Notes: generated from the letters alone by a model not told the origin. Shown: positions 1 to 64,000, counted from the first letter of the stretch. The stretch is DNA of 64,000 nucleotides from Granulosicoccus sp. (GCA_023301795.1 JALZVU010000008.1:1-64000); one strand, 5' to 3'. A program made the numbers and translations.

Positions 1-1464
1 TTTCAGTTTCAATGCACCCTCCATCGCAATTGGGTACTGATCACCTCGACCTAGAAACAGACTGTGATTTTTATCAGCAAACCCTTCAGCCAGAGCGCTT
101 ATGGCCTCATCCATACCGAGAACTTGCTCGATCTTGGCCGGCAGAGTCTGCAATGCTGACACAATACTGCTCTCTTTTTCTGCACTCATTCCCTTGTGAT
201 GACCCACTGCTGCTGAGAGCATCAGCAGAGCTGATAGCTGCACGGTAAAAGCCTTCGTGGATGCCACACCAATTTCTGCCCCAGCCTTCATCAGGTAGGT
301 CATGTCTGACTCACGCGTAAGCGATGAGCCAGCCACATTGCATATCGTCAAACTGGCCATGAAACCCTGCTGCTTGGCAAGGCGCAACGCAGCCAGCGTA
401 TCGGCCGTCTCTCCTGACTGAGACAAAGTGATCAACAAACTGTTTGGCCGCACGAACGATTGGCGATAACGATATTCTGAGGCAATCTCGACATTACATG
501 ACACACCGGCAAACTCTTCAAACCAGTAGCGGGCTGTCATGCCTGCATGGTAGCTGGTTCCGCAGGCGATGATCTGAACATGCTCCACATCACGTAAAAG
601 TTCGGCTTTTTCACCAAATGCTGAATCCAGAACTTGCCCATTGGACAAGCGACCCTCGAGAGTGCGCTGTATAGCGATGGGTTGCTCGTAGATTTCTTTG
701 AGCATGTAGTGCCTGTAATTGCCTTTACTACTGACATCAGTAGACAAGGTGGACTCCTCTACGGGTCGCTCTACCGCCTCTCCTTGTGCATCTACTATGC
801 TCACACTGGTGCGAGTGATCATGGCAACGTCACCTTCTTCAAGGTAAGCAAAACGACGAGTGACAGGCAACAAGGCTAGCTGATCGGAAGCAATAAAATG
901 CTCCCCAATACCGTAGCCGATAACCAGAGGACTACCCGACCGAGCAACAATAAGCTGCTCGGGCTGAGTTCTATCCATTATCACCGTGCCATAGGCGCCA
1001 TCAAGCTGAGGAACAGCCAGACGCACAGCTTCAAAGAGACTGGCCGCTGACTTAAGCTCATGATCGACAAGATGGGCGATGACTTCTGTATCTGTATCTG
1101 ACTGGAAAACATAGCCAAGAGCTTGCAAGGTTTCCCGAAGCTGAGCATGATTTTCGATAATGCCATTGTGAACAACGGCAATTCGGTCTGACGATACATG
1201 CGGATGAGCGTTTTCCTCATTAGGCTCTCCATGCGTCGCCCAGCGTGTATGGGCAATACCGGTGCCACCAGGCATACCAGACTCAGCTACCGCATCGTGC
1301 AGTTGTTTAACTTTACCAACACGTCGCAACCGGTTCAGTGCGCCGTCTGCCCCCACTGTTGCGATACCGGCAGAATCATATCCACGATATTCCAGGCTTT
1401 GCAAACCTGCCAACAGTATTTCCGCGATGTCACGTTGTGCTACTGCGCCAACTATTCCACACAT
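1..1464 (-). CDS. glmS: glutamine-fructose-6-phosphate aminotransferase (isomerizing), 3' end outside window
   Basis: Makes glucosamine-6-phosphate from fructose-6-phosphate and glutamine, the first step towards UDP-GlcNAc for peptidoglycan and LPS. The gene is missing from the ORF track because its frame runs off the left edge. The reverse complement starts MCGIVGAV, giving the N-terminal nucleophile cysteine of class II glutamine amidotransferases, then HTRWATHG. The first SIS domain carries SQSGETADT, and a second follows with [16 protein letters not shown] at the edge. 488 codons are visible of about 610 expected, so roughly 120 C-terminal residues lie outside. It follows glmU on the same strand after an 86-bp gap, so glmU-glmS are probably cotranscribed and act in the same pathway. 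Confidence 0.95.
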
Positions 1465-1550
1465 AGGGTTTCGTTCCGAGAGTTAACAGTTTCTATTAAT
1501 ACCGGACTTGCACTAGGGTGTTTGTCAGTATTCATAGTTAAAAGTGAGCG

Positions 1551-2918
1551 TTACTTTTTAACGGGCCGCACCCAGTTGTCAGTACTGGTTTGTCGTGCGC
1601 GACTCAAAGACAAATGGCTCGCAGGCACGTCACGGGAGATAGTAGACCCCGCCCCGACCGTAGCGCCCGCACTGATTCTCACAGGCGCTACAAGCGCTGA
1701 GTTTGAACCGATAAAAACATCATCTTCGATGGTTGTCTGATGTTTGTTTGCGCCATCGTAGTTACAGGTTATGGTGCCTGCTCCGACATTCACGTTTTTG
1801 CCAACAATGGAATCACCGACATAACTGAGATGATTCACTTTACTGGCAACGCCAATCTGTGCATTTTTGGTTTCTACGAAATTACCAATACGCACGCCGG
1901 TTGCCAGAACAGTTCCTGGGCGCAGGCGAGCAAAAGGGCCTATGGTCGCTTTTTCACCCACAACAGCATCTTCAAGAACACAGTTTGCCAACAACACTGA
2001 ATTATCAGCGATATGGCTTCGAGCTATATGACAGTGAGGACCGATGGTCACATTATCACCCACAACGCAGTCACCTTCGAAGATGCAATTGATATCAATT
2101 GTCACATCGGTACCAACCTGCAGGGTTCCACGAATATCAATTCTTGAAGGATCCGCAAGTGTGACACCCGAATCCATGAGTTGCCCGGCAAGATGGTGTT
2201 GATGCAATCGTTCCAGACGCGCTAACTGCGAACGACTATTCACCCCATCGGTCTCCCACGGATCCTTCGGATGAACCGCCTGAATGTTCAGCCCGTCTTT
2301 TACTGCCAAGGCGTGAATATCAGTCAGATAGTACTCGCCTTGCGCATTGTCGTTATTCAGGCGTTCCAACAAAGAATGCAAACTGGCACCTTTGATAGAG
2401 ACCACCCCAGCGTTAACTTCGGATATTTCCAGTTGATCCTGACTTGCATCCTTTTGCTCAACGACACCAACAACGGCTCCACCTTCCCGGATTATCCTGC
2501 CGTAGCCAGTGGGGTCATCCATTATCAATGTCAACAGACCTATGGTTTGTGTATCGCAAACATCCAGCAGTGCCTGATAGGTTGATCCGCGAGTGAGAGG
2601 AACATCACCGTACGTAATGAGTACTGTGTCGTCTGCTTCAATGCCTTCCAGGGCCTGCTGGACAGCATGCCCTGTTCCCAGCTGCTGCTCCTGTATCGCC
2701 CAGGTAAGCTTGTGCGATGATTGATCGGAAATGACTTGTTTTACCTGATCAGCACCGTGGCCAATAACAACATTGATACTGGCTGGATCCAATTGACCGA
2801 CGGTGTCCAGCACATGAGCTAGCAATGGCTTGCCCGCCAGACAATGAAGAACTTTTGGCATTGCAGATTTCATACGAGTGCCTTTGCCGGCAGCAAGGAC
2901 AATCAAACGGGTAGCCAT
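1551..2918 (-). CDS. glmU: bifunctional N-acetylglucosamine-1-phosphate uridyltransferase / glucosamine-1-phosphate acetyltransferase
   Basis: Catalyses the last two steps to UDP-GlcNAc: acetylation of GlcN-1-P and then uridylyl transfer. The N-terminal pyrophosphorylase half carries the nucleotide-binding signature LAAGKGTRMKS at residues 8-18. The C-terminal half is a left-handed beta-helix acetyltransferase with hexapeptide-type repeats and the conserved stretch HLSYVGDSIVGKNVNVGAG. The length of 455 residues is normal for the family. It lies between the atp operon terminator and glmS, the usual gammaproteobacterial place. I see no strong sigma70 promoter upstream. Confidence 0.97.
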   Translation of the reverse strand: MATRLIVLAAGKGTRMKSAMPKVLHCLAGKPLLAHVLDTVGQLDPASINVVIGHGADQVKQVISDQSSHKLTWAIQEQQLGTGHAVQQALEGIEADDTVLITYGDVPLTRGSTYQALLDVCDTQTIGLLTLIMDDPTGYGRIIREGGAVVGVVEQKDASQDQLEISEVNAGVVSIKGASLHSLLERLNNDNAQGEYYLTDIHALAVKDGLNIQAVHPKDPWETDGVNSRSQLARLERLHQHHLAGQLMDSGVTLADPSRIDIRGTLQVGTDVTIDINCIFEGDCVVGDNVTIGPHCHIARSHIADNSVLLANCVLEDAVVGEKATIGPFARLRPGTVLATGVRIGNFVETKNAQIGVASKVNHLSYVGDSIVGKNVNVGAGTITCNYDGANKHQTTIEDDVFIGSNSALVAPVRISAGATVGAGSTISRDVPASHLSLSRARQTSTDNWVRPVKK

Positions 2919-3357
2919 ATCACTTCCTTAGTGTTAATTACGCATTATCCCACGAGAGCCACTGTGTTGCGTACTGGTTGTTTATGCAATGAGATTTGTA
3001 TTCATCAGGCAAACAATTGTTTGAGACACACTCTGATGTTTCAAAGGCGATACATATTCAAAAGCGGTTATGGCACTGCGTCAGTTCATTGACTCACACC
3101 CCATGCCGTTGTCGATATAAAGCGGCCGTGATCAGGGTAATCTAAAACCATGCCAGGGCGTTAAGTGCGTAAACATCGCGTAAACGAGCTTGCGTAGTCA
3201 GTAAGGCTTGGACTGTTATTTTAGATGCAGGCTCTGTATGAGGCCTTTCAGCGAGCCACTCAGTCGCGAGTGTTTGCCTGCTGTAATGGGTTCCGGAGAA
3301 TTACACAACTCAGTGTGAGGTTCACTCGAACTTTTACTAAGTTCAGATGCGCGATCC
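2919..3357. other. non-coding stretch between atp terminator and glmU
   Basis: About 440 bp without a credible gene. ORFs here (such as 2844-3092 on plus) partly overlap glmU and have no recognisable content. It must hold the glmU promoter, but I find only weak -10-like matches. A GCGTAAAC octamer is repeated twice near 3168-3185, and GAACTT-TTACT-AAGTTC forms a small palindrome near 3329-3345. Neither is convincing as a known element. Confidence 0.4.
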
Positions 3358-3391
3358 CACAAAAAAAGCCTCCAACATAATTGGAGGCTTT
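3358..3391 (-). terminator. intrinsic terminator of the atp operon
   Basis: Read on the minus strand, AAAGCCTCCAA, a TTATG loop and TTGGAGGCTTT form a perfect 11-bp stem that runs into a seven-T tract. It lies about 90 bp after the atpC stop, so it should end the long atpI-to-atpC transcript before glmU. Confidence 0.9.
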
Positions 3392-3479
3392 GATACTCAG
3401 TACGGTTACTTACCGGACTTAAGGCGCCTTGAACCTGCGCAAAAGCAGGTTAAAACGTAACGCCAAAATGTCAAAGCAG

Positions 3480-3899
3480 CTACTTGCGCAGCTTTTTGAT
3501 GAACTCAATTTGTGCGGCGGCTTCAGCGAGTTGCATTTGCACAGCAGCAAAATCTATATCGCCCACTTTTCCACCAGCCAATGCTGCTTCGGCTTCTTCT
3601 TTAGCTTTCACGGCAGCCGCCTCATCGATATCGTCTGCGCGAAGCACCGTATCAGCCAGAATAGTGACAACGTCAGGCTGCACTTCAAGTAGTCCACCGG
3701 ATACGTATATGTCCAGTGGCTCACCTTCGCCAGCAGGGCGCACATGCACCTCACCGGGTTTAATACGAGTGATAAATGGCGTATGCCCGGGGGCTATACC
3801 CACTTCTCCCATTTGCGCAGAGGCGATGACCAGTGTGGCTTCACCGCTGTAGATATTATTCTCAGCGCTAACGATCTCAACTTTGAGAGACGCAGCCAT
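3480..3899 (-). CDS. atpC: F1Fo ATP synthase epsilon subunit
   Basis: Central-stalk epsilon subunit, which couples rotation and inhibits ATP hydrolysis. At 139 residues it shows the N-terminal beta-sandwich (KVEIVSAENNIYSGEA, then a GEVGIAPGHTP loop typical of bacterial epsilon) and an alanine/glutamate-rich C-terminal helical hairpin. It is the last gene of the operon, starting 2 bp after the atpD stop, and is followed by the terminator at 3358-3391. Confidence 0.96.
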   Translation of the reverse strand: MAASLKVEIVSAENNIYSGEATLVIASAQMGEVGIAPGHTPFITRIKPGEVHVRPAGEGEPLDIYVSGGLLEVQPDVVTILADTVLRADDIDEAAAVKAKEEAEAALAGGKVGDIDFAAVQMQLAEAAAQIEFIKKLRK

Positions 3900-3901
3900 G
3901 A

Positions 3902-6186
<2,285 letters not shown>

Positions 6187-6192
6187 GGTCGC

Positions 6193-7737
6193 TTACCAGC
6201 TTCCGTTAGCTTTGAATGCTTCGAGGCCTTTGGTAAATGCCGCCGAAATATTATCGTTCCAGTCGCCGGTCGAATCTACCTGATCGAGGATATCCTGATG
6301 GTTTGAATGGAAGTAGTCATGCATGGCAGCTTCGAAATCAACCACTTTATTGACAGCCACATCATCTAGGAAACCTTCGTTGGCTGCGTACAGCGACACA
6401 CCCATCTCGCCGATAGACAATGGCGCGTATTGCTTCTGCTTCATCAACTCGGTAACGCGTTGTCCGCGCTCAAGCTGCTTTCGCGTTGTCTCATCCAAGT
6501 CGGATGCAAACTGTGCAAATGCCGCAAGCTCGCGATATTGGGCCAGTGCCAGTCGAACACCACCACCAAGTTTCTTGATGATTTTGGTCTGGGCTGCACC
6601 ACCTACACGAGATACCGAGAGTCCAGCGTTGATAGCTGGGCGAATACCTGCGTTGAACAGATCGGTTTCCAGGAAGATCTGACCATCTGTAATAGAGATA
6701 ACGTTGGTAGGTACGAAGGCTGATACGTCACCTGCCTGAGTTTCGATAATAGGCAGCGCTGTCAGTGAACCTGTCTTGCCTTTCACTTCGCCGTTAGTGA
6801 ATTTCTCAACATAAGCTGCATTAACTCTGGACGCCCGCTCAAGCAAACGAGAGTGCAGGTAGAAAACGTCTCCTGGATAAGCTTCACGGCCTGGCGGACG
6901 ACGCAGCAGCAGTGATACCTGTCGGTAAGCCCAAGCCTGCTTGGTAAGATCGTCATATACGATGAGTGCATCTTCGCCTCGGTCGCGAAAGTATTCGCCC
7001 ATGGAACAACCTGCGTAGGGCGCTACGAACTGCATCGCTGCAGAATCAGCCGCACCAGCTGCCACAATGATTGTGTTTTCAAGAGCGCCGTGCTCTTCGA
7101 GTTTAGATACAACATTGGCAATCGTTGATTGCTTCTGCCCGATTGCGACATAAACACACTTAATGCCGGTGCCTTTCTGATTAATGATTGCATCAATCGC
7201 AACAGCTGTTTTACCTGTCTGGCGATCGCCGATGATTAGCTCTCGTTGTCCGCGACCAACAGGAACCATCGCATCGATCGCCTTCAGACCAGTCTGAACA
7301 GGCTCATCAACTGACTGACGCTCGATAACGCCTGGAGCGACTTTTTCGATAGGCGATGTTGAAGTTGCGTTGATAGGGCCCTTACCGTCGATAGGCTCGC
7401 CAAGTGCGTTTACGACACGACCTAGTAATTCTGGCCCAACAGGCACTTCTAGAACCTTACCTGTGCAGCGGACTTTATCGCCTTCAGAAAGACTTTCGTA
7501 ACTTCCCAGAACAACCGCACCGACTGAATCTCTCTCCAAGTTGAGAGCAAGTCCAAACAGACCGTCTTCAAACGCGATCATCTCGCCAGACAGTGCATCG
7601 TTCAGTCCGTGGATACGAACAATACCGTCATTCAGGCTGACGATGGTGCCTTCAGTTCGAACGTTCGCAGAGGTATCGGTGTTGCCGATTTTCTCTCGGA
7701 TCAGGTCACTGATCTCGGATGGATTCAGTTGTTGCAT
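6193..7737 (-). CDS. atpA: F1Fo ATP synthase alpha subunit
   Basis: Non-catalytic nucleotide-binding subunit of the F1 hexamer. It has Walker A GDRQTGKT at residues 170-177, and the downstream [11 protein letters not shown] and arginine-finger region [10 protein letters not shown] are present. At 514 residues it is full length. It lies 76 bp downstream of atpH in the operon. Confidence 0.98.
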
Positions 7738-7813
7738 GGGGCTATATAGTCTCTTGTAATCTGTAAGTTCGGGTCAGAGAGCGGCTTAGACCACCGAAAT
7801 GGTCACCAACGCG

Positions 7814-8347
7814 TCAGTCTGCGACGGATTGTTCCAGTCCTGCAAGACGGCCGCGAATAGAACCATCGATGACCAAATCACCAGCGCGGATAATCGCACC
7901 ACCAATGAGCTCCGGATCTACTTCGCTGGTTATCTTGACCTTTCGTGATAATCGTTTGCCAAGTGCATCGACGATATTTGCACTCTGTTCATCGCTTAAG
8001 GCATACGCGCTGACAACATGTGCCTCTACTTCGCCTTGAGCATCTCGTCGCAGTTGTTCAAACTGCGAATACATGTCTGGTATTGCTGCCAATCTGTCAT
8101 TTTCAGCCAACAGCTTGAGAAAGCTTACGCTGTCATCATCCAAGCCGTCAGACACCTGAGCGATAAGGTTCGCCTTGGCATCTGCCGTAACACCGGGTTC
8201 GGCCAATCGGGTACGCATCCCGTCGTCCTGTACCACAGCGGCCCAGTAGGCTAGCCGCCCTGACCACTGATCGTAACCCCCACGCTCGGACGCAAGTTCG
8301 AAGATGGCGCGTGCATAAGGTCTTGCTGTTGTCGATTCCGTTGCCAT
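7814..8347 (-). CDS. atpH: F1Fo ATP synthase delta subunit
   Basis: Peripheral-stalk subunit linking F1 to b. At 177 residues it has the family N-terminal pattern ARPYARAIFELA and the C-terminal IGGAIIRAGDLVIDGSIRGRL signature. It is separated from atpF by 110 bp. In most operons the two genes nearly touch, and here the gap holds a perfect hairpin (8394-8423). Confidence 0.95.
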   Translation of the reverse strand: MATESTTARPYARAIFELASERGGYDQWSGRLAYWAAVVQDDGMRTRLAEPGVTADAKANLIAQVSDGLDDDSVSFLKLLAENDRLAAIPDMYSQFEQLRRDAQGEVEAHVVSAYALSDEQSANIVDALGKRLSRKVKITSEVDPELIGGAIIRAGDLVIDGSIRGRLAGLEQSVAD

Positions 8348-8393
8348 TGTCCGTACCTGATATTCGTTGCCAGTGTTAGATGCTGGTGTGTAT

Positions 8394-8423
8394 GCAACCC
8401 GGTACCTTTCGGTACCGGGTTGC
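8394..8423 (-). repeat. perfect 13-bp GNRA-capped hairpin between atpF and atpH
   Basis: On the minus (coding) strand GCAACCCGGTACC, GAAA and GGTACCGGGTTGC form an uninterrupted 13-bp stem closed by a GAAA tetraloop. No T tract follows, so it is not a classical terminator. It lies in the 110-bp atpF-atpH gap. It may stabilise or process the mRNA, or tune subunit ratio, but that is inference. Confidence 0.8.
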
Positions 8424-8457
8424 GCTTATGGTCTACCTGCGCTTTCCAGGATGTAAA

Positions 8458-8928
8458 TTAAAGTTGCTTGACGAGATCATCAATGACCGCGTTATGCTTG
8501 CTTTGATCCACTTCACTTCCAAGTATGCGTCGGGCGCCTTCGACAGCTAGCGAGCCGACCTGCTTTCGCAGACCTTCTCGAGCACCGATCACTTCTTGAT
8601 CGATTTCTGCCTGAGCACTTAGCTTCAGCCTGTCACCCTCGGTACGCGCTGCGTCCTTGGATGTTTCAACAATCTCGTTACCGCGTTTCTGAGCCTTCGC
8701 AACAATATCTGCAGCCTGCACCTTGGCATCCTGCAACAACGTAGCGATTTCGGCTTCAGCTTCCTCACGTTTCTGGGAGCTCTTCTCTGCATCAGCCAAA
8801 CCGCCCGCTATCAGTGCCTGCCTTTCGCGCAGTCCATTGATGATGGGTGGCCAGACATACTTCATGCAGAAGTAGACAAACATGGCAAACGAGATAGCTT
8901 GGCCGAGCAATGTCAAGTTAAGGTTCAT
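8458..8928 (-). CDS. atpF: F1Fo ATP synthase subunit b
   Basis: Peripheral-stalk membrane anchor. It starts [21 protein letters not shown] with a single N-terminal transmembrane helix, then KYVWPP, then a long charged, alanine-rich helix expected to dimerise. The length of 156 residues equals the classic E. coli length. It lies 30 bp after atpE, and the hairpin-bearing gap before atpH follows. Confidence 0.96.
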
Positions 8929-8958
8929 TTGCTTTGCCTCTCGTTAGTCGTTGTCAGA

Positions 8959-9231
<273 letters not shown>

Positions 9232-9284
9232 TTAAAAAGTTAAAGGGTTAGGAAAAACTACACGTAAAAATCAGTTAACAGCTT

Positions 9285-10145
<861 letters not shown>

Positions 10146-10310
10146 TTAGTGCATTAACGTGTCAGCCGCCGGTAACGGCAGCTGATGTCCCTAGGTACAG
10201 TTCTGAATAAACCACGAACTGCATTTTCAATAGCAACCGTGACCTACCCACCAATTTTATCCTTGCTTGTCTGCTAATTCTGCCTGCCTAGCCGTGGCGG
10301 GCACCCTGCC

Positions 10311-10706
10311 TTACTCCTCTGGACGTACCTTTTGGCGCGCCGCTAGCAATGGAACAATCCAATTGAGCGTCTGCACTCCGATGAAACCTATAAACACTGC
10401 TGCAGCATTCAGAGGTCTCAAACTGACGAACACCGCAGCAAATAGGCTGGCGGTCAATATAATCTTGCCGGTAACACCTGCATAAAACGATCGAACTATA
10501 AGCCTTGCTGCTCTGGCTCCTTTGTACCGAAATGCTCGATACGCGAAGTAACAGTTAGGCAACCAGACAATAACACCGCCTGCAAACGAACCTAATGCCG
10601 CGCTATAACCCCAGAACAACCCTAACAAACCGGCCATCAAAGCACCTAACAATTGCCAGATGAGCAAGAGTTTGATGACTTTTAAGCGTTGCTCATCCTG
10701 TCGCAT
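10311..10706 (-). CDS. atpI: ATP synthase subunit I (AtpI)
   Basis: Small four-helix membrane protein of 131 residues at the head of the atp operon. The family is linked to c-ring assembly and possibly magnesium handling. Hydrophobic helices lie near residues 12-32, 37-52, 73-93 and 100-120. AtpI sequences vary, so the call rests on length, topology and position directly upstream of atpB. Confidence 0.85.
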   Translation of the reverse strand: MRQDEQRLKVIKLLLIWQLLGALMAGLLGLFWGYSAALGSFAGGVIVWLPNCYFAYRAFRYKGARAARLIVRSFYAGVTGKIILTASLFAAVFVSLRPLNAAAVFIGFIGVQTLNWIVPLLAARQKVRPEE

Positions 10707-10774
10707 GAAAACGCCTTGATTAGTCGGTAGTAACTGTTATTTGAATATTCTAGTGTGATTCTTCGATCGGGCGC

Positions 10775-10783
10775 AGTATACCA
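10775..10783 (-). promoter_or_regulatory. candidate extended -10 promoter of the atp operon
   Basis: On the minus strand TGGTATACT is an extended -10 element (TGn followed by a one-mismatch TATAAT). It lies about 70 bp upstream of atpI in the parB-atpI gap. There is no good -35, which an extended -10 can tolerate. Call by pattern only. Confidence 0.4.
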
Positions 10784-10943
10784 GCGTTCTTTCGCTATAC
10801 GTGTGCAATCAGATCAATATTTGGTCAGTACATAATCACAAGGGTTTTGCCCCGAGTAAAGGCTGTGTTCATTTAACACGCATGAAATCTACACGTTTAA
10901 TGCTCTGATTCGTCGGGTAATGTTCATACCTGACAAGCTCTAA

Positions 10944-11999
10944 CTACTTGATGTGCGCAAGAATTCCTTGAAGTTCACTGACTGATGAATAAGCGATTTG
11001 AAGCTTACCAGCGCCGTTACCTTTGTGAGTTATCTGGACTTTTGCACCTAACTTATCGCCAAGTTTTTGACTCAAACGCTCGATGTCAGGGTCGGTTATC
11101 GTATCTTTTGATGCAGTCGGTATTTCATTTCCTTCGGCATCCAATGAGCGCACGTACTGTTCCACTGCTCGGACAGTCATGGCTTGTTTCACAACACGCC
11201 TGGCAATCTCAGACTGACGTGCTCTGGGCGCACCTAACAGTGCACGAGCGTGCCCCATCTCCAGCTCGCCCTTATCTACCATGACTTTGACCTCGTCATG
11301 TAATTCCAATAAGCGCATCAAGTTTGTGACGGATGCTCTTGATCTCCCAACGGCCTCAGCTACAGCCTTGTGGGTCATTCCAAACTCATCACACAACCTT
11401 TCAAAAGCGGCCGCTTCTTCAAGCGGGTTAAGGTCTTTGCGCTGTATGTTTTCAATGACCGAGACTGCCGCAACCGACCGATCCTCCATGGTGCGCACAA
11501 TCGCTGGGATACGATCAATGCCCGCCAACTGTGCTGCACGCCAGCGACGCTCACCAGCAACCAACTCGAATCCATCAGCAAACGGACGCACGATAATTGG
11601 CTGAATCATGCCCTGTGCTTTGATCGAATCTGCAAGCTCTTGCAACAGTTCCGGATCAAACAGACGTCTTGGCTGATAGGTGCCACGTCGTATTTTTTCA
11701 ACACCAAGCATGATGAGGCGCTCGCCAGACTCATTTGCGTCTGGCGTTGCGGACTTGTCAACCGTGCTAGCCGACTCACCTGCCTTCAGCGCAGTAGTTT
11801 GGTCCTCAGTCAGTTCGGATGAACCGGCTATGGTTGTGTTGATGTTGTCGGATTGGGTGACCGGCGCCGCGGGTTCCATAACGGGTATTTCGGGCGCCCT
11901 TGCTCCTTGTTCAACAGCGCTGAGAGTACCTTTTCTCTCTCTGGCAGCACCACCCAGCAGCGCATTCAGATTCCGCCCCATGCGAGGTTGTTTAGCCAT
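10944..11999 (-). CDS. parB: chromosome-partitioning protein ParB (CTPase/centromere binding)
   Basis: Binds parS, loads as a CTP-dependent clamp and works with ParA to segregate origins. The ParB N-terminal domain contains the arginine-rich CTP-pocket motif VAGERRWRAAQLAG and the ENIQRKDLNPLEEA stretch, followed by a helix-turn-helix (AVAEAVGRSRASVTNLMRLL). There is an unusually long, low-complexity insert of about 80 residues between the basic N terminus and the ParB core. The start overlaps the parA stop by 8 bp, so the two are translationally coupled. Candidate parS sites are in recF. Confidence 0.96.
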   Translation of the reverse strand: MAKQPRMGRNLNALLGGAARERKGTLSAVEQGARAPEIPVMEPAAPVTQSDNINTTIAGSSELTEDQTTALKAGESASTVDKSATPDANESGERLIMLGVEKIRRGTYQPRRLFDPELLQELADSIKAQGMIQPIIVRPFADGFELVAGERRWRAAQLAGIDRIPAIVRTMEDRSVAAVSVIENIQRKDLNPLEEAAAFERLCDEFGMTHKAVAEAVGRSRASVTNLMRLLELHDEVKVMVDKGELEMGHARALLGAPRARQSEIARRVVKQAMTVRAVEQYVRSLDAEGNEIPTASKDTITDPDIERLSQKLGDKLGAKVQITHKGNGAGKLQIAYSSVSELQGILAHIK

Positions 12000-13008
12000 T
12001 GGCAGACTCGGTATTGTTCACGGGCAGTGGAGCAGACTGGTCATCGTTCTGTGAAGCCGCTTGCGGCTCTGAATCTGAATCATCAGTCGAATCCGTCGAA
12101 TCCGTCGAAGCGTTCTCGTCGATCTGATCAGTTGTCGATGCTTGAGAAGATTCTTGTTCTGAAACACTGCCTGCATCACCGTCTTCGGACTCTTCGCCCG
12201 AGACTGCATCGGTTGACGCGGCTACAGGGGGCTGTGATGAGACTCTGGCCTGCTGACGTACGATTTCACCGGCAAGTGCCAGATAAGCGAGCGCACCTCG
12301 TGAGGTACGGTCATAGCCCATGATAGAAATCCCATGGCTTGGAGCTTCTGCCAGACGCACATTTCTGGGCACTACCGTTCGGAAAACCTGGTCGCCGAAG
12401 TGCTCGATGAGCTGCGCAGAGACTTCTACCCCCAGCTTGTTCCGGCCGTCGTACATCGTTCGCAACAGCCCTTCAATCGCGATATCGGGGTTCACACTTT
12501 CACGAACACCCTCAATGGTTTCGAGCAACGCTGACAAACCCTCTAGCGCGTAGTACTCACATTGGACCGGGACAAGAACACTGTCAGCGGCGACAAACGC
12601 ATTTAACGTCAGAATGTTGAGCGATGGCGGGCAGTCAATTAACACAAAATCGTAACTTTCCCTGACGGCACTTAGCGCTTGATGCAGCTTTTGTTCACGC
12701 TCGTCCATGCCCATCAGCTCTACCTCGGCAGCAGTCAGGTCACTGTTGGCCGGCAGAACGTCTAGACCATTCTCAGGCGATTGATGGCAGGCTTCAGCCA
12801 CACCAATGCCGTCGACAAGGACGTCAAAAATACCTTTTTCGACCTCGTGCTTGTCAATCCCACACCCGGTGGTCGCGTTACCCTGGGGATCAAGATCAAT
12901 GAGCAGCACGCGCTTGCGCATGCTGGCCAGGGCGGCGGCCAGGTTGACGGTTGTGGTGGTTTTACCCACACCACCCTTTTGATTAGCTACTGCAATGATA
13001 CGACTCAT
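11992..13008 (-). CDS. parA: chromosome-partitioning ATPase ParA with acidic C-terminal tail
   Basis: Nucleoid-bound ATPase that moves ParB-parS complexes. It has the deviant Walker A KGGVGKTTT at residues 11-19, LIDLDPQGNATTG and VLIDCPPSLN. The ParA fold ends near residue 255. The last 83 residues are a Ser/Thr/Asp/Glu/Gln-rich disordered-looking tail, including STDSTDSTDDSDSE, not part of a normal Soj/ParA. The tail DNA contains tandem TCGAATCCG units. It is followed by overlapping parB and preceded by rsmG with a 34-bp gap. Confidence 0.95.
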   Translation of the reverse strand: MSRIIAVANQKGGVGKTTTTVNLAAALASMRKRVLLIDLDPQGNATTGCGIDKHEVEKGIFDVLVDGIGVAEACHQSPENGLDVLPANSDLTAAEVELMGMDEREQKLHQALSAVRESYDFVLIDCPPSLNILTLNAFVAADSVLVPVQCEYYALEGLSALLETIEGVRESVNPDIAIEGLLRTMYDGRNKLGVEVSAQLIEHFGDQVFRTVVPRNVRLAEAPSHGISIMGYDRTSRGALAYLALAGEIVRQQARVSSQPPVAASTDAVSGEESEDGDAGSVSEQESSQASTTDQIDENASTDSTDSTDDSDSEPQAASQNDDQSAPLPVNNTESANG

Positions 13009-13042
13009 GGCGCCAAGTGTAATCTATAACGCATTGGCATAA

Positions 13043-13708
13043 CTACGGGTAGTGACGACACAATGCGACATGGCGGGGACCTGAACTCCCCGGGATGTCG
13101 ACTGGAACCAGTTCCTCGAGCCTGAAAGTGCTCGGCATGGGTTCCGGCAGAGTGTCGGTGTGAGCGAGCATTACTGCAACTTTTGCCTGTTCTGCGCATA
13201 GGGGGCGGCAAATACGCAAAAAATCTTCCGGCGCTGTGAAGGCGCGTGATGTGAGGAAGCTGGCTTTTATTGAAACATCCTCAACACGCTTGTTCAGCAG
13301 TTGCACGTTCTCAAGCCTCAGATCCATCATGACGTGCTGTTGAAATCGGGTTTTCTTACCGTTGGATTCAATCGATACAAAATGCAAGTCAGGACGAACA
13401 ATCGCAAGTGGCAGCACCGGCAAGCCTGCACCACTACCAATATCCACAATAGACTCTGTCTGCCCGTATGACTGGGCAACACGCTCAGGCATCCAGCGTA
13501 ACAGCACCAGACTATCCAATAGATGTCTGTTCACCATCGCATACTGATCACGTACAGCCGTTAAGTTGTACACCCGATTCCATTTCGCCAACAGCTCAAC
13601 GTAGCGCAATAGTCGTTCACAGGCTTCCTCAGGGACGCAGACGTTATGGTGTTCAGACAGATGCGCCACTCCTACTTGCAACGTCTGTTCGAGAGTAGCG
13701 TTTGTCAA
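13043..13708 (-). CDS. rsmG: 16S rRNA (guanine-N7)-methyltransferase RsmG
   Basis: Methylates G527 of 16S rRNA using SAM. The Rossmann glycine loop reads IVDIGSGAGLPVLPLAI, and the N-terminal helix contains KWNRVYNLTAVRD, typical of GidB/RsmG. The length of 221 residues is normal. It lies 6 bp after mnmG, in the conserved mnmG-rsmG-parA-parB order. Confidence 0.96.
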   Translation of the reverse strand: MTNATLEQTLQVGVAHLSEHHNVCVPEEACERLLRYVELLAKWNRVYNLTAVRDQYAMVNRHLLDSLVLLRWMPERVAQSYGQTESIVDIGSGAGLPVLPLAIVRPDLHFVSIESNGKKTRFQQHVMMDLRLENVQLLNKRVEDVSIKASFLTSRAFTAPEDFLRICRPLCAEQAKVAVMLAHTDTLPEPMPSTFRLEELVPVDIPGSSGPRHVALCRHYP

Positions 13709-13714
13709 AGCAGT

Positions 13715-15625
13715 TCAAGCAATCTGGCGGGCGGGCTGTTTTTTCAAATGCACCAGCAACAGCGATATGGCCGCAGGCGTAACACCCGATATTCGCGAGG
13801 CTTGTCCTATCGTGTCAGGCCTGTGTTCGCTGAACTTCTGCCGTACCTCGTTTGACAAGCCTTTTACCTCTGCGTAGTCCACCCAATCGGGCAAGGCAAT
13901 CTGTTGCTGGGTTCGCGTTTTATCGATATCTGCTTGTTGACGATCCAGATAGCCTGCGTACTTGCCTTGTATTTCCACTTGCTCTACCACCGCGGGTGAC
14001 GGCTGGTTAGCATCTGGTTCAACAATCTCCAACAGCTGGCCAAGCTTGATTTCAGGCATTTTCAACAAATCAGGAAGCCGCTTTTCGCGCTCGAACTTCA
14101 TCCCAGTTTGCTCGCACAGTAGCTTGGCTTGTGCTGTATCGGGCCTAATCCATAGGTCTTTTATATGTGTTTTCAGCTGCTCAATGGCCTCGCGTTTCTG
14201 GCTGAAAGCCTGCCAGCGCACATCGTCGACAATACCCATCTGGCGTCCGATTTCAGTAAGCCGCAAGTCAGCATTGTCTTCACGCAGCAGCAAACGATAC
14301 TCGGCACGACTGGTGAACATGCGGTAAGGCTCTCGTGTACCACGGGTAATGAGATCGTCGATGAGCACGCCAATGTAGGCTTCGTCACGACGTGGCGTCC
14401 ATGGCTCTAGGGCCTGAACCTTCCGGGCAGCGTTCAATCCAGCCATCAGCCCTTGGGCTGCCGCTTCCTCATAACCTGTGGTGCCGTTAATCTGACCGGC
14501 GAAAAACAACCCTGCTACCGACTTGGTTTCCAGTGATGCACGTAAACCGCGAGGGTCGAAAAAATCATATTCGATGGCATAGCCGGGGCGCGTGATGTGC
14601 GCTTTTTCAAAACCCTTAATCGACTGCACATACTGAATCTGGATATCAAACGGCAAACTAGTGGAGATGCCATTGGGGTACACCTCGTGTGTAGTCAGAC
14701 CTTCAGGCTCGATAAAGATTTGGTGTGAGTTCTTGTCACTGAAACGCACCACCTTATCTTCAATAGAGGGACAGTAGCGCGGCCCCACACCTTCTATATC
14801 CCCGGAAAACAAAGGAGATCGGTGCAACGCATTTCTGATCAGATCGTGCGTTTGCTCGTTGGTTTGCGTGATGTGGCAATGCACTTGCCTAGGGTGATCC
14901 TCTACGCTTCCCAGATACGAAAACACAGGCCGCGGCTCATCACCCGGCTGCGCTTGCAGAGTATCGTAGTTAATAGTGCGCCCATCGATACGAGGCGGTG
15001 TCCCTGTCTTTAGACGGCCCGTCTCGAACGGCATCTCACGCAGTCTTGCGGCCAGTGTCATAGACGGTGGATCGCCCGCCCTACCGGCCGACTGGTTGGC
15101 CTCTCCCACGTGAATTTTGCCAGCCAGAAAGGTGCCCACAGTTAGCACTACCGTGTGGGCTTTGAAGTGCACCCCCATCTGGGTAATGACACCTGAGACG
15201 CGCGACTGCTGGGAACCCGGCGAGGACTCTTCTGACAGAATCAGGTCATCCACCGCTTGTTGGAAAATCGTCAACCCGGGCTGGTTTTCCAGAATTTGCC
15301 GTATGGCTGAACGATAGATAACCCGGTCAGCTTGGGCTCTTGTGGCTCGTACTGCTGGGCCTTTGCGAGAATTGAGTGTGCGAAAGTGAATACCGGCCTT
15401 GTCTGCGGCAATCCCCATTGCGCCGCCCAAAGCATCAATTTCCTTCACCAGATGCCCTTTGCCGATGCCACCAATGGCAGGGTTACAACTCATCTGCCCC
15501 AGAGTATCAATATTGTGCGTTAACAAAAGCGTGGCGGCACCTGCGCGCGCAGAGGCAAGCGCAGCTTCGGTACCGGCGTGGCCGCCGCCAATAACAATTA
15601 CGTCAAAATGGATGGGGTACTGCAT
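13715..15625 (-). CDS. mnmG: tRNA uridine-5-carboxymethylaminomethyl modification enzyme MnmG
   Basis: FAD-binding partner of MnmE that modifies wobble uridine 34 of several tRNAs. The N-terminal dinucleotide fold reads [19 protein letters not shown]. The GidA signature region ([15 protein letters not shown]) and the C-terminal MnmE-binding helices are present. The length of 636 residues is typical. A good sigma70 promoter is 32 bp upstream (15657-15686). Unlike the usual arrangement, mnmE is not adjacent: about 3.6 kb of foreign-looking content intervenes. Confidence 0.97.
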
Positions 15626-15656
15626 GGCAAAGCCCGGTTATTCACTGAATGTGGTG

Positions 15657-15686
15657 ATTATACGGGCTATTGAGCCATGCAATCAA
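15657..15686 (-). promoter_or_regulatory. sigma70 promoter of mnmG-rsmG-parA-parB
   Basis: On the minus strand: TTGATT, an 18-bp spacer and a perfect TATAAT, ending 31 bp before the mnmG ATG. A near-ideal -10 with an acceptable -35 makes this the likely driver of the four-gene operon. Confidence 0.75.
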
Positions 15687-15802
15687 AAGGCTAATCGAGA
15701 GCAGCTCCACAAGTTCTCACACAAGCTTGTCAGATTGCGTTTGTAGGTCAACATCAAAACAATTCTGGTACGGTATGAAATTGCGGGTAGATAATCCAAA
15801 TC

Positions 15803-16348
15803 ATGAGCAGACAACTCTCAGATAGAGATGCTTTTTACGAAAAAATGTACTTTCATGAGTTGGCAGAGCGTGATCGCCTGGATGACCGATTTCGTACGTT
15901 ACTTACCATTGTGGTTATTGTGTTTGCCATGATCAGTTATCTGTTTAATGCCGTTGTTATCGACGATGTCTCAAACGTGCCTTTGCTATTCTGGCTGGTT
16001 TACGCCATTGCAGTTGCTTCGTTTATTGCTGCCATCACCTGTTACATCAAAGCGTGGCATAGCCAACACTACAACGCGTTTCCAATGTTGCACGACATTG
16101 AACAGTATATTGATCAGATTCAAACATATTATAGAGAGCAGACCGATGAACGTACGGCCATGCAATGGACAGAACAGGCGTTTAGCGATTACATGCGCCA
16201 GTCTTTTATTGACCATGCAAGTTTTAACGTTCGCGCAAACGATAACAAACGCTTCTGGCTGTACTACGGCAACAGCTTTATCATTAGCGCTTTCTTGTTT
16301 ACCGTAATGGCGTTTTTTCCTGTGTCACACACTTTTTTCGATCTTTAA
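15803..16348 (+). CDS. three-helix integral membrane protein of unknown function
   Basis: I do not recognise the family with certainty. The 181-residue protein has a charged N terminus (FYEKMYFHELAERDRLDDRF), two adjacent transmembrane helices (about 32-52 and 60-82), a roughly 70-residue soluble helical segment, and a third helix at 154-175. Paired N-terminal helices plus a cytosolic stretch recall membrane effectors of the SLATT or Pycsar-TM kind, but no signature proves this. It is the first gene of a plus-strand group that breaks the mnmE-mnmG neighbourhood. A polyproline micro-ORF and an ABC exporter follow. Confidence 0.7.
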   Translation: MSRQLSDRDAFYEKMYFHELAERDRLDDRFRTLLTIVVIVFAMISYLFNAVVIDDVSNVPLLFWLVYAIAVASFIAAITCYIKAWHSQHYNAFPMLHDIEQYIDQIQTYYREQTDERTAMQWTEQAFSDYMRQSFIDHASFNVRANDNKRFWLYYGNSFIISAFLFTVMAFFPVSHTFFDL

Positions 16349-16455
16349 AATAAAGGCCTCAATCTTTTCACTATAAGGATTGGGTGATTTCATAAATCGG
16401 CCCTGGTTGGCATGTATTCTCGACAAGTGTAAGCCCGGCTAACGAGATATTCGTT

Positions 16456-16566
16456 ATGACAAAAAGACCTGCACCACCTCCTCCACCTCCCCCACGGATT
16501 ATTCAAATGCCGCCCAAGGCACCTGCGCCCGCAACTACACCCGACAAAGCAAAAGAGCCCCGTTGA
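16456..16566 (+). CDS. 36-residue polyproline micro-protein
   Basis: Too short for the ORF track. ATG at 16456 opens MTKRPAPPPPPPPRIIQMPP and runs to TGA at 16564-16566. Proline makes up 16 of 36 residues, including seven in a row after RPA. There is no signal peptide or hydrophobic segment. The stop overlaps the TTG start of the next gene (TTGA), suggesting translational coupling. A Shine-Dalgarno-like CGAGAT is only weak. A Pro7 run usually stalls ribosomes and needs EF-P, so a leader or regulatory role is possible, as is a true small protein partner. It could be a chance ORF, but the composition and junction argue otherwise. Confidence 0.55.
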   Translation: MTKRPAPPPPPPPRIIQMPPKAPAPATTPDKAKEPR

Positions 16567-18383
16567 ACCAATCTACCCAAAAGCTTGCCTCATCCGAACA
16601 ATCAGCCCTATCCACGTTATGGCAGCTAAAACCGTTTTTGTCTGCCTACCGTGCCAGAGTGTTTGTCGCAGCATTAGCCCTGTTAGTCGCTGCAGCTGCA
16701 ACTCTTGCCATTCCATTGGCTTTTCGCTTTCTTATTGATCGGGGTTTCAGCGTCCCAGATGCGGTTAATGGTATTGAACCGGGCGACGTTAACCGTGTTT
16801 TCCTGACGCTGTTTGCGGTAGCACTGGTGCTTGCCATGGCCACTGCTATTCGCTTTTATTGCGTGTCCTGGCTGGGAGACAGAATTACCGCGGACATTCG
16901 CAAGCAGGTGTTCGCTCAGGTGCTAAAACAAGATCCCGTTTTTTTTGAAACCCTACGCACAGGGGAAGTACAGTCTCGATTATCCAGTGACACTACGCTT
17001 ATCCAGTCATTGATAGGCACCAGTATTTCTTTGGGACTGCGCAACGCATTGTTATTCATTGGTGCACTCATGCTGATGATCTGGTCGAGCCCTGCACTTG
17101 CCAGCATTATCGTTGGGTTACTGGTACTGGTTGTGGTGCCAATCCTTGTCGTTGGCAGGCGTGTGCGTAAATTATCACGCGATTCACAGGATAAATTGGC
17201 CGATACCGGTGCCTTGGCTAACGAGACGCTTAACGCCATGCAGACGGTGCAAAGCTATGTGCGCGAAGACATGGAATCACAGCGCTATGCAGATGCTGCT
17301 GATCAGGCATTTGCCACTGCTTTGCGGCGAAACCGTCATCGATCGTTTCTAACAGCTCTGGCTATTACGCTTGTATTTGGATCCATCGTGTTCGTTTTGT
17401 GGTTAGGTGCCAATGCCGTCATGGATGATCGAATGACACCGGGGCTGCTAACACAATTCATGCTCTACGCTGCCATTGTTGCCGGCTCCACAGGTGCTCT
17501 GGCTGAAGTTATCGGCGATGTACAACGTGCTGCAGGCGCAACAGAGCGACTGCTTGAGTTGATGAACGCAAAAGCTGGCATTACATCAGGGCATGGTGTT
17601 GTGCCACAAAGCGGAACAGCCGGAGCAACGGTATCACTGAACAACATCCATTTTAAATATCCAAGTCGCCCAGACACCCCTGCCCTGCAAGATGTCAGCT
17701 TTGAATTGTTACCAGGAACTACGGTTGCTCTGGTAGGACCCTCTGGTGCGGGTAAAACAACGGTTTTGCAACTGCTGCTAAGATTCTATGACCCGCAGTC
17801 GGGCACCATTGAACTGAACGGCATTCGCAGCAGCGATCTGGCGCTCGATGAGTTACGACAGGCAGTAGGACTGGTCTCGCAAGAGAGTATGGTGTTTTCT
17901 GAAAACGTGTCGAACAACATACGTTATGGAAAACTGGATGCTAGCGACGAGGAGGTATATCAAGCCGCCGCTGATGCACAGGCACTGGAATTCATCGAGC
18001 GCCTGCCCGATGGTTTTGATACCTATCTTGGCGAACGGGGTGTGCGGCTATCAGGTGGCCAACGTCAGCGACTATCCATCGCCAGAGCGCTACTGAAAAA
18101 CCCACCCTTGTTATTACTCGATGAAGCTACCAGCGCTCTGGATGCCGAAAGTGAATCTAAAGTACAGAAGGCGCTGGATAGGGCAATGAGTGGCCGTACC
18201 ACCCTTGTAATTGCACACCGGCTGGCGACTATTGTTAATGCTGATCAGATTATCGTGATGGATCAAGGGCGAGTTGTGGACTACGGTACACATTCCCAGC
18301 TACTAACGCGTGGCGGCTTGTATGCAAAGCTGGCCTCGATGCAATTTGGCCAAGCCACAAATAAATATGCTGCTATCGAATGA
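16563..18383 (+). CDS. ABC transporter, fused permease-ATPase (MsbA/LmrA-type exporter half)
   Basis: Half-size type IV exporter expected to dimerise in the inner membrane. An N-terminal six-helix ABC transmembrane domain covers residues about 25-310. The ATPase has Walker A GPSGAGKTT (about 392-400), signature LSGGQRQRLSIARAL (about 496), Walker B LLLLDEATSALD and the H-loop IAHRLAT. At 606 residues it is full length. TTG is the only plausible start, and it overlaps the micro-ORF stop by 4 bp. It resembles MsbA-like lipid or multidrug exporters, but MsbA is normally next to lpxK, absent here. Substrate unknown. Confidence 0.9.
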   Translation: MNQSTQKLASSEQSALSTLWQLKPFLSAYRARVFVAALALLVAAAATLAIPLAFRFLIDRGFSVPDAVNGIEPGDVNRVFLTLFAVALVLAMATAIRFYCVSWLGDRITADIRKQVFAQVLKQDPVFFETLRTGEVQSRLSSDTTLIQSLIGTSISLGLRNALLFIGALMLMIWSSPALASIIVGLLVLVVVPILVVGRRVRKLSRDSQDKLADTGALANETLNAMQTVQSYVREDMESQRYADAADQAFATALRRNRHRSFLTALAITLVFGSIVFVLWLGANAVMDDRMTPGLLTQFMLYAAIVAGSTGALAEVIGDVQRAAGATERLLELMNAKAGITSGHGVVPQSGTAGATVSLNNIHFKYPSRPDTPALQDVSFELLPGTTVALVGPSGAGKTTVLQLLLRFYDPQSGTIELNGIRSSDLALDELRQAVGLVSQESMVFSENVSNNIRYGKLDASDEEVYQAAADAQALEFIERLPDGFDTYLGERGVRLSGGQRQRLSIARALLKNPPLLLLDEATSALDAESESKVQKALDRAMSGRTTLVIAHRLATIVNADQIIVMDQGRVVDYGTHSQLLTRGGLYAKLASMQFGQATNKYAAIE

Positions 18384-18740
18384 TAGAGAAGGTGTTTTGT
18401 ATATCGTCTTGAATCACTGAGTAGTGTCGTTGATCAAGCGCTAAATCACCTGTTTTCCAGCAAGTCATAAAGCCAGCGAGGATCAGGCAGTAGCGCCTAG
18501 CACTGCGCTAACAACACGTGCCGGGTAGCCTGAAATCTTCTTCAAGAATGAATCTTCGCAGCAACGTCGCAGCGCGCATGTTGACCTTTGGCGGGGATAG
18601 GCTTTCACCCGCGATTTTTTCGAAATAGACTTTGGGCTGGCGAAGTAAAGTGACTCAGCAGGATCCATTGCCACGAACGTTTGCAGCAGCGAAAACGGAC
18701 CAGCAGATACGCCTTCGCGGAAATACATCTAAAAAGGTGC
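18384..18740. other. degenerate stretch after the ABC exporter
   Basis: No credible gene. A minus-strand ORF (18483-18728) directly follows the DUF1016 remnant, but it has no recognisable content and is arginine/cysteine rich in a way typical of off-frame reading. It may be decayed sequence of whatever gene once followed the nuclease. Confidence 0.4.
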
Positions 18741-19089
18741 TCATGACATTCCCGTGTTTTTGCCTTCCGCCAATCGGGCTTTGATTTCTATCAAGGCCGA
18801 GTGAAGCGTCTCCTCCAGCACTTCTTTAGGCGGCAATTCTGTCCAGTATTCTGCCATCATGATGTTGTCTTTTTGCAGATTCATCAGTTCGACTTGTTCG
18901 GTACCCGCCTCCGCACAGAGAATCAGGCCAATGGGTGACGCTTCATTCGGCTGACGTTCGTACTTATAATGCGCTGTTGACCGAAGCGACCGCCTGAGAC
19001 TTTCCGCGCGAAATAAAGCCCCGCAAATCTGTCAATAGATCCGGCGAATTCTGAGCAGCATTATCGAATGGGGTGAGATCGTCGTTCAT
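18741..19089 (-). pseudogene. DUF1016/YhcG-type PDDEXK nuclease, collapsed by internal deletion
   Basis: Two ends of one protein are joined. The N-terminal piece (from ATG at 19089) ends LLTDLRGFISRGKSQAVASV then NSAL, matching the start of the DUF1016 N-terminal domain. In the +1 frame this continues as YKYERQPNEASPIGLILCAE and MAEYWTELPPKEVLEE, the characteristic C terminus of the family, stopping at 18741. Roughly 200-250 residues are missing, including most of the nuclease core, and the join is out of frame. These proteins are commonly encoded beside type I restriction-modification genes; none is present here. Identification is from memory of the family pattern. Confidence 0.8.
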
Positions 19090-19195
19090 GGTGTGGTTGT
19101 GCAGTGACTCGTAAATGTAACTGGGTTGGACGATTATTTTCTCGAGGCAGGCAGATTTGATGTTTTTCAGTTGGGTGGTGTGTTTGGAGATTAGC

Positions 19196-20545
19196 TTATT
19201 TTCCAACACAAAAATTTGAAAATATCTCACCCAGCAAATCTTCGCTGTCGAAGCGACCAGTAATCTGTTCTAACGCTTGCTGTGCAATGCGTAGCTCCTC
19301 AGCTGCAAGTTCTGGCATCTGGTTTTCTTCCAGACGCAGCAGCGCATCACTGGCAGCCTGTCGTGCAGATTCGATAGCATCAACATGACGCCTGCGTGCA
19401 ATGTAGACGCCTTCCATCTGGTCGTCATGACCCGATAGCGCCAATAGATGCTGACGTAGCACATCGATACCTTGTCCGGTCTTGGCGGATACACTCAAGG
19501 TTGCATCGTATTCACTAATCAATCCTTGAAGCTCTTCACTGTTCATAAGATCAGCTTTGTTCAGCACTATACTCAATCGGCTCTTTGCAACAAAAGGAAG
19601 AACTGGCATCACAGGTGCAGAGGCATCAAGAATTATCAGTACATGATCCGCCTCATCGACTGCCTTGCGAGCACGTTCGATACCTAGTTTTTCAACAGGA
19701 TCATTGGTCTCACGTACACCTGCAGTATCAATAACATGCAGCGGCACACCGTCTATCGTTATGTCAGCTTTGAGCACATCACGTGTGGTACCGGCAATGT
19801 CTGTCACTATCGCCGCTTCATCGCCTGCCAGATGGTTGAGTAAACTAGATTTACCCGCGTTTGTGGTACCGGCGATGACCACGTTCAAACCGTCGCGGAG
19901 TCGTTGCCCTTGCGACGCCCGTGACAGGAGAAGATCAAATTGTTCCACAAGTGATTGGGCACGTGTCTGCAGATGGGGATCATCGAGAAAGTCAATTTCC
20001 TCTTCACTGAAATCCAGCGCTGCCTCCAGCCAGACACGTAACGCAATCAACTCTTCGTTGATCACCTGTACCTGTTGCGACAATTCACCACGCATCGCGC
20101 GTACTGCCGCACGCGCAGCCGCTGCACTACTACTTTCTATGAGATCGCTGATCGCTTCAGCTTGTGCAAGATCCAGCTTGTCGTTGTGGAATGCTCGCTC
20201 CGAGAATTCACCGGGGCGTGCCGCTCTGGCACCCAGTTCGATCACGCGAGTCAACAGTAGATCGAGGATAACTGCACCACCGTGCCCTTGTAACTCAAGC
20301 ACGTCTTCACCCGTAAATGAGTGTGGAGCACAAAACAATATTGCCAGGCCCTCATCGATAACGGCTTGTTGCTTATCGAGGAAAGGCAAATAGTGGGCGT
20401 GGCGGTTGTTCAGCTGGACGCCAGTAATGTATTGCGCAATAGCGCGTACGTCAGGGCCACTGATACGCACAATACCGATTCCGGCCTTACCTGCGCCAGT
20501 GGCTATCGCTGCAATGGTATCAGTAGACCCGGTGTGGTCGTTCAC
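19196..20545 (-). CDS. mnmE: tRNA modification GTPase MnmE
   Basis: GTPase partner of MnmG in wobble-uridine modification. The N-terminal formyl-THF-binding domain starts DTIAAIATGAGKAGIGIVRI, the G domain has GTTNAGKSSLLN, DIAGTTRD and NKAD, and the C terminus is the FCVGK cysteine motif. I start at GTG 20545 (449 residues), because the track's ATG at 20650 would read through a terminator and a 15-bp hairpin and adds 35 residues without homology. Confidence 0.95.
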   Translation of the reverse strand: MNDHTGSTDTIAAIATGAGKAGIGIVRISGPDVRAIAQYITGVQLNNRHAHYLPFLDKQQAVIDEGLAILFCAPHSFTGEDVLELQGHGGAVILDLLLTRVIELGARAARPGEFSERAFHNDKLDLAQAEAISDLIESSSAAAARAAVRAMRGELSQQVQVINEELIALRVWLEAALDFSEEEIDFLDDPHLQTRAQSLVEQFDLLLSRASQGQRLRDGLNVVIAGTTNAGKSSLLNHLAGDEAAIVTDIAGTTRDVLKADITIDGVPLHVIDTAGVRETNDPVEKLGIERARKAVDEADHVLIILDASAPVMPVLPFVAKSRLSIVLNKADLMNSEELQGLISEYDATLSVSAKTGQGIDVLRQHLLALSGHDDQMEGVYIARRRHVDAIESARQAASDALLRLEENQMPELAAEELRIAQQALEQITGRFDSEDLLGEIFSNFCVGK

Positions 20546-20570
20546 GTGCTGAGATAGATTGGTGCAGAGC

Positions 20571-20627
20571 AAAAAACCTGTTTGTTCGGCAGATTCAAAC
20601 GGGAACTCCCGGAAGATAACAAACAGG
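20571..20627 (-). terminator. branched intrinsic terminator after yidC
   Basis: On the minus strand CCTGTTTGTT pairs with AACAAACAGG 31 nt later and is followed at once by six T. Inside lies a small CGGGA-GT-TCCCG hairpin, so the structure would be branched. It lies just upstream of mnmE, so it likely separates the rpmH-rnpA-yidD-yidC transcript from mnmE. Confidence 0.6.
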
Positions 20628-20633
20628 CGAATG

Positions 20634-20668
20634 ACTGGATCGTGATGCAATCCGCATCACGATCCAGT
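20634..20668. repeat. perfect 15-bp inverted repeat between yidC and the terminator
   Basis: ACTGGATCGTGATGC, a 5-nt AATCC loop and GCATCACGATCCAGT form an uninterrupted 15-bp stem, 15 bp after the yidC stop. There is no T tract directly after it on either strand. It may act with the adjacent terminator as a 3' mRNA stabiliser, or be a mobile-repeat (REP-like) copy. No second copy was noticed in the window. Confidence 0.8.
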
Positions 20669-20683
20669 CTGATAGCACAACAC

Positions 20684-22363
20684 TCACGTCTTTTTCTTAT
20701 TGCTCTCACCAAGAACGTGGCGTGTGATGTAGTACTGCTGCGCGATGGACAATGTATTGTTGACCACCCAGTACAGCACCAGCCCTGCAGGGAAAAAGGC
20801 GAAGAATACGCCAAAGATCAATGGCAGGAATTGAAACACTTTCGCCTGAATAGGATCTACAGGGGCCGGGTTAAGCTTTTGCTGGAAGTACATTGTGGCT
20901 GCCATAATAATAGGCAGTATAAAAAACGGATCTTTAATAGAGAGATCCTGAATCCACAACATGAACGGTGCCTGGCGTAGTTCCACACTTTCTAGCAACG
21001 TCCAGTAGAGCGCAATAAACACCGGTATCTGGATAATCATAGGCAGACAGCCACCTAACGGATTAACCTTTTCCTTCTTATACAGCTCCATGGTGGCCTG
21101 CCCCATCTTGGCGCGATCATCACCATGACGCTCTTTCAGCGAAGCAAGCTTGGGCTGTAGTAACTTCATCCGGGCCATAGAGCGGTAACTGGCCTCAGAT
21201 AGTTTGTAGAACACCGCCTTGATGATGAATGTCGTGAAGATAATGGCCCATCCCCAGTTTCCAATAAAACCGTGAATGGTCTTCAAAACCCAAAACAAAG
21301 GTTGAGCGATGATGGTCAACCATCCAAAATCAACCGTAAGTTCCAGATGTTCAGCTACAGCGTGAAGCTTGTCCTGTATTTTAGGGCCTATGAACGCTGT
21401 GGAACTGAAAGTACCCTGTCCGCCTGCAGGCACCACCTGACTTGCTGACACCATACCAATGAGATAACGGTTTTCATTTGCAAGGTGTCTGGAATAGGCT
21501 GTGTTGACTTCACCATCAGCAGGAACCCAGGCAGCTGCAAAGTAATGTTGAATCATGGCTACCCAACCATCAGTGGCCGAAACATTCAGATTCTCGTCTT
21601 CCATATCGCCGAAACTTACCTTCGAATAACGATCTTCCTCGTTGCTGACGACCGCGCCGATGTACGTATTAACGAATTGCTGTTTTTCGTCACTTGTCCC
21701 AGGCTTTCGCTTGAGTTGGCGATACTGATTAACCGTCCAATCTGAAGCGGATCCGTTTTCCACCAGATAATCGACGTTTACTTCGTAGCTACCTCGAGTA
21801 AACGTTAGTGTTTTGGTGACCTTTATGCCTGAATCGGATTGCCAGACAAAAGGGATAGCCAATGTGGTTTGACCATCTGCCAGTTCAAACGCATCGCCGT
21901 CTACCTGCATTAACTCTTTATGAGTCGGGGCAGCCTCACCGGTACGGGCTTGCAATCCTGACTCCGCTACCAGGTAATGAGTTGGATCATCACTCATCAA
22001 TAGGAACCTTGAGTCTGGTTGCTCTATGGAGATTGGATAATCTTTTAGCTCGATCTTAGTGATCGTAGCACCCAGTGTACTGATTGCACCCTCTATAACA
22101 TCTGTGCTGACAGTGACAGTTCTGGCTTCAGGATTCTGCGTAAGCACCTCAACCGGGGCAGACGGCCCGGCGACTGCATTCGGAAGATCCGCCGCATTGG
22201 GCATCGCTTCATCACCTGAATCAGTCTGGGCAGTGGCGCCTGGTACAGCAGTTTCGGTTCTTACTACCTGAGCAGGCGCATGGTAATCCTGCATCCAAGT
22301 CTGATAAATAATAAGACTTAAAAAGCCAAAGGCCAAATACAAAAGCAGTCGTTGCGTTTCCAT
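20684..22363 (-). CDS. yidC: membrane protein insertase YidC
   Basis: Inserts and folds inner-membrane proteins, including F0 subunits, alone or with Sec. The N terminus (QRLLLYLAFGFLSLIIYQTW) is the first transmembrane helix of the gammaproteobacterial long form. It is followed by a large periplasmic beta-sandwich (about 60-340) and the conserved five-helix core with GNWGWAIIFTTFIIKAVFY and NPLGGCLPMIIQIPVFIALY. The 559-residue length is typical. The start overlaps the yidD stop by one base. Confidence 0.97.
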   Translation of the reverse strand: METQRLLLYLAFGFLSLIIYQTWMQDYHAPAQVVRTETAVPGATAQTDSGDEAMPNAADLPNAVAGPSAPVEVLTQNPEARTVTVSTDVIEGAISTLGATITKIELKDYPISIEQPDSRFLLMSDDPTHYLVAESGLQARTGEAAPTHKELMQVDGDAFELADGQTTLAIPFVWQSDSGIKVTKTLTFTRGSYEVNVDYLVENGSASDWTVNQYRQLKRKPGTSDEKQQFVNTYIGAVVSNEEDRYSKVSFGDMEDENLNVSATDGWVAMIQHYFAAAWVPADGEVNTAYSRHLANENRYLIGMVSASQVVPAGGQGTFSSTAFIGPKIQDKLHAVAEHLELTVDFGWLTIIAQPLFWVLKTIHGFIGNWGWAIIFTTFIIKAVFYKLSEASYRSMARMKLLQPKLASLKERHGDDRAKMGQATMELYKKEKVNPLGGCLPMIIQIPVFIALYWTLLESVELRQAPFMLWIQDLSIKDPFFILPIIMAATMYFQQKLNPAPVDPIQAKVFQFLPLIFGVFFAFFPAGLVLYWVVNNTLSIAQQYYITRHVLGESNKKKT

Positions 22364-22644
22364 TACTGATTCAGTGTTTTTTGTCGTTGATGAGATGCTT
22401 GATTCTGATCGTCTGATGTTAGCTCGTTGCCGATTGGCAAACCAACACCTGGCACAGGATCATAGCCCCCTGGATGAAAAGGATGACATTTGCAAATACG
22501 TCGCAACGCCATAATGCTTCCTGTTTTTGTGCCGTGGCATTCTATGGCTTCAGCAGCATAGGCCGAACAGGAGGGAAGAAATCTGCACCTTGGAGGTAGC
22601 ACTGGACTAATCCAGCGTCGGTAGAAACCTATCAGACGTAGCAT
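22363..22644 (-). CDS. yidD: membrane protein insertion efficiency factor YidD
   Basis: Small protein assisting YidC-dependent insertion. It carries the family signature [19 protein letters not shown] followed by [13 protein letters not shown] prefer ATG 22644 ([14 protein letters not shown], 93 residues) over the track's GTG at 22680, because an AGGCGA precedes it and family members start at this helix. It lies between rnpA and yidC in the standard order. The C-terminal tail is polar and Gln/Asn rich. Confidence 0.92.
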
Positions 22645-22779
22645 CCGATCATTATCGCCTGTTTTTGTCGTTAGCGGCACGATTTAGACCACGAACAATT
22701 AGCATGTTGACGATCGATGGTCGGCAATCGAAGCGGTATGATCTTTCAAACGAAACGTGAAACGCATCTAGTACCGCGA

Positions 22780-23130
22780 TCAGGTGCGACTCAGCAGCGC
22801 CTCAAGAGAGCCGCGCAATACGCTGCTATCCGTTTTGACGGTCTCATCCCTGTTCATTACCACGAGCTGCTTGCCGCACAACATGCTGGAACGCGCTCTG
22901 AAAGTTTCGCGCACGAGCCTCTTGAGTCGGTTTCTATCGACCGCCCGTTTAGCCCGCTTTTTCGCAATCGCTAGTCCAAGCCTCGGTGTCGAACAATCGC
23001 TGCTGTGCACCAATATAGTCCAATACCGGTCTGACACTCGTTTACTTTTTTTGAAAACCACAGAATAATCCGCAGCCGTCAAGAGCCTATGCTTTCTAGG
23101 AAAGCCGTGTATTGACTCAGAGCTGCCCAT
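22780..23130 (-). CDS. rnpA: ribonuclease P protein component
   Basis: Basic protein subunit of RNase P for tRNA 5' maturation. The RNR signature AVDRNRLKRLVRETFR is intact, and FPRKHRLLTAADYSVVFKK is the usual N-terminal strand. I start at ATG 23130 (116 residues), because GGCAGGA precedes it at good spacing. The track start at 23187 adds 19 unlike residues and abuts a hairpin. It is downstream of rpmH. Confidence 0.94.
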   Translation of the reverse strand: MGSSESIHGFPRKHRLLTAADYSVVFKKSKRVSDRYWTILVHSSDCSTPRLGLAIAKKRAKRAVDRNRLKRLVRETFRARSSMLCGKQLVVMNRDETVKTDSSVLRGSLEALLSRT

Positions 23131-23196
23131 GATATTCCTGCCGTCTTGCACTGCTGAATTGCTTGCGCTTTTCAGTTGGCCCGACATTCGGTAGTG

Positions 23197-23217
23197 TGAG
23201 CCTATAGAATAGGCTCA
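23197..23217 (-). repeat. hairpin in the rpmH-rnpA gap
   Basis: TGAGCCTAT-AGA-ATAGGCTCA is a perfect 9-bp stem with a 3-nt loop, between the rpmH stop and rnpA. There is no T tract, so partial attenuation or an RNA-processing site are the options. Such a device would fit the large excess of L34 over RnpA that cells need. Confidence 0.6.
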
Positions 23218-23233
23218 GCACGATCAGACTGAA

Positions 23234-23368
23234 TTAAGCGCTAAGTCTGGCGCGACCCTTACGACGACGTGAAGCCAATACTGCTCGTCCGCCACGAGTT
23301 GCCTTGCGGGCACGAAACCCATGGGTGCGGGCGCGTTTGATTTTACTAGGCTGATATGTTCTTTTCAT
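23234..23368 (-). CDS. rpmH: 50S ribosomal protein L34
   Basis: Too short for the ORF track. The reverse complement from ATG 23368 reads [20 protein letters not shown] and ends GRARLSA, the full 44-residue L34. It is extremely basic, as expected for this small 23S rRNA-binding protein. It is the first gene of the rpmH-rnpA-yidD-yidC transcript, with an excellent promoter at 23425-23453, and divergent from dnaA. Confidence 0.98.
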
Positions 23369-23424
23369 TATTACAATGCTCTTCGGTAACGCGCAGCGCC
23401 ACAGGTTCTTGTATCGAACCCGCG

Positions 23425-23453
23425 ATAGTAGAGTGTATTTTGTAGTACGTCAA
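23425..23453 (-). promoter_or_regulatory. sigma70 promoter of rpmH operon
   Basis: On the minus strand: TTGACG, exactly 17 bp, then TACTAT. The -10 box ends 57 bp before the rpmH ATG. It lies in the 226-bp rpmH-dnaA divergent gap. No equally good dnaA promoter was found on the other strand. Confidence 0.75.
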
Positions 23454-23594
23454 CACTCACTGTATAGAAAACCGAGAATAGAAAAAATTTCTGTTGTAAC
23501 TGATTACTAACCGTAAGAAAAAAGTTCTAGAATTTCTGTATGCGCAGACGTTATTCGCGTAAGGTTCAGGCCCCCTTTTGCTGTCGCTGCGCCA

Positions 23595-25049
23595 GTGTCT
23601 CAACACTTGGAGTCAGGACGATGGCCACATACTTCGGAGACGCCCTTGCCGAGCCCAACATTATGGGATCGCTGTCTGGTTCAATTAGAAACCGAGCTAT
23701 CTGATCAGCAGCTCAACACCTGGATACGCCCCCTACAGGCGCATCACCAAAACGGAACTCTAAGCATTCTTGCGCCTAATCGGTTCGTGCTCGATATGGT
23801 TCAAAGCAGTTTCCACTCGCGTATCCAGGAGATAGCGACCAGTCTGGTAGAACCTAACGCGGTCATTGTGGCTTTCGTCATTGGTTCTGACGATCCTGCG
23901 GATCCGCTTAGACAGACAAGAGAGCAATCAGCATCGACACCGAATGAGGCTCTCGAGCAGAATAGTCGCTCTACCCACCAGGCCCCCGCTCATTCACAAA
24001 TCGCTGCCACCTCTCAACCAGCGTTGCACAACTCTAATTTAAAACCGCAATTTAGTTTCAAAACTCTGGTGGAAGGAAAGAGCAATCAGCTGGGACGTGC
24101 TGCAGCGCTTCAGATAGGGAGTAGTCCCGGGACTGCGTACAACCCCTATTTAATATACGGAGCATCGGGTTTAGGCAAAACTCATATGATGCAAGCTATT
24201 GGTAACGAAATACTTGCCAATAAGCCTGATGCCCGCGTTATCTACATCAACTCTGAACGATATGTTCAGGAGATGGTTGCAGCTCTTCAACACAACAAGA
24301 TGAATGAGTTCAAGGCCTTCTACCGTGGGTTAGACGCTCTGCTGGTGGACGACATTCAGTTTTTCGCTAACAAAGAACAGACGCAGGAAGAATTCTTTCA
24401 CAATTTCAATGCGTTGTTTGAAGGAGAGCAACAAATTGTTCTTACCTGCGATAAATATCCCAAAGAAATAAATGGATTGGAAGAGCGCCTCCAAACTCGA
24501 TTTGGTTGGGGACTGTCTGTTGCAATTGAACCTCCGGAACTCGAAATGCGAGTGGCTATTCTGAACAGCAAAGCTGAAACCTTAGGGATTCAACTACCCT
24601 CAGAGGTCAGCTTTTTCATTGCTAACCGTATTCGCAGCAATGTTCGTGAGCTGGAGGGCTCGTTACGGCGGGTTCTGGCCTTTTGCCAATTGAACGGCGA
24701 TCCTGTAACCATGGAGACGACGCGCATCGCCCTTGCTGATCTGCTGGCTGTTCAAGGCCGCGCTGTGTCCATTGAGAACATTCAGAAGACAGTGGCAGAA
24801 TATTACAATATCCGACTTGCCGATCTCTCAGGAAAAAGCCGAGCCAGATCAGTTGCAAGACCTCGTCAGATCGCAATGGCCTTGGCAAAAGACCTGACAA
24901 GCAAAAGCCTTCCTGAAATCGGACGTTCTTTTGGTGGTCGTGATCACACAACAGTCTTGCACGCCTGCCGAAGAATAGTTGAGTTACGCGAATCAGACGA
25001 AAGCGTAAAGGAAGACTTCCATAATCTTCATCGAACACTCTCCAGCTAA
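23595..25049 (+). CDS. dnaA: chromosomal replication initiator DnaA
   Basis: AAA+ initiator that binds DnaA boxes and melts oriC. Domain I begins LWDRCLVQLETELSDQQLNT. A Gln/Ser-rich linker follows (about 100-150), then Walker A GASGLGKT at 189-196, Walker B LLVDDIQFF, and the C-terminal DNA-binding signature GRDHTTVLHACRRI. The length is 484 residues. The start is GTG 23595, the only start upstream of domain I. No DnaA box was seen in the upstream gap, so oriC is more likely downstream. Confidence 0.97.
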   Translation: MSQHLESGRWPHTSETPLPSPTLWDRCLVQLETELSDQQLNTWIRPLQAHHQNGTLSILAPNRFVLDMVQSSFHSRIQEIATSLVEPNAVIVAFVIGSDDPADPLRQTREQSASTPNEALEQNSRSTHQAPAHSQIAATSQPALHNSNLKPQFSFKTLVEGKSNQLGRAAALQIGSSPGTAYNPYLIYGASGLGKTHMMQAIGNEILANKPDARVIYINSERYVQEMVAALQHNKMNEFKAFYRGLDALLVDDIQFFANKEQTQEEFFHNFNALFEGEQQIVLTCDKYPKEINGLEERLQTRFGWGLSVAIEPPELEMRVAILNSKAETLGIQLPSEVSFFIANRIRSNVRELEGSLRRVLAFCQLNGDPVTMETTRIALADLLAVQGRAVSIENIQKTVAEYYNIRLADLSGKSRARSVARPRQIAMALAKDLTSKSLPEIGRSFGGRDHTTVLHACRRIVELRESDESVKEDFHNLHRTLSS

Positions 25050-25079
25050 CTTTACCGTAGAAGTCGAGCCCTATCATCC

Positions 25080-25295
25080 TGTGGATAACTCACGTATAAA
25101 GATGGCACTATTATTAAAGCGTTTGTTACCCACAATTCATACACAGGTTGATCAATCTATCCAAGCACAGTTATACAAGGATCAATCTGAACGTAACCTC
25201 CTGAAATCTAACAAACAAATAGAGTTATCAACAGACTTGTTATTCAGTAGTAGTAACAATAATAACTTTATCTAAAAAAACCTCTCTTTATACGC
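25080..25295 (+). other. oriC: putative replication origin oriC (dnaA-dnaN gap)
   Basis: The 247-bp dnaA-dnaN gap holds a perfect DnaA box in reverse orientation (TGTGGATAA, 25080-25088), two one-mismatch boxes (TTACCCACA 25126-25134; TTATCAACA 25225-25233) and a two-mismatch TCATACACA (25137-25145). A TAGTAGTAG run at 25247-25255 resembles DnaA-trios, next to A/T-rich AACAATAATAACTTTATC that could be the unwinding element. Gene orientation switches on either side of dnaA. The 64-residue ORF here (25081-25275) is Asn/Ser/Lys rich and almost certainly not a gene. Confidence 0.75.
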
Positions 25296-25296
25296 C

Positions 25297-26409
25297 ATGA
25301 AATTCAGTGCACAACGTGAGTCATTGTTATCTCCACTACAGCATGTTGTGGGAGCAGTTGAGCGTAAACAAACATCGCCTATTTTAGGCAATGTGCTCAT
25401 CGAGCTTGCCGATGGCTATATGACAATTACTGCAAGTGACTCCGAAATTGAGATGCAAGCAAGAGTCGAGTTGCACATAGATGAACCTGGAGCAACAACT
25501 GTACCAGCCAGAAAATTACTAGAGATATGTAAACATCTACCTGATTCTGCTCGAATCGAATTTATCTTGAGTGGCGACAAAGTTTTATTTAAATCAGGTC
25601 GCAGTCGCTTCACGCTTGCGACTCTCCAGGCCAATGAATTTCCTAAGGTCAAAGAACTCAGCTCCCCACAGGAAGTCCATATCACTGCGTCAGACCTTCA
25701 TCAGTGTATAAAGAACACCGCCTTTTCAATGGCACAACAAGACGTGCGGTTCTACCTCAATGGCATGCTTCTGGAAATAGGGGCGGACCGGCTATCTTGT
25801 GTAGCAACGGATGGGCACCGACTGGCGTTCTCACAATGTAATACAGATGCTGATCCAGAAACCCCGGTAAGAGCCATCATTCCAAGAAAAAGTGTGAGTG
25901 AATTACTCAGATTGTTAGGTACTGCTGATGCAGAGGAAAAAGTAATCATGTTGGTTACATCCCAACAGTTACAAGTACAAATTGGTGGCGTACGCATTAG
26001 TACCAAATTAATCGACGGTCGATTTCCTGATTACAACAGGGTTATTCCGATAGACGGAAATAAGGAAATAGTCATTGATTGCCAGACACTTAAGCAATCT
26101 CTCGCAAGAGCGTCAGTTTTATCCAACGAAAAATATAGAGGGGTGCGTATCGCCTTGGAAAATGGACTACTCACCATTTCCAGCAATAATCCAGACCAGG
26201 AAGAAGCGATCGACGAACTGGAAATCGAATACCAGGGTGAAAAAACTGAAATTGGGTTCAACGTCACTTATCTACTTGATGTGCTTAATTCCCTTGAAAC
26301 AGAAAATGCCAGACTTAAAGTCAAAGATGGCAACAGCAGCGCTTTAATCACTCCTGAAACATCAGACAACAACGACAGCAAATATGTCGTTATGCCTATG
26401 CGTTTATGA
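25297..26409 (+). CDS. dnaN: DNA polymerase III beta sliding clamp
   Basis: Ring-shaped processivity clamp of the replisome. At 370 residues it has three repeated clamp domains and starts MKFSAQRESLLSPLQHVVGA. The C terminus YVVMPMRL is the conserved clamp ending. It overlaps recF by 4 bp (ATGA), the classic dnaN-recF coupling. Confidence 0.97.
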   Translation: MKFSAQRESLLSPLQHVVGAVERKQTSPILGNVLIELADGYMTITASDSEIEMQARVELHIDEPGATTVPARKLLEICKHLPDSARIEFILSGDKVLFKSGRSRFTLATLQANEFPKVKELSSPQEVHITASDLHQCIKNTAFSMAQQDVRFYLNGMLLEIGADRLSCVATDGHRLAFSQCNTDADPETPVRAIIPRKSVSELLRLLGTADAEEKVIMLVTSQQLQVQIGGVRISTKLIDGRFPDYNRVIPIDGNKEIVIDCQTLKQSLARASVLSNEKYRGVRIALENGLLTISSNNPDQEEAIDELEIEYQGEKTEIGFNVTYLLDVLNSLETENARLKVKDGNSSALITPETSDNNDSKYVVMPMRL

Positions 26410-27482
26410 TTCTGTCCGAACTCGAGATAGAAAATTTTCGAATTCTCAAAAAAGTATCCGTTGAATTCCACCCTGCCCTCAACCTGATCACAGGGGACAA
26501 TGGATCAGGCAAAAGCTCGATCCTCGAAGCTATATACTGCCTCGCCTCCGGACACTCATTCCGCACCCGAAAACCACGTGAACTAGTAGATCATGCATCG
26601 GAGTACTACCAGATAACGTCGGTTTTCTATAACAAGATCACCGAAAAAGAACATCGGTGCGGCCTGTTACGGGAGAAAAGTGGCGCTGTACAGCTCCGTT
26701 TAGATTACGAAGATATAAAAAGGCAATCTGACATTGCTTTTTTATTACCCGTAAAAGCACTGACACCCGACAGTCACAAACTTGTACAAGATGGTCCTGA
26801 TGAAAGGCGTCAGTTTCTAGATTGGGGATTGTTCCACGTGGAACCTAGTTTTCTTGGTGTCTGGAAAGACTACAAACGAGCACTTTCTCAACGAAACCAG
26901 TTGTTGCGCACTCAGGGATCCGACAGCGACATTGCTTTATGGACAATTCCCCTAGCTAAAGCAGCCACAGCACTGACTGAAATGCGTGTCAAATACACCG
27001 ACTTGTTGGCAGTAGCCTTTCAACATCGCATATCAACGATGAATGTTGCGTTTGAAGCAGATCTGAAATACAAACAAGGTTTTGTTGACACGGACTCCAT
27101 TGAATCTATCCTTCAACACAATCTTGACCACCATCGGAGGATGAAAACCACAACAGATGGTCCTCACCGAGCTGATCTTCAGGTTTCCACAGATAGAGTG
27201 TTGTCCAAGCAGTTGCTGTCACGGGGACAACAAAAAATGTTGGTCTACCTACTCCATTTAGCTCAACTTGATGTTCTTCGTGAACAAACAAACGCTCGGG
27301 CTATCGTTTTATGTGACGATTTATCATCTGAACTCGATGCCAATCACACAACAAACCTGTTAAATCAACTGGAACAACTCGAAAGCCAGGTTTTCGTGTC
27401 AGGAGTGGATCTGTCTGTTCTAACAACCCAATCGAATACAAGGTTCCACATGGAACACGGTTCTTTGAGAAAGGGACTATAA
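26406..27482 (+). CDS. recF: DNA replication and repair protein RecF
   Basis: SMC-like ATPase that helps load RecA at gaps. Walker A is ITGDNGSGKSSILEAIY, and ENFRILKKVSVEF opens the protein. The signature region LLSRGQQKMLVYLLHLAQ and Walker B AIVLCDDLSSELD are intact over 358 residues. Two parS-like palindromes are embedded in its coding sequence. Confidence 0.96.
   Translation: MILSELEIENFRILKKVSVEFHPALNLITGDNGSGKSSILEAIYCLASGHSFRTRKPRELVDHASEYYQITSVFYNKITEKEHRCGLLREKSGAVQLRLDYEDIKRQSDIAFLLPVKALTPDSHKLVQDGPDERRQFLDWGLFHVEPSFLGVWKDYKRALSQRNQLLRTQGSDSDIALWTIPLAKAATALTEMRVKYTDLLAVAFQHRISTMNVAFEADLKYKQGFVDTDSIESILQHNLDHHRRMKTTTDGPHRADLQVSTDRVLSKQLLSRGQQKMLVYLLHLAQLDVLREQTNARAIVLCDDLSSELDANHTTNLLNQLEQLESQVFVSGVDLSVLTTQSNTRFHMEHGSLRKGL
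26831..26844. promoter_or_regulatory. parS: consensus-like parS centromere site within recF
   Basis: GTTCCACGTGGAAC is a perfect 14-bp palindrome matching the core of Pseudomonas-type parS. With its flank TGTTCCACGTGGAACC it agrees over 16 bp with the form I recall. It lies about 1.7 kb from the putative oriC and about 14 kb from parAB, the expected range. Confidence 0.8.
27443..27456. promoter_or_regulatory. parS: second parS-like site at the end of recF
   Basis: GTTCCACATGGAAC differs from the upstream site at one central position, leaving both 6-bp arms intact. It may be a weaker ParB site. Two sites 600 bp apart are unlikely by chance. Confidence 0.55.
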
Positions 27483-29924
<2,442 letters not shown>

Positions 29925-30001
29925 CCATTGTGGTTTCCTGCGAAGCTGACATGACAAAAACCTCGTAACAAAAAACACACTGATAGCAGGTAATCCATTT
30001 C

Positions 30002-32032
30002 ATGACTGACGCTACACTGGTCAACAGACCGGCTTTCTCCAAAATCGACCCAGCTGGCATTGAAACCGAGTTAGACAGGTTGCTCGATCAATGCCGGACA
30101 GTGATTAGCAGTCTGGAGTCTGTTGACACACCATCCTGGGAGTTGTTGATACAACCGCTAGATGAAGCGCACAATGCGCTGAGTCTGTTTTGGTCACCCG
30201 TCAGCCATCTGAATTCAGTCATGAACAATGATGAGCTACGTGACGCCTATAAGGCCTGTCTCCCCAAACTACGGGCGTACTACACCGAGTTGGGACAAAA
30301 CGACATTCTGTACAACGCAACTCTGGCCCTGAGAGCAAGTTCATCATTCTCGACGATGAGTGCAGAGCGTCAACAACAGATTGATCACAGCATTCGCGAT
30401 TTCATTCTGGGAGGTGTGTCACTAAACGACACAGAGAAGACGCGCTACGCTGATATTGCTCAGAAACTATCAGCCTTGACAACAGAGTTCTCAGATAACG
30501 TTCTGGATGCTACCAATGCGTGGAGCATGACCCTGAACGATGCCTCGGATCTGGATGGCCTGCCTGAGTCAGCTATTGCAGCAGCACAGCAGAGGGCCTC
30601 AAGCAAAGGTGATTCTGGGTACAGAGTTAATCTGGAATTTCCCAGTTACATGGCCGTCATGATGTATGCAACCGATAGGAAGCTGCGTGAGCAGATGTAT
30701 ACCGCTTTCTGTACCCGAGCCTCAGATCAAGGTCCCCATGCCGGTCAGTTCGATAACAGTGGCCATATAGAGCAGTTACTGAAGCTACGCTCTGAAAAGG
30801 CTGCACTGTTAGGCTTCAATTCGTATGCCGATCTGTCTGTTGAACCTAAGATGGTGGATTCACCGCAACAGGTCCTGGCGTTCCTGAATGATCTGGTGGA
30901 CAAAGCCCAACCTCAGGCTCACCGTGAGTTTGCCGAACTGGAGGACTACGCGCGTCAATCGCTGGGATTGGATTCAGTAGCTGCCTGGGATGTAGCTTTC
31001 GTCAGTGACCGTCTCAAAAAAGAGCAACACGATCTTTCAGATGAGGAACTCAAACCCTACTTTCCTGCCTCCAAAGCAATACCGGGCATGTTTGCGGTAG
31101 TGGGTAAATTATTTAATTTGACGATAACAGCCGTCAATGATGTAGACGTCTACCACCCGGATGTTCAGCTGTATTGCATTACCGATTCTGCCGGACGGAT
31201 CCGAGGTGAATTTTTTCTGGATAACTACGCACGAGAGAATAAACGCGGAGGCGCCTGGATGGATGTGTGTGCTACGCGTCAACGCATAGGCGATGTTATC
31301 CAGAGACCTATTGCATACCTGACGTGTAATCTCACACCGCCAGTAGGCTCAGACCCCGCGCTATTGACCCATATGGAAGTGACAACGTTATTCCATGAAT
31401 TTGGACATGGTTTACATCACATGTTGACGCAGGTGGAGGCTTCAGGCGTATCAGGCATCAATGGCGTGGAGTGGGATGCCGTAGAGCTGCCTAGTCAGTT
31501 CCTTGAAAACTGGTGTTGGCAACGAGAATCAATCGACATGATCAGTGGCCATTATCAAACGGGAGAACCATTGCCTGATGAGTTGCTCGAAAAAATGCGG
31601 GGTGCAAGGAATTTTCAATCAGCCATGCAGTTGATGCGACAAATGGAGTTTTCCCTGTTCGACCTGCAAATCCACCTTGATTCCACAGCACAGAATGCGG
31701 CACCCATACAACAGACCCTAGACAGTATTCGTCAAAGGGTTGCCGTGGTTCCAGTACCGTCGTTCAATCGCTTCCAACATGGGTTTTCACATATATTTGC
31801 CGGCGGTTACAGCGCTGGCTATTTCAGCTATAAATGGGCTGAAGTCCTCTCCGCTGATGCGTTTTCACGCTTTGAAGAGGAAGGTATTTTCAATGAACAA
31901 ACGGGTCGTTTGTTTTTGGAAAACGTGCTGGAAGTTGGGGGATCGCGAAGTGCAATGGACTCGTTCAAGGCGTTTCGTGGTCGCGAACCCGATGTTAAGC
32001 CATTGTTGAGACATACCGGTCTGGCGGCGTAA
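30002..32032 (+). CDS. prlC: oligopeptidase A (M3 family zinc metallopeptidase)
   Basis: Cytosolic peptidase that degrades oligopeptides, including signal-peptide fragments. The zinc motif reads [11 protein letters not shown] around residue 465. The third-ligand region [18 protein letters not shown] matches the oligopeptidase A branch, as does [21 protein letters not shown] near the end. The length of 676 residues is normal. It follows gyrB by 77 bp and ends 1 bp before ubiD. Confidence 0.93.
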
Positions 32033-32033
32033 C

Positions 32034-33494
32034 ATGAAATACAGCGACCTGCGCGATTTCATCGCGGGATTGGAATCGCGCGGCGAGTTGATTCGCATCA
32101 GTACGCCGGTAGATCCGAATCTTGAAATTACTGAAATATGCGATAGGACTTTGCGCGCAAAAGGTCCTGCCTTGTTGTTCGAAAATCCGATTGGATCAGA
32201 TATACCACTGTTGGGAAACCTGTTCGGCACGCCTGAACGCGTCGCCTACGGCATGGGTGAGGAGTCTGTTAAAGCTCTACGCGAGGTGGGAAAACTGCTG
32301 GCATTTTTGAAAGAGCCTGATCCTCCCAAAGGTATAAAAGATGCCTGGAACACACTGCCCATATTCAAGAAGGTATTGGATATGGCGCCAAAGACTACTC
32401 GCAACCCTGCCTGTCAGCAAGAGACGTGGGAACACGTTGATCTCGGTAAGTTGCCGGTACAAACCTGCTGGCCAGGCGATGCTGGTCCACTGATTACCTG
32501 GGGACTGGTGATAACAAAGGGGCCACATAAAAAACGGCAAAACATGGGCATCTATAGACAGCAAGTGATAGGCCCTGACAAAGTCATCATGCGCTGGCTA
32601 AGCCATCGTGGCGGGGCGTTGGATTTTCGTGAATGGCAACAGACCAACCCGGGTGAGCCCTTTCCCATAGCGGTAGCACTTGGGGCTGATCCTGCCACGA
32701 TACTAGGCGCTGTTACACCGGTGCCCGATTCGTTGTCAGAACATGCGTTTGCTGGACTATTACGCGGTGAGCGAACCTTGTTGGCCAATGCACAGTTGTC
32801 TGACCTTCAAGTCCCGGCTTCTGCTGAATTTGTGCTGGAGGGTTTTCTCTACCCCGGTGAGACTGCACCAGAAGGGCCTTTCGGTGACCATACCGGTTAC
32901 TACAATGAGGTCGATGAATTTCCAGTGTTCACGGTGGAGCGCGTGACCCATCGCAAAAACCCGATTTATCATTCGACATACACCGGTCGACCGCCAGATG
33001 AACCTGCCATTCTGGGTGTTGCTCTGAACGAAGTGTTTGTACCGATACTGCAAAAACAATTTCCAGAAATAACGGACTTTTATCTGCCACCTGAAGGATG
33101 TTCATACCGTATGGCCGTGGTGAGCATGAAAAAGCAATATCCAGGGCATGCAAAGCGAGTGATGATGGGAGTCTGGAGTTTTCTGCGACAGTTCATGTAT
33201 ACAAAGTTTGTGATTGTGGTGGACGACGACATTAATGCACGTTCCTGGGAAGATGTTATTTGGGCGATTACCACCCGCATGGATCCTGCTAGAGACACCA
33301 CGTTGATTGAGAACACACCCATCGATTACTTGGATTTTGCCTCACCGGTATCGGGACTTGGGTCGAAAATGGGAATGGATGCCACCAACAAGTTGCCAGG
33401 GGAAACCGACAGGGAATGGGGTGAGCCGATTGTCATGAGTGATGCGGTGAAAACCCGAGTGGATGAGATATGGTCATCGTTAGGGCTCGAGTAA
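32034..33494 (+). CDS. ubiD: 4-hydroxy-3-polyprenylbenzoate decarboxylase (UbiD family)
   Basis: Prenylated-FMN-dependent decarboxylase of ubiquinone synthesis. Sequence begins [20 protein letters not shown], and the middle contains [20 protein letters not shown], with the conserved Glu/Asp region of UbiD. The length of 486 residues matches E. coli. The prFMN-synthase ubiX is not in the window. It starts almost immediately after prlC, suggesting cotranscription. Confidence 0.95.
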
Positions 33495-33695
33495 CCTATT
33501 GTAAGATGGTGTAAAGCTTCACCAGGGAGCTATGCGTTTTGTTCTTACAGGGGTTTGTTGGGGTTAGTTCCGGTGTTAAACACTATGCCAGCCGATCAAC
33601 AATGGCTAACAGTCAAGTATGATGAAGGGGTGGTGTGGCAATAACATGTGACGCTTCGACACACACAACCCTGCTGGTAGAACCAATAGCGCATC

Positions 33696-34112
33696 TTGAT
33701 ACAACGACACTCACCGATTAGTTTTGACGTATTAAGTTCGATGATCACAGAACTCGTCGAGCATTACGATCGCCACTGTGATGTCGGCTGTGACGAACTG
33801 GATTGGTCATCATCATCCCGTTTTACCCGGGTCGTTCGTTATGGGAACAGTACCGATCTCTATCCCATCTTGAATCAGGTCCCTGATGCAGTCACTGCGG
33901 AGTACCGGCTAGAGTACAAATCTCATACCGTGTTTACCTGGAAGGACTACCGATGGCCGCACTTGGTGGATGCCAACACAGTGAAACAAAACCAGCGTGA
34001 CATCGTTGTGCCTGACGATTGTTTTGGCGAACTACTTAATTATCATCAAGACGCGGACACTGGTTGGTTAGACAGGTACCGGGCTACCTTGGTTCGCGAC
34101 AACGCCGCTTAG
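33696..34112 (+). CDS. hypothetical protein, 138 residues
   Basis: Not recognised. Starts at TTG 33696 in the track, but ATG 33741 (ITELVEHYDRHCDVGCDELD) is an equally good start. The protein is acidic and soluble, with no signal peptide or transmembrane segment, and has several Trp/Tyr residues such as HTVFTWKDYRWPHLVD. The amino-acid balance looks like a real protein rather than a shadow ORF. It is convergent with the GGDEF-EAL gene. Confidence 0.5.
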   Translation: MIQRHSPISFDVLSSMITELVEHYDRHCDVGCDELDWSSSSRFTRVVRYGNSTDLYPILNQVPDAVTAEYRLEYKSHTVFTWKDYRWPHLVDANTVKQNQRDIVVPDDCFGELLNYHQDADTGWLDRYRATLVRDNAA

Positions 34113-34179
34113 AGAGCCTAATCCGCTGCGCTCGCAATCTCTCGGTGCTGCTGCCGAAGCTTGAGGCAGCCCCATAGCA

Positions 34180-36987
34180 TCATGCTAGCTCCAATATATC
34201 GACCGAGCAGGCCCCTAGATCCAGAAAGTTGGCATAATAATCGAGCTTCACGGTATCGATGTGCTGCAGTTTGGCCGCCATAGCTCTGGCTGGTAGTGGC
34301 TCTGAAAAAAAGAAGCCTTGATAGCCCTCACAACCCTCGTTAACCAGCAAGGGCAGAACTCGGCCTGATTCAACACCTTCGGCAATCACTCTGATACCCA
34401 GCGTATTAGCTAGTGCGATGATGCTCTTTACGACAGTAAATGCATGAGGAAAAACTTCTATATCAGCGATGAATGAACGATCTATTTTGAGGTGGTCCAG
34501 TGGTAGCTGGCTTAGGTACGCAAGCGATGAATAGCCAGTTCCAAAATCATCCAGAGATATCTGCACTCCCAGTGACTTGATTTCGTTAATAATATTGGTT
34601 TCGATAGTCTGCACAAGCGCAGACTCTGTGATTTCCAGAATCAGACTATCGGGCCGCATGGAGTGACGTTGTAAAATAACATCGATGCGTTGAGCGAAGT
34701 GAGGCGTGCTCAACTGGCGAGCGGAGACGTTAACCGACATCGTCGTAGCAGGCGTGATCAATCCTCGGCGTAGCCATATCCTGTGCTGGGCACAGGCTTG
34801 TGAGATAGCCCACTCGCCCAGCTCACCAATTAACCCTGTTTCTTCAAGTACGTCAATAAAAGCGCCCGGACTGATAGGTTGACCACTAGCTTGCGGCCAA
34901 CGTAGCAGTGCCTCGAACCCGAGAAGCTTATTGTCCTTAATCAGCAACTGCGGCTGATAGAACAACTCGAAATCCTGCCGATCAACAGCCCGTCGCAAGC
35001 TTGTGATCAACACCGAGCGATCTCGCTGCGCCTGGTCCAGCTCTGGAGTGAAGAAGACATGTCTAGAGCGCCCAGACAACTTGGCTCGGTATAATGCAAT
35101 ATCGGCTTGTTTGATAAGGCTGTTGGCATCTGATGCCAGTTCGGTATTTAGCCCGGAAGCCATGGCGATACCGATACTGGCCGATACATAAACTTCCTCT
35201 TGCTGAAGCAAAAATGGTTGTTTGATGGCATGCACGATGGCGTCAGCGATATCACTCGCCTCACTAATGTCGTCGAATCGCGTAAGGGTTACTGTAAATT
35301 CATCACCGCCCAGACGCGCTACGGTATCTTCATCAAGTACAGTCTGGCGTAGCCGTAGTGCCACCTGTTGTAATAATTCGTCGCCAGCATCGTGACCCAA
35401 CGTATCGTTTACAGCTTTAAAACCATCAAGATCCACAAACAACAAGCAGACGATACCGTAGGGGCTGCGTTGGTCGAGCGATCGATGCAGATGCTCGAGA
35501 AATCGGGTTCGATTTGGCAGGCCAGTAAGCGCATCATGATGAGCAATTTGTTTGAAACGCTGTTCAGCTTCATATTGCTCAGTGATATCCATGATCACCA
35601 CAAGACACCCTGTTAATTTGCCGAGATTGTTCATCAGTGCTGTAGCGTTAATGCTGGCCCATACACTCTTACCACTCGTGCTGTTAAGTCTCACCACATC
35701 GCGAAAGGTATCGCCTCTGACCAGAGCACGGCGCATGTCCACAAGAATTTGTGTGTGATCTTCACTGCGGATACCTTCGATCCAACCGCCACTCAGGTTA
35801 TCTTCAAGGGAGCGAGAGCTGAGTCGACACCACATATCGTTAGCGTATTGGCAGAGCCACTGTTCATCAAGTTTTATGATGCCTACAGGTGCTAGCTGTG
35901 TCAGTGTTCTGTACTGCGTCAGAGCTCCCTGTAATTCTTCAGCTGTCTGTAGTTTCCCGCTGATGTCGTTCAACACTAACGTGGTGTAGACCTGCTTGTT
36001 CACATGCGAGTGAAAGAGGGTGAGTTCGGCGGGAACTACCTGGGTGTTTGCTCTTATCGCTTTGACGTTTGGGATATGGTAAGGCTTGTGATCACTAGAT
36101 CGCAGCGAATACCAATAGTCGCTCGCGTTAACTTGTATTGACTCAAGAACCGAACCTGGCAAAAACAGACTTAACGGGGCACCCAGTGCACTCACGGTAT
36201 CCAAGCCGAATAATTTTTCACAAGCAGGATTAAAAGCGGTAACCGTAAGGTTTTCGTTGACCGTTAATACCGCGTTGAAAGATGCATCCAGTAGCCGCAT
36301 CAGTTGCCGGTTGGTATCACTGACTCCGGCAATTACATTGTTAATGCCTCGGTTGATAATGTTATTGATGTGTACACGAATAAAAGCATCCAGCATTGAT
36401 TGGAGTCGCTTGACCGATAGCAGGTCAAACTGTTGTCGGGCGTTGGCTACGAACAAAAGTGCTTTGAGAGATTTGTGATCGTACAATGGACAAACGCAGA
36501 ATGTATTGATCTGTGGATGACCAAGCGGCAGGTTCGACAGGGTGACATCACTTGGGTTATTGGAGAAAACAGGTTTCAGAACGTCAATGACATCCTGCAT
36601 AACCTCATCGGGAATCGATTTGGATAAGGCCTCCCGTTGACGAACCATACTGCCATCGGCATGCAATGATACGGCTGCGTCGACTACCAGTTTATTGTCT
36701 TCGTCTACACGTAACAGGCAACCGTAAGCTGCATCAGACAATCTGAGAGATTCAACAACGAGTTCTTCGCTTAAATCACGTAGCGATAGTCCACGGGCGA
36801 CTCTATCTCCGACACGTTCTAGAAAGCGATTCTGTATATTGTCAACGGCCTGACGAACTTCATGGTCGGCTCTTCTATCAGATCGCTTTGTGTCTTGGAG
36901 TGTCATATCTAGTGATGTCTGACTAGAAAACGACATAAAGGTTGTTGAACATACGACACGTGCCTGCGATAAACGCCGCATGTGCAA
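34180..36987 (-). CDS. GAF-PAS-PAS-GGDEF-EAL cyclic-di-GMP turnover protein
   Basis: Large cytosolic signalling enzyme of up to 935 residues. An N-terminal GAF-like region (about 40-210) is followed by two PAS domains (about 225-335 and 370-485). The GGDEF domain begins HHDALTGLPNRTRFLEHL and has an intact GGDEF active-site loop. The EAL domain has LGFEALLRWP, ESALVQT, DDFGTGYSSLAYL and EGVES, so both cyclase and phosphodiesterase motifs are preserved. There is no transmembrane segment. The start is uncertain: TTG 36987, or ATG at 36981, 36936 or 36906. Confidence 0.93.
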   Translation of the reverse strand: MHMRRLSQARVVCSTTFMSFSSQTSLDMTLQDTKRSDRRADHEVRQAVDNIQNRFLERVGDRVARGLSLRDLSEELVVESLRLSDAAYGCLLRVDEDNKLVVDAAVSLHADGSMVRQREALSKSIPDEVMQDVIDVLKPVFSNNPSDVTLSNLPLGHPQINTFCVCPLYDHKSLKALLFVANARQQFDLLSVKRLQSMLDAFIRVHINNIINRGINNVIAGVSDTNRQLMRLLDASFNAVLTVNENLTVTAFNPACEKLFGLDTVSALGAPLSLFLPGSVLESIQVNASDYWYSLRSSDHKPYHIPNVKAIRANTQVVPAELTLFHSHVNKQVYTTLVLNDISGKLQTAEELQGALTQYRTLTQLAPVGIIKLDEQWLCQYANDMWCRLSSRSLEDNLSGGWIEGIRSEDHTQILVDMRRALVRGDTFRDVVRLNSTSGKSVWASINATALMNNLGKLTGCLVVIMDITEQYEAEQRFKQIAHHDALTGLPNRTRFLEHLHRSLDQRSPYGIVCLLFVDLDGFKAVNDTLGHDAGDELLQQVALRLRQTVLDEDTVARLGGDEFTVTLTRFDDISEASDIADAIVHAIKQPFLLQQEEVYVSASIGIAMASGLNTELASDANSLIKQADIALYRAKLSGRSRHVFFTPELDQAQRDRSVLITSLRRAVDRQDFELFYQPQLLIKDNKLLGFEALLRWPQASGQPISPGAFIDVLEETGLIGELGEWAISQACAQHRIWLRRGLITPATTMSVNVSARQLSTPHFAQRIDVILQRHSMRPDSLILEITESALVQTIETNIINEIKSLGVQISLDDFGTGYSSLAYLSQLPLDHLKIDRSFIADIEVFPHAFTVVKSIIALANTLGIRVIAEGVESGRVLPLLVNEGCEGYQGFFFSEPLPARAMAAKLQHIDTVKLDYYANFLDLGACSVDILELA

Positions 36988-37396
36988 CGTTATCTTTATT
37001 GTCGATAGACCGAAAAAGCGTCACATCAGTCATCGTGTTATTTAGGATGGGTGAGTATTAAGGTATGTGCAATAAAATACCCGTTCAGTCCTTGAAAATA
37101 ACGTGTCCTTAGATCAAATAAAAGATTGCAAAAAATGTACATACGATATCAGTATATGGTGAATTTTCCGATTCCGTTAGAAAAGCCCCGCCCTTTATTT
37201 CCACGTTAGTGTAGACCATTCCCACTCGGCTGCCTGCCTTATAGAATTGGCTTGTCAATTCAACGTACCTGTAATTGGACTAGTATGTTACTTAAAGATC
37301 GAGTGACGCTGGTAACCTTATATAAAAAACGACGTGTTTGTTCGTACATTATTGCTACTTGCAAATGGTGTTTGAAAAAATTGATTCGTTGAGCGT
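36988..37396. other. 409-bp intergenic region, no gene found
   Basis: This is A/T-richer than its surroundings. A 35-codon plus-strand ORF (from 37285, MLLKDRVTLV) has no support. GAATTG-GCTTGT-CAATTC near 37246-37263 is a 6-bp-arm palindrome. It presumably holds the promoter of the GGDEF-EAL gene, but no convincing -35/-10 pair was found. Confidence 0.35.
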
Positions 37397-38164
37397 CTAT
37401 AAACCAGTATGCAACCATTCGCGCAGACAGTCTAATTGACCGTCATCGCCTGCCGGATTTGCTATTAGTACCCGACTGCTATCAAAACCCAGATCTACGG
37501 CTTTGTTTGCACATCGTTGACTATTCACAACCAATGGCAGATTGGCTAAAACGCAGGTATATCCGCTACATAGCTCCCAGAGATTGTTCAGAATTTCGTC
37601 GCTTGTGACACAGACAATATCTGGAGGATCAATGAACATATTACGGATAATTACGGGATCTGGGCAGGGCTTACATCGTTCGTATACGTCTACGTTTTTG
37701 ACAACAACACCTTGTCTGCTCAGGTGGGTTTTTATCAGATCACGCCCGTCTGTGCCCTTCAGAATTAGCAGAGATTCGGGTAAATGGTTTTGAACTTGTG
37801 CAAGATAAGCTTCGCTGTTATACGGCGGCGCAGGTGCAATCGTGACAATCTGTGCAAACTCAGCCAGCGCTTTGCTTGTGGCAGAACCAATAGCGTGTAT
37901 GTCTATTCCTGACCAAGGTAGTGGCAAAATCCGGTGAGTATGATGTACCGCGTTGGCACTGATAAATAAAGCTGCCTCAAAACGGGTTACTTGCTGCTCA
38001 AGTGTCTGAGCCGCGTAGGGGTTGTGCTGTATTTCAATGCACGGCAGGTGCGTGGTACGAAACCCCAGTGCATGACTTTTTTGAGCGAATGCTGCGTGTT
38101 GGCCAACAGGGCGTGTGATGAGCACTAGCGGCTTCCGTTTTTTTTCGTTTTGGGCTATCTCCAC
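37397..38164 (-). CDS. hemD: uroporphyrinogen-III synthase
   Basis: Closes hydroxymethylbilane to uroporphyrinogen III in heme biosynthesis. It begins [20 protein letters not shown], has FISANAVHH and [10 protein letters not shown] at the expected places and a C-terminal [18 protein letters not shown]. The family is poorly conserved, and these motifs plus the 255-residue length carry the call. hemC and hemX, usual neighbours, are absent. It is divergent from argH. Confidence 0.85.
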
Positions 38165-38256
38165 GGGTGTCGCCTTATCAATTTATGCACGCTAGCGCGT
38201 TGTTTAATCAGCTAGTATACGACCAATATCACTCTACACACGCCTACAGTTCATTT

Positions 38257-39717
38257 ATGAGTCAGTCAAAAAATCCCGAAAGCCAAGCCGCTGAAAATAG
38301 TAGTTCAGCTGAATCTGCCGCGTCAGGTGAAGGTATGTGGGGTGGTCGTTTTAGCGAATCAACGGACGAATTTGTTCAGGAATTCACGGCGTCCGTGAAT
38401 TTTGACAAGCGAATGTACCGTCAGGATATTCGTGGCTCACGTGCTCATGCCACCATGCTGCACCGTACGGGTGTTCTTTCCAAGGACGATCACGACGCCA
38501 TCCAAGGTGGTCTGGATGCTGTTATCGCAGACATTGAGGCAGGCCGGTTTAACTGGTCAGTGGCCCTAGAAGATGTGCACATGAACATTGAGGCAGCGCT
38601 CACTGCACGCATAGGCGACGCTGGCAAAAAATTACACACCGGAAGATCGCGTAACGATCAGGTTGCCACTGATATTCGACTCTATATGCGCGATGCCTGT
38701 GATGAGTGTGCTGATCAACTGATTCGTCTGTTGAACGGCCTACTGGTGCTTGCAAGTCGGGAAAAGGCCAGCATCATGCCGGGTTTTACGCACCTTCAGA
38801 CTGCACAGCCTGTGACATTTGGCCATCATGTAATGGCGTGGTTCGAAATGTTGTTGCGTGATCTGGAACGTCTCAGTGACACACGCAACCGGCTAAACCG
38901 TTCGCCTTTGGGAGCCGCTGCACTGGCGGGTACCTCGTATCCAATTGATCGACAGATCACTCAGGAGTTATTGGGCTTTAATACGCTATGTGAGAATTCC
39001 CTTGATGCTGTCAGTGACCGTGACTTTGCCATTGAATTTTGTTCTGCATCAGCAATCAGCTTGATGCATCTGTCCCGAATAGCCGAGGAGTTGGTTTTGT
39101 GGATGTCAGCTCAATTCAAGTTCATCGATCTACCTGATCGATTTTGTACCGGCTCATCTATCATGCCGCAAAAAAAGAACCCGGATGTACCTGAGCTGGT
39201 TCGCGGTAAAACAGGGCGCGTGTACGGTAATCTCATGTCGCTACTGACACTGATGAAAAGCCAACCGCTGGCGTACAACAAGGATAATCAGGAGGACAAG
39301 GAACCGCTGTTTGATTCTGTAGACACTTTGCTTGGATGCCTGTGCGCCTTTGCTGATATGTTGCCGGCTATTGAAGTACACCATGAAGCCATGCGCTCTG
39401 CTGCAAAAGCAGGCTTTTCAACTGCCACAGATCTCGCTGATTATCTCGTCAGGCAAGGTCTGGCTTTTCGTGATGCACATGAGATCGTCGGCGAGGCGGT
39501 AGCCTTCGGTCTTCAGCACAAGCTGGATCTCTCAGAGATGACCCTCGAACAACTGCAAGGGTTTAGCACTCACATCAGCGATGATGTGTTCAAAGTGCTC
39601 ACCCTGGAGGGTTCTGTGAATGCCCGAAGCCACGTGGGTGGTACAGCACCAGAAGCAGTTGAAGCTGCTATCAAGAGAGCTGCCACGCGGCTGAATAACA
39701 CCTACAAGCCAAATTGA
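38257..39717 (+). CDS. argH: argininosuccinate lyase
   Basis: Last step of arginine synthesis, splitting argininosuccinate to arginine and fumarate. The core starts [35 protein letters not shown] and the signature [20 protein letters not shown] are intact. I start at ATG 38257 (MSQSKNPES). The GTG at 38167 would add 30 unrelated residues. Even so, a Ser/Ala-rich leader of about 26 residues precedes the family core. The 3' end overlaps the convergent esterase gene by 16 bp. Confidence 0.96.
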
Positions 39718-40379
39718 TGCTTTAACCAGGCGGCGATGTCATTAATTTCATCGCCACTGACACTGTGAGCCATTGGATAGTCATGCCATTCGACACTCAT
39801 ACCGTAGTCATTCAGGATATCGCGCGACTGTTGGGCATGCTGGATCTGGATAACTTCATCATGCTGTCCGTGTGCCATGAATACAGGTAACGATTTCCCG
39901 TGTTCGGTTATGAGTGGCAGTGCGATGTCCTGAATAGGCAGATAGGTGGACAACGCCATGATGCCAGCAAGCTTGTGGGTCGAGGTCAATGCGGTGTACA
40001 GCGCTATCGCACCGCCTTGAGAAAAGCCTGCCAGAATAATGTTTGACGCTGGGATACCGCGTTCTAGTTCGGCTTCAATCAGAGCGTTGATATAAGCGGC
40101 TGACTCCTGAACGCCTGACACATCCTGTTCTCTGCTGCCAAAATCCAGCGATGTAATGTCGTACCAGCCCGGCATTGGCGCACCGCCATTGATACTGATG
40201 GGCCGCACTGGAGCATGCGGAAACACAAACCGGATACCGAGCGTGTCGGGCAGGTGAAGCTCTGGCACGATAGGTTCAAAATCGTGTCCGCTAGCACCGA
40301 GACCGTGAAGCCAGATAACACTGTATTGACAGTTTTCTGCAGTTTCGATATGCAGGAAGTCGAGCAGTTTTGTACTCAT
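39702..40379 (-). CDS. alpha/beta-hydrolase, carboxylesterase/phospholipase family
   Basis: Serine esterase of 225 residues. The nucleophile elbow reads [13 protein letters not shown]. The early motif [21 protein letters not shown] marks the oxyanion hole, the acid is likely in HGQHDEVI, and the histidine in [11 protein letters not shown]. There is no signal peptide, so cytosolic. It resembles the carboxylesterase family that includes E. coli YpfH; substrate not predictable. Confidence 0.9.
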
Positions 40380-40416
40380 GGGCGTAGGTCTCGTCCGGTT
40401 ATCAAGTAGTGTATTT

Positions 40417-40439
40417 GCCTGAATTCTAATAATTCAGGC
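40417..40439. repeat. perfect 9-bp palindrome between esterase and lptM
   Basis: GCCTGAATT-CTAAT-AATTCAGGC lies in the divergent gap, about 40 bp upstream of the esterase start and 60 bp upstream of lptM. No T tract. It could be a regulator operator serving one or both genes. Confidence 0.5.
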
Positions 40440-40501
40440 GGCTAGACTACCAGCGCACCGGAGTATACTCCACAACCCCACAGTGCAAGAGAGAGTGCGT
40501 A

Positions 40502-40717
40502 ATGCTCAAACGACTGAATATGAGTTCGGCCTTGGTTGTGGCGTTGGGTTTACTGTCTGGCTGCGGCAACAAAGGCGATCTTTTTCTACCTGATGAAGCA
40601 CAGCTACCGGAGCAGATAGAGGCTGCCGGAAGGCTATTCGAAGAATCGTTGCCAACAGAATCAGAGGCTGACGATACTGTCACAACGAAGAAGAAAGCAC
40701 CCGTGGTTGAACCGTGA
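40502..40717 (+). CDS. lptM: LPS translocon maturation chaperone-type lipoprotein LptM
   Basis: Small lipoprotein of 71 residues (formerly YifL). It has a short signal peptide and lipobox LLSGC with Cys21, followed by the diagnostic GNKGDLFLP. Family members assist LptD assembly in the outer membrane. It heads the conserved lptM-lysA-dapF-DUF484-xerC cluster. The tail is acidic and then Lys rich. Confidence 0.92.
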   Translation: MLKRLNMSSALVVALGLLSGCGNKGDLFLPDEAQLPEQIEAAGRLFEESLPTESEADDTVTTKKKAPVVEP

Positions 40718-40804
40718 GTCGATTCTGCCGTATCGTTTTCTTAGCACTCCGTTAATTTTGACCTGTTTGTTCACTCTAAACCTTCCAACAATACCGATTT
40801 CCCG

Positions 40805-42052
40805 ATGAAGCCTTTCCACCGACAATCCGGCTCTTTGATGAGCGATCAGGTCCGCTGTAGCGATCTGGCTGAAGAATTTGGCACGCCGCTCTATGTCTAC
40901 AACCGTCGTGCTATTGAGCAAGCGTGGCAGGAATTTGCCACAGCATTGCAGGATTCTTCGCATCTGATTTGCTACGCCGTCAAGGCGAACAGTAATCTGG
41001 CCATTCTCGATACGCTGGCGCGGCTAGGGTCTGGGTTTGACATTGTCTCCCTGGGTGAATTGAAACGCGTGCTAGCGGCGGGTGGAAAGCCTGAAAAAAT
41101 CGTGTTTTCAGGAGTTGGTAAGAATACTCGCGAGATGGCGGCAGCCCTTGAAGCTGGTATTCGATGCTTCAATGTTGAATCGGTATCTGAGCTTGAGCGG
41201 TTGGCAGAAGTTGCAAGTGCGCATGGCGTCACGGCACCGGTCTCATTGCGAATCAATCCGGATGTGGATGCTCAAACCCACCCGTATATCTCGACGGGTT
41301 TGAAAGAAAATAAATTTGGTATCAACATGGGGGATGCGTTGCAGGCCTATCGTCGTGCACAAGAATTGAGTTCCATTGATGTGCAAGGTATCGATTGCCA
41401 CATCGGTTCGCAGCTCACCACATTAGAACCTTATGCCGATGCAGTGGCATTGCTGGTTGGAATGATCGATACGCTAAGCGCAGAAGGCATTCATCTGTCG
41501 CATATCGACGTGGGAGGCGGGCAGGGGATCCGTTACAGCGCAGACGATGAAAGTCTGGATGTGCAGGCGTGGGCGCGCTGCGTTCAGTCAGCGATCGGTG
41601 AGCGTGATCTGCAAATACTGGTTGAGCCGGGCCGCTACATCGTCGGCCAAGCAGGTATTTTGATGACACGTGTTGAGTATTTGAAAAGCAATGAGGACAG
41701 ACACTTTGCGGTGGTGGATGCCGCCATGAATGATCTTATCCGTCCTGCTTTATACAGTGCCTGGCAGGAGATTGAGGAGGTCGAAACTCTGGAACGTGAA
41801 GCACGCGTCTACGATGTTGTAGGGCCGATCTGTGAGTCAGCTGATTTTCTGGGCAAGCAGCGTACCTTATCCATTGCTGAAAACGATTTGTTGTGTGTGC
41901 GTTCCTCAGGAGCCTATGCATTTGTCATGAGTTCTAACTACAATACCCGGCCCCGTGCCGCAGAAGTCATGGTGGAAGGTGAAAAGTTTTTTCTAGTTCG
42001 CTCCAGAGAGGAAACTGAAGCCTTGTTTGCGCAAGAATTTCTACTGCCGTGA
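40805..42052 (+). CDS. lysA: diaminopimelate decarboxylase
   Basis: PLP enzyme converting meso-diaminopimelate to lysine. The PLP lysine is in HLICYAVKANSNLAIL. The glycine loop HIDVGGGQGI and VEPGRYIVG are intact, and CESADFLGKQR provides the cross-subunit cysteine. The length of 415 residues is normal. The stop overlaps the dapF GTG start by 4 bp. Confidence 0.97.
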   Translation: MKPFHRQSGSLMSDQVRCSDLAEEFGTPLYVYNRRAIEQAWQEFATALQDSSHLICYAVKANSNLAILDTLARLGSGFDIVSLGELKRVLAAGGKPEKIVFSGVGKNTREMAAALEAGIRCFNVESVSELERLAEVASAHGVTAPVSLRINPDVDAQTHPYISTGLKENKFGINMGDALQAYRRAQELSSIDVQGIDCHIGSQLTTLEPYADAVALLVGMIDTLSAEGIHLSHIDVGGGQGIRYSADDESLDVQAWARCVQSAIGERDLQILVEPGRYIVGQAGILMTRVEYLKSNEDRHFAVVDAAMNDLIRPALYSAWQEIEEVETLEREARVYDVVGPICESADFLGKQRTLSIAENDLLCVRSSGAYAFVMSSNYNTRPRAAEVMVEGEKFFLVRSREETEALFAQEFLLP

Positions 42053-42882
42053 GTGTAATTGCGTTCACCAAGATGCACGGTCTGGGCAATGATTTCATGG
42101 TCATTGATAACCTGGATGGGCAACACGAATTCAACGCGCAACAGATCAGCATGTGGTCTGACCGGCATACCGGCATCGGTTTTGACCAATTGTTGGTGGT
42201 AGAGGCGTCATCAGTGCCAGATGCAGAATTCAACTACCGGATATTCAACGCCGATGGTGGTGAGGTTGAGCATTGTGGAAACGGTGCGCGCTGTTTTGCA
42301 CGCTTTGTCAGCGACAGGAACCTGACCAGTAGCTGCCAGATTCGTGTCAACACGCCGCTGGGTGTGATCACCTTAAAGCTACAGGACGATGGTCAGGTTA
42401 CCGTTCTGATGGGCGTGCCTCAATTCGAACCTGAGCACATCCCGTTCATCGCTGAAGCTCGCCAGAGCTTTTACGATTTGACGGTCAATGATCAGATTTT
42501 CAAGGTAGGTACCGGTAGTATCGGCAATCCACACGTGTTGCTACGCGTTGATGATGTGATGCGTGCCGATGTGCAAACTCTGGGTCCTCTCATCGAAAAT
42601 CATGCGCGTTTTCCTAACCGTGTCAACGTAGGATTCATGCAACTGATTGATCGTCAAACACTGCATTTGCGGGTGTTTGAACGGGGTGTTGGTGAGACCC
42701 GAGCTTGCGGTACAGGGGCCTGTGCCGCCGTGGCAATTGCACACCAACAAGGCTTACTTGACAAAACCGCCTTTGTAACCTTACCCGGTGGCCAGTTAAA
42801 AATACATTGGCCTAATGTGCAAGCTTCGATTGAAATGACGGGACCATGTTCTACAGTATTTGAGGGACAATTAAGAATGTAG
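42049..42882 (+). CDS. dapF: diaminopimelate epimerase
   Basis: Converts LL- to meso-diaminopimelate for lysine and peptidoglycan. It begins FTKMHGLGNDFMVID. Active-site cysteines are in EHCGNGARCFARF and ETRACGTGACAAVAIA. The length of 277 residues is standard. The GTG start overlaps lysA, so the two consecutive pathway enzymes are translationally coupled. Confidence 0.97.
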   Translation: MSVIAFTKMHGLGNDFMVIDNLDGQHEFNAQQISMWSDRHTGIGFDQLLVVEASSVPDAEFNYRIFNADGGEVEHCGNGARCFARFVSDRNLTSSCQIRVNTPLGVITLKLQDDGQVTVLMGVPQFEPEHIPFIAEARQSFYDLTVNDQIFKVGTGSIGNPHVLLRVDDVMRADVQTLGPLIENHARFPNRVNVGFMQLIDRQTLHLRVFERGVGETRACGTGACAAVAIAHQQGLLDKTAFVTLPGGQLKIHWPNVQASIEMTGPCSTVFEGQLRM

Positions 42883-42889
42883 ACACACA

Positions 42890-43681
42890 ATGCAATTAGA
42901 ACAGACTGAAATTGGTAACGAAATATCCAGCGATGCAGTATCTGGATACCTGATTAGCCACCCAGAATTTTTTGTAAATAATCAGGATATCCTGACTCGA
43001 TTGCGGGTTCCACACGATGCAGGGAAGGTGGTATCTCTGATCGAAAAGCAGGTTAGTGTGCTGCGTGGCAAGTGCGGACATCTTGAGAACAGTCTCGGTG
43101 ATCTCATAGCGGTTGCCCGGCAAAATGAGTTACTGCACCAACGTTTGCATACGTTGATACAGGAGATGATAACGGCACCCAAGCTCAGCGAGATCGTAGC
43201 CCTTACCCAGAGTAATTTGCGCGAGAACTTCAACGCCGAAGAAGTCCATATTATGCTGATCGCTGCAGCCCCCAAACGCGCGGCGAAGAAAGCTAAAGCT
43301 GATGACGCTACAAAGAGCGCCAAGGCCCCTCGGACTCGCGCGAGTAAGCTAGAAACAGTGGAAGGTGCCACTGTGATTCGCCACACCGACAAACGTATTA
43401 AGCATTTCGCCGAGCTTTTCGCTGGTGGCACGACCGTTTGCGGTATGCCCAGCGAAGATCAGCTGATCGCTATGATGGGTCCTGATCATGCCAATGTAGG
43501 CTCTGCTGCCCTGATACCACTGCAATTCGAACGAAAATTGGGTGTGGTCATGCTGACCAGCCGAGACGAATCCCGTTTTGGTGTTAACAAAGGCGTTATG
43601 TTTCTTGATCAGTTGGGGGAGCTGCTGGGACGGCGTATTCATAGCTATGCAGCTCACGCCACCGCGGCTGCTGCCAAGTGA
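42890..43681 (+). CDS. DUF484 family protein (GAF-like)
   Basis: Conserved partner gene between dapF and xerC in gammaproteobacteria; function not established. The N-terminal pattern VSGYLISHPEFFVNNQDILT is typical, followed by VSLIEKQVSVLRGK and a GAF-like domain. This member carries a lysine/alanine-rich insert (KRAAKKAKADDATKSAKAP) in the middle, not usual for the family as I know it. It overlaps xerC by 4 bp. Confidence 0.9.
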   Translation: MQLEQTEIGNEISSDAVSGYLISHPEFFVNNQDILTRLRVPHDAGKVVSLIEKQVSVLRGKCGHLENSLGDLIAVARQNELLHQRLHTLIQEMITAPKLSEIVALTQSNLRENFNAEEVHIMLIAAAPKRAAKKAKADDATKSAKAPRTRASKLETVEGATVIRHTDKRIKHFAELFAGGTTVCGMPSEDQLIAMMGPDHANVGSAALIPLQFERKLGVVMLTSRDESRFGVNKGVMFLDQLGELLGRRIHSYAAHATAAAAK

Positions 43682-44592
43682 GTGCTTTTGACGCAGCGCT
43701 CGAGCAGTACATGGAGGAGCTGCGAGTGGCCAGACGCGCATCACCGCACACGGTGAGCAACTATGCGCGTGATCTCAGGGCCATAGCCAATTCGGCTGCG
43801 TTGCGCGATGTTCACGACTGGACGTCGCTAACGTCCAACGATGTACGGGCGATAGTCGCTCAGCAACATCGCGACGGTATCGCTGGCAGAAGCCTTGCCA
43901 GACGGCTATCGGCGGTGCGTGGTTTATATAATTTTATGATCGAACGTGGTCTTGCCAGCGTCAACCCGGCACTGGATATTCTAGCGCCGCAGGATAAGAA
44001 AGCGCTTCCCGCCACGCTGGCCCCGGAGGAGGTAACACGCCTGTTGGCGCGTAACCTCAACGATCCGATGATCTGCCGCGATCTTGCCATGTTCGAGCTT
44101 ATGTACTCTTCTGGGCTGCGTCTGGCCGAGCTTGTGAGTATTGATCTGGCAGACCTTGATTTAAGTGTTGGTCAGGTCCGGGTGACCGGCAAGGGCGGTA
44201 AGGTGCGCGATCTTCCCGTGGGTGAGCATGCGGTAGATGCCATCAACAAATGGCTAGGCTATCGACGCAGTTTGCCGGGAGCAGATGATAGCGCGGTATT
44301 TCTGAGTTCCAGAGGCAAGCGTATCGCTCCCCGAACGGTACAGATGAGACTGAAGAAACTGGCTGAATCGCAGGGCCTTGATCGCGATTGTTACCCGCAC
44401 ATGCTTCGACACTCATTTGCTAGTCATCTTCTGGAAAGTAGCGGTGACTTGAGAGCCGTGCAGGAGCTACTTGGACATGCCGATATCAGCACTACCCAGA
44501 TTTATACACATCTGGATTTTCAGCACTTGGCGAAGGTCTATGACGAATCCCATCCGCGTGCGCGACGTGATAGAACAGTTTCAGACCAGTAG
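43678..44592 (+). CDS. xerC: tyrosine recombinase XerC
   Basis: Resolves chromosome dimers at dif with XerD and FtsK. The N-terminal SAM-like core-binding domain is followed by a catalytic domain with Arg148, Lys172, His241-x-x-Arg244, His267 and nucleophile Tyr276 (STTQIYTHLD). The 304-residue length and cluster context distinguish it from XerD and from phage integrases. Confidence 0.95.
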   Translation: MSAFDAALEQYMEELRVARRASPHTVSNYARDLRAIANSAALRDVHDWTSLTSNDVRAIVAQQHRDGIAGRSLARRLSAVRGLYNFMIERGLASVNPALDILAPQDKKALPATLAPEEVTRLLARNLNDPMICRDLAMFELMYSSGLRLAELVSIDLADLDLSVGQVRVTGKGGKVRDLPVGEHAVDAINKWLGYRRSLPGADDSAVFLSSRGKRIAPRTVQMRLKKLAESQGLDRDCYPHMLRHSFASHLLESSGDLRAVQELLGHADISTTQIYTHLDFQHLAKVYDESHPRARRDRTVSDQ

Positions 44593-44639
44593 TTATCGCT
44601 GATTAATCTTAACCAGATCAGCTGGGATGGCCGATGCGG

Positions 44640-46205
44640 TTATGAGTTCTGCCGTAGTGTCTCTGTTGGCGTATCGATCAAGGCGTACTGACTGAACAGA
44701 CCGTTACTCTGCAGGCATTTGTCCAGTTGTACACGACGTGAACGGTTGCCTTGCGCTGCCACCAGTTTGTCACCGCTCTGGTAGATATATGACGGTACCA
44801 GCATCGTTTGCACCACTTTATTGTGGACCTTACACGCAACGATAAGCGCACTCTCGCCAACGACCAGAACGCTGTCTTGTGTTGCGTTATCGACGCTCGG
44901 TGTAGACGGACGGTGCGTGTCAGGGGTGACGTGTACGGGCAGTACCGTGCGTGCAAGAAACTCTACGCCCATCGTAATGCTCTGCGTATCACTGGCTCTT
45001 ATCCATCGAATAACACCCATAAGTGCGTCGATCTTGCTGCTCTGTGGTTCTTGTTCATCGACTAAGGCTTGATCGAGCGCTGTCACACTCACCAGCTCGC
45101 CCACCTGAACAAGACCTGCCCGGCAACGAGGGTTGACAAGACACATGCCTTGTAGGGTTCGGTTAGTGACCACCCAGTCAGACTCGCTATCGCCTGGCAC
45201 CTCGGTTGGCTTGTAGAGCATATGGGCGCAAATTTCCTTATGCCCAAAAACTACTCTCTGCGATTCGTGCGCAATACAGCGGGCCTGGCGGCGCTGCCGG
45301 CTGCGCATTAAGGCGGTGCGTAACCTCGATAATGATTGGCGCTCTAGGGTGTCACTACCCGGCACACTGCTGGCATCCGCCCGGATGTGCATGGATTGAC
45401 GATCCACTCGGTGCAGTACAGGGGAGATGCTGAACCAGCGGATGTCTGTCATTTCTTGACCTAACACACTGGGCGATGGCTCAGGTCGAGACCCTTTTTT
45501 CAGATTAATCGAGTAGTCGGTGTTGGTAATGGTGTCTGGGGTACGATGGCGTTCGATATGGACATCGCCGACACCGCGTTTGAGAAAATCGAGAATTAGA
45601 CCTATCTGCCTGGCGCGTTGCTGATACAGGTCTGAGACGCTGAGCAGCAGAATAAAGCGGTAGTGATCCTGCAGTGATAACAGCTCCGACCCCTGATGCT
45701 CTGACAGCAGTTTGTGCTCCTCAGCAAGCGCATACAGTTGGTGGGCATCTTCAATCAAGGCGCTGGGGAAGGCACGATAACCGTGAACCACGGACTCAGC
45801 CTGCCGTGCAAGCGCTTGCATAGCTCGTCTGGCATCGTCTGCCAATGGACTTGCGCTATCAGACAACAGAATTTTGAAGGCAAAGGCCTCTTCACGCAGC
45901 AGCGAATCGCGTAGTCGTGCATTGCGAGCGAACTCACGGGTCAGCGGTAGAGGTTGGGCGTTACTTAACTCGTCTAGGTGTTTGTGCAAGCTGCGTAATA
46001 TTGGCACAAAGCAGCTGATGACCTGACGACGTCTGTTTACATCGTTATGTAAGCGATTACTGTGTTTGAGACCACGGTATATTTCACGTGCGTCAGCCTC
46101 AGAATCCAGCGGATTCAACTCACTGAGCCATTGGGCAACGCCGTCGGGATTGACGGGAAAACTGCCGGTGTCGGCGACGGTTCTATGAGGGACGGAAAGC
46201 TGCAT
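44640..46205 (-). CDS. uncharacterised protein with possible C-terminal PilZ-like domain
   Basis: A 521-residue cytosolic protein without signal or transmembrane segments. The N-terminal 200 residues are helical, with Leu/Arg/Ala-rich segments such as LRDSLLREEAFAFKILL. The C-terminal part has the pattern GMCLVNPRCRAGLVQVGELV followed by MGVIRWIRASDTQSITMGVE, which looks like the variant PilZ fold of c-di-GMP-linked proteins, but the RxxxR and D/NxSxxG signature is not clear. A GGDEF-EAL enzyme is encoded about 8 kb away. It is convergent with xerC and divergent from hslV. Confidence 0.6.
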   Translation of the reverse strand: MQLSVPHRTVADTGSFPVNPDGVAQWLSELNPLDSEADAREIYRGLKHSNRLHNDVNRRRQVISCFVPILRSLHKHLDELSNAQPLPLTREFARNARLRDSLLREEAFAFKILLSDSASPLADDARRAMQALARQAESVVHGYRAFPSALIEDAHQLYALAEEHKLLSEHQGSELLSLQDHYRFILLLSVSDLYQQRARQIGLILDFLKRGVGDVHIERHRTPDTITNTDYSINLKKGSRPEPSPSVLGQEMTDIRWFSISPVLHRVDRQSMHIRADASSVPGSDTLERQSLSRLRTALMRSRQRRQARCIAHESQRVVFGHKEICAHMLYKPTEVPGDSESDWVVTNRTLQGMCLVNPRCRAGLVQVGELVSVTALDQALVDEQEPQSSKIDALMGVIRWIRASDTQSITMGVEFLARTVLPVHVTPDTHRPSTPSVDNATQDSVLVVGESALIVACKVHNKVVQTMLVPSYIYQSGDKLVAAQGNRSRRVQLDKCLQSNGLFSQYALIDTPTETLRQNS

Positions 46206-46303
46206 CCGACAAAGGCTAGCACACCGTCCGCATTGAGGTCCGTGATGAACAGTACAGGGTGTGCAACAGGTACACTGTTGGTAGTCAATCAGAGGGTTTG
46301 TTT

Positions 46304-46843
46304 GTGGAACAGTTCCGTGGGACCACTATCTGCTCGGTACGCCGAGGTAATCAGGTTGTTATCGGTGGTGATGGTCAGGTAAGCATGGGTAATGTGATCA
46401 TGAAGGGTAATGCCCGCAAGGTGAGGCGGCTCTACAAAGATCAGGTGTTGGCAGGGTTTGCGGGTGGTACAGCCGATGCGTTCACTTTGTTCGAGCGTTT
46501 TGAGGCAAAGCTGGAAGCACACGGTGGTCAGCTTACCCGTGCAGCAGTTGAACTTGCTAAAGACTGGCGTACCGATCGTATGCTGCGCAAACTTGAAGCT
46601 CTGTTGGCAGTGGCTGATGAAACCGCATCGCTTGTCATTACTGGTAACGGTGACGTGATTGAGCCTGAGGGTGGATTGATTGCCATTGGCTCAGGCGGTG
46701 ATTTTGCCAAATCAGCTGCCAAAGCGTTGCTCGAACACACAGAGCTGAGCGCCGAAGAGATTGTGCGCTACAGTCTTGAAACAGCTGCGGACATCTGCAT
46801 CTATACCAACAACAATCTGACGATTGAGACGCTAGAATCATAG
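46304..46843 (+). CDS. hslV: ATP-dependent protease subunit HslV
   Basis: Proteolytic dodecamer that pairs with HslU. The N-terminal threonine nucleophile lies in [20 protein letters not shown], with [16 protein letters not shown] following. I start at GTG 46304 (179 residues). The track's earlier start adds 15 unrelated residues that would bury the catalytic Thr further. It would still need processing of VEQFRG to expose Thr. hslU follows after 99 bp. Confidence 0.96.
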
Positions 46844-46942
46844 CGAACACAAGATGCAGGAGTACACCGCCTCCGGCTACTCTTGTGCGCCATTTTCTTT
46901 CTATCCCCCCTTTACGACAGCTGCTAGCAACTACATCTACCC

Positions 46943-48274
46943 ATGTCTAACATGACCCCCCGTGAGATCGTTCAGGAACTGGACAAACACATTATCGGCC
47001 AAGGTGCTGCCAAGCGAGCTGTGGCCATAGCGCTGCGTAATCGCTGGAGACGCCAACAGCTTGACGATGACCTGAAAAATGAGATAACGCCCAAGAACAT
47101 TCTCATGATCGGTCCCACCGGTGTGGGAAAAACCGAGATTGCACGGCGTCTGGCGCGTTTGGCCAATGCACCATTCATCAAGGTTGAGGCCACCAAATTT
47201 ACCGAGGTGGGTTACGTAGGGCGGGATGTGGAATCCATTATCCGTGATCTTGCCGATGTGGCTCTCACCCAGGCGCGCGATCAGGCCAAGCAGAAAATGC
47301 GCAATCGCGCTGAAGATGCTGCTGAGGAACGTGTTCTGGATGTGCTTCTGCCACCGGCCTCCAGCGTGGGTTTTAATGTCAGCGAAACCCCTGAAAGTAG
47401 CACTCGTCAGAAATTCCGAAAAAAACTGCGTGAAGGCGACCTGGACGATAAGGAAATAGAAATCGATGTGAGCTTGACACCTGCGGGTGTGGAAATCATG
47501 GCTCCGCCGGGTATGGAAGAGATGTCCCAGCAACTACAAGGCATGTTCCAGAACCTGGGCGGTGAGCGTACCAAAAAGCGCAAAATGCCGATTAAAGAGG
47601 CCATGAAGTTACTCATAGACGAGGAAGCTGGAAAACTGGTCAACGATGAGGATATGAAAACTCAGGCCCTGCACAACATCGAGCAGAACGGTATTGTGTT
47701 TATCGATGAAATAGACAAGGTAGCCCGCGGGGGTGATCGTTCAAATGGCGCCGATGTCTCGCGTGATGGCGTGCAACGCGACCTTCTCCCGCTTATAGAG
47801 GGCTGTACCGTCTCAACCAAATTCGGCACCATCAAGACCGACCACATCCTGTTTATTGCCTGCGGAGCTTTTCATCTCACCAAGCCTTCAGATCTGATAC
47901 CCGAACTGCAGGGGCGTTTGCCCATTCGAGTGGAACTGGAAGCATTAAGTACCAAAGACTTCCAACGCATACTCAGTGAGCCCAATGCATCGCTAACCGA
48001 GCAAGCGACAGCCTTGATGGGTACTGAGAATGTCACATTGAGTTTCACCCCCGACGGCATTGCGCGTATTGCAGAAGTAGCTTGGCAAGTTAACGAGAGC
48101 ACCGAAAATATTGGTGCTCGTCGATTGCACACTGTGATGGAGCGGCTTCTGGAGCAAGCCTCTTTTGATGCATCGGATAATGCCGGCAACACGGTGACAG
48201 TCAACGCCGATTACGTGGATGGGCATCTGGGTGATCTTGTGCAAGACGTCGATTTAAGCCGCTACATCCTATAA
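46943..48274 (+). CDS. hslU: ATP-dependent protease ATPase subunit HslU
   Basis: AAA+ unfoldase of the HslUV protease. Walker A GPTGVGKT is at 57-64, followed by the pore motif [14 protein letters not shown], the inserted I domain (about 110-240), Walker [13 protein letters not shown], and the C-terminal LSRYIL tail that docks into HslV. The length of 443 residues equals the E. coli protein. The hslV-hslU gap has an imperfect CACAAG...CTTGTG hairpin. Confidence 0.98.
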
Positions 48275-48295
48275 GCCTTGCAGAAAATCTGAATC

Positions 48296-48652
48296 ATGCC
48301 TAGACCCACTGACATTAAATTGCACCAGAAAAGCCGCGTGCTGGAGATCAGCTTCGACGACGGTTTCGAGTGCAACCTGACGTGCGAGTACTTGCGTATA
48401 AATTCACCTTCAGCCGAGGTGCAGGGACACGGTCCCGGACAAGAGGTTTTGCAGTTTGGTAAACAGGCTGTCGGTATCAGCAGTCTTGAACCCAGCGGCA
48501 ACTACGCCCTGAAGATTCATTTTGACGATGGCCACAACACAGGGCTGTTTACCTGGGAGTATCTGTATGGATTGGGTAAACACTATGAAGAGAACTGGCA
48601 GCGTTACCTGGACAAGCTTGAGGCGGCAGGTAAAAGTCGTCAGCTTCCGTAA
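48296..48652 (+). CDS. DUF971 protein (gamma-butyrobetaine hydroxylase-like N-terminal domain)
   Basis: Stand-alone 118-residue domain with the pattern RVLEISFDDGFECNLTCEYL and YALKIHFDDGHNTGLFTWEY, matching the DUF971 domain also found at the N terminus of BBOX dioxygenases. It commonly follows hslU in gammaproteobacteria. Function unknown; related proteins have been linked to Fe-S cluster assembly. Confidence 0.9.
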   Translation: MPRPTDIKLHQKSRVLEISFDDGFECNLTCEYLRINSPSAEVQGHGPGQEVLQFGKQAVGISSLEPSGNYALKIHFDDGHNTGLFTWEYLYGLGKHYEENWQRYLDKLEAAGKSRQLP

Positions 48653-48702
48653 CGGCTGTTCGCTTTGATGATCCGGCATGTCTTCTTTGAGGTAAGTAAT
48701 AC

Positions 48703-49449
48703 GTGAACAACGACAAAACACATTTTGGTTATCAGACCGTCGATACTGACTCAAAAGTCGGGATGGTCGGACAGGTCTTTGATTCGGTAGCTGCCAAGTA
48801 CGATGTCATGAATGATCTGATGTCGTTTGGCGTACACAGATTGTGGAAGCGTTTTACGATATCCCAAGCTGCGGTCCGCCCTGGGCACGTCGTGTTGGAT
48901 TTGGCAGGCGGCACGGGAGATCTGGCAGCGCAGTTTGCTCGGCGTGTGGGTCCAGAGGGTCAGGTTGTTCTGTCTGATATCAATAACGCCATGCTCAGCA
49001 CTGGCCGTGACAAGTTGATCGACAATGGGTTAACAGGGAAGCTTGATTACGTGCAGGCTAATGCCGAGTCACTCCCGTTTGAAGATGACTGTTTTGATTG
49101 CATCACCATTGCGTTCGGTTTGCGAAACGTTACTGATAAACAACGCGCACTTGAATCAATGAATCGGGTACTTAAACCCGGTGGCAAGCTTTTGATACTG
49201 GAGTTTTCAAAACCCGTGCTACCGCTGTTGAGTAAGGCCTACGATGCGTATTCTTTTACTGCGTTGCCTTTGATGGGCAAACTGGTGGCAAACGATGCGG
49301 ACAGCTATCGGTATCTGGCTGAGTCCATTCGCATGCATCCTGATCAGGAAACCCTCGAAGCCATGATGGGCAGTGCAGGCTTTGCCAAAACCAGATATCA
49401 CAATTTAACCGGCGGTGTGGTTGCGTTGCATAAAGGCTATAAGATCTAG
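48703..49449 (+). CDS. ubiE: ubiquinone/menaquinone C-methyltransferase UbiE
   Basis: SAM-dependent C-methylation in ubiquinone synthesis. It has the signatures [18 protein letters not shown] and [15 protein letters not shown], and [18 protein letters not shown] near the end. GTG start, 248 residues. It is the first gene of ubiE-ubiJ-ubiB. Confidence 0.97.
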
Positions 49450-49461
49450 CGTGGTGTTTCC

Positions 49462-50097
49462 ATGAGCGTACCGTATGCCATCACGCAAGTGCTGGAGAAA
49501 GCCATAGAGTCTGTGCTGCGCATGGATCCGGAAACGCGAGAACGTTTGGCATCGATCAACGGCCAGGTGGTGCGCGTTAACACGCTACATCCGTCGATAT
49601 CGCTGATGATTGCGATCGTTGACGGTAACGTTCAGCTAAGCAACCCTGACGATACAATGGGCACTGACCCCGGCGCTAACACCACTATCACCGGTGAGTT
49701 AAGCGCCTTGCAATCACTGCTCAGCAGTAACGATGCTATCTACACTGGCAAAGTGACTATTGAGGGCGATCTGAGCACAAGTCAGCATCTTAGGCAGATC
49801 CTTGCACAGCTTGATCCTGACTGGCAGGAGGCTGTTGCGCCTTACCTGGGCGATGGGCTTACACACCGCCTGGACACTACCCACTCGCGCTTTACGGACT
49901 GGCTGAGGCGCACACGTGAGAGTGCCAGACTTAATGTGCGCGATTACCTGCAAGAGGAGATTGACGTGTTGGCACCCAACAGTGAAGTGCGTCAGTATTG
50001 CAGCGATGTGGACGAAGTACGTGCGGCAGCTGACCGATTAGCGGCGCGTATACAACGTCAGGAAGTAATCAATGCCAAACAGAGCGTACAGGACTAG
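49462..50097 (+). CDS. ubiJ: ubiquinone biosynthesis accessory factor UbiJ (SCP2 domain)
   Basis: Lipid-binding SCP2-domain protein, required in E. coli for the aerobic Ubi complex. The N-terminal SCP2 fold (about 20-115) has a glycine/threonine pattern TITGELSALQSLL. A charged C-terminal helix follows, including SEVRQYCSDVDEVRAAADRL, the coiled coil typical of UbiJ. It lies between ubiE and ubiB, 12 and 3 bp from them. Confidence 0.93.
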   Translation: MSVPYAITQVLEKAIESVLRMDPETRERLASINGQVVRVNTLHPSISLMIAIVDGNVQLSNPDDTMGTDPGANTTITGELSALQSLLSSNDAIYTGKVTIEGDLSTSQHLRQILAQLDPDWQEAVAPYLGDGLTHRLDTTHSRFTDWLRRTRESARLNVRDYLQEEIDVLAPNSEVRQYCSDVDEVRAAADRLAARIQRQEVINAKQSVQD

Positions 50098-50100
50098 AAC

Positions 50101-51765
50101 ATGCTGACGCACATTGCGCGCTTTTCAACCATTCAACGTGTGATGGTGAAGTACGCGCTCGAAGACCTGTTTCTGGAAGGTACGCGTTTGCGTCTGCTAA
50201 AGCATGCGTTCGTGGTATCCCCGACACGTTGGCTTAATAGTGAGACACGTGCCTTGCCGCGCGCTCAGCGCATTCGGTTGGCGCTTGAAGAACTCGGGCC
50301 GATTTTTGTCAAGCTGGGTCAGATGTTGTCCACCCGTCGAGACTTTCTGCCAGATGACATTGGCGATGAGCTGACGCTGTTACAAGATAAGGTGAAACCT
50401 TTTGCCAGCGAGCTTGCGCGTGAACAGATAGAGACAGCACTGGGAGATCGTATTGAGGTGCTCTTTAAAAGCTTCGAGAATGATCCCATCGCGTCTGCCT
50501 CCATAGCGCAAGTGCATGGCGCTGTCTTGCACGACGGTTCGCAGGTGGTGGTCAAGGTGCTTAGGCCGAAAATTGTGGACACCATCGAGCGAGATATCAG
50601 CCTGATGTACATCTTTGCCGACATGGTGGCGGCGGTATTGCAAGACGGCAAACGGTTAAGACCGCGTGAAGTGGTCATGGAATATGAACGCACCATTCAT
50701 GGTGAGCTTGATCTTGTGGCTGAAGCGACCAATGCAGTGGTGCTGCGCAACAATTTCAAAGACAGCGATACGCTTTACATACCTGAAGTGTACTGGGCAT
50801 TAACGCGTAGCTCGGTGATGGTGCAAGAGCGCATAGATGGCATACCCATTCGTGATATCAAGGCCATGGAGGCGATTGGAATGGATATGAAGAAGTTGGC
50901 AGAACATGGCGTAGAGATTTTCTATACCCAGGTGTTTGACCACAACTTCTTTCATGCTGACATGCACCCGGGCAACATCTTTGTGTCACGTGATAACCCA
51001 GCTCATCCACAGTACATCGCCGTGGACTTTGGCATTGTGGGATCGCTGACTGATGATGATCAACGCTATATCGGTGAGAATCTACTGGCTTTCTTCCAAC
51101 GTGACTATCGACGGGTAGCGCAGCTGCATATTGATTCAGGCTGGGTACCTCGCGACACAAGAGTCAGCGAACTTGAAGCCGGTGTGCGGGCTGTCTGCGA
51201 GCCTATTTTCGATAAACCCTTGTCCGAAATCATGTTTGGTGATGTGTTGCTACAGTTGTTCCATGTGGCAAGGCGTTTCGAGATGGAAGTTCAGCCACAG
51301 CTGGTCTTGTTGCAAAAAACCTTGCTCAATATTGAAGGACTAGGCCGCCAGCTCTACCCTGATCTTGATCTGTGGGCAACGGGCAAACCGTTTCTGCAGC
51401 GCTGGGTGGTCAAAAGCAACAACCCTCAGACGATCATCAAACGTTTTGTGGATCAGGCGCCTTCGATTCTCAAGGCGATGCCTGAGATGCCCATGCTAGT
51501 GCATGATTTTCTCAAACTGCAAAACCGCTCATCCACTGTGGCAATGACGGGAGCCGGAAAGAGCGGCATGCCGATGCAATACGCCCAGGCACAACGTAGC
51601 TCCTTTGCACTGAGACGCAGTATTACCGGAGCCAGTGTGCTCATGGTTGCAGGAATGTTGGGTGGGGCATCCATGCTCACCGGTGATGGGCAGATACCGT
51701 GGTGGGTCGGTTTGCTCGGTATTGTGGGGATTGCTTACCTGTGGGTGGGATTGCGGCGCAGTTGA
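50101..51765 (+). CDS. ubiB: ubiquinone biosynthesis regulatory protein kinase UbiB
   Basis: ADCK/COQ8-type atypical kinase-ATPase anchored in the membrane. The KxGQ motif reads FVKLGQMLSTRRDFLP, and later motifs ASIAQVHGAVL, FFHADMHPGNIFV and AVDFGIVGSL (DFG) are intact. Two C-terminal transmembrane helices lie at about 510-550. At 554 residues it is full length. Probably cotranscribed with ubiE and ubiJ. Confidence 0.97.
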   Translation: MLTHIARFSTIQRVMVKYALEDLFLEGTRLRLLKHAFVVSPTRWLNSETRALPRAQRIRLALEELGPIFVKLGQMLSTRRDFLPDDIGDELTLLQDKVKPFASELAREQIETALGDRIEVLFKSFENDPIASASIAQVHGAVLHDGSQVVVKVLRPKIVDTIERDISLMYIFADMVAAVLQDGKRLRPREVVMEYERTIHGELDLVAEATNAVVLRNNFKDSDTLYIPEVYWALTRSSVMVQERIDGIPIRDIKAMEAIGMDMKKLAEHGVEIFYTQVFDHNFFHADMHPGNIFVSRDNPAHPQYIAVDFGIVGSLTDDDQRYIGENLLAFFQRDYRRVAQLHIDSGWVPRDTRVSELEAGVRAVCEPIFDKPLSEIMFGDVLLQLFHVARRFEMEVQPQLVLLQKTLLNIEGLGRQLYPDLDLWATGKPFLQRWVVKSNNPQTIIKRFVDQAPSILKAMPEMPMLVHDFLKLQNRSSTVAMTGAGKSGMPMQYAQAQRSSFALRRSITGASVLMVAGMLGGASMLTGDGQIPWWVGLLGIVGIAYLWVGLRRS

Positions 51766-51919
51766 CAGATTGTGTGTCGTTCAAGGAGTTTGCCTTCGCA
51801 ATTTGTGACGCAATACACGCCTGGGAGCTTCATCATTTACAGTGTTTTGAGTCAAGCTTTTCAGCCCGCTGGCCGCTAATAGACACAAAGAACGTTACCA
51901 ATGGTGTTGAACACAAAAC

Positions 51920-52231
51920 ATGCAATCACTCAATACAGAGCCTCTCTGGGACGAAGGTATCGCTTCATTCCTGTCCGCAGCGTACGAAAGCAAGCAGCAG
52001 CCCCTGAGCGCCAGTGACCTGCAAAAGTTCGCTGGTGAACAGGCAGTTCGCGTTGGCGATCTACTAGAGACATTGTTTCTCATGGTCATCTACGGCAGTT
52101 GGCACTACGTTGATGCCCAAGGAAATGCTCAGTCGGTAGATGAAGTTGCACTGGACGAGCTGTATGCCAAGGGACGTGTCGGCGCAGACGATCTAAAAGA
52201 CTTTGACGGGGTCTGGATTCCAGCCATCTAG
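51920..52231 (+). CDS. hypothetical acidic protein, 103 residues
   Basis: Not recognised. Small, acidic and soluble, with no signal peptide. Composition and the phrase QKFAGEQAVRVGDLLETLFL look like a helical protein, and the C-terminal DDLKDFDGVWIPAI is an ordered-looking end. It has its own ATG, 154 bp after ubiB, and is convergent with the carbonic anhydrase gene. Likely real, function open. Confidence 0.65.
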   Translation: MQSLNTEPLWDEGIASFLSAAYESKQQPLSASDLQKFAGEQAVRVGDLLETLFLMVIYGSWHYVDAQGNAQSVDEVALDELYAKGRVGADDLKDFDGVWIPAI

Positions 52232-52279
52232 GCGGCTGCCTAGAAACAGACTGATCGATCGCAATTGCCGGACCGGCTC

Positions 52280-52924
52280 CTAATGCTCGATCGCGGCGCT
52301 GATCTCGCTATCATCGTGAAAGAAATCGACTTCACCGGTTTCCAGCGAGTATTCTGCGCCGATAATCTTCAATCCTTCGTTAGCAATCAGCCCTTCTAGA
52401 ATCTGCGAGCCGTGGCGCAAATGCGACACGGAAGCGCGAATGTTAGCGCGTGTTGCCAGGGTGATTAGTTTATCGTCATCTTCATCTAAGCCTGCTTCAA
52501 GCAATGTCTGGACTGAGGGCTGAATGCGGTTGACGATTGATTGAAGATTGGGCGAACGGTTGTCAGAGGGCTGTCTCAACTCACTTACTGTGGCCTGAAT
52601 GGCGCCGCAGTGGGTGTGGCCGAGCACGATGACCAGACGTGCACCGTGCTGCACGGCAGAGAATTCGACGCTTCCCAATAAAGAGGGTGCAACGATATTG
52701 CCTGCCACCCGGATGACAAACAAATCGCCAAGGCCTTGGTCAAACACAATTTCTGCAGGTACTCGCGAATCAGAGCAGCCCAGGATAATGGCAAAAGGCT
52801 CCTGAGCATGTACAGCCTTGCCGCGACGGGCGTTGCTCGCCATGGCATCCAGATCGCGAACATTGGATTTGAATCGTTCGTTGCCGGCCTTTAGGCGGGC
52901 CAGTGCTTCATGTGCGGGTATCAT
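52280..52924 (-). CDS. beta-class carbonic anhydrase
   Basis: Zinc enzyme interconverting CO2 and bicarbonate. Ligands Cys50, His103 and Cys106 are in GCSDSRVPAEIVFDQG and LGHTHCGAI. The Asp52-Arg54 dyad is present. There is no signal peptide, so cytosolic; 214 residues. Confidence 0.95.
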   Translation of the reverse strand: MIPAHEALARLKAGNERFKSNVRDLDAMASNARRGKAVHAQEPFAIILGCSDSRVPAEIVFDQGLGDLFVIRVAGNIVAPSLLGSVEFSAVQHGARLVIVLGHTHCGAIQATVSELRQPSDNRSPNLQSIVNRIQPSVQTLLEAGLDEDDDKLITLATRANIRASVSHLRHGSQILEGLIANEGLKIIGAEYSLETGEVDFFHDDSEISAAIEH

Positions 52925-53029
52925 GCGAAGATTATAGAGACGAAGTGCCTGATTGCGCCACCGTATCCAGTAACAATTGCCGTGCGCAATTCAGGCTACT
53001 CAGAGAATTAAACAGGCACAATGTGAATA

Positions 53030-53170
53030 ATGAGTGGAAATCTACTGATTCTTCTGGAGTTGTCGCTGGTTTTTCTGGTGGTATTCGGTTTGGGATTCAA
53101 CGAGCTGCGTCAACTAAAAAAGTACAAAAAGCCAGAAAAGGATTGCACTGATGAGACGCCGGATGAATAG
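53030..53170 (+). CDS. 46-residue single-pass membrane protein
   Basis: Absent from the ORF track because of its length. ATG 53030 opens MSGNLLILLELSLVFLVVFG, a single hydrophobic helix (about 4-23), followed by FNELRQLKKYKKPEK, a positively charged cytoplasmic flank, and an acidic end before TAG 53168-53170. ACAGG lies about 12 bases upstream as a possible RBS. The helix/positive-tail architecture is typical of small bacterial membrane proteins. No function is known to me. Confidence 0.65.
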   Translation: MSGNLLILLELSLVFLVVFGLGFNELRQLKKYKKPEKDCTDETPDE

Positions 53171-53282
53171 TGCGGATCACTTTTCATGAGGCATCAGGCT
53201 TGCACAATGAATTTCTAGAAAAGGTATAGAGTCAGTTGAACAACATAGCGTAATGGGTGAGAAAACGCTTTATTGATAGATG

Positions 53283-53879
53283 TTACTGGCAATTGTCGTG
53301 CTGGATTCTAATACGGTTGTCCTTGTCAAATTTACCGCTGATCTGGAGGGTGACTCCCTGCGGGGTGCTAACCGCGAAACTCACGGTTCCACCTTGTATT
53401 TCACTGCCTGACACACGTATCTGGCCCAGCTCTGAGTTGCTTAGTTGATCATCCACGTCTATTGAAAACGTATAGCTGTTTGTGGATGAAAATTGCTCGA
53501 AGCTCAAAGCAATGACCTGATCGCCATCCGTGACCTGTGGTTGTTGTGCCAGAGCCGCAGAACTCGCTTCGCCTTTGAAGGGCTGAAATACCTCAACACC
53601 TGCACCCTCTGAGGTAATGTCGAACAGCAGATTGCCGGCCGAAGTACTCAGGTCGAGCGTGATTGTTTCAATGTCCCACTGGGCAGAAGATCTGTTGTTG
53701 AAGCGGAATAGATCTCTGGGTGCACTTTCAATGAAGTCAGCACTGATACCCAAGCCGCACATCTCGCTATCCGCGGCTGTATGCGTTGACTCGTCGGCAA
53801 GGAGCGGCAGCGATATCAGTGCTAATACCAAACTCAGCGGAACTGCTGTGCGTGAAAGGCAATTCATTGATTTGACCAT
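53283..53879 (-). CDS. exported beta-rich protein of unknown function
   Basis: 198 residues with an N-terminal signal peptide (SRTAVPLSLVLALISLPLLA, likely cut after LADE or nearby). The mature part is beta-strand and Thr/Ser/Gly rich, with GNLLFDITSEGAGVEVFQPF and SFSIDVDD-like strands. It resembles proteins labelled aggregation-factor core in marine bacteria, from memory and weakly. Probably periplasmic or secreted. It is divergent from uvrD. Confidence 0.75.
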   Translation of the reverse strand: MVKSMNCLSRTAVPLSLVLALISLPLLADESTHTAADSEMCGLGISADFIESAPRDLFRFNNRSSAQWDIETITLDLSTSAGNLLFDITSEGAGVEVFQPFKGEASSAALAQQPQVTDGDQVIALSFEQFSSTNSYTFSIDVDDQLSNSELGQIRVSGSEIQGGTVSFAVSTPQGVTLQISGKFDKDNRIRIQHDNCQ

Positions 53880-54117
53880 TGTGAAAGGCGACGGAGATCA
53901 TGTGAGTGGTTTGTCAAAAAATCAGCAACTCACATCGTTGGGGAATCGCTGAAGTAGCCGCAAGTGTATCAATTGCATCCGTTTCAGGGTCTGTGCTGAG
54001 TCCGAATGCCTTCCTGCCACCCCTGGTGCCGCGAGGAAAACGCTCAAGCTGCGCACAACACTGGATATACTGACAGCTAGTGCGTGTATTCTGTCGCAAG
54101 CATTGTTACCATACGTA

Positions 54118-56286
54118 ATGGACGTTTCAGACCTTATTGATTCTCTCAACGATGCGCAGCGGCAGGCCGTTAGCTCGCCGCCCGGGCACCTGTTGGTACA
54201 AGCTGGAGCTGGCAGCGGCAAGACGCGGGTACTGGTGCATCGTATTGCCTGGTTAACCCGTGTGGAAGGTGTATCGCCATTCAGCATTATGGCAGTCACG
54301 TTTACCAATAAAGCGGCCAGAGAGATGCGTTTGCGTGTCGAGCAGCTGCTGGGCACCGGCATAGGGCCGATGTGGGTGGGCACGTTCCACGGTATAGCTC
54401 ACCGGTTTTTACGCATGCACTGGCAGGAGGCTGGCCTGCCACAAGCCTTCCAGATTCTTGACAGCGACGACCAGTTGCGGCTGGTAAAACGCACCATCCG
54501 AGGTCTTGAGCTGGACGAGGCGCATTTTCCACCCCGGCAGGTGCAGTGGTTTATTAACGGCCACAAGGATGAAGGACGGCGCCCAAAGCACATTGATGAT
54601 GAGAATGATCCCATCACAGCAGAGTACATTCGCGTTTATACCGCCTATGAAGCCGCTTGCGATCGTGCAGGCGCTATCGACTTTGCTGAGCTGCTGCTGC
54701 GTGCCTTGGAGACACTACGGGATAACGCGAAGCTTCTGGCTCATTACCGTCAGCGTTTGCAACATTTGTTAATCGACGAATTTCAGGATACCAACTCTAT
54801 TCAGTACGCCTGGATACGCTTGCTGGCTGGCGATAAGGGCTGTGTTTTTGCCGTGGGTGATGACGATCAATCCATCTATGCCTGGCGTGGAGCAAAAGTT
54901 GAAAACATCCTGAATTTTGACAAGGATTTTGGCAGCGCCGAGCTAATCCGGCTGGAGCAGAACTACCGCTCTACCGGGACAATACTCAAAGCTGCTAATG
55001 CGCTGATCGATAAGAATATGGGGCGCTTGGGTAAAAACCTGTGGACCGATGGTGATGACGGTGAGCCCATCACTGTGTACAACGCCTATAACGAGACTGA
55101 CGAAGCGCGCTTTATTGTCGAAACCATTATCGATATTGTGGCCGACGGTGGGCAGCGCCGCGATTGCGCGATTCTCTATCGCTCTAACGCACAATCGCGC
55201 GTTGTAGAAGAGTATCTGATGGCTGCGGGTGTGCAATACCGCGTATACGGTGGCCTGCGATTTTTCGAACGGGCAGAGATCAAAGACACGCTGGCCTACT
55301 TACGATTGGCAACGCATAGCTACGATGATGTATCGCTAGAGCGGATTATTAACCAACCTGCCAGAGGCATAGGTGATAAAACCGTAGCGGATATCCGAGT
55401 GGAGGCGCGCACTCGTGCCATCCCCATGTGGCAAGCTGCAACAGACTTGGTTAATGAGAAAAGGCTTAGCGGTCGAGCCAGCACAGCAGTGGGTAAGTTT
55501 CTGCATCTTATCGACACCATTCGTGAGGCGATAAGCGAGCAGGCGCTACCGCAGCAAGTCCAGACAGTCAGTGATATGAGTGGTCTGGTGGAGCATTTTA
55601 AAAAGGATACGTCTGATCGTGGGCAGAGCCGTGTGGAGAACGTGGAAGAGCTGTCTAACGCGGCCCGAGCCTATGTGCATCATAATGATGATGATCCTGA
55701 TATGAGTGTGATAGATGAGTTTCTTGCGCACGCGGCGCTCGAAGCAGGTGAAGGGCAAGCTGATGCTGACGATAACGCCGTACAGTTAATGACATTGCAT
55801 TCAGCTAAAGGTCTGGAGTTTCCTGTGGTGTTCATGGCGGGCATGGAGCAGGGTTTGTTTCCCCACCAACGATCTGCAGAAGATCCGGTACGCATGGAGG
55901 AGGAGCGACGCCTGTGCTACGTGGGTATTACCCGCGCCGAGAAAAAGCTCTATCTGTGTATGGCCGAGCAGCGTCGTTTGCATGGACGTGACCAGTACAA
56001 TCCGCCCAGTAAATTTGTCACTGAATTACCCAGCGAGCTACTTGAAGAGATACGGCCTCGCATGCAGGTGAGCATGCCTGTGTATCGAAATGAGCAGCCT
56101 GCGTTTTTAGCGGAAGAGCATGATACTGGACTAAGCGTGGGTCAGATGGTTAGCCACGGGAAATTCGGCATTGGCGTTGTGCTGGATCAGGAAGGGCGAG
56201 GAAAGCAGGCCCGAGTACAAGTTAACTTTGAAGATGCCGGAAGCAAGTGGCTGGTGCTGGCTTATGCGAATTTGCAACCTGTCTAA
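54118..56286 (+). CDS. uvrD: DNA helicase II
   Basis: SF1 helicase for nucleotide excision and mismatch repair. Start ATG 54118 (MDVSDLIDSLNDAQRQAV), as in family members; the track's TTG adds 5 residues. Walker A AGAGSGKT is at 29-36, followed by LLIDEFQDTN, GDDDQSIYAWRGA and the C-terminal motif LMTLHSAKGLEFPVVF. Tail GQMVSHGKFGIGVVLDQEG is the UvrD C-terminal Tudor-like domain. 722 residues. Confidence 0.96.
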   Translation: MDVSDLIDSLNDAQRQAVSSPPGHLLVQAGAGSGKTRVLVHRIAWLTRVEGVSPFSIMAVTFTNKAAREMRLRVEQLLGTGIGPMWVGTFHGIAHRFLRMHWQEAGLPQAFQILDSDDQLRLVKRTIRGLELDEAHFPPRQVQWFINGHKDEGRRPKHIDDENDPITAEYIRVYTAYEAACDRAGAIDFAELLLRALETLRDNAKLLAHYRQRLQHLLIDEFQDTNSIQYAWIRLLAGDKGCVFAVGDDDQSIYAWRGAKVENILNFDKDFGSAELIRLEQNYRSTGTILKAANALIDKNMGRLGKNLWTDGDDGEPITVYNAYNETDEARFIVETIIDIVADGGQRRDCAILYRSNAQSRVVEEYLMAAGVQYRVYGGLRFFERAEIKDTLAYLRLATHSYDDVSLERIINQPARGIGDKTVADIRVEARTRAIPMWQAATDLVNEKRLSGRASTAVGKFLHLIDTIREAISEQALPQQVQTVSDMSGLVEHFKKDTSDRGQSRVENVEELSNAARAYVHHNDDDPDMSVIDEFLAHAALEAGEGQADADDNAVQLMTLHSAKGLEFPVVFMAGMEQGLFPHQRSAEDPVRMEEERRLCYVGITRAEKKLYLCMAEQRRLHGRDQYNPPSKFVTELPSELLEEIRPRMQVSMPVYRNEQPAFLAEEHDTGLSVGQMVSHGKFGIGVVLDQEGRGKQARVQVNFEDAGSKWLVLAYANLQPV

Positions 56287-56311
56287 AGGCTATTTTTTAT
56301 CCAGTGATTAC

Positions 56312-56346
56312 AACGTTTGCTATCAAGCCGCTCTGATAGCGACGTT
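56312..56346. terminator. bidirectional hairpin between convergent uvrD and flavodoxin gene
   Basis: GCTATCA-AGCCGCTC-TGATAGC (7 bp), extended by AACGT/ACGTT with a small asymmetric bulge. A T-rich stretch is not adjacent, so termination strength is unclear. It lies between the stops of two convergent genes, the usual site for a shared terminator. Confidence 0.4.
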
Positions 56347-56348
56347 GG

Positions 56349-56819
56349 TCAGATAATTCCAGCCTCCAGACTGGCGGCCATGCTCAAGCCAAGATCTTCG
56401 CATTGAGTAACAAACTCCTCCTTGAATTCTCCGCGGCAAATTAAGGGTTCCTGGACCAATCGCCAGCGCAAACCTGTTGCAATGCTCTCAATGGCTCGTT
56501 TCGTACCTGTTCCATCCAGCCCTGCTCGAACATAGAATGCAAAAGGCATTCCTTGGGTTTGTTCAAGCCATGAATTGTAGCAGCGATCAAAAACGTCTTT
56601 AGTTAATCCCGCCATATAGCCGAGATTCTCGGTGGTGCCGATGATGACTGCATGAGCTGATTTTATATCATCACCGCGTGTGTCTAGCGGGGATACGATT
56701 TTGACATTGACGTTGCTTATCTCAGAATTTTTTGCTCCTTTGACCACGGCCTCTTGCAAGCGCTTGGTGTTGTTAGAGGGTGCGTGAGAGATAATGATCA
56801 GTGTTTTCTTGGTGTGCAT
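56349..56819 (-). CDS. flavodoxin-fold / NADPH-dependent FMN reductase-like protein
   Basis: 156 residues from ATG 56819 (MHTKKTLIIISHAPSNNTKR). The N-terminal strand and loop SHAPSNNTKRL suit FMN phosphate binding, and IIGTTENLGYMAGLTKDVFD is a flavodoxin-like second loop. YVRAGLDGTGTKRAIESIA follows. Predicted to bind FMN; partner unknown. The earlier start in the track would add 14 residues. It is upstream of eroded sequence. Confidence 0.8.
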   Translation of the reverse strand: MHTKKTLIIISHAPSNNTKRLQEAVVKGAKNSEISNVNVKIVSPLDTRGDDIKSAHAVIIGTTENLGYMAGLTKDVFDRCYNSWLEQTQGMPFAFYVRAGLDGTGTKRAIESIATGLRWRLVQEPLICRGEFKEEFVTQCEDLGLSMAASLEAGII

Positions 56820-56974
56820 CTGGGGGTGATTTCTTTTGAACCATCGTGCGGAGTTTGTCACTTGATCATAGAGTAGTTTTGGTGAGATCTCTTAAAGAAA
56901 AATTCCGTACGACACTAATACTTAATTTGAGTGCGGCATTGTTGGCAAAGCAACTCCGCGATGTATATCGATAG

Positions 56975-57226
56975 TTATTGCAATACTCTATGCCAGAAGC
57001 TATCAAACGCTCGTGATGCGTCACGTGAACCTCGATAGATCGTTATTCCTAGCGATTCTGTGAGTTCAGGATGTTTCGTTCCAAGATTGGCCAAGATCCC
57101 TGTCTGAATCTCTGTGGCAATGAGGTTTTCGGGTAACCAGGCAACACCTAATCCTTCTATTGCGGCAGACTTGAGCGCCGCAGCAATAGAATCTTCAAAG
57201 AGATAGTCGAATGCGCGTCGAAAAGG
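56975..57226 (-). pseudogene. LysR-family regulator, C-terminal fragment
   Basis: Read on minus, FDYLFEDSIAAALKSAAIEG continues GLGVAWLPENLIATEIQTGI and ends FDSFWHRVLQ, which fits the last third of a LysR substrate-binding domain. The DNA-binding helix-turn-helix and about 200 residues are missing. The fragment ends where an aspartase-like ORF begins on the opposite strand, so a divergent lysR-aspA pair probably lost its regulator half and promoter by deletion. Confidence 0.75.
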
Positions 57227-57378
57227 ACCAGTTAGGCGAAATAAGCATTGAAGATCATGCGGCCTATGGAATCCAGACTGCTCGTGCTAGCAGTAATTTT
57301 CAGATCTCTGGCAACAGGCTCAAAGATCATCCTGAAATGGTAAGAGCCTTGGCCATGGTGAAGTGCGCTGCTGCGCGA
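57211..57378 (+). pseudogene. aspartate ammonia-lyase, N-terminal fragment
   Basis: MRVEKDQLGEISIEDHAAYG and IQTARASSNFQISG followed by HPEMVRALAMVKCAAAR match the first about 56 residues of aspartase/fumarase-superfamily enzymes, closest to aspA. The frame then enters unrelated sequence (GTYNHGKHRMRT) and stops. About 400 residues, including the catalytic SS loop, are missing. Aspartase converts aspartate to fumarate plus ammonia, matching the transporter remnants downstream. Confidence 0.75.
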
Positions 57379-58706
57379 GGTACATACAACCACGGAAAGC
57401 ACCGGATGAGAACCTGAATCTTCATGGCAGAATTGCGTTCGCCAGAAAGCAGGGCTGGCTTCAGCTATTCTTATCGGTAGCTTCTTATTTGTTCATGATT
57501 GGCATAGGCTGGATGATCTTTTCATGGGCTCTATCGCCAACATGGAGTGCCACTTCTTTAGCTGAGTGTCGCAGCCTGGTTGGGGAGCTACACGGCAAAG
57601 CGTGTTGGGGAGTTATTCGGGAGCGATGGATTCAGTTACTCGTGGGATTCTATCCAAGAGAGCTTATCTGGCGCCCAGTGCTTGGATTCGTTATCCTGAG
57701 CAGCGCTGTGTACACGCTTTTGAGAATTGGCGGATGCTCCAAACTCAAAAAATATGCAGTAGGCGCATTTCTTGTGACGCCATACCTTCTTTGGGGTGGT
57801 CCGTTGGCGACGCCAATAGTGTATGCAATAGCAGGCGTGTTCGTATGCTTTGTTCTGTTTGGGCATCCGCGTAGATCACGCGTGGTTCTGGCGTTAGTGG
57901 CGTTGAGTGGTGCGGTAGCTATCGTATACCTTGGGCTCCAATCTATTACGCTATTGCCAGATGAGCTGTCATCTTTTGGATTGCAATCGGTGTCGAGCCG
58001 TGAGTTTGGTGGGTTCCTTATCTCATTTCTTATTGGCCTATCTGCAATTATTTTTTCATTGCCCTTAGGCATAGGATTAGCATTGGGCCGTATTTCTGAG
58101 TTACCACTTTTTCGCACTCTGTCGATTGGCTTTATTGAGTTCATCAGAGGTGTGCCACTGATAACCCTATTGTTCATTGCCTCGACATTGCTGACCATAT
58201 TTATGCCGCCAGGCACCAACTTCGACATTTTGATACGCGTAATTATCATGGTCACGCTATTTGCAGCTGCGTATATTGCAGAGATTGTTCGTGGCGCGCT
58301 AGCCGCTGTTCCCAAAGGGCAAACTGAGGGTGCGGCAAGTTTGGGACTTAACTATTGGCAGACTCAGCGATTAATCATATTGCCACAGGCGTTGAAAATT
58401 TCTATTCCTGGCATTGTTTCAACATTCATCGCTGTTTTTAAAGATACGACATTGGTTTCCATCATTGGGCTACTTGATCCGCTTGGGCTTTCTAACAACA
58501 TCAGGGCCGACAGCGCGTGGACAGGTATTGTTTGGGAAATCTATGGCTTTGCAGTCTTGATTTTCTTCATATTCTGCTTTGCAATGTCGCAGTACTCCAC
58601 GTGGGATGAAGGACAGATTGTAGAGCAAGCTAGACCTGGCGTTTTCTTCAGCAATCCTCAGAACGAGCGTACCAAAGCGTTTTTAAGTCAGATACTCGGT
58701 CATTGA
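57363..58706 (+). pseudogene. AapM-type amino-acid ABC permease fused in frame to the end of an AapP-type ATPase
   Basis: 447-codon ORF. Residues about 25-412 are an AapM-like general L-amino-acid permease. It has several helices and the segment ACWGVIRERWIQLLVGFYPR. The EAA loop is GAASLGLNYWQTQRLIILPQ. After MSQYSTW, near 58600, the sequence switches to DEGQIVEQARPGVFFSNPQN and ERTKAFLSQILGH. That is the C terminus of the partner ATPase AapP/GlnQ, without its Walker motifs. The start lies inside the aspA fragment, so the native N terminus is also doubtful. AapJ and AapQ are absent. Probably non-functional. Confidence 0.7.
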
Positions 58707-59038
58707 GTATGTAAAGTATAAACCACCTATCAGCCCCAAGCCGCCACGCAGAAATTCCTGTAATCACGATATTTTAGTAATGAGGCAGTTACTAATTTTC
58801 TGCCCACCTACTTGTTTGCTGTGCTGGTTGGGACCTCTGTCAGCCTACTCCAAGATCGCGGTTTTCTGATAGTGGGGTGCAGCTTCTACAAGCTAAATGA
58901 AGTATTAGGCTTAAAAATACTAGCAGCGATCTGTTTATCTTACTCACCAAAGTGGCGAGTAAGATACATCAGGTCGGGCTTGGCAACAGAAGGCAGGCCT
59001 GAGTTGTCCCTACCAACGGTGATAACGCTGCTACCTAT
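58707..59038. other. 332-bp intergenic region with a strong hairpin
   Basis: No gene supported; plus ORF 58812-59162 overlaps hipA and lacks content. At 58937-58965, ATCTTACTC and GAGTAAGAT pair over 9 bp, with an inner CCA/TGG pair and an AAG loop. No adjacent T tract. It follows hipA on the minus strand and may be a remnant terminator or repeat end. Confidence 0.45.
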
Positions 59039-59966
59039 TCATTCTAGAAGTGAGAAAGGATTTAAAAATTGTCGTCTCCAAAACAGTGTTTTGTCTACTT
59101 CGCTTAATGTTGCTTCGTCACAGACTTTCTCCCAATGCTGCTCAATGGTGTGTGTCAGATAAGCGAAGGTGGTGCGGGCGTCGTCTTCCGAGATAAGAAA
59201 GTTTTTGGCAGTGTCCAAACATGTCTTGAGTTGGCTGAGGTTATTGTTGCCAGAAATCAGCATTGCCTGTGAAGCTTCGTTGTCAGCGCGACCTTGTGGA
59301 CAAATGTCATACGCAGGTGTCAAGGTCAGTTCCTTGCCATTCCAAAACGCTGCATGGTTGCGGGCATGGTCATCGGTGTTGCCGCATAGAATGTTAAATA
59401 CAAGGCGAGAGAATAGTTCTTTGAGCGTATTTTTTGGATCTGTAAAGCGATGGCGAATAATTTCTGCGAGCGTTTCATAGCTAGCGTAGCGTGCCATCAT
59501 TTCGTCTAATCCAAATAATGTTAGAGCGGAGACCATAGATCTGCGTGACCAGTCTCTGCCCTGTGGCTGTCGGTCGAAGCGCTCAATAAGCAGGATGTCT
59601 TTGTTTACTGTTTGTATCAGTTTTACTGGCGCGACATCCAGCTCTCCAGTATCCGTGCCTGCACCTTTACGCCCCAACTTTTTGTTAATGATTACACGTC
59701 GCCCCCAAGCGTCTGGAGAAGCGTCACGGATACAGCCAGGAATACTCAATCCTTGTGCAAGCAGCAATGCTCCGGATTTGAGCGGCAATTCAGGTTCGTA
59801 TATTGGAATTGCAGGCGGTTGATCATTGATGCGCTCCAGGTAGCTCATTCCGTAGTTGAACAGGACATTGCCGTTATCTGCTTCCAGCCGCCCGGCTAAC
59901 TATTGGCTCGATCTGATCAGGCAACCAGATCCATACAAAGGCTTCCTTGTTACCACTAGAAGTCAT
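59039..59966 (-). pseudogene. HipA-family serine/threonine kinase toxin, frameshifted and lacking its ATP-binding segment
   Basis: Starting ATG 59966 inside hipB, the frame gives EAFVWIWLPDQIEPIV and then shifts by one base to GRLEADNGNVLFNYGMSYLE, so the N terminus is frameshifted. From SPDAWGRRVIINKKLGRKGA the ORF runs TDTGELD directly into VAPVKLIQTVNKDILLIERF. Family members have about 130 residues between, including the SIGGARPK P-loop-like region. The catalytic NTDDHARN and PAYD motifs remain. Expected inactive as a kinase. Confidence 0.8.
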
Positions 59967-60288
59967 CACGTACCGCCTTTTTCTTAGCCTTTATCCGCTG
60001 CGGTAACAGTGCTACTTTGTCCCGGGTGTGCTCGATATGCTTTGAGAGCGGTATGTTGTCAGGCTCAAACAGTTTCACGCCGACGAGTGTCGCGAGCTCA
60101 AAAACTGAACCGACTGAACAGCTCATTTCCCCGTTTTCTATTTTTTGCAGTGTGGCTCTGGCGATGCCCGCACGATCTGCCAGGTTTTTCTCAGACCACT
60201 GTCGCTGCTTACGTCCCAGCTTTATCTGTTCTCCCATAAGAACAGCGGCTTCCTGAGCGTATAGAGAGTAGGTTCGTTGCTTTGGCAT
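59956..60288 (-). CDS. HipB-type antitoxin, XRE family
   Basis: 110 residues with an XRE helix-turn-helix, LADRAGIARATLQKIENGEM, preceded by RKQRQWSEKNL. The C-terminal tail is Lys rich. It overlaps hipA by 11 bp, the usual hipBA layout. It would repress its own promoter. Its toxin is broken here, so it may persist as a stand-alone regulator. No frameshift seen. Confidence 0.88.
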   Translation of the reverse strand: MPKQRTYSLYAQEAAVLMGEQIKLGRKQRQWSEKNLADRAGIARATLQKIENGEMSCSVGSVFELATLVGVKLFEPDNIPLSKHIEHTRDKVALLPQRIKAKKKAVRDDF

Positions 60289-60309
60289 TATTCACACCTG
60301 ACATCAAAA

Positions 60310-60325
60310 GACCAAATAATTGGTC
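60310..60325. promoter_or_regulatory. candidate HipB operator
   Basis: GACCAA-ATAA-TTGGTC is a perfect 6-bp-arm palindrome 22 bp upstream of hipB, at the promoter position expected for XRE autorepression. A GACCAGT further down may be a half-site. Confidence 0.4.
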
Positions 60326-60474
60326 GTTAAGGTATATAATGACCAGTATTATAATCATCTTGTGTGAATACTCAAAGACCTTAAACATCTGTATTCGGAT
60401 CAGGATAACTTTGAGCGCTACCCTAATACGTGGATTTGCGCTTTCACGGAACCCTCAACAGCTAGTCGTTTCGT

Positions 60475-61425
60475 TCACTCAAGGCGACTGTCCAGTTCAA
60501 TAAACACGGGCAATTGAGCATTACCGGTAATCACTAGCGTATAAACCTGATCTGGAAGAAGCTCTATAGGCTGGGGTGCAAACGAGGCATCATCGGGTAC
60601 GAGCTGATACGTCCCTGCATTGGCTAATGAGTAGTTTTCCAGTGGCTGTTCATTGTTAAAAAAATCAGTAAATACAATGTCGGCACCCGCAGACTCAGCA
60701 CCGTCAGAGCGCAATGTAAACGGTGCCTGTTCGATCGCGGGGTCCGGACGTGTGGCAAGAACAAGTCTTACCTGAGCCATACCTGGTGCTGCGGCTGCAG
60801 CTTGCGTGTTGAGTGCTGACACATTTGCATCTTGTGGCTCTGTACTGAAGGGTGACGGGGTGATCAGTACCGTTGTTATGCTGTCGTCTGAGGCGTTTAG
60901 TGGATCAATAGCGGCCACCGCGATGCCACTGTCAAGGGTGCTGAAGTCGATGCGATTCTGCCCGGTATTGGCTGTCAAATACGTACTGCTACTTTGTGCC
61001 GATATGTTAGTAGAGTTGCCTGTCGTCGTGCTGGCGACGATGGGCTGATTCAGTAAGTTGATCACTTTCAATGCGGGTAGTTGGAGTATGGATTGGTCCA
61101 AGCCTGCTGATTGGGTATTGCTAAAGCTCAGTGTAGCTGCCGAGTCTTGTGTCTCAGCCGCCTCTTCTGCCTCTGACTCCGGACTGTCACTGCTATTGCC
61201 GCTCTCAGGAGTATTGCCGGCAGGTGCAAGTGGGTTTGTGGGCGGCTCTGTGGTACTAACTGAGCTGTCTATCGGCCCTAAGTCACTATCAGTGCCATCG
61301 CCAGTGCCGAATATCCCACCGTCGCATCCGCTAAGGACCAGGCTTGTTAAAATCGCAAGGCTCAATACCCGCAATACGTTTAACGTTTTGCACAGTGCTT
61401 GTCTTATGCGTGCCAATCTAGTCAT
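60475..61425 (-). CDS. lipoprotein with DUF4397-like domain
   Basis: From ATG 61425, 316 residues with a lipobox LSGC (Cys34). An acidic Ser/Thr/Pro linker (about 40-110) follows, then repeats of beta-strands with AQVRLVLATRPDPAIEQAPF and a C-terminal GTYQLVPDDASF, resembling the DUF4397 domain. The track start at 61623 overlaps the previous gene by about 200 bp and is not supported. It overlaps the DUF6502 stop by 8 bp, so coupled. Outer-membrane or surface lipoprotein likely; no function known. Confidence 0.8.
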   Translation of the reverse strand: MTRLARIRQALCKTLNVLRVLSLAILTSLVLSGCDGGIFGTGDGTDSDLGPIDSSVSTTEPPTNPLAPAGNTPESGNSSDSPESEAEEAAETQDSAATLSFSNTQSAGLDQSILQLPALKVINLLNQPIVASTTTGNSTNISAQSSSTYLTANTGQNRIDFSTLDSGIAVAAIDPLNASDDSITTVLITPSPFSTEPQDANVSALNTQAAAAAPGMAQVRLVLATRPDPAIEQAPFTLRSDGAESAGADIVFTDFFNNEQPLENYSLANAGTYQLVPDDASFAPQPIELLPDQVYTLVITGNAQLPVFIELDSRLE

Positions 61426-62230
61426 CCGATCTGGAGCCTCTCGAATTCTCGTGGATGAAATACACGCCCAGCCCCACGCGATGTGCGCCATCGCCCTGAA
61501 CATCGGGGTTGGCATCTGCATCGTAGGGTGAGAGTTCACTGTCCAGTGTGCGCAGAAGACCCATGGCCTGCTCGCTGCTGAGTGCTTTGAAGTGCTGAAG
61601 ACCTTCAGTGGTGACCTTGTCATACGCTACGCTCATCTGCAGGTGCCTGGCTTGCGTGTGGGTCAGATTATGCTCAAGTGTGTTGAGCAAATCAGTGGCG
61701 CTAACAGAGAATATATCGAGTAACGCAGATTCACTATGATGTGGTACGTAGCCCTTGTGCAGTAATTTTACGCGGCCGTCGTCGTTGCTCACGGTGCCTA
61801 CGCGGGTCAGCTCATCAAGCATGGCCCGGGCCGGTACATCGCCTCCATAGCGTTTGACCAGAAGGTTAAAGCTGTCGTCATGGTCGCCGTATTTGAGCAC
61901 GCGAGGCCTGCGCCTGCTGTCGCAATACTCTGCATCTTGCAGCCATCCCGTGACTACACGTACCGCTCTGTTGTGCTTGCTAAGTCCGGTATCAACGGAG
62001 TCAGGTAGCTCATGAATCCGCTTGACTTCCTTTCGATTGATACCGGTGACGATAGAGATTCTGGAAACGGTGGGGGTTTTTCCATTAATGCCGAAATGCG
62101 TTGCTGCCTGATCGACATAGGCCTGCTTTGCCCAGTTGCTGAATTCGGCATGTGAGACACCGTGGCGCAGCAACAGCCGAACTAAGGGTTGGAGCACGCG
62201 AGTGACAGCTTTTTGTAGGGATTCATGCAT
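61418..62230 (-). CDS. DUF6502 family protein
   Basis: 270 residues. The opening HESLQKAVTRVLQPLVRLLL and GVSHAEFSNWAKQAYVDQAA match the DUF6502 family, common in proteobacteria and often beside small lipoprotein genes. TVSRISIVTGINRKEVKRI looks like a winged-helix-like segment, so DNA binding is conceivable. Promoter TTGAAT-N17-TATTAT at 62269-62297. The downstream lipoprotein is translationally coupled. Confidence 0.85.
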   Translation of the reverse strand: MHESLQKAVTRVLQPLVRLLLRHGVSHAEFSNWAKQAYVDQAATHFGINGKTPTVSRISIVTGINRKEVKRIHELPDSVDTGLSKHNRAVRVVTGWLQDAEYCDSRRRPRVLKYGDHDDSFNLLVKRYGGDVPARAMLDELTRVGTVSNDDGRVKLLHKGYVPHHSESALLDIFSVSATDLLNTLEHNLTHTQARHLQMSVAYDKVTTEGLQHFKALSSEQAMGLLRTLDSELSPYDADANPDVQGDGAHRVGLGVYFIHENSRGSRSDD

Positions 62231-62268
62231 ACTAAAGCGGCTAGGATAATGATTGGCTAAAAGTTGGG

Positions 62269-62297
62269 ATAATATTCCCAGTTTATCAGAGATTCAA
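62269..62297 (-). promoter_or_regulatory. sigma70 promoter of DUF6502 operon, overlapping a divergent extended -10
   Basis: On minus: TTGAAT, 17 bp, TATTAT. On plus the same bases carry TGGGATAAT, an extended -10 about 40 bp before the aldolase start. The embedded TGGGA-TAATAT-TCCCA has 5-bp arms. Overlapping divergent promoters would compete. Confidence 0.6.
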
Positions 62298-62310
62298 TAC
62301 GGGGCGTAAT

Positions 62311-63138
62311 GTGAGTCAGAAAAAGCGAAGTAAGTCCAAGCCTAAAATGGCTGATTTGTCGACTACAACCAGACGCACAGAGCCTCAAAAGGCGTCAGGG
62401 TTCCCTGCCAGTGGTTGCTGGGTCAACATCTTTGATCCGATTGTGGGCGAGTTGGTCGGTCGCTGTGGATATGACTACGCCATGATCGATATGGAGCATA
62501 GCCCTGCAACACTGGATCTTGCTTTGAATATGATCAGGGCGGTGCAATTGGGCGGGGCCAAAGCGATTGTACGAGTGCCGGATAAATCGCCTCAGTGGAT
62601 AGGCAGATTAATGGATATGGGCGCTGACGGCGTTATGGTGCCTATGGTTGATTCAGCGGAGGAGGCCACGGAATTGGCCCGCGCTGCCGTGTACGCGCCC
62701 GAGGGCACTCGTGGTATGGCCGCCCCCATTGTGCGAGCAACGGGTTATGGGGTTAGCACAGAGCACTACCTCGACAACTATCGCAAAAATTTCATGCTGC
62801 TACTACAAATAGAGACGGCAACTGCCGTTGATGCTGCCGCCGAGATTGCAGCCGTGGATGGAGTGGACTGTATTTTCATCGGTCCCTTCGATCTTGCAGG
62901 GAGTCTGGGACATCGAGCAGAACCTGACCACAAGGACACAAAGGCTGCGATTCGCAAGATATCCAAGGCCGTGAAGGCTTCCGGAAAGTTGTTGTCGACG
63001 CTCAATACACCCAAATCTGACGCAAAAGCGTTACTTGCCCGTGGCTTTGATCTGGTCTTCAGCGGCAGCGACATCAGCATGCTGCGCCAGGCAATGTCCA
63101 GTGATGCGGCAAACAGTGAAAAACTTATTGAGAGTTAA
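62311..63138 (+). CDS. HpcH/HpaI-type class II aldolase
   Basis: Metal-dependent 2-oxo-acid aldolase or 2,4-dihydroxyhept-2-ene-dioate aldolase-like. It has GCWVNIFDPIVGELVGRCGY, MIDMEHSPATLDLALNMIRA and LLLQIETATAVDAAAEIAAV with the conserved catalytic Glu, plus IFIGPFDLAGSLG. 275 residues including a basic N-terminal leader (SQKKRSKSKPKMADL) not usual in the family. GTG start. Exact substrate not predictable. Confidence 0.9.
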   Translation: MSQKKRSKSKPKMADLSTTTRRTEPQKASGFPASGCWVNIFDPIVGELVGRCGYDYAMIDMEHSPATLDLALNMIRAVQLGGAKAIVRVPDKSPQWIGRLMDMGADGVMVPMVDSAEEATELARAAVYAPEGTRGMAAPIVRATGYGVSTEHYLDNYRKNFMLLLQIETATAVDAAAEIAAVDGVDCIFIGPFDLAGSLGHRAEPDHKDTKAAIRKISKAVKASGKLLSTLNTPKSDAKALLARGFDLVFSGSDISMLRQAMSSDAANSEKLIES

Positions 63139-63214
63139 CCACTAGGCTGTCTGGGAACAGGGTTTTCTTTGTGGCCGTCATCGGTTCCGATCACCCTATT
63201 CATGGAAAACAGTT

Positions 63215-63655
63215 TCAGAAACCTGCGGACAATTTGTACAGATTAGTAAAAGTGGGCTTTCCATCGATGCACTTCTGCATGTCCAGCGGCACCACAATCA
63301 TGACGGTAGTGCGGGTCAGCATTGCTGAGATAGCGGTGGCTTCAATCTGCTCCTGGATGTCCTGATCAGCGTTACCGCTTCTTTCCATACGCAAGATATT
63401 ACTCCGACAAGCGGTTGGCCCCACTTCGTGGCCACCGATGTTTACGGTGAGGTAGTCGCGCCCATCGATGTTGCCATGCTGCACCTCTCTGAGCTGGGTG
63501 GCTATGGATACCTGATAGTTCCCGGCATGCTGTGATGCTTTCTCGGGAGGCATGTGCGCGAACGCGTTACCGACTACAAGCAATAGTGCCCCTGCCAACA
63601 GCGCATGGCTGGCAGATGTGAAGCCGGTTTTTGTGGACTGTTGCTGACTGTACAT
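63215..63655 (-). CDS. exported hypothetical protein
   Basis: 146 residues with a signal peptide (TSASHALLAGALLLVVGNAF then AHMPP). Two mature cysteines (in PTACRSN and QKCIDGK) may form a disulfide. Not recognised. It is convergent with the aldolase gene. Confidence 0.6.
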   Translation of the reverse strand: MYSQQQSTKTGFTSASHALLAGALLLVVGNAFAHMPPEKASQHAGNYQVSIATQLREVQHGNIDGRDYLTVNIGGHEVGPTACRSNILRMERSGNADQDIQEQIEATAISAMLTRTTVMIVVPLDMQKCIDGKPTFTNLYKLSAGF

Positions 63656-63780
63656 CGTTTACCCTCTTGTGCACCAACATCAATGCAGTGTGAACTCTCT
63701 GGACCTTAAGTACAATAGCTAGAATCGTGCCTCAGGGGGGTTACATGATCAACCCTGGGCACGACGCTCCGCCTGTGTGG

Positions 63781-64000
63781 CTAGAAATTCAGCGATAGAT
63801 CCTTGTGGTGAGAACGACAGGCCGCCACTGAAAGGGCTTGTGTTCGGGTAAATCGATCCTGCTGACGAATTCCTATGGTGTTTTTAAGCATATCCTCATA
63901 GTTGCTCAGATCAGCAAAGAGGGCAGGTTCTGCCTGCTCACGCCACTGCATTTGCGCCTCGTATTCTTCCATCGCAGTGTCAATCGATTCCATTGCAGCT
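63781..64000 (-). CDS. C-terminal part of a hypothetical protein cut by the window end
   Basis: The frame is open to 64000 and ends at 63781 with DLSLNF. The visible 73 codons are acidic then basic, with EEYEAQMQWREQAEPALFAD and RFTRTQALSVAACRSHHKDL. Not recognised. The internal ATG at 63993 may not be the true start. Confidence 0.5.
   Translation of the reverse strand, partial: AAMESIDTAMEEYEAQMQWREQAEPALFADLSNYEDMLKNTIGIRQQDRFTRTQALSVAACRSHHKDLSLNF

Follow-up and report, generated by a model that had tools for sequence, protein, structure and literature searches.

Several described systems share features with the gene pair reported here. In the passages of PMC12847820 that cite it, type IV Thoeris comprises a TIR protein producing N7-cADPR and a caspase-like protease, and only these two components are named. 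Our pair resembles this system at three loci (L092, L095, and L125), where ThsB-like TIR and caspase genes lie directly upstream of it, and at a fourth (L113), where a caspase gene is found, whereas the pair also occurs without TIR or caspase genes. When the system is defined by a TIR NADase and a caspase-like protease in one operon, the 64,000-nucleotide stretch of Granulosicoccus sp. DNA analyzed in this work (the window) contains neither, and both are present in one phage subfamily only. An earlier mention of the linked pair in the original type IV Thoeris paper is possible.

The caspase-nuclease (canu) and nuclease-protease pairs (PMC12799240) are likewise small mobile gene pairs that are repeatedly joined to unrelated antiviral systems, in one version with a caspase; they carry a pro-nuclease, whereas the pair described here is formed by a membrane protein and a polyproline peptide. 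The interval between gpA and gpQ (old/tin) of P2-like phages is described as an antiviral hotspot in PMC9122126. One of our pairs (L107) lies at exactly that place, together with PD-Lambda-5, and the main text of that paper contains no module matching the description of the pair. The small effectors SLATT, 8xMP, and PycTM are likewise small helical membrane proteins with a cytosolic helical part; our membrane proteins match them faintly, with all Pfam and NCBIfam scores for SLATT and 8xMP under the curated cut-offs. To our knowledge, these families have no polyproline partner. The same sequence family as our membrane protein is represented in PHROGs v4 by phrog_36961, a cluster that has no assigned function and does not include the polyproline partner. 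Defense modules with transmembrane effectors are already known; the novelty lies in the strict pairing with a polyproline microprotein. No description of the pair was found in the literature, subscription papers and supplementary tables being outside the reach of the search.

The locus between mnmG and mnmE

In the window, mnmG and mnmE bracket the following genes:

13715-15625, minus strand: mnmG, left flank of the insertion site
15803-16348, plus strand: membrane protein of 181 aa, member of phrog_36961, with three transmembrane (TM) segments, N-terminal FYEKxYFHE, and a central N..ND motif
16456-16566, plus strand: polyproline microprotein of 36 aa, MTKRPAPPPPPPPRIIQMPPKAPAPATTPDKAKEPR, with a proline run and an R-x-[VIL] motif
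16563-18383, plus strand: ABC exporter of 606 aa, TIGR02204 (MsbA_rel), 781 bits, passing the cut-off of 780.4 bits; by synteny a resident core neighbor outside the module
18741-18884, minus strand: C-terminal remnant of a DUF1016/YhcG nuclease, matching PDC-S02 with E 6e-8; a separate relic
about 18967-19077, minus strand: N-terminal remnant of the same DUF1016 gene, matching PDC-S02 weakly (E 0.004)
19196-20650, minus strand: mnmE, right flank

The anatomy given by the initial annotation, three intact plus-strand genes and one broken minus-strand gene between minus-strand mnmG and mnmE, is confirmed in its details: (i) the predicted three-helix protein has three TM segments by hydropathy, at residues 35-53, 61-79, and 156-174, (ii) the 36-residue ORF with seven consecutive prolines ends in a TGA (16564-16566) that overlaps the exporter's TTG start at 16563, and (iii) the two fragments of the deletion-scarred nuclease match the two ends of the PADLOC model PDC-S02. 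The proposal that these genes together form a mobile cassette stands for the membrane protein and the microprotein and falls for the exporter, which is resident, and for the DUF1016 remnant, which is a separate relic. The unit is smaller than initially held: only the 181-aa membrane protein and the 36-aa microprotein belong together.

To describe the history of this site, we compared the host with 26 congeners (27 genomes in the genus sample). At the threshold used, 22 of the 26 gave a match to mnmE and 13 a match to the exporter. In eight congeners (G006, G008, G012, G014, G019, G020, G024, and G025), the exporter occupies the space between mnmG and mnmE and, as in the window, converges on mnmE and diverges from mnmG; in four more it adjoins one flank, mnmE in G016 and mnmG in G018, G003, and G007. 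The compact state is represented by G020, with 375 bases between mnmG and the exporter and 81 bases between the exporter and mnmE; in congeners without the exporter (G002, G005, G017, and G026), mnmG and mnmE are separated by about 50-330 bases. On this synteny, the exporter is old local core, a resident neighbor that predates the arrival of the pair, and in the host genome the pair appears to have been inserted between mnmG and the pre-existing exporter gene. The arrangement with the exporter is a stable core layout in one clade, and the pair is absent from all 26 congeners. The exporter as cargo of the cassette is thus excluded by its position in congeners, and the other loci that we read around the pair lack it.

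The TTG start of the exporter is common to the window, G008, and G020, and 17 of the 19 bases around it are identical in G020, a weak match identified by position. Since this start and its surroundings are old, the last codons and the stop of the microprotein ORF probably lie in old leader DNA of the exporter. The overlap of stop and start appears to have arisen incidentally, when the pair was inserted immediately 5' of a start that was already there, and does not look like a conserved coupling. Two further candidates were rejected: the micro-ORF as an upstream leader of the exporter, which has no equivalent 5' of the exporter in 12 congeners, and the exporter as a part of the module, on congener synteny.

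Both the mnmG-exporter and the exporter-mnmE gaps hold unrelated cargo in other species of the genus. The interval corresponding to 15626-19195 of the window is a variable site, with unrelated cargo in most species; examples are proteins of 585-686 aa in G008, G012, and G025. Because the exporter-mnmE gap contains unrelated cargo or nothing in congeners, the DUF1016 remnant is a separate relic. An intact relative of the broken nuclease (64% over 39 aa) was found in another genome (L133), where Pfam identifies DUF1016_N (E 3e-45) and YhcG_C (E 4e-48) and the gene is placed between genes reading as hsdM and hsdS.

Recurrence of the membrane protein and the microprotein as a pair

The membrane protein was absent from all 94 relatives searched, including the 26 congeners. 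A tblastn search of plasmids revealed one weak family on Pseudomonas syringae plasmids (22% over 170 aa), in which the homologue adjoins a tyrosine integrase and the end of the membrane gene is accompanied by an ORF, MSNQKPPPPPPPPMRFVRDHGKNLPKSPPPPPPKKD, that has no annotation in the records. The absence from relatives and the tyrosine integrases beside the module on these plasmids demonstrate its mobility. Homologues on Photobacterium and Vibrio plasmids also bear polyproline tails or ORFs. On the P. syringae plasmids, the pair is directly followed by a gene for a 368-aa protein without Pfam or NCBIfam match (L069:4658-5764).

A profile built from three of these sequences identified 13 loci in IMG/VR, in all of which the microprotein is encoded directly 3' of the membrane protein; L116 was added by a subsequent subfamily search. 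In the reverse test, a DNA pattern for the microprotein alone retrieved 12 viral contigs, eight already known and four new, and the membrane protein is encoded upstream in all 12, the four new ones included. A search with phrog_36961 matched five of 398 further genomes of the phylum, two with clear pairs (L129 and L130). The total amounts to 24 loci, some of them near-identical, in which a polyproline ORF either lies directly 3' of the membrane protein or is fused in frame with it; they come from several bacterial lineages and span phages, plasmids, an integron, and chromosomes. The co-occurrence of the two genes, raised as a question initially, is thus recurrent, and the exporter is missing from every other locus read. 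No polyproline partner was found for the distant members L106, L126/L141, and L144, and L127 and L128 are cut at contig ends. A search of GTDB species contigs and IMG/VR with the single membrane protein, too divergent a query, gave no match, as did the strict microprotein pattern in GTDB contigs, six different queries against INPHARED phage records, and a search of E. coli genomes; the microprotein alone yielded only noise among relatives (E about 0.02-0.1).

The microprotein is conserved as a protein. Among ORFs no longer than 60 aa, those with five prolines in a row and a proline content of 25% or more number one in the 64-kb window, the microprotein itself, and none in 343 kb from congeners, which argues against a chance match. 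In most copies, a proline run (7-9 residues) is followed by R-x-[VIL]; L099 has runs of three prolines only. The motif P3+ x0-2 R x [VIL] is shared by 13 microproteins out of 18, that of the window (PPPPPPPR-I-I) among them, with 0.93 expected after shuffling. Residues outside the run, TRNVRGDVRP and R-x-[VIL], are conserved as well. The dN/dS ratio of the microprotein is 0-0.17 in 20 comparisons from four clusters of related loci, comparable to that of the membrane protein, with 18 synonymous and no nonsynonymous changes between L117 and L124. The proline codons vary synonymously, so it is the protein that is conserved and not a DNA repeat, and the concern that the micro-ORF might evolve without purifying selection can be dismissed.

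Most free microprotein starts are preceded by strong Shine-Dalgarno sites. Such sites were also observed in L129 and L090, where the proline tail is in frame with the membrane protein (in L129, GGAGG before an internal ATG), and free microprotein is probably made there too, judging from these signals. In the window, the Shine-Dalgarno site is weaker and the gap longer (107 bases) than at most loci. Tandem free copies were found in L103 (three) and L130 (two).

The phrog_36961 profile aligns residues 10-171 of the window protein with positions 8-166 of 245 (E 3.7e-6) and matches all 14 aligned membrane proteins, at best with E 1e-20. The window protein has no match to any model of PADLOC-DB 2.0, and its scores for 8xMP (PF24838; 18.9 bits, E 0.0014, against a Pfam gathering cut-off of 30 bits) and SLATT (NF033634; 15.9 bits against an NCBIfam cut-off of 41 bits) are below threshold. 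Among the 14 members, 8xMP has two weak matches and the PADLOC model PycTM has one (E 2e-4). No Pfam, NCBIfam, or PADLOC family covers the membrane protein, and no curated functional family covers either it or the microprotein.

The AlphaFold model of the membrane protein (pLDDT 85.8) consists of helices 2-53, 61-86, 96-113, and 116-179. In this model, TM1 and TM3 run on into helices that we take to be cytosolic and that bear the conserved YEKxYF-E and N..ND; the orientation is deduced from the loop joining TM1 to TM2, which is short and poor in charge. Comparison of the model with PDB and viral folds gave nothing at E<0.001, the matches being uninformative helical ones. In the model of a fused form, the polyproline tail is mostly of low confidence and gives no sign of docking. 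Given three TM segments and an N-terminus in the cytosol, the tail of a fused form would lie in the periplasm, a poor fit with regulation in the cytosol unless translation begins at internal starts.

Neighbors of the pair in phages, plasmids, and chromosomes

The pair is repeatedly placed among antiphage genes or in hotspots: such contexts were observed, as plain counts among the few loci read, for L107, L092, L095, L125, L113, L115, and L126. In the P2-like phage L107, the pair lies between the portal gene gpQ (PF04860) and gpA (PF05840) and adjoins a D12 methyltransferase and PD-Lambda-5_A (E 1e-170). In L092, L095, and L125, the ThsB-like TIR and caspase genes are on the same strand as the pair and form one tight run with it; for L113, of the same subfamily, the caspase alone is confirmed. 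This repeated operon suggests a variant of type IV Thoeris with an added membrane module, as read from gene order. An OLD/AriA/GajA-like ATPase and a NYN protein are encoded near the pair in L115, and a divergent homologue in L126/L141 lies inside a type I restriction-modification operon. The chromosomal copies L142, L143, and L145 stand alone beside housekeeping genes, as in the window, with no defense island. The proximity to phage-defense genes looked for at the outset is found at the former loci and not at chromosomal singletons.

In L116 the pair is on the strand opposite to the tail genes S and V that flank it, and in L110 it is close to gene D and a repressor-like gene. The Photobacterium copy (L085) is located between attC-like repeats of a Vibrionaceae integron.

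Some of these loci have additional features. The phage operon with TIR, caspase (Peptidase_C14), membrane protein, and microprotein genes occupies L092:3309-5433, L113:4937-6650, L125:11049-13157, and L095:735-2848; the TIR gene of L095 (789-1200) has an in-frame stop (TAA near 1026), possibly an assembly error, and the caspase, membrane protein, and microprotein genes are open. The homologue in L141:5636-10379, without a polyproline partner, overlaps hsdR by 4 bases and is followed by a second EcoEI_R_C-like protein. In the integron cassette L085:5042-7011, a TIGR02391 gene accompanies a membrane protein gene with a polyproline tail and a second polyproline ORF, which is free. A homologue adjoins gyrB in two species belonging to the same genus (L145:128-802 and L146:16-387, the 3' end cut by the contig edge) and may be a stable resident there. 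A gene annotated as Mov34/JAB was found near a decayed copy (L087).

Possible functions of the pair

The pair is a widespread, horizontally moving two-gene module, and from the sequence comparisons we consider it fairly probable that it acts in phage defense or prophage immunity, as a membrane effector with a proline-rich regulator. The module consists of the three-TM membrane protein (phrog_36961) and one or more free polyproline microproteins. Its service in phage defense or prophage immunity is the part proposed with most confidence. With less confidence, the membrane protein would be the effector, a helical oligomer of the inner membrane that, once triggered, damages the membrane or closes it; we infer this role from the presence of TM segments. 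Least confidently, the microprotein would regulate it from the cytosol as a polyproline-II ligand, docking through R-x-[VIL] and either holding the effector silent or licensing it. Infection would shift the balance between effector and regulator, and in the TIR-caspase operons a caspase cut would do so. Counting against this reading are the copies that are alone beside housekeeping genes (L142, L143, L145, and the window) and the divergent members L106, L126/L141, and L144, which lack the polyproline partner.

Superinfection exclusion, in which the membrane protein would stop the DNA of a rival phage from entering through the inner membrane, the microprotein serving as a structural partner and no cell death following, suits a small membrane protein and the morons of P2-like prophages L110 and L116, beside a repressor or opposite to late genes; we regard it as unlikely, for it leaves the TIR-caspase-pair operons, the integron cassette, and the stand-alone chromosomal copies unexplained. 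The pair could also be an addiction module selected for maintenance of mobile elements, with a toxic membrane protein and the microprotein as antitoxin. In line with this proposal, both genes are small and adjacent, they occur on plasmids, phages, and an integron, and free microprotein copies are amplifiable in tandem. It is nevertheless doubtful: at every locus the toxin-like gene precedes its partner, the microprotein lacks a DNA-binding part, fused forms occur, and addiction alone does not account for the TIR-caspase linkage.

Long proline runs are established ribosome-stalling sites, and nearly all copies retain the run. If a run of 7-9 prolines stalled ribosomes in an EF-P-dependent manner, expression of the membrane protein or of a downstream gene might report on translation during infection, the peptide itself doing little. 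This is improbable, given that TRNVRGDVRP and R-x-[VIL], unneeded for stalling, are conserved outside the run, that the downstream gene differs in every context, and that L099 has only its runs of three. The mobile export cassette considered initially, in which the exporter would secrete the microprotein or be regulated by it, draws on the overlap at 16563-16566 in the host genome; with the exporter being older resident core that lacks the pair in congeners, and no other locus examined having an ABC exporter beside the pair, its probability is close to nil.

Under the preferred reading of a defense module, the TIR-caspase operons may permit a more specific mechanism, put forward tentatively and with little confidence: the pair would be the execution arm of a TIR-signalled caspase, with the microprotein plugging a membrane pore and the caspase removing the plug, and elsewhere, for example in the window, another trigger would act. 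If true, the plug would make the pair a bacterial counterpart of caspase-gated pore formation that evolved independently of gasdermin.

Genes for such small proteins are routinely overlooked, as the P. syringae microproteins without annotation in plasmid records illustrate. The module comprises two short genes and is therefore easy to test. Polyproline ligands are best known from eukaryotic signalling; if the pair acts in phage immunity, the paired polyproline microprotein would be an unusual bacterial use of such ligands, and the pair would represent a portable membrane module common to prophages, integrons, and TIR-caspase systems.
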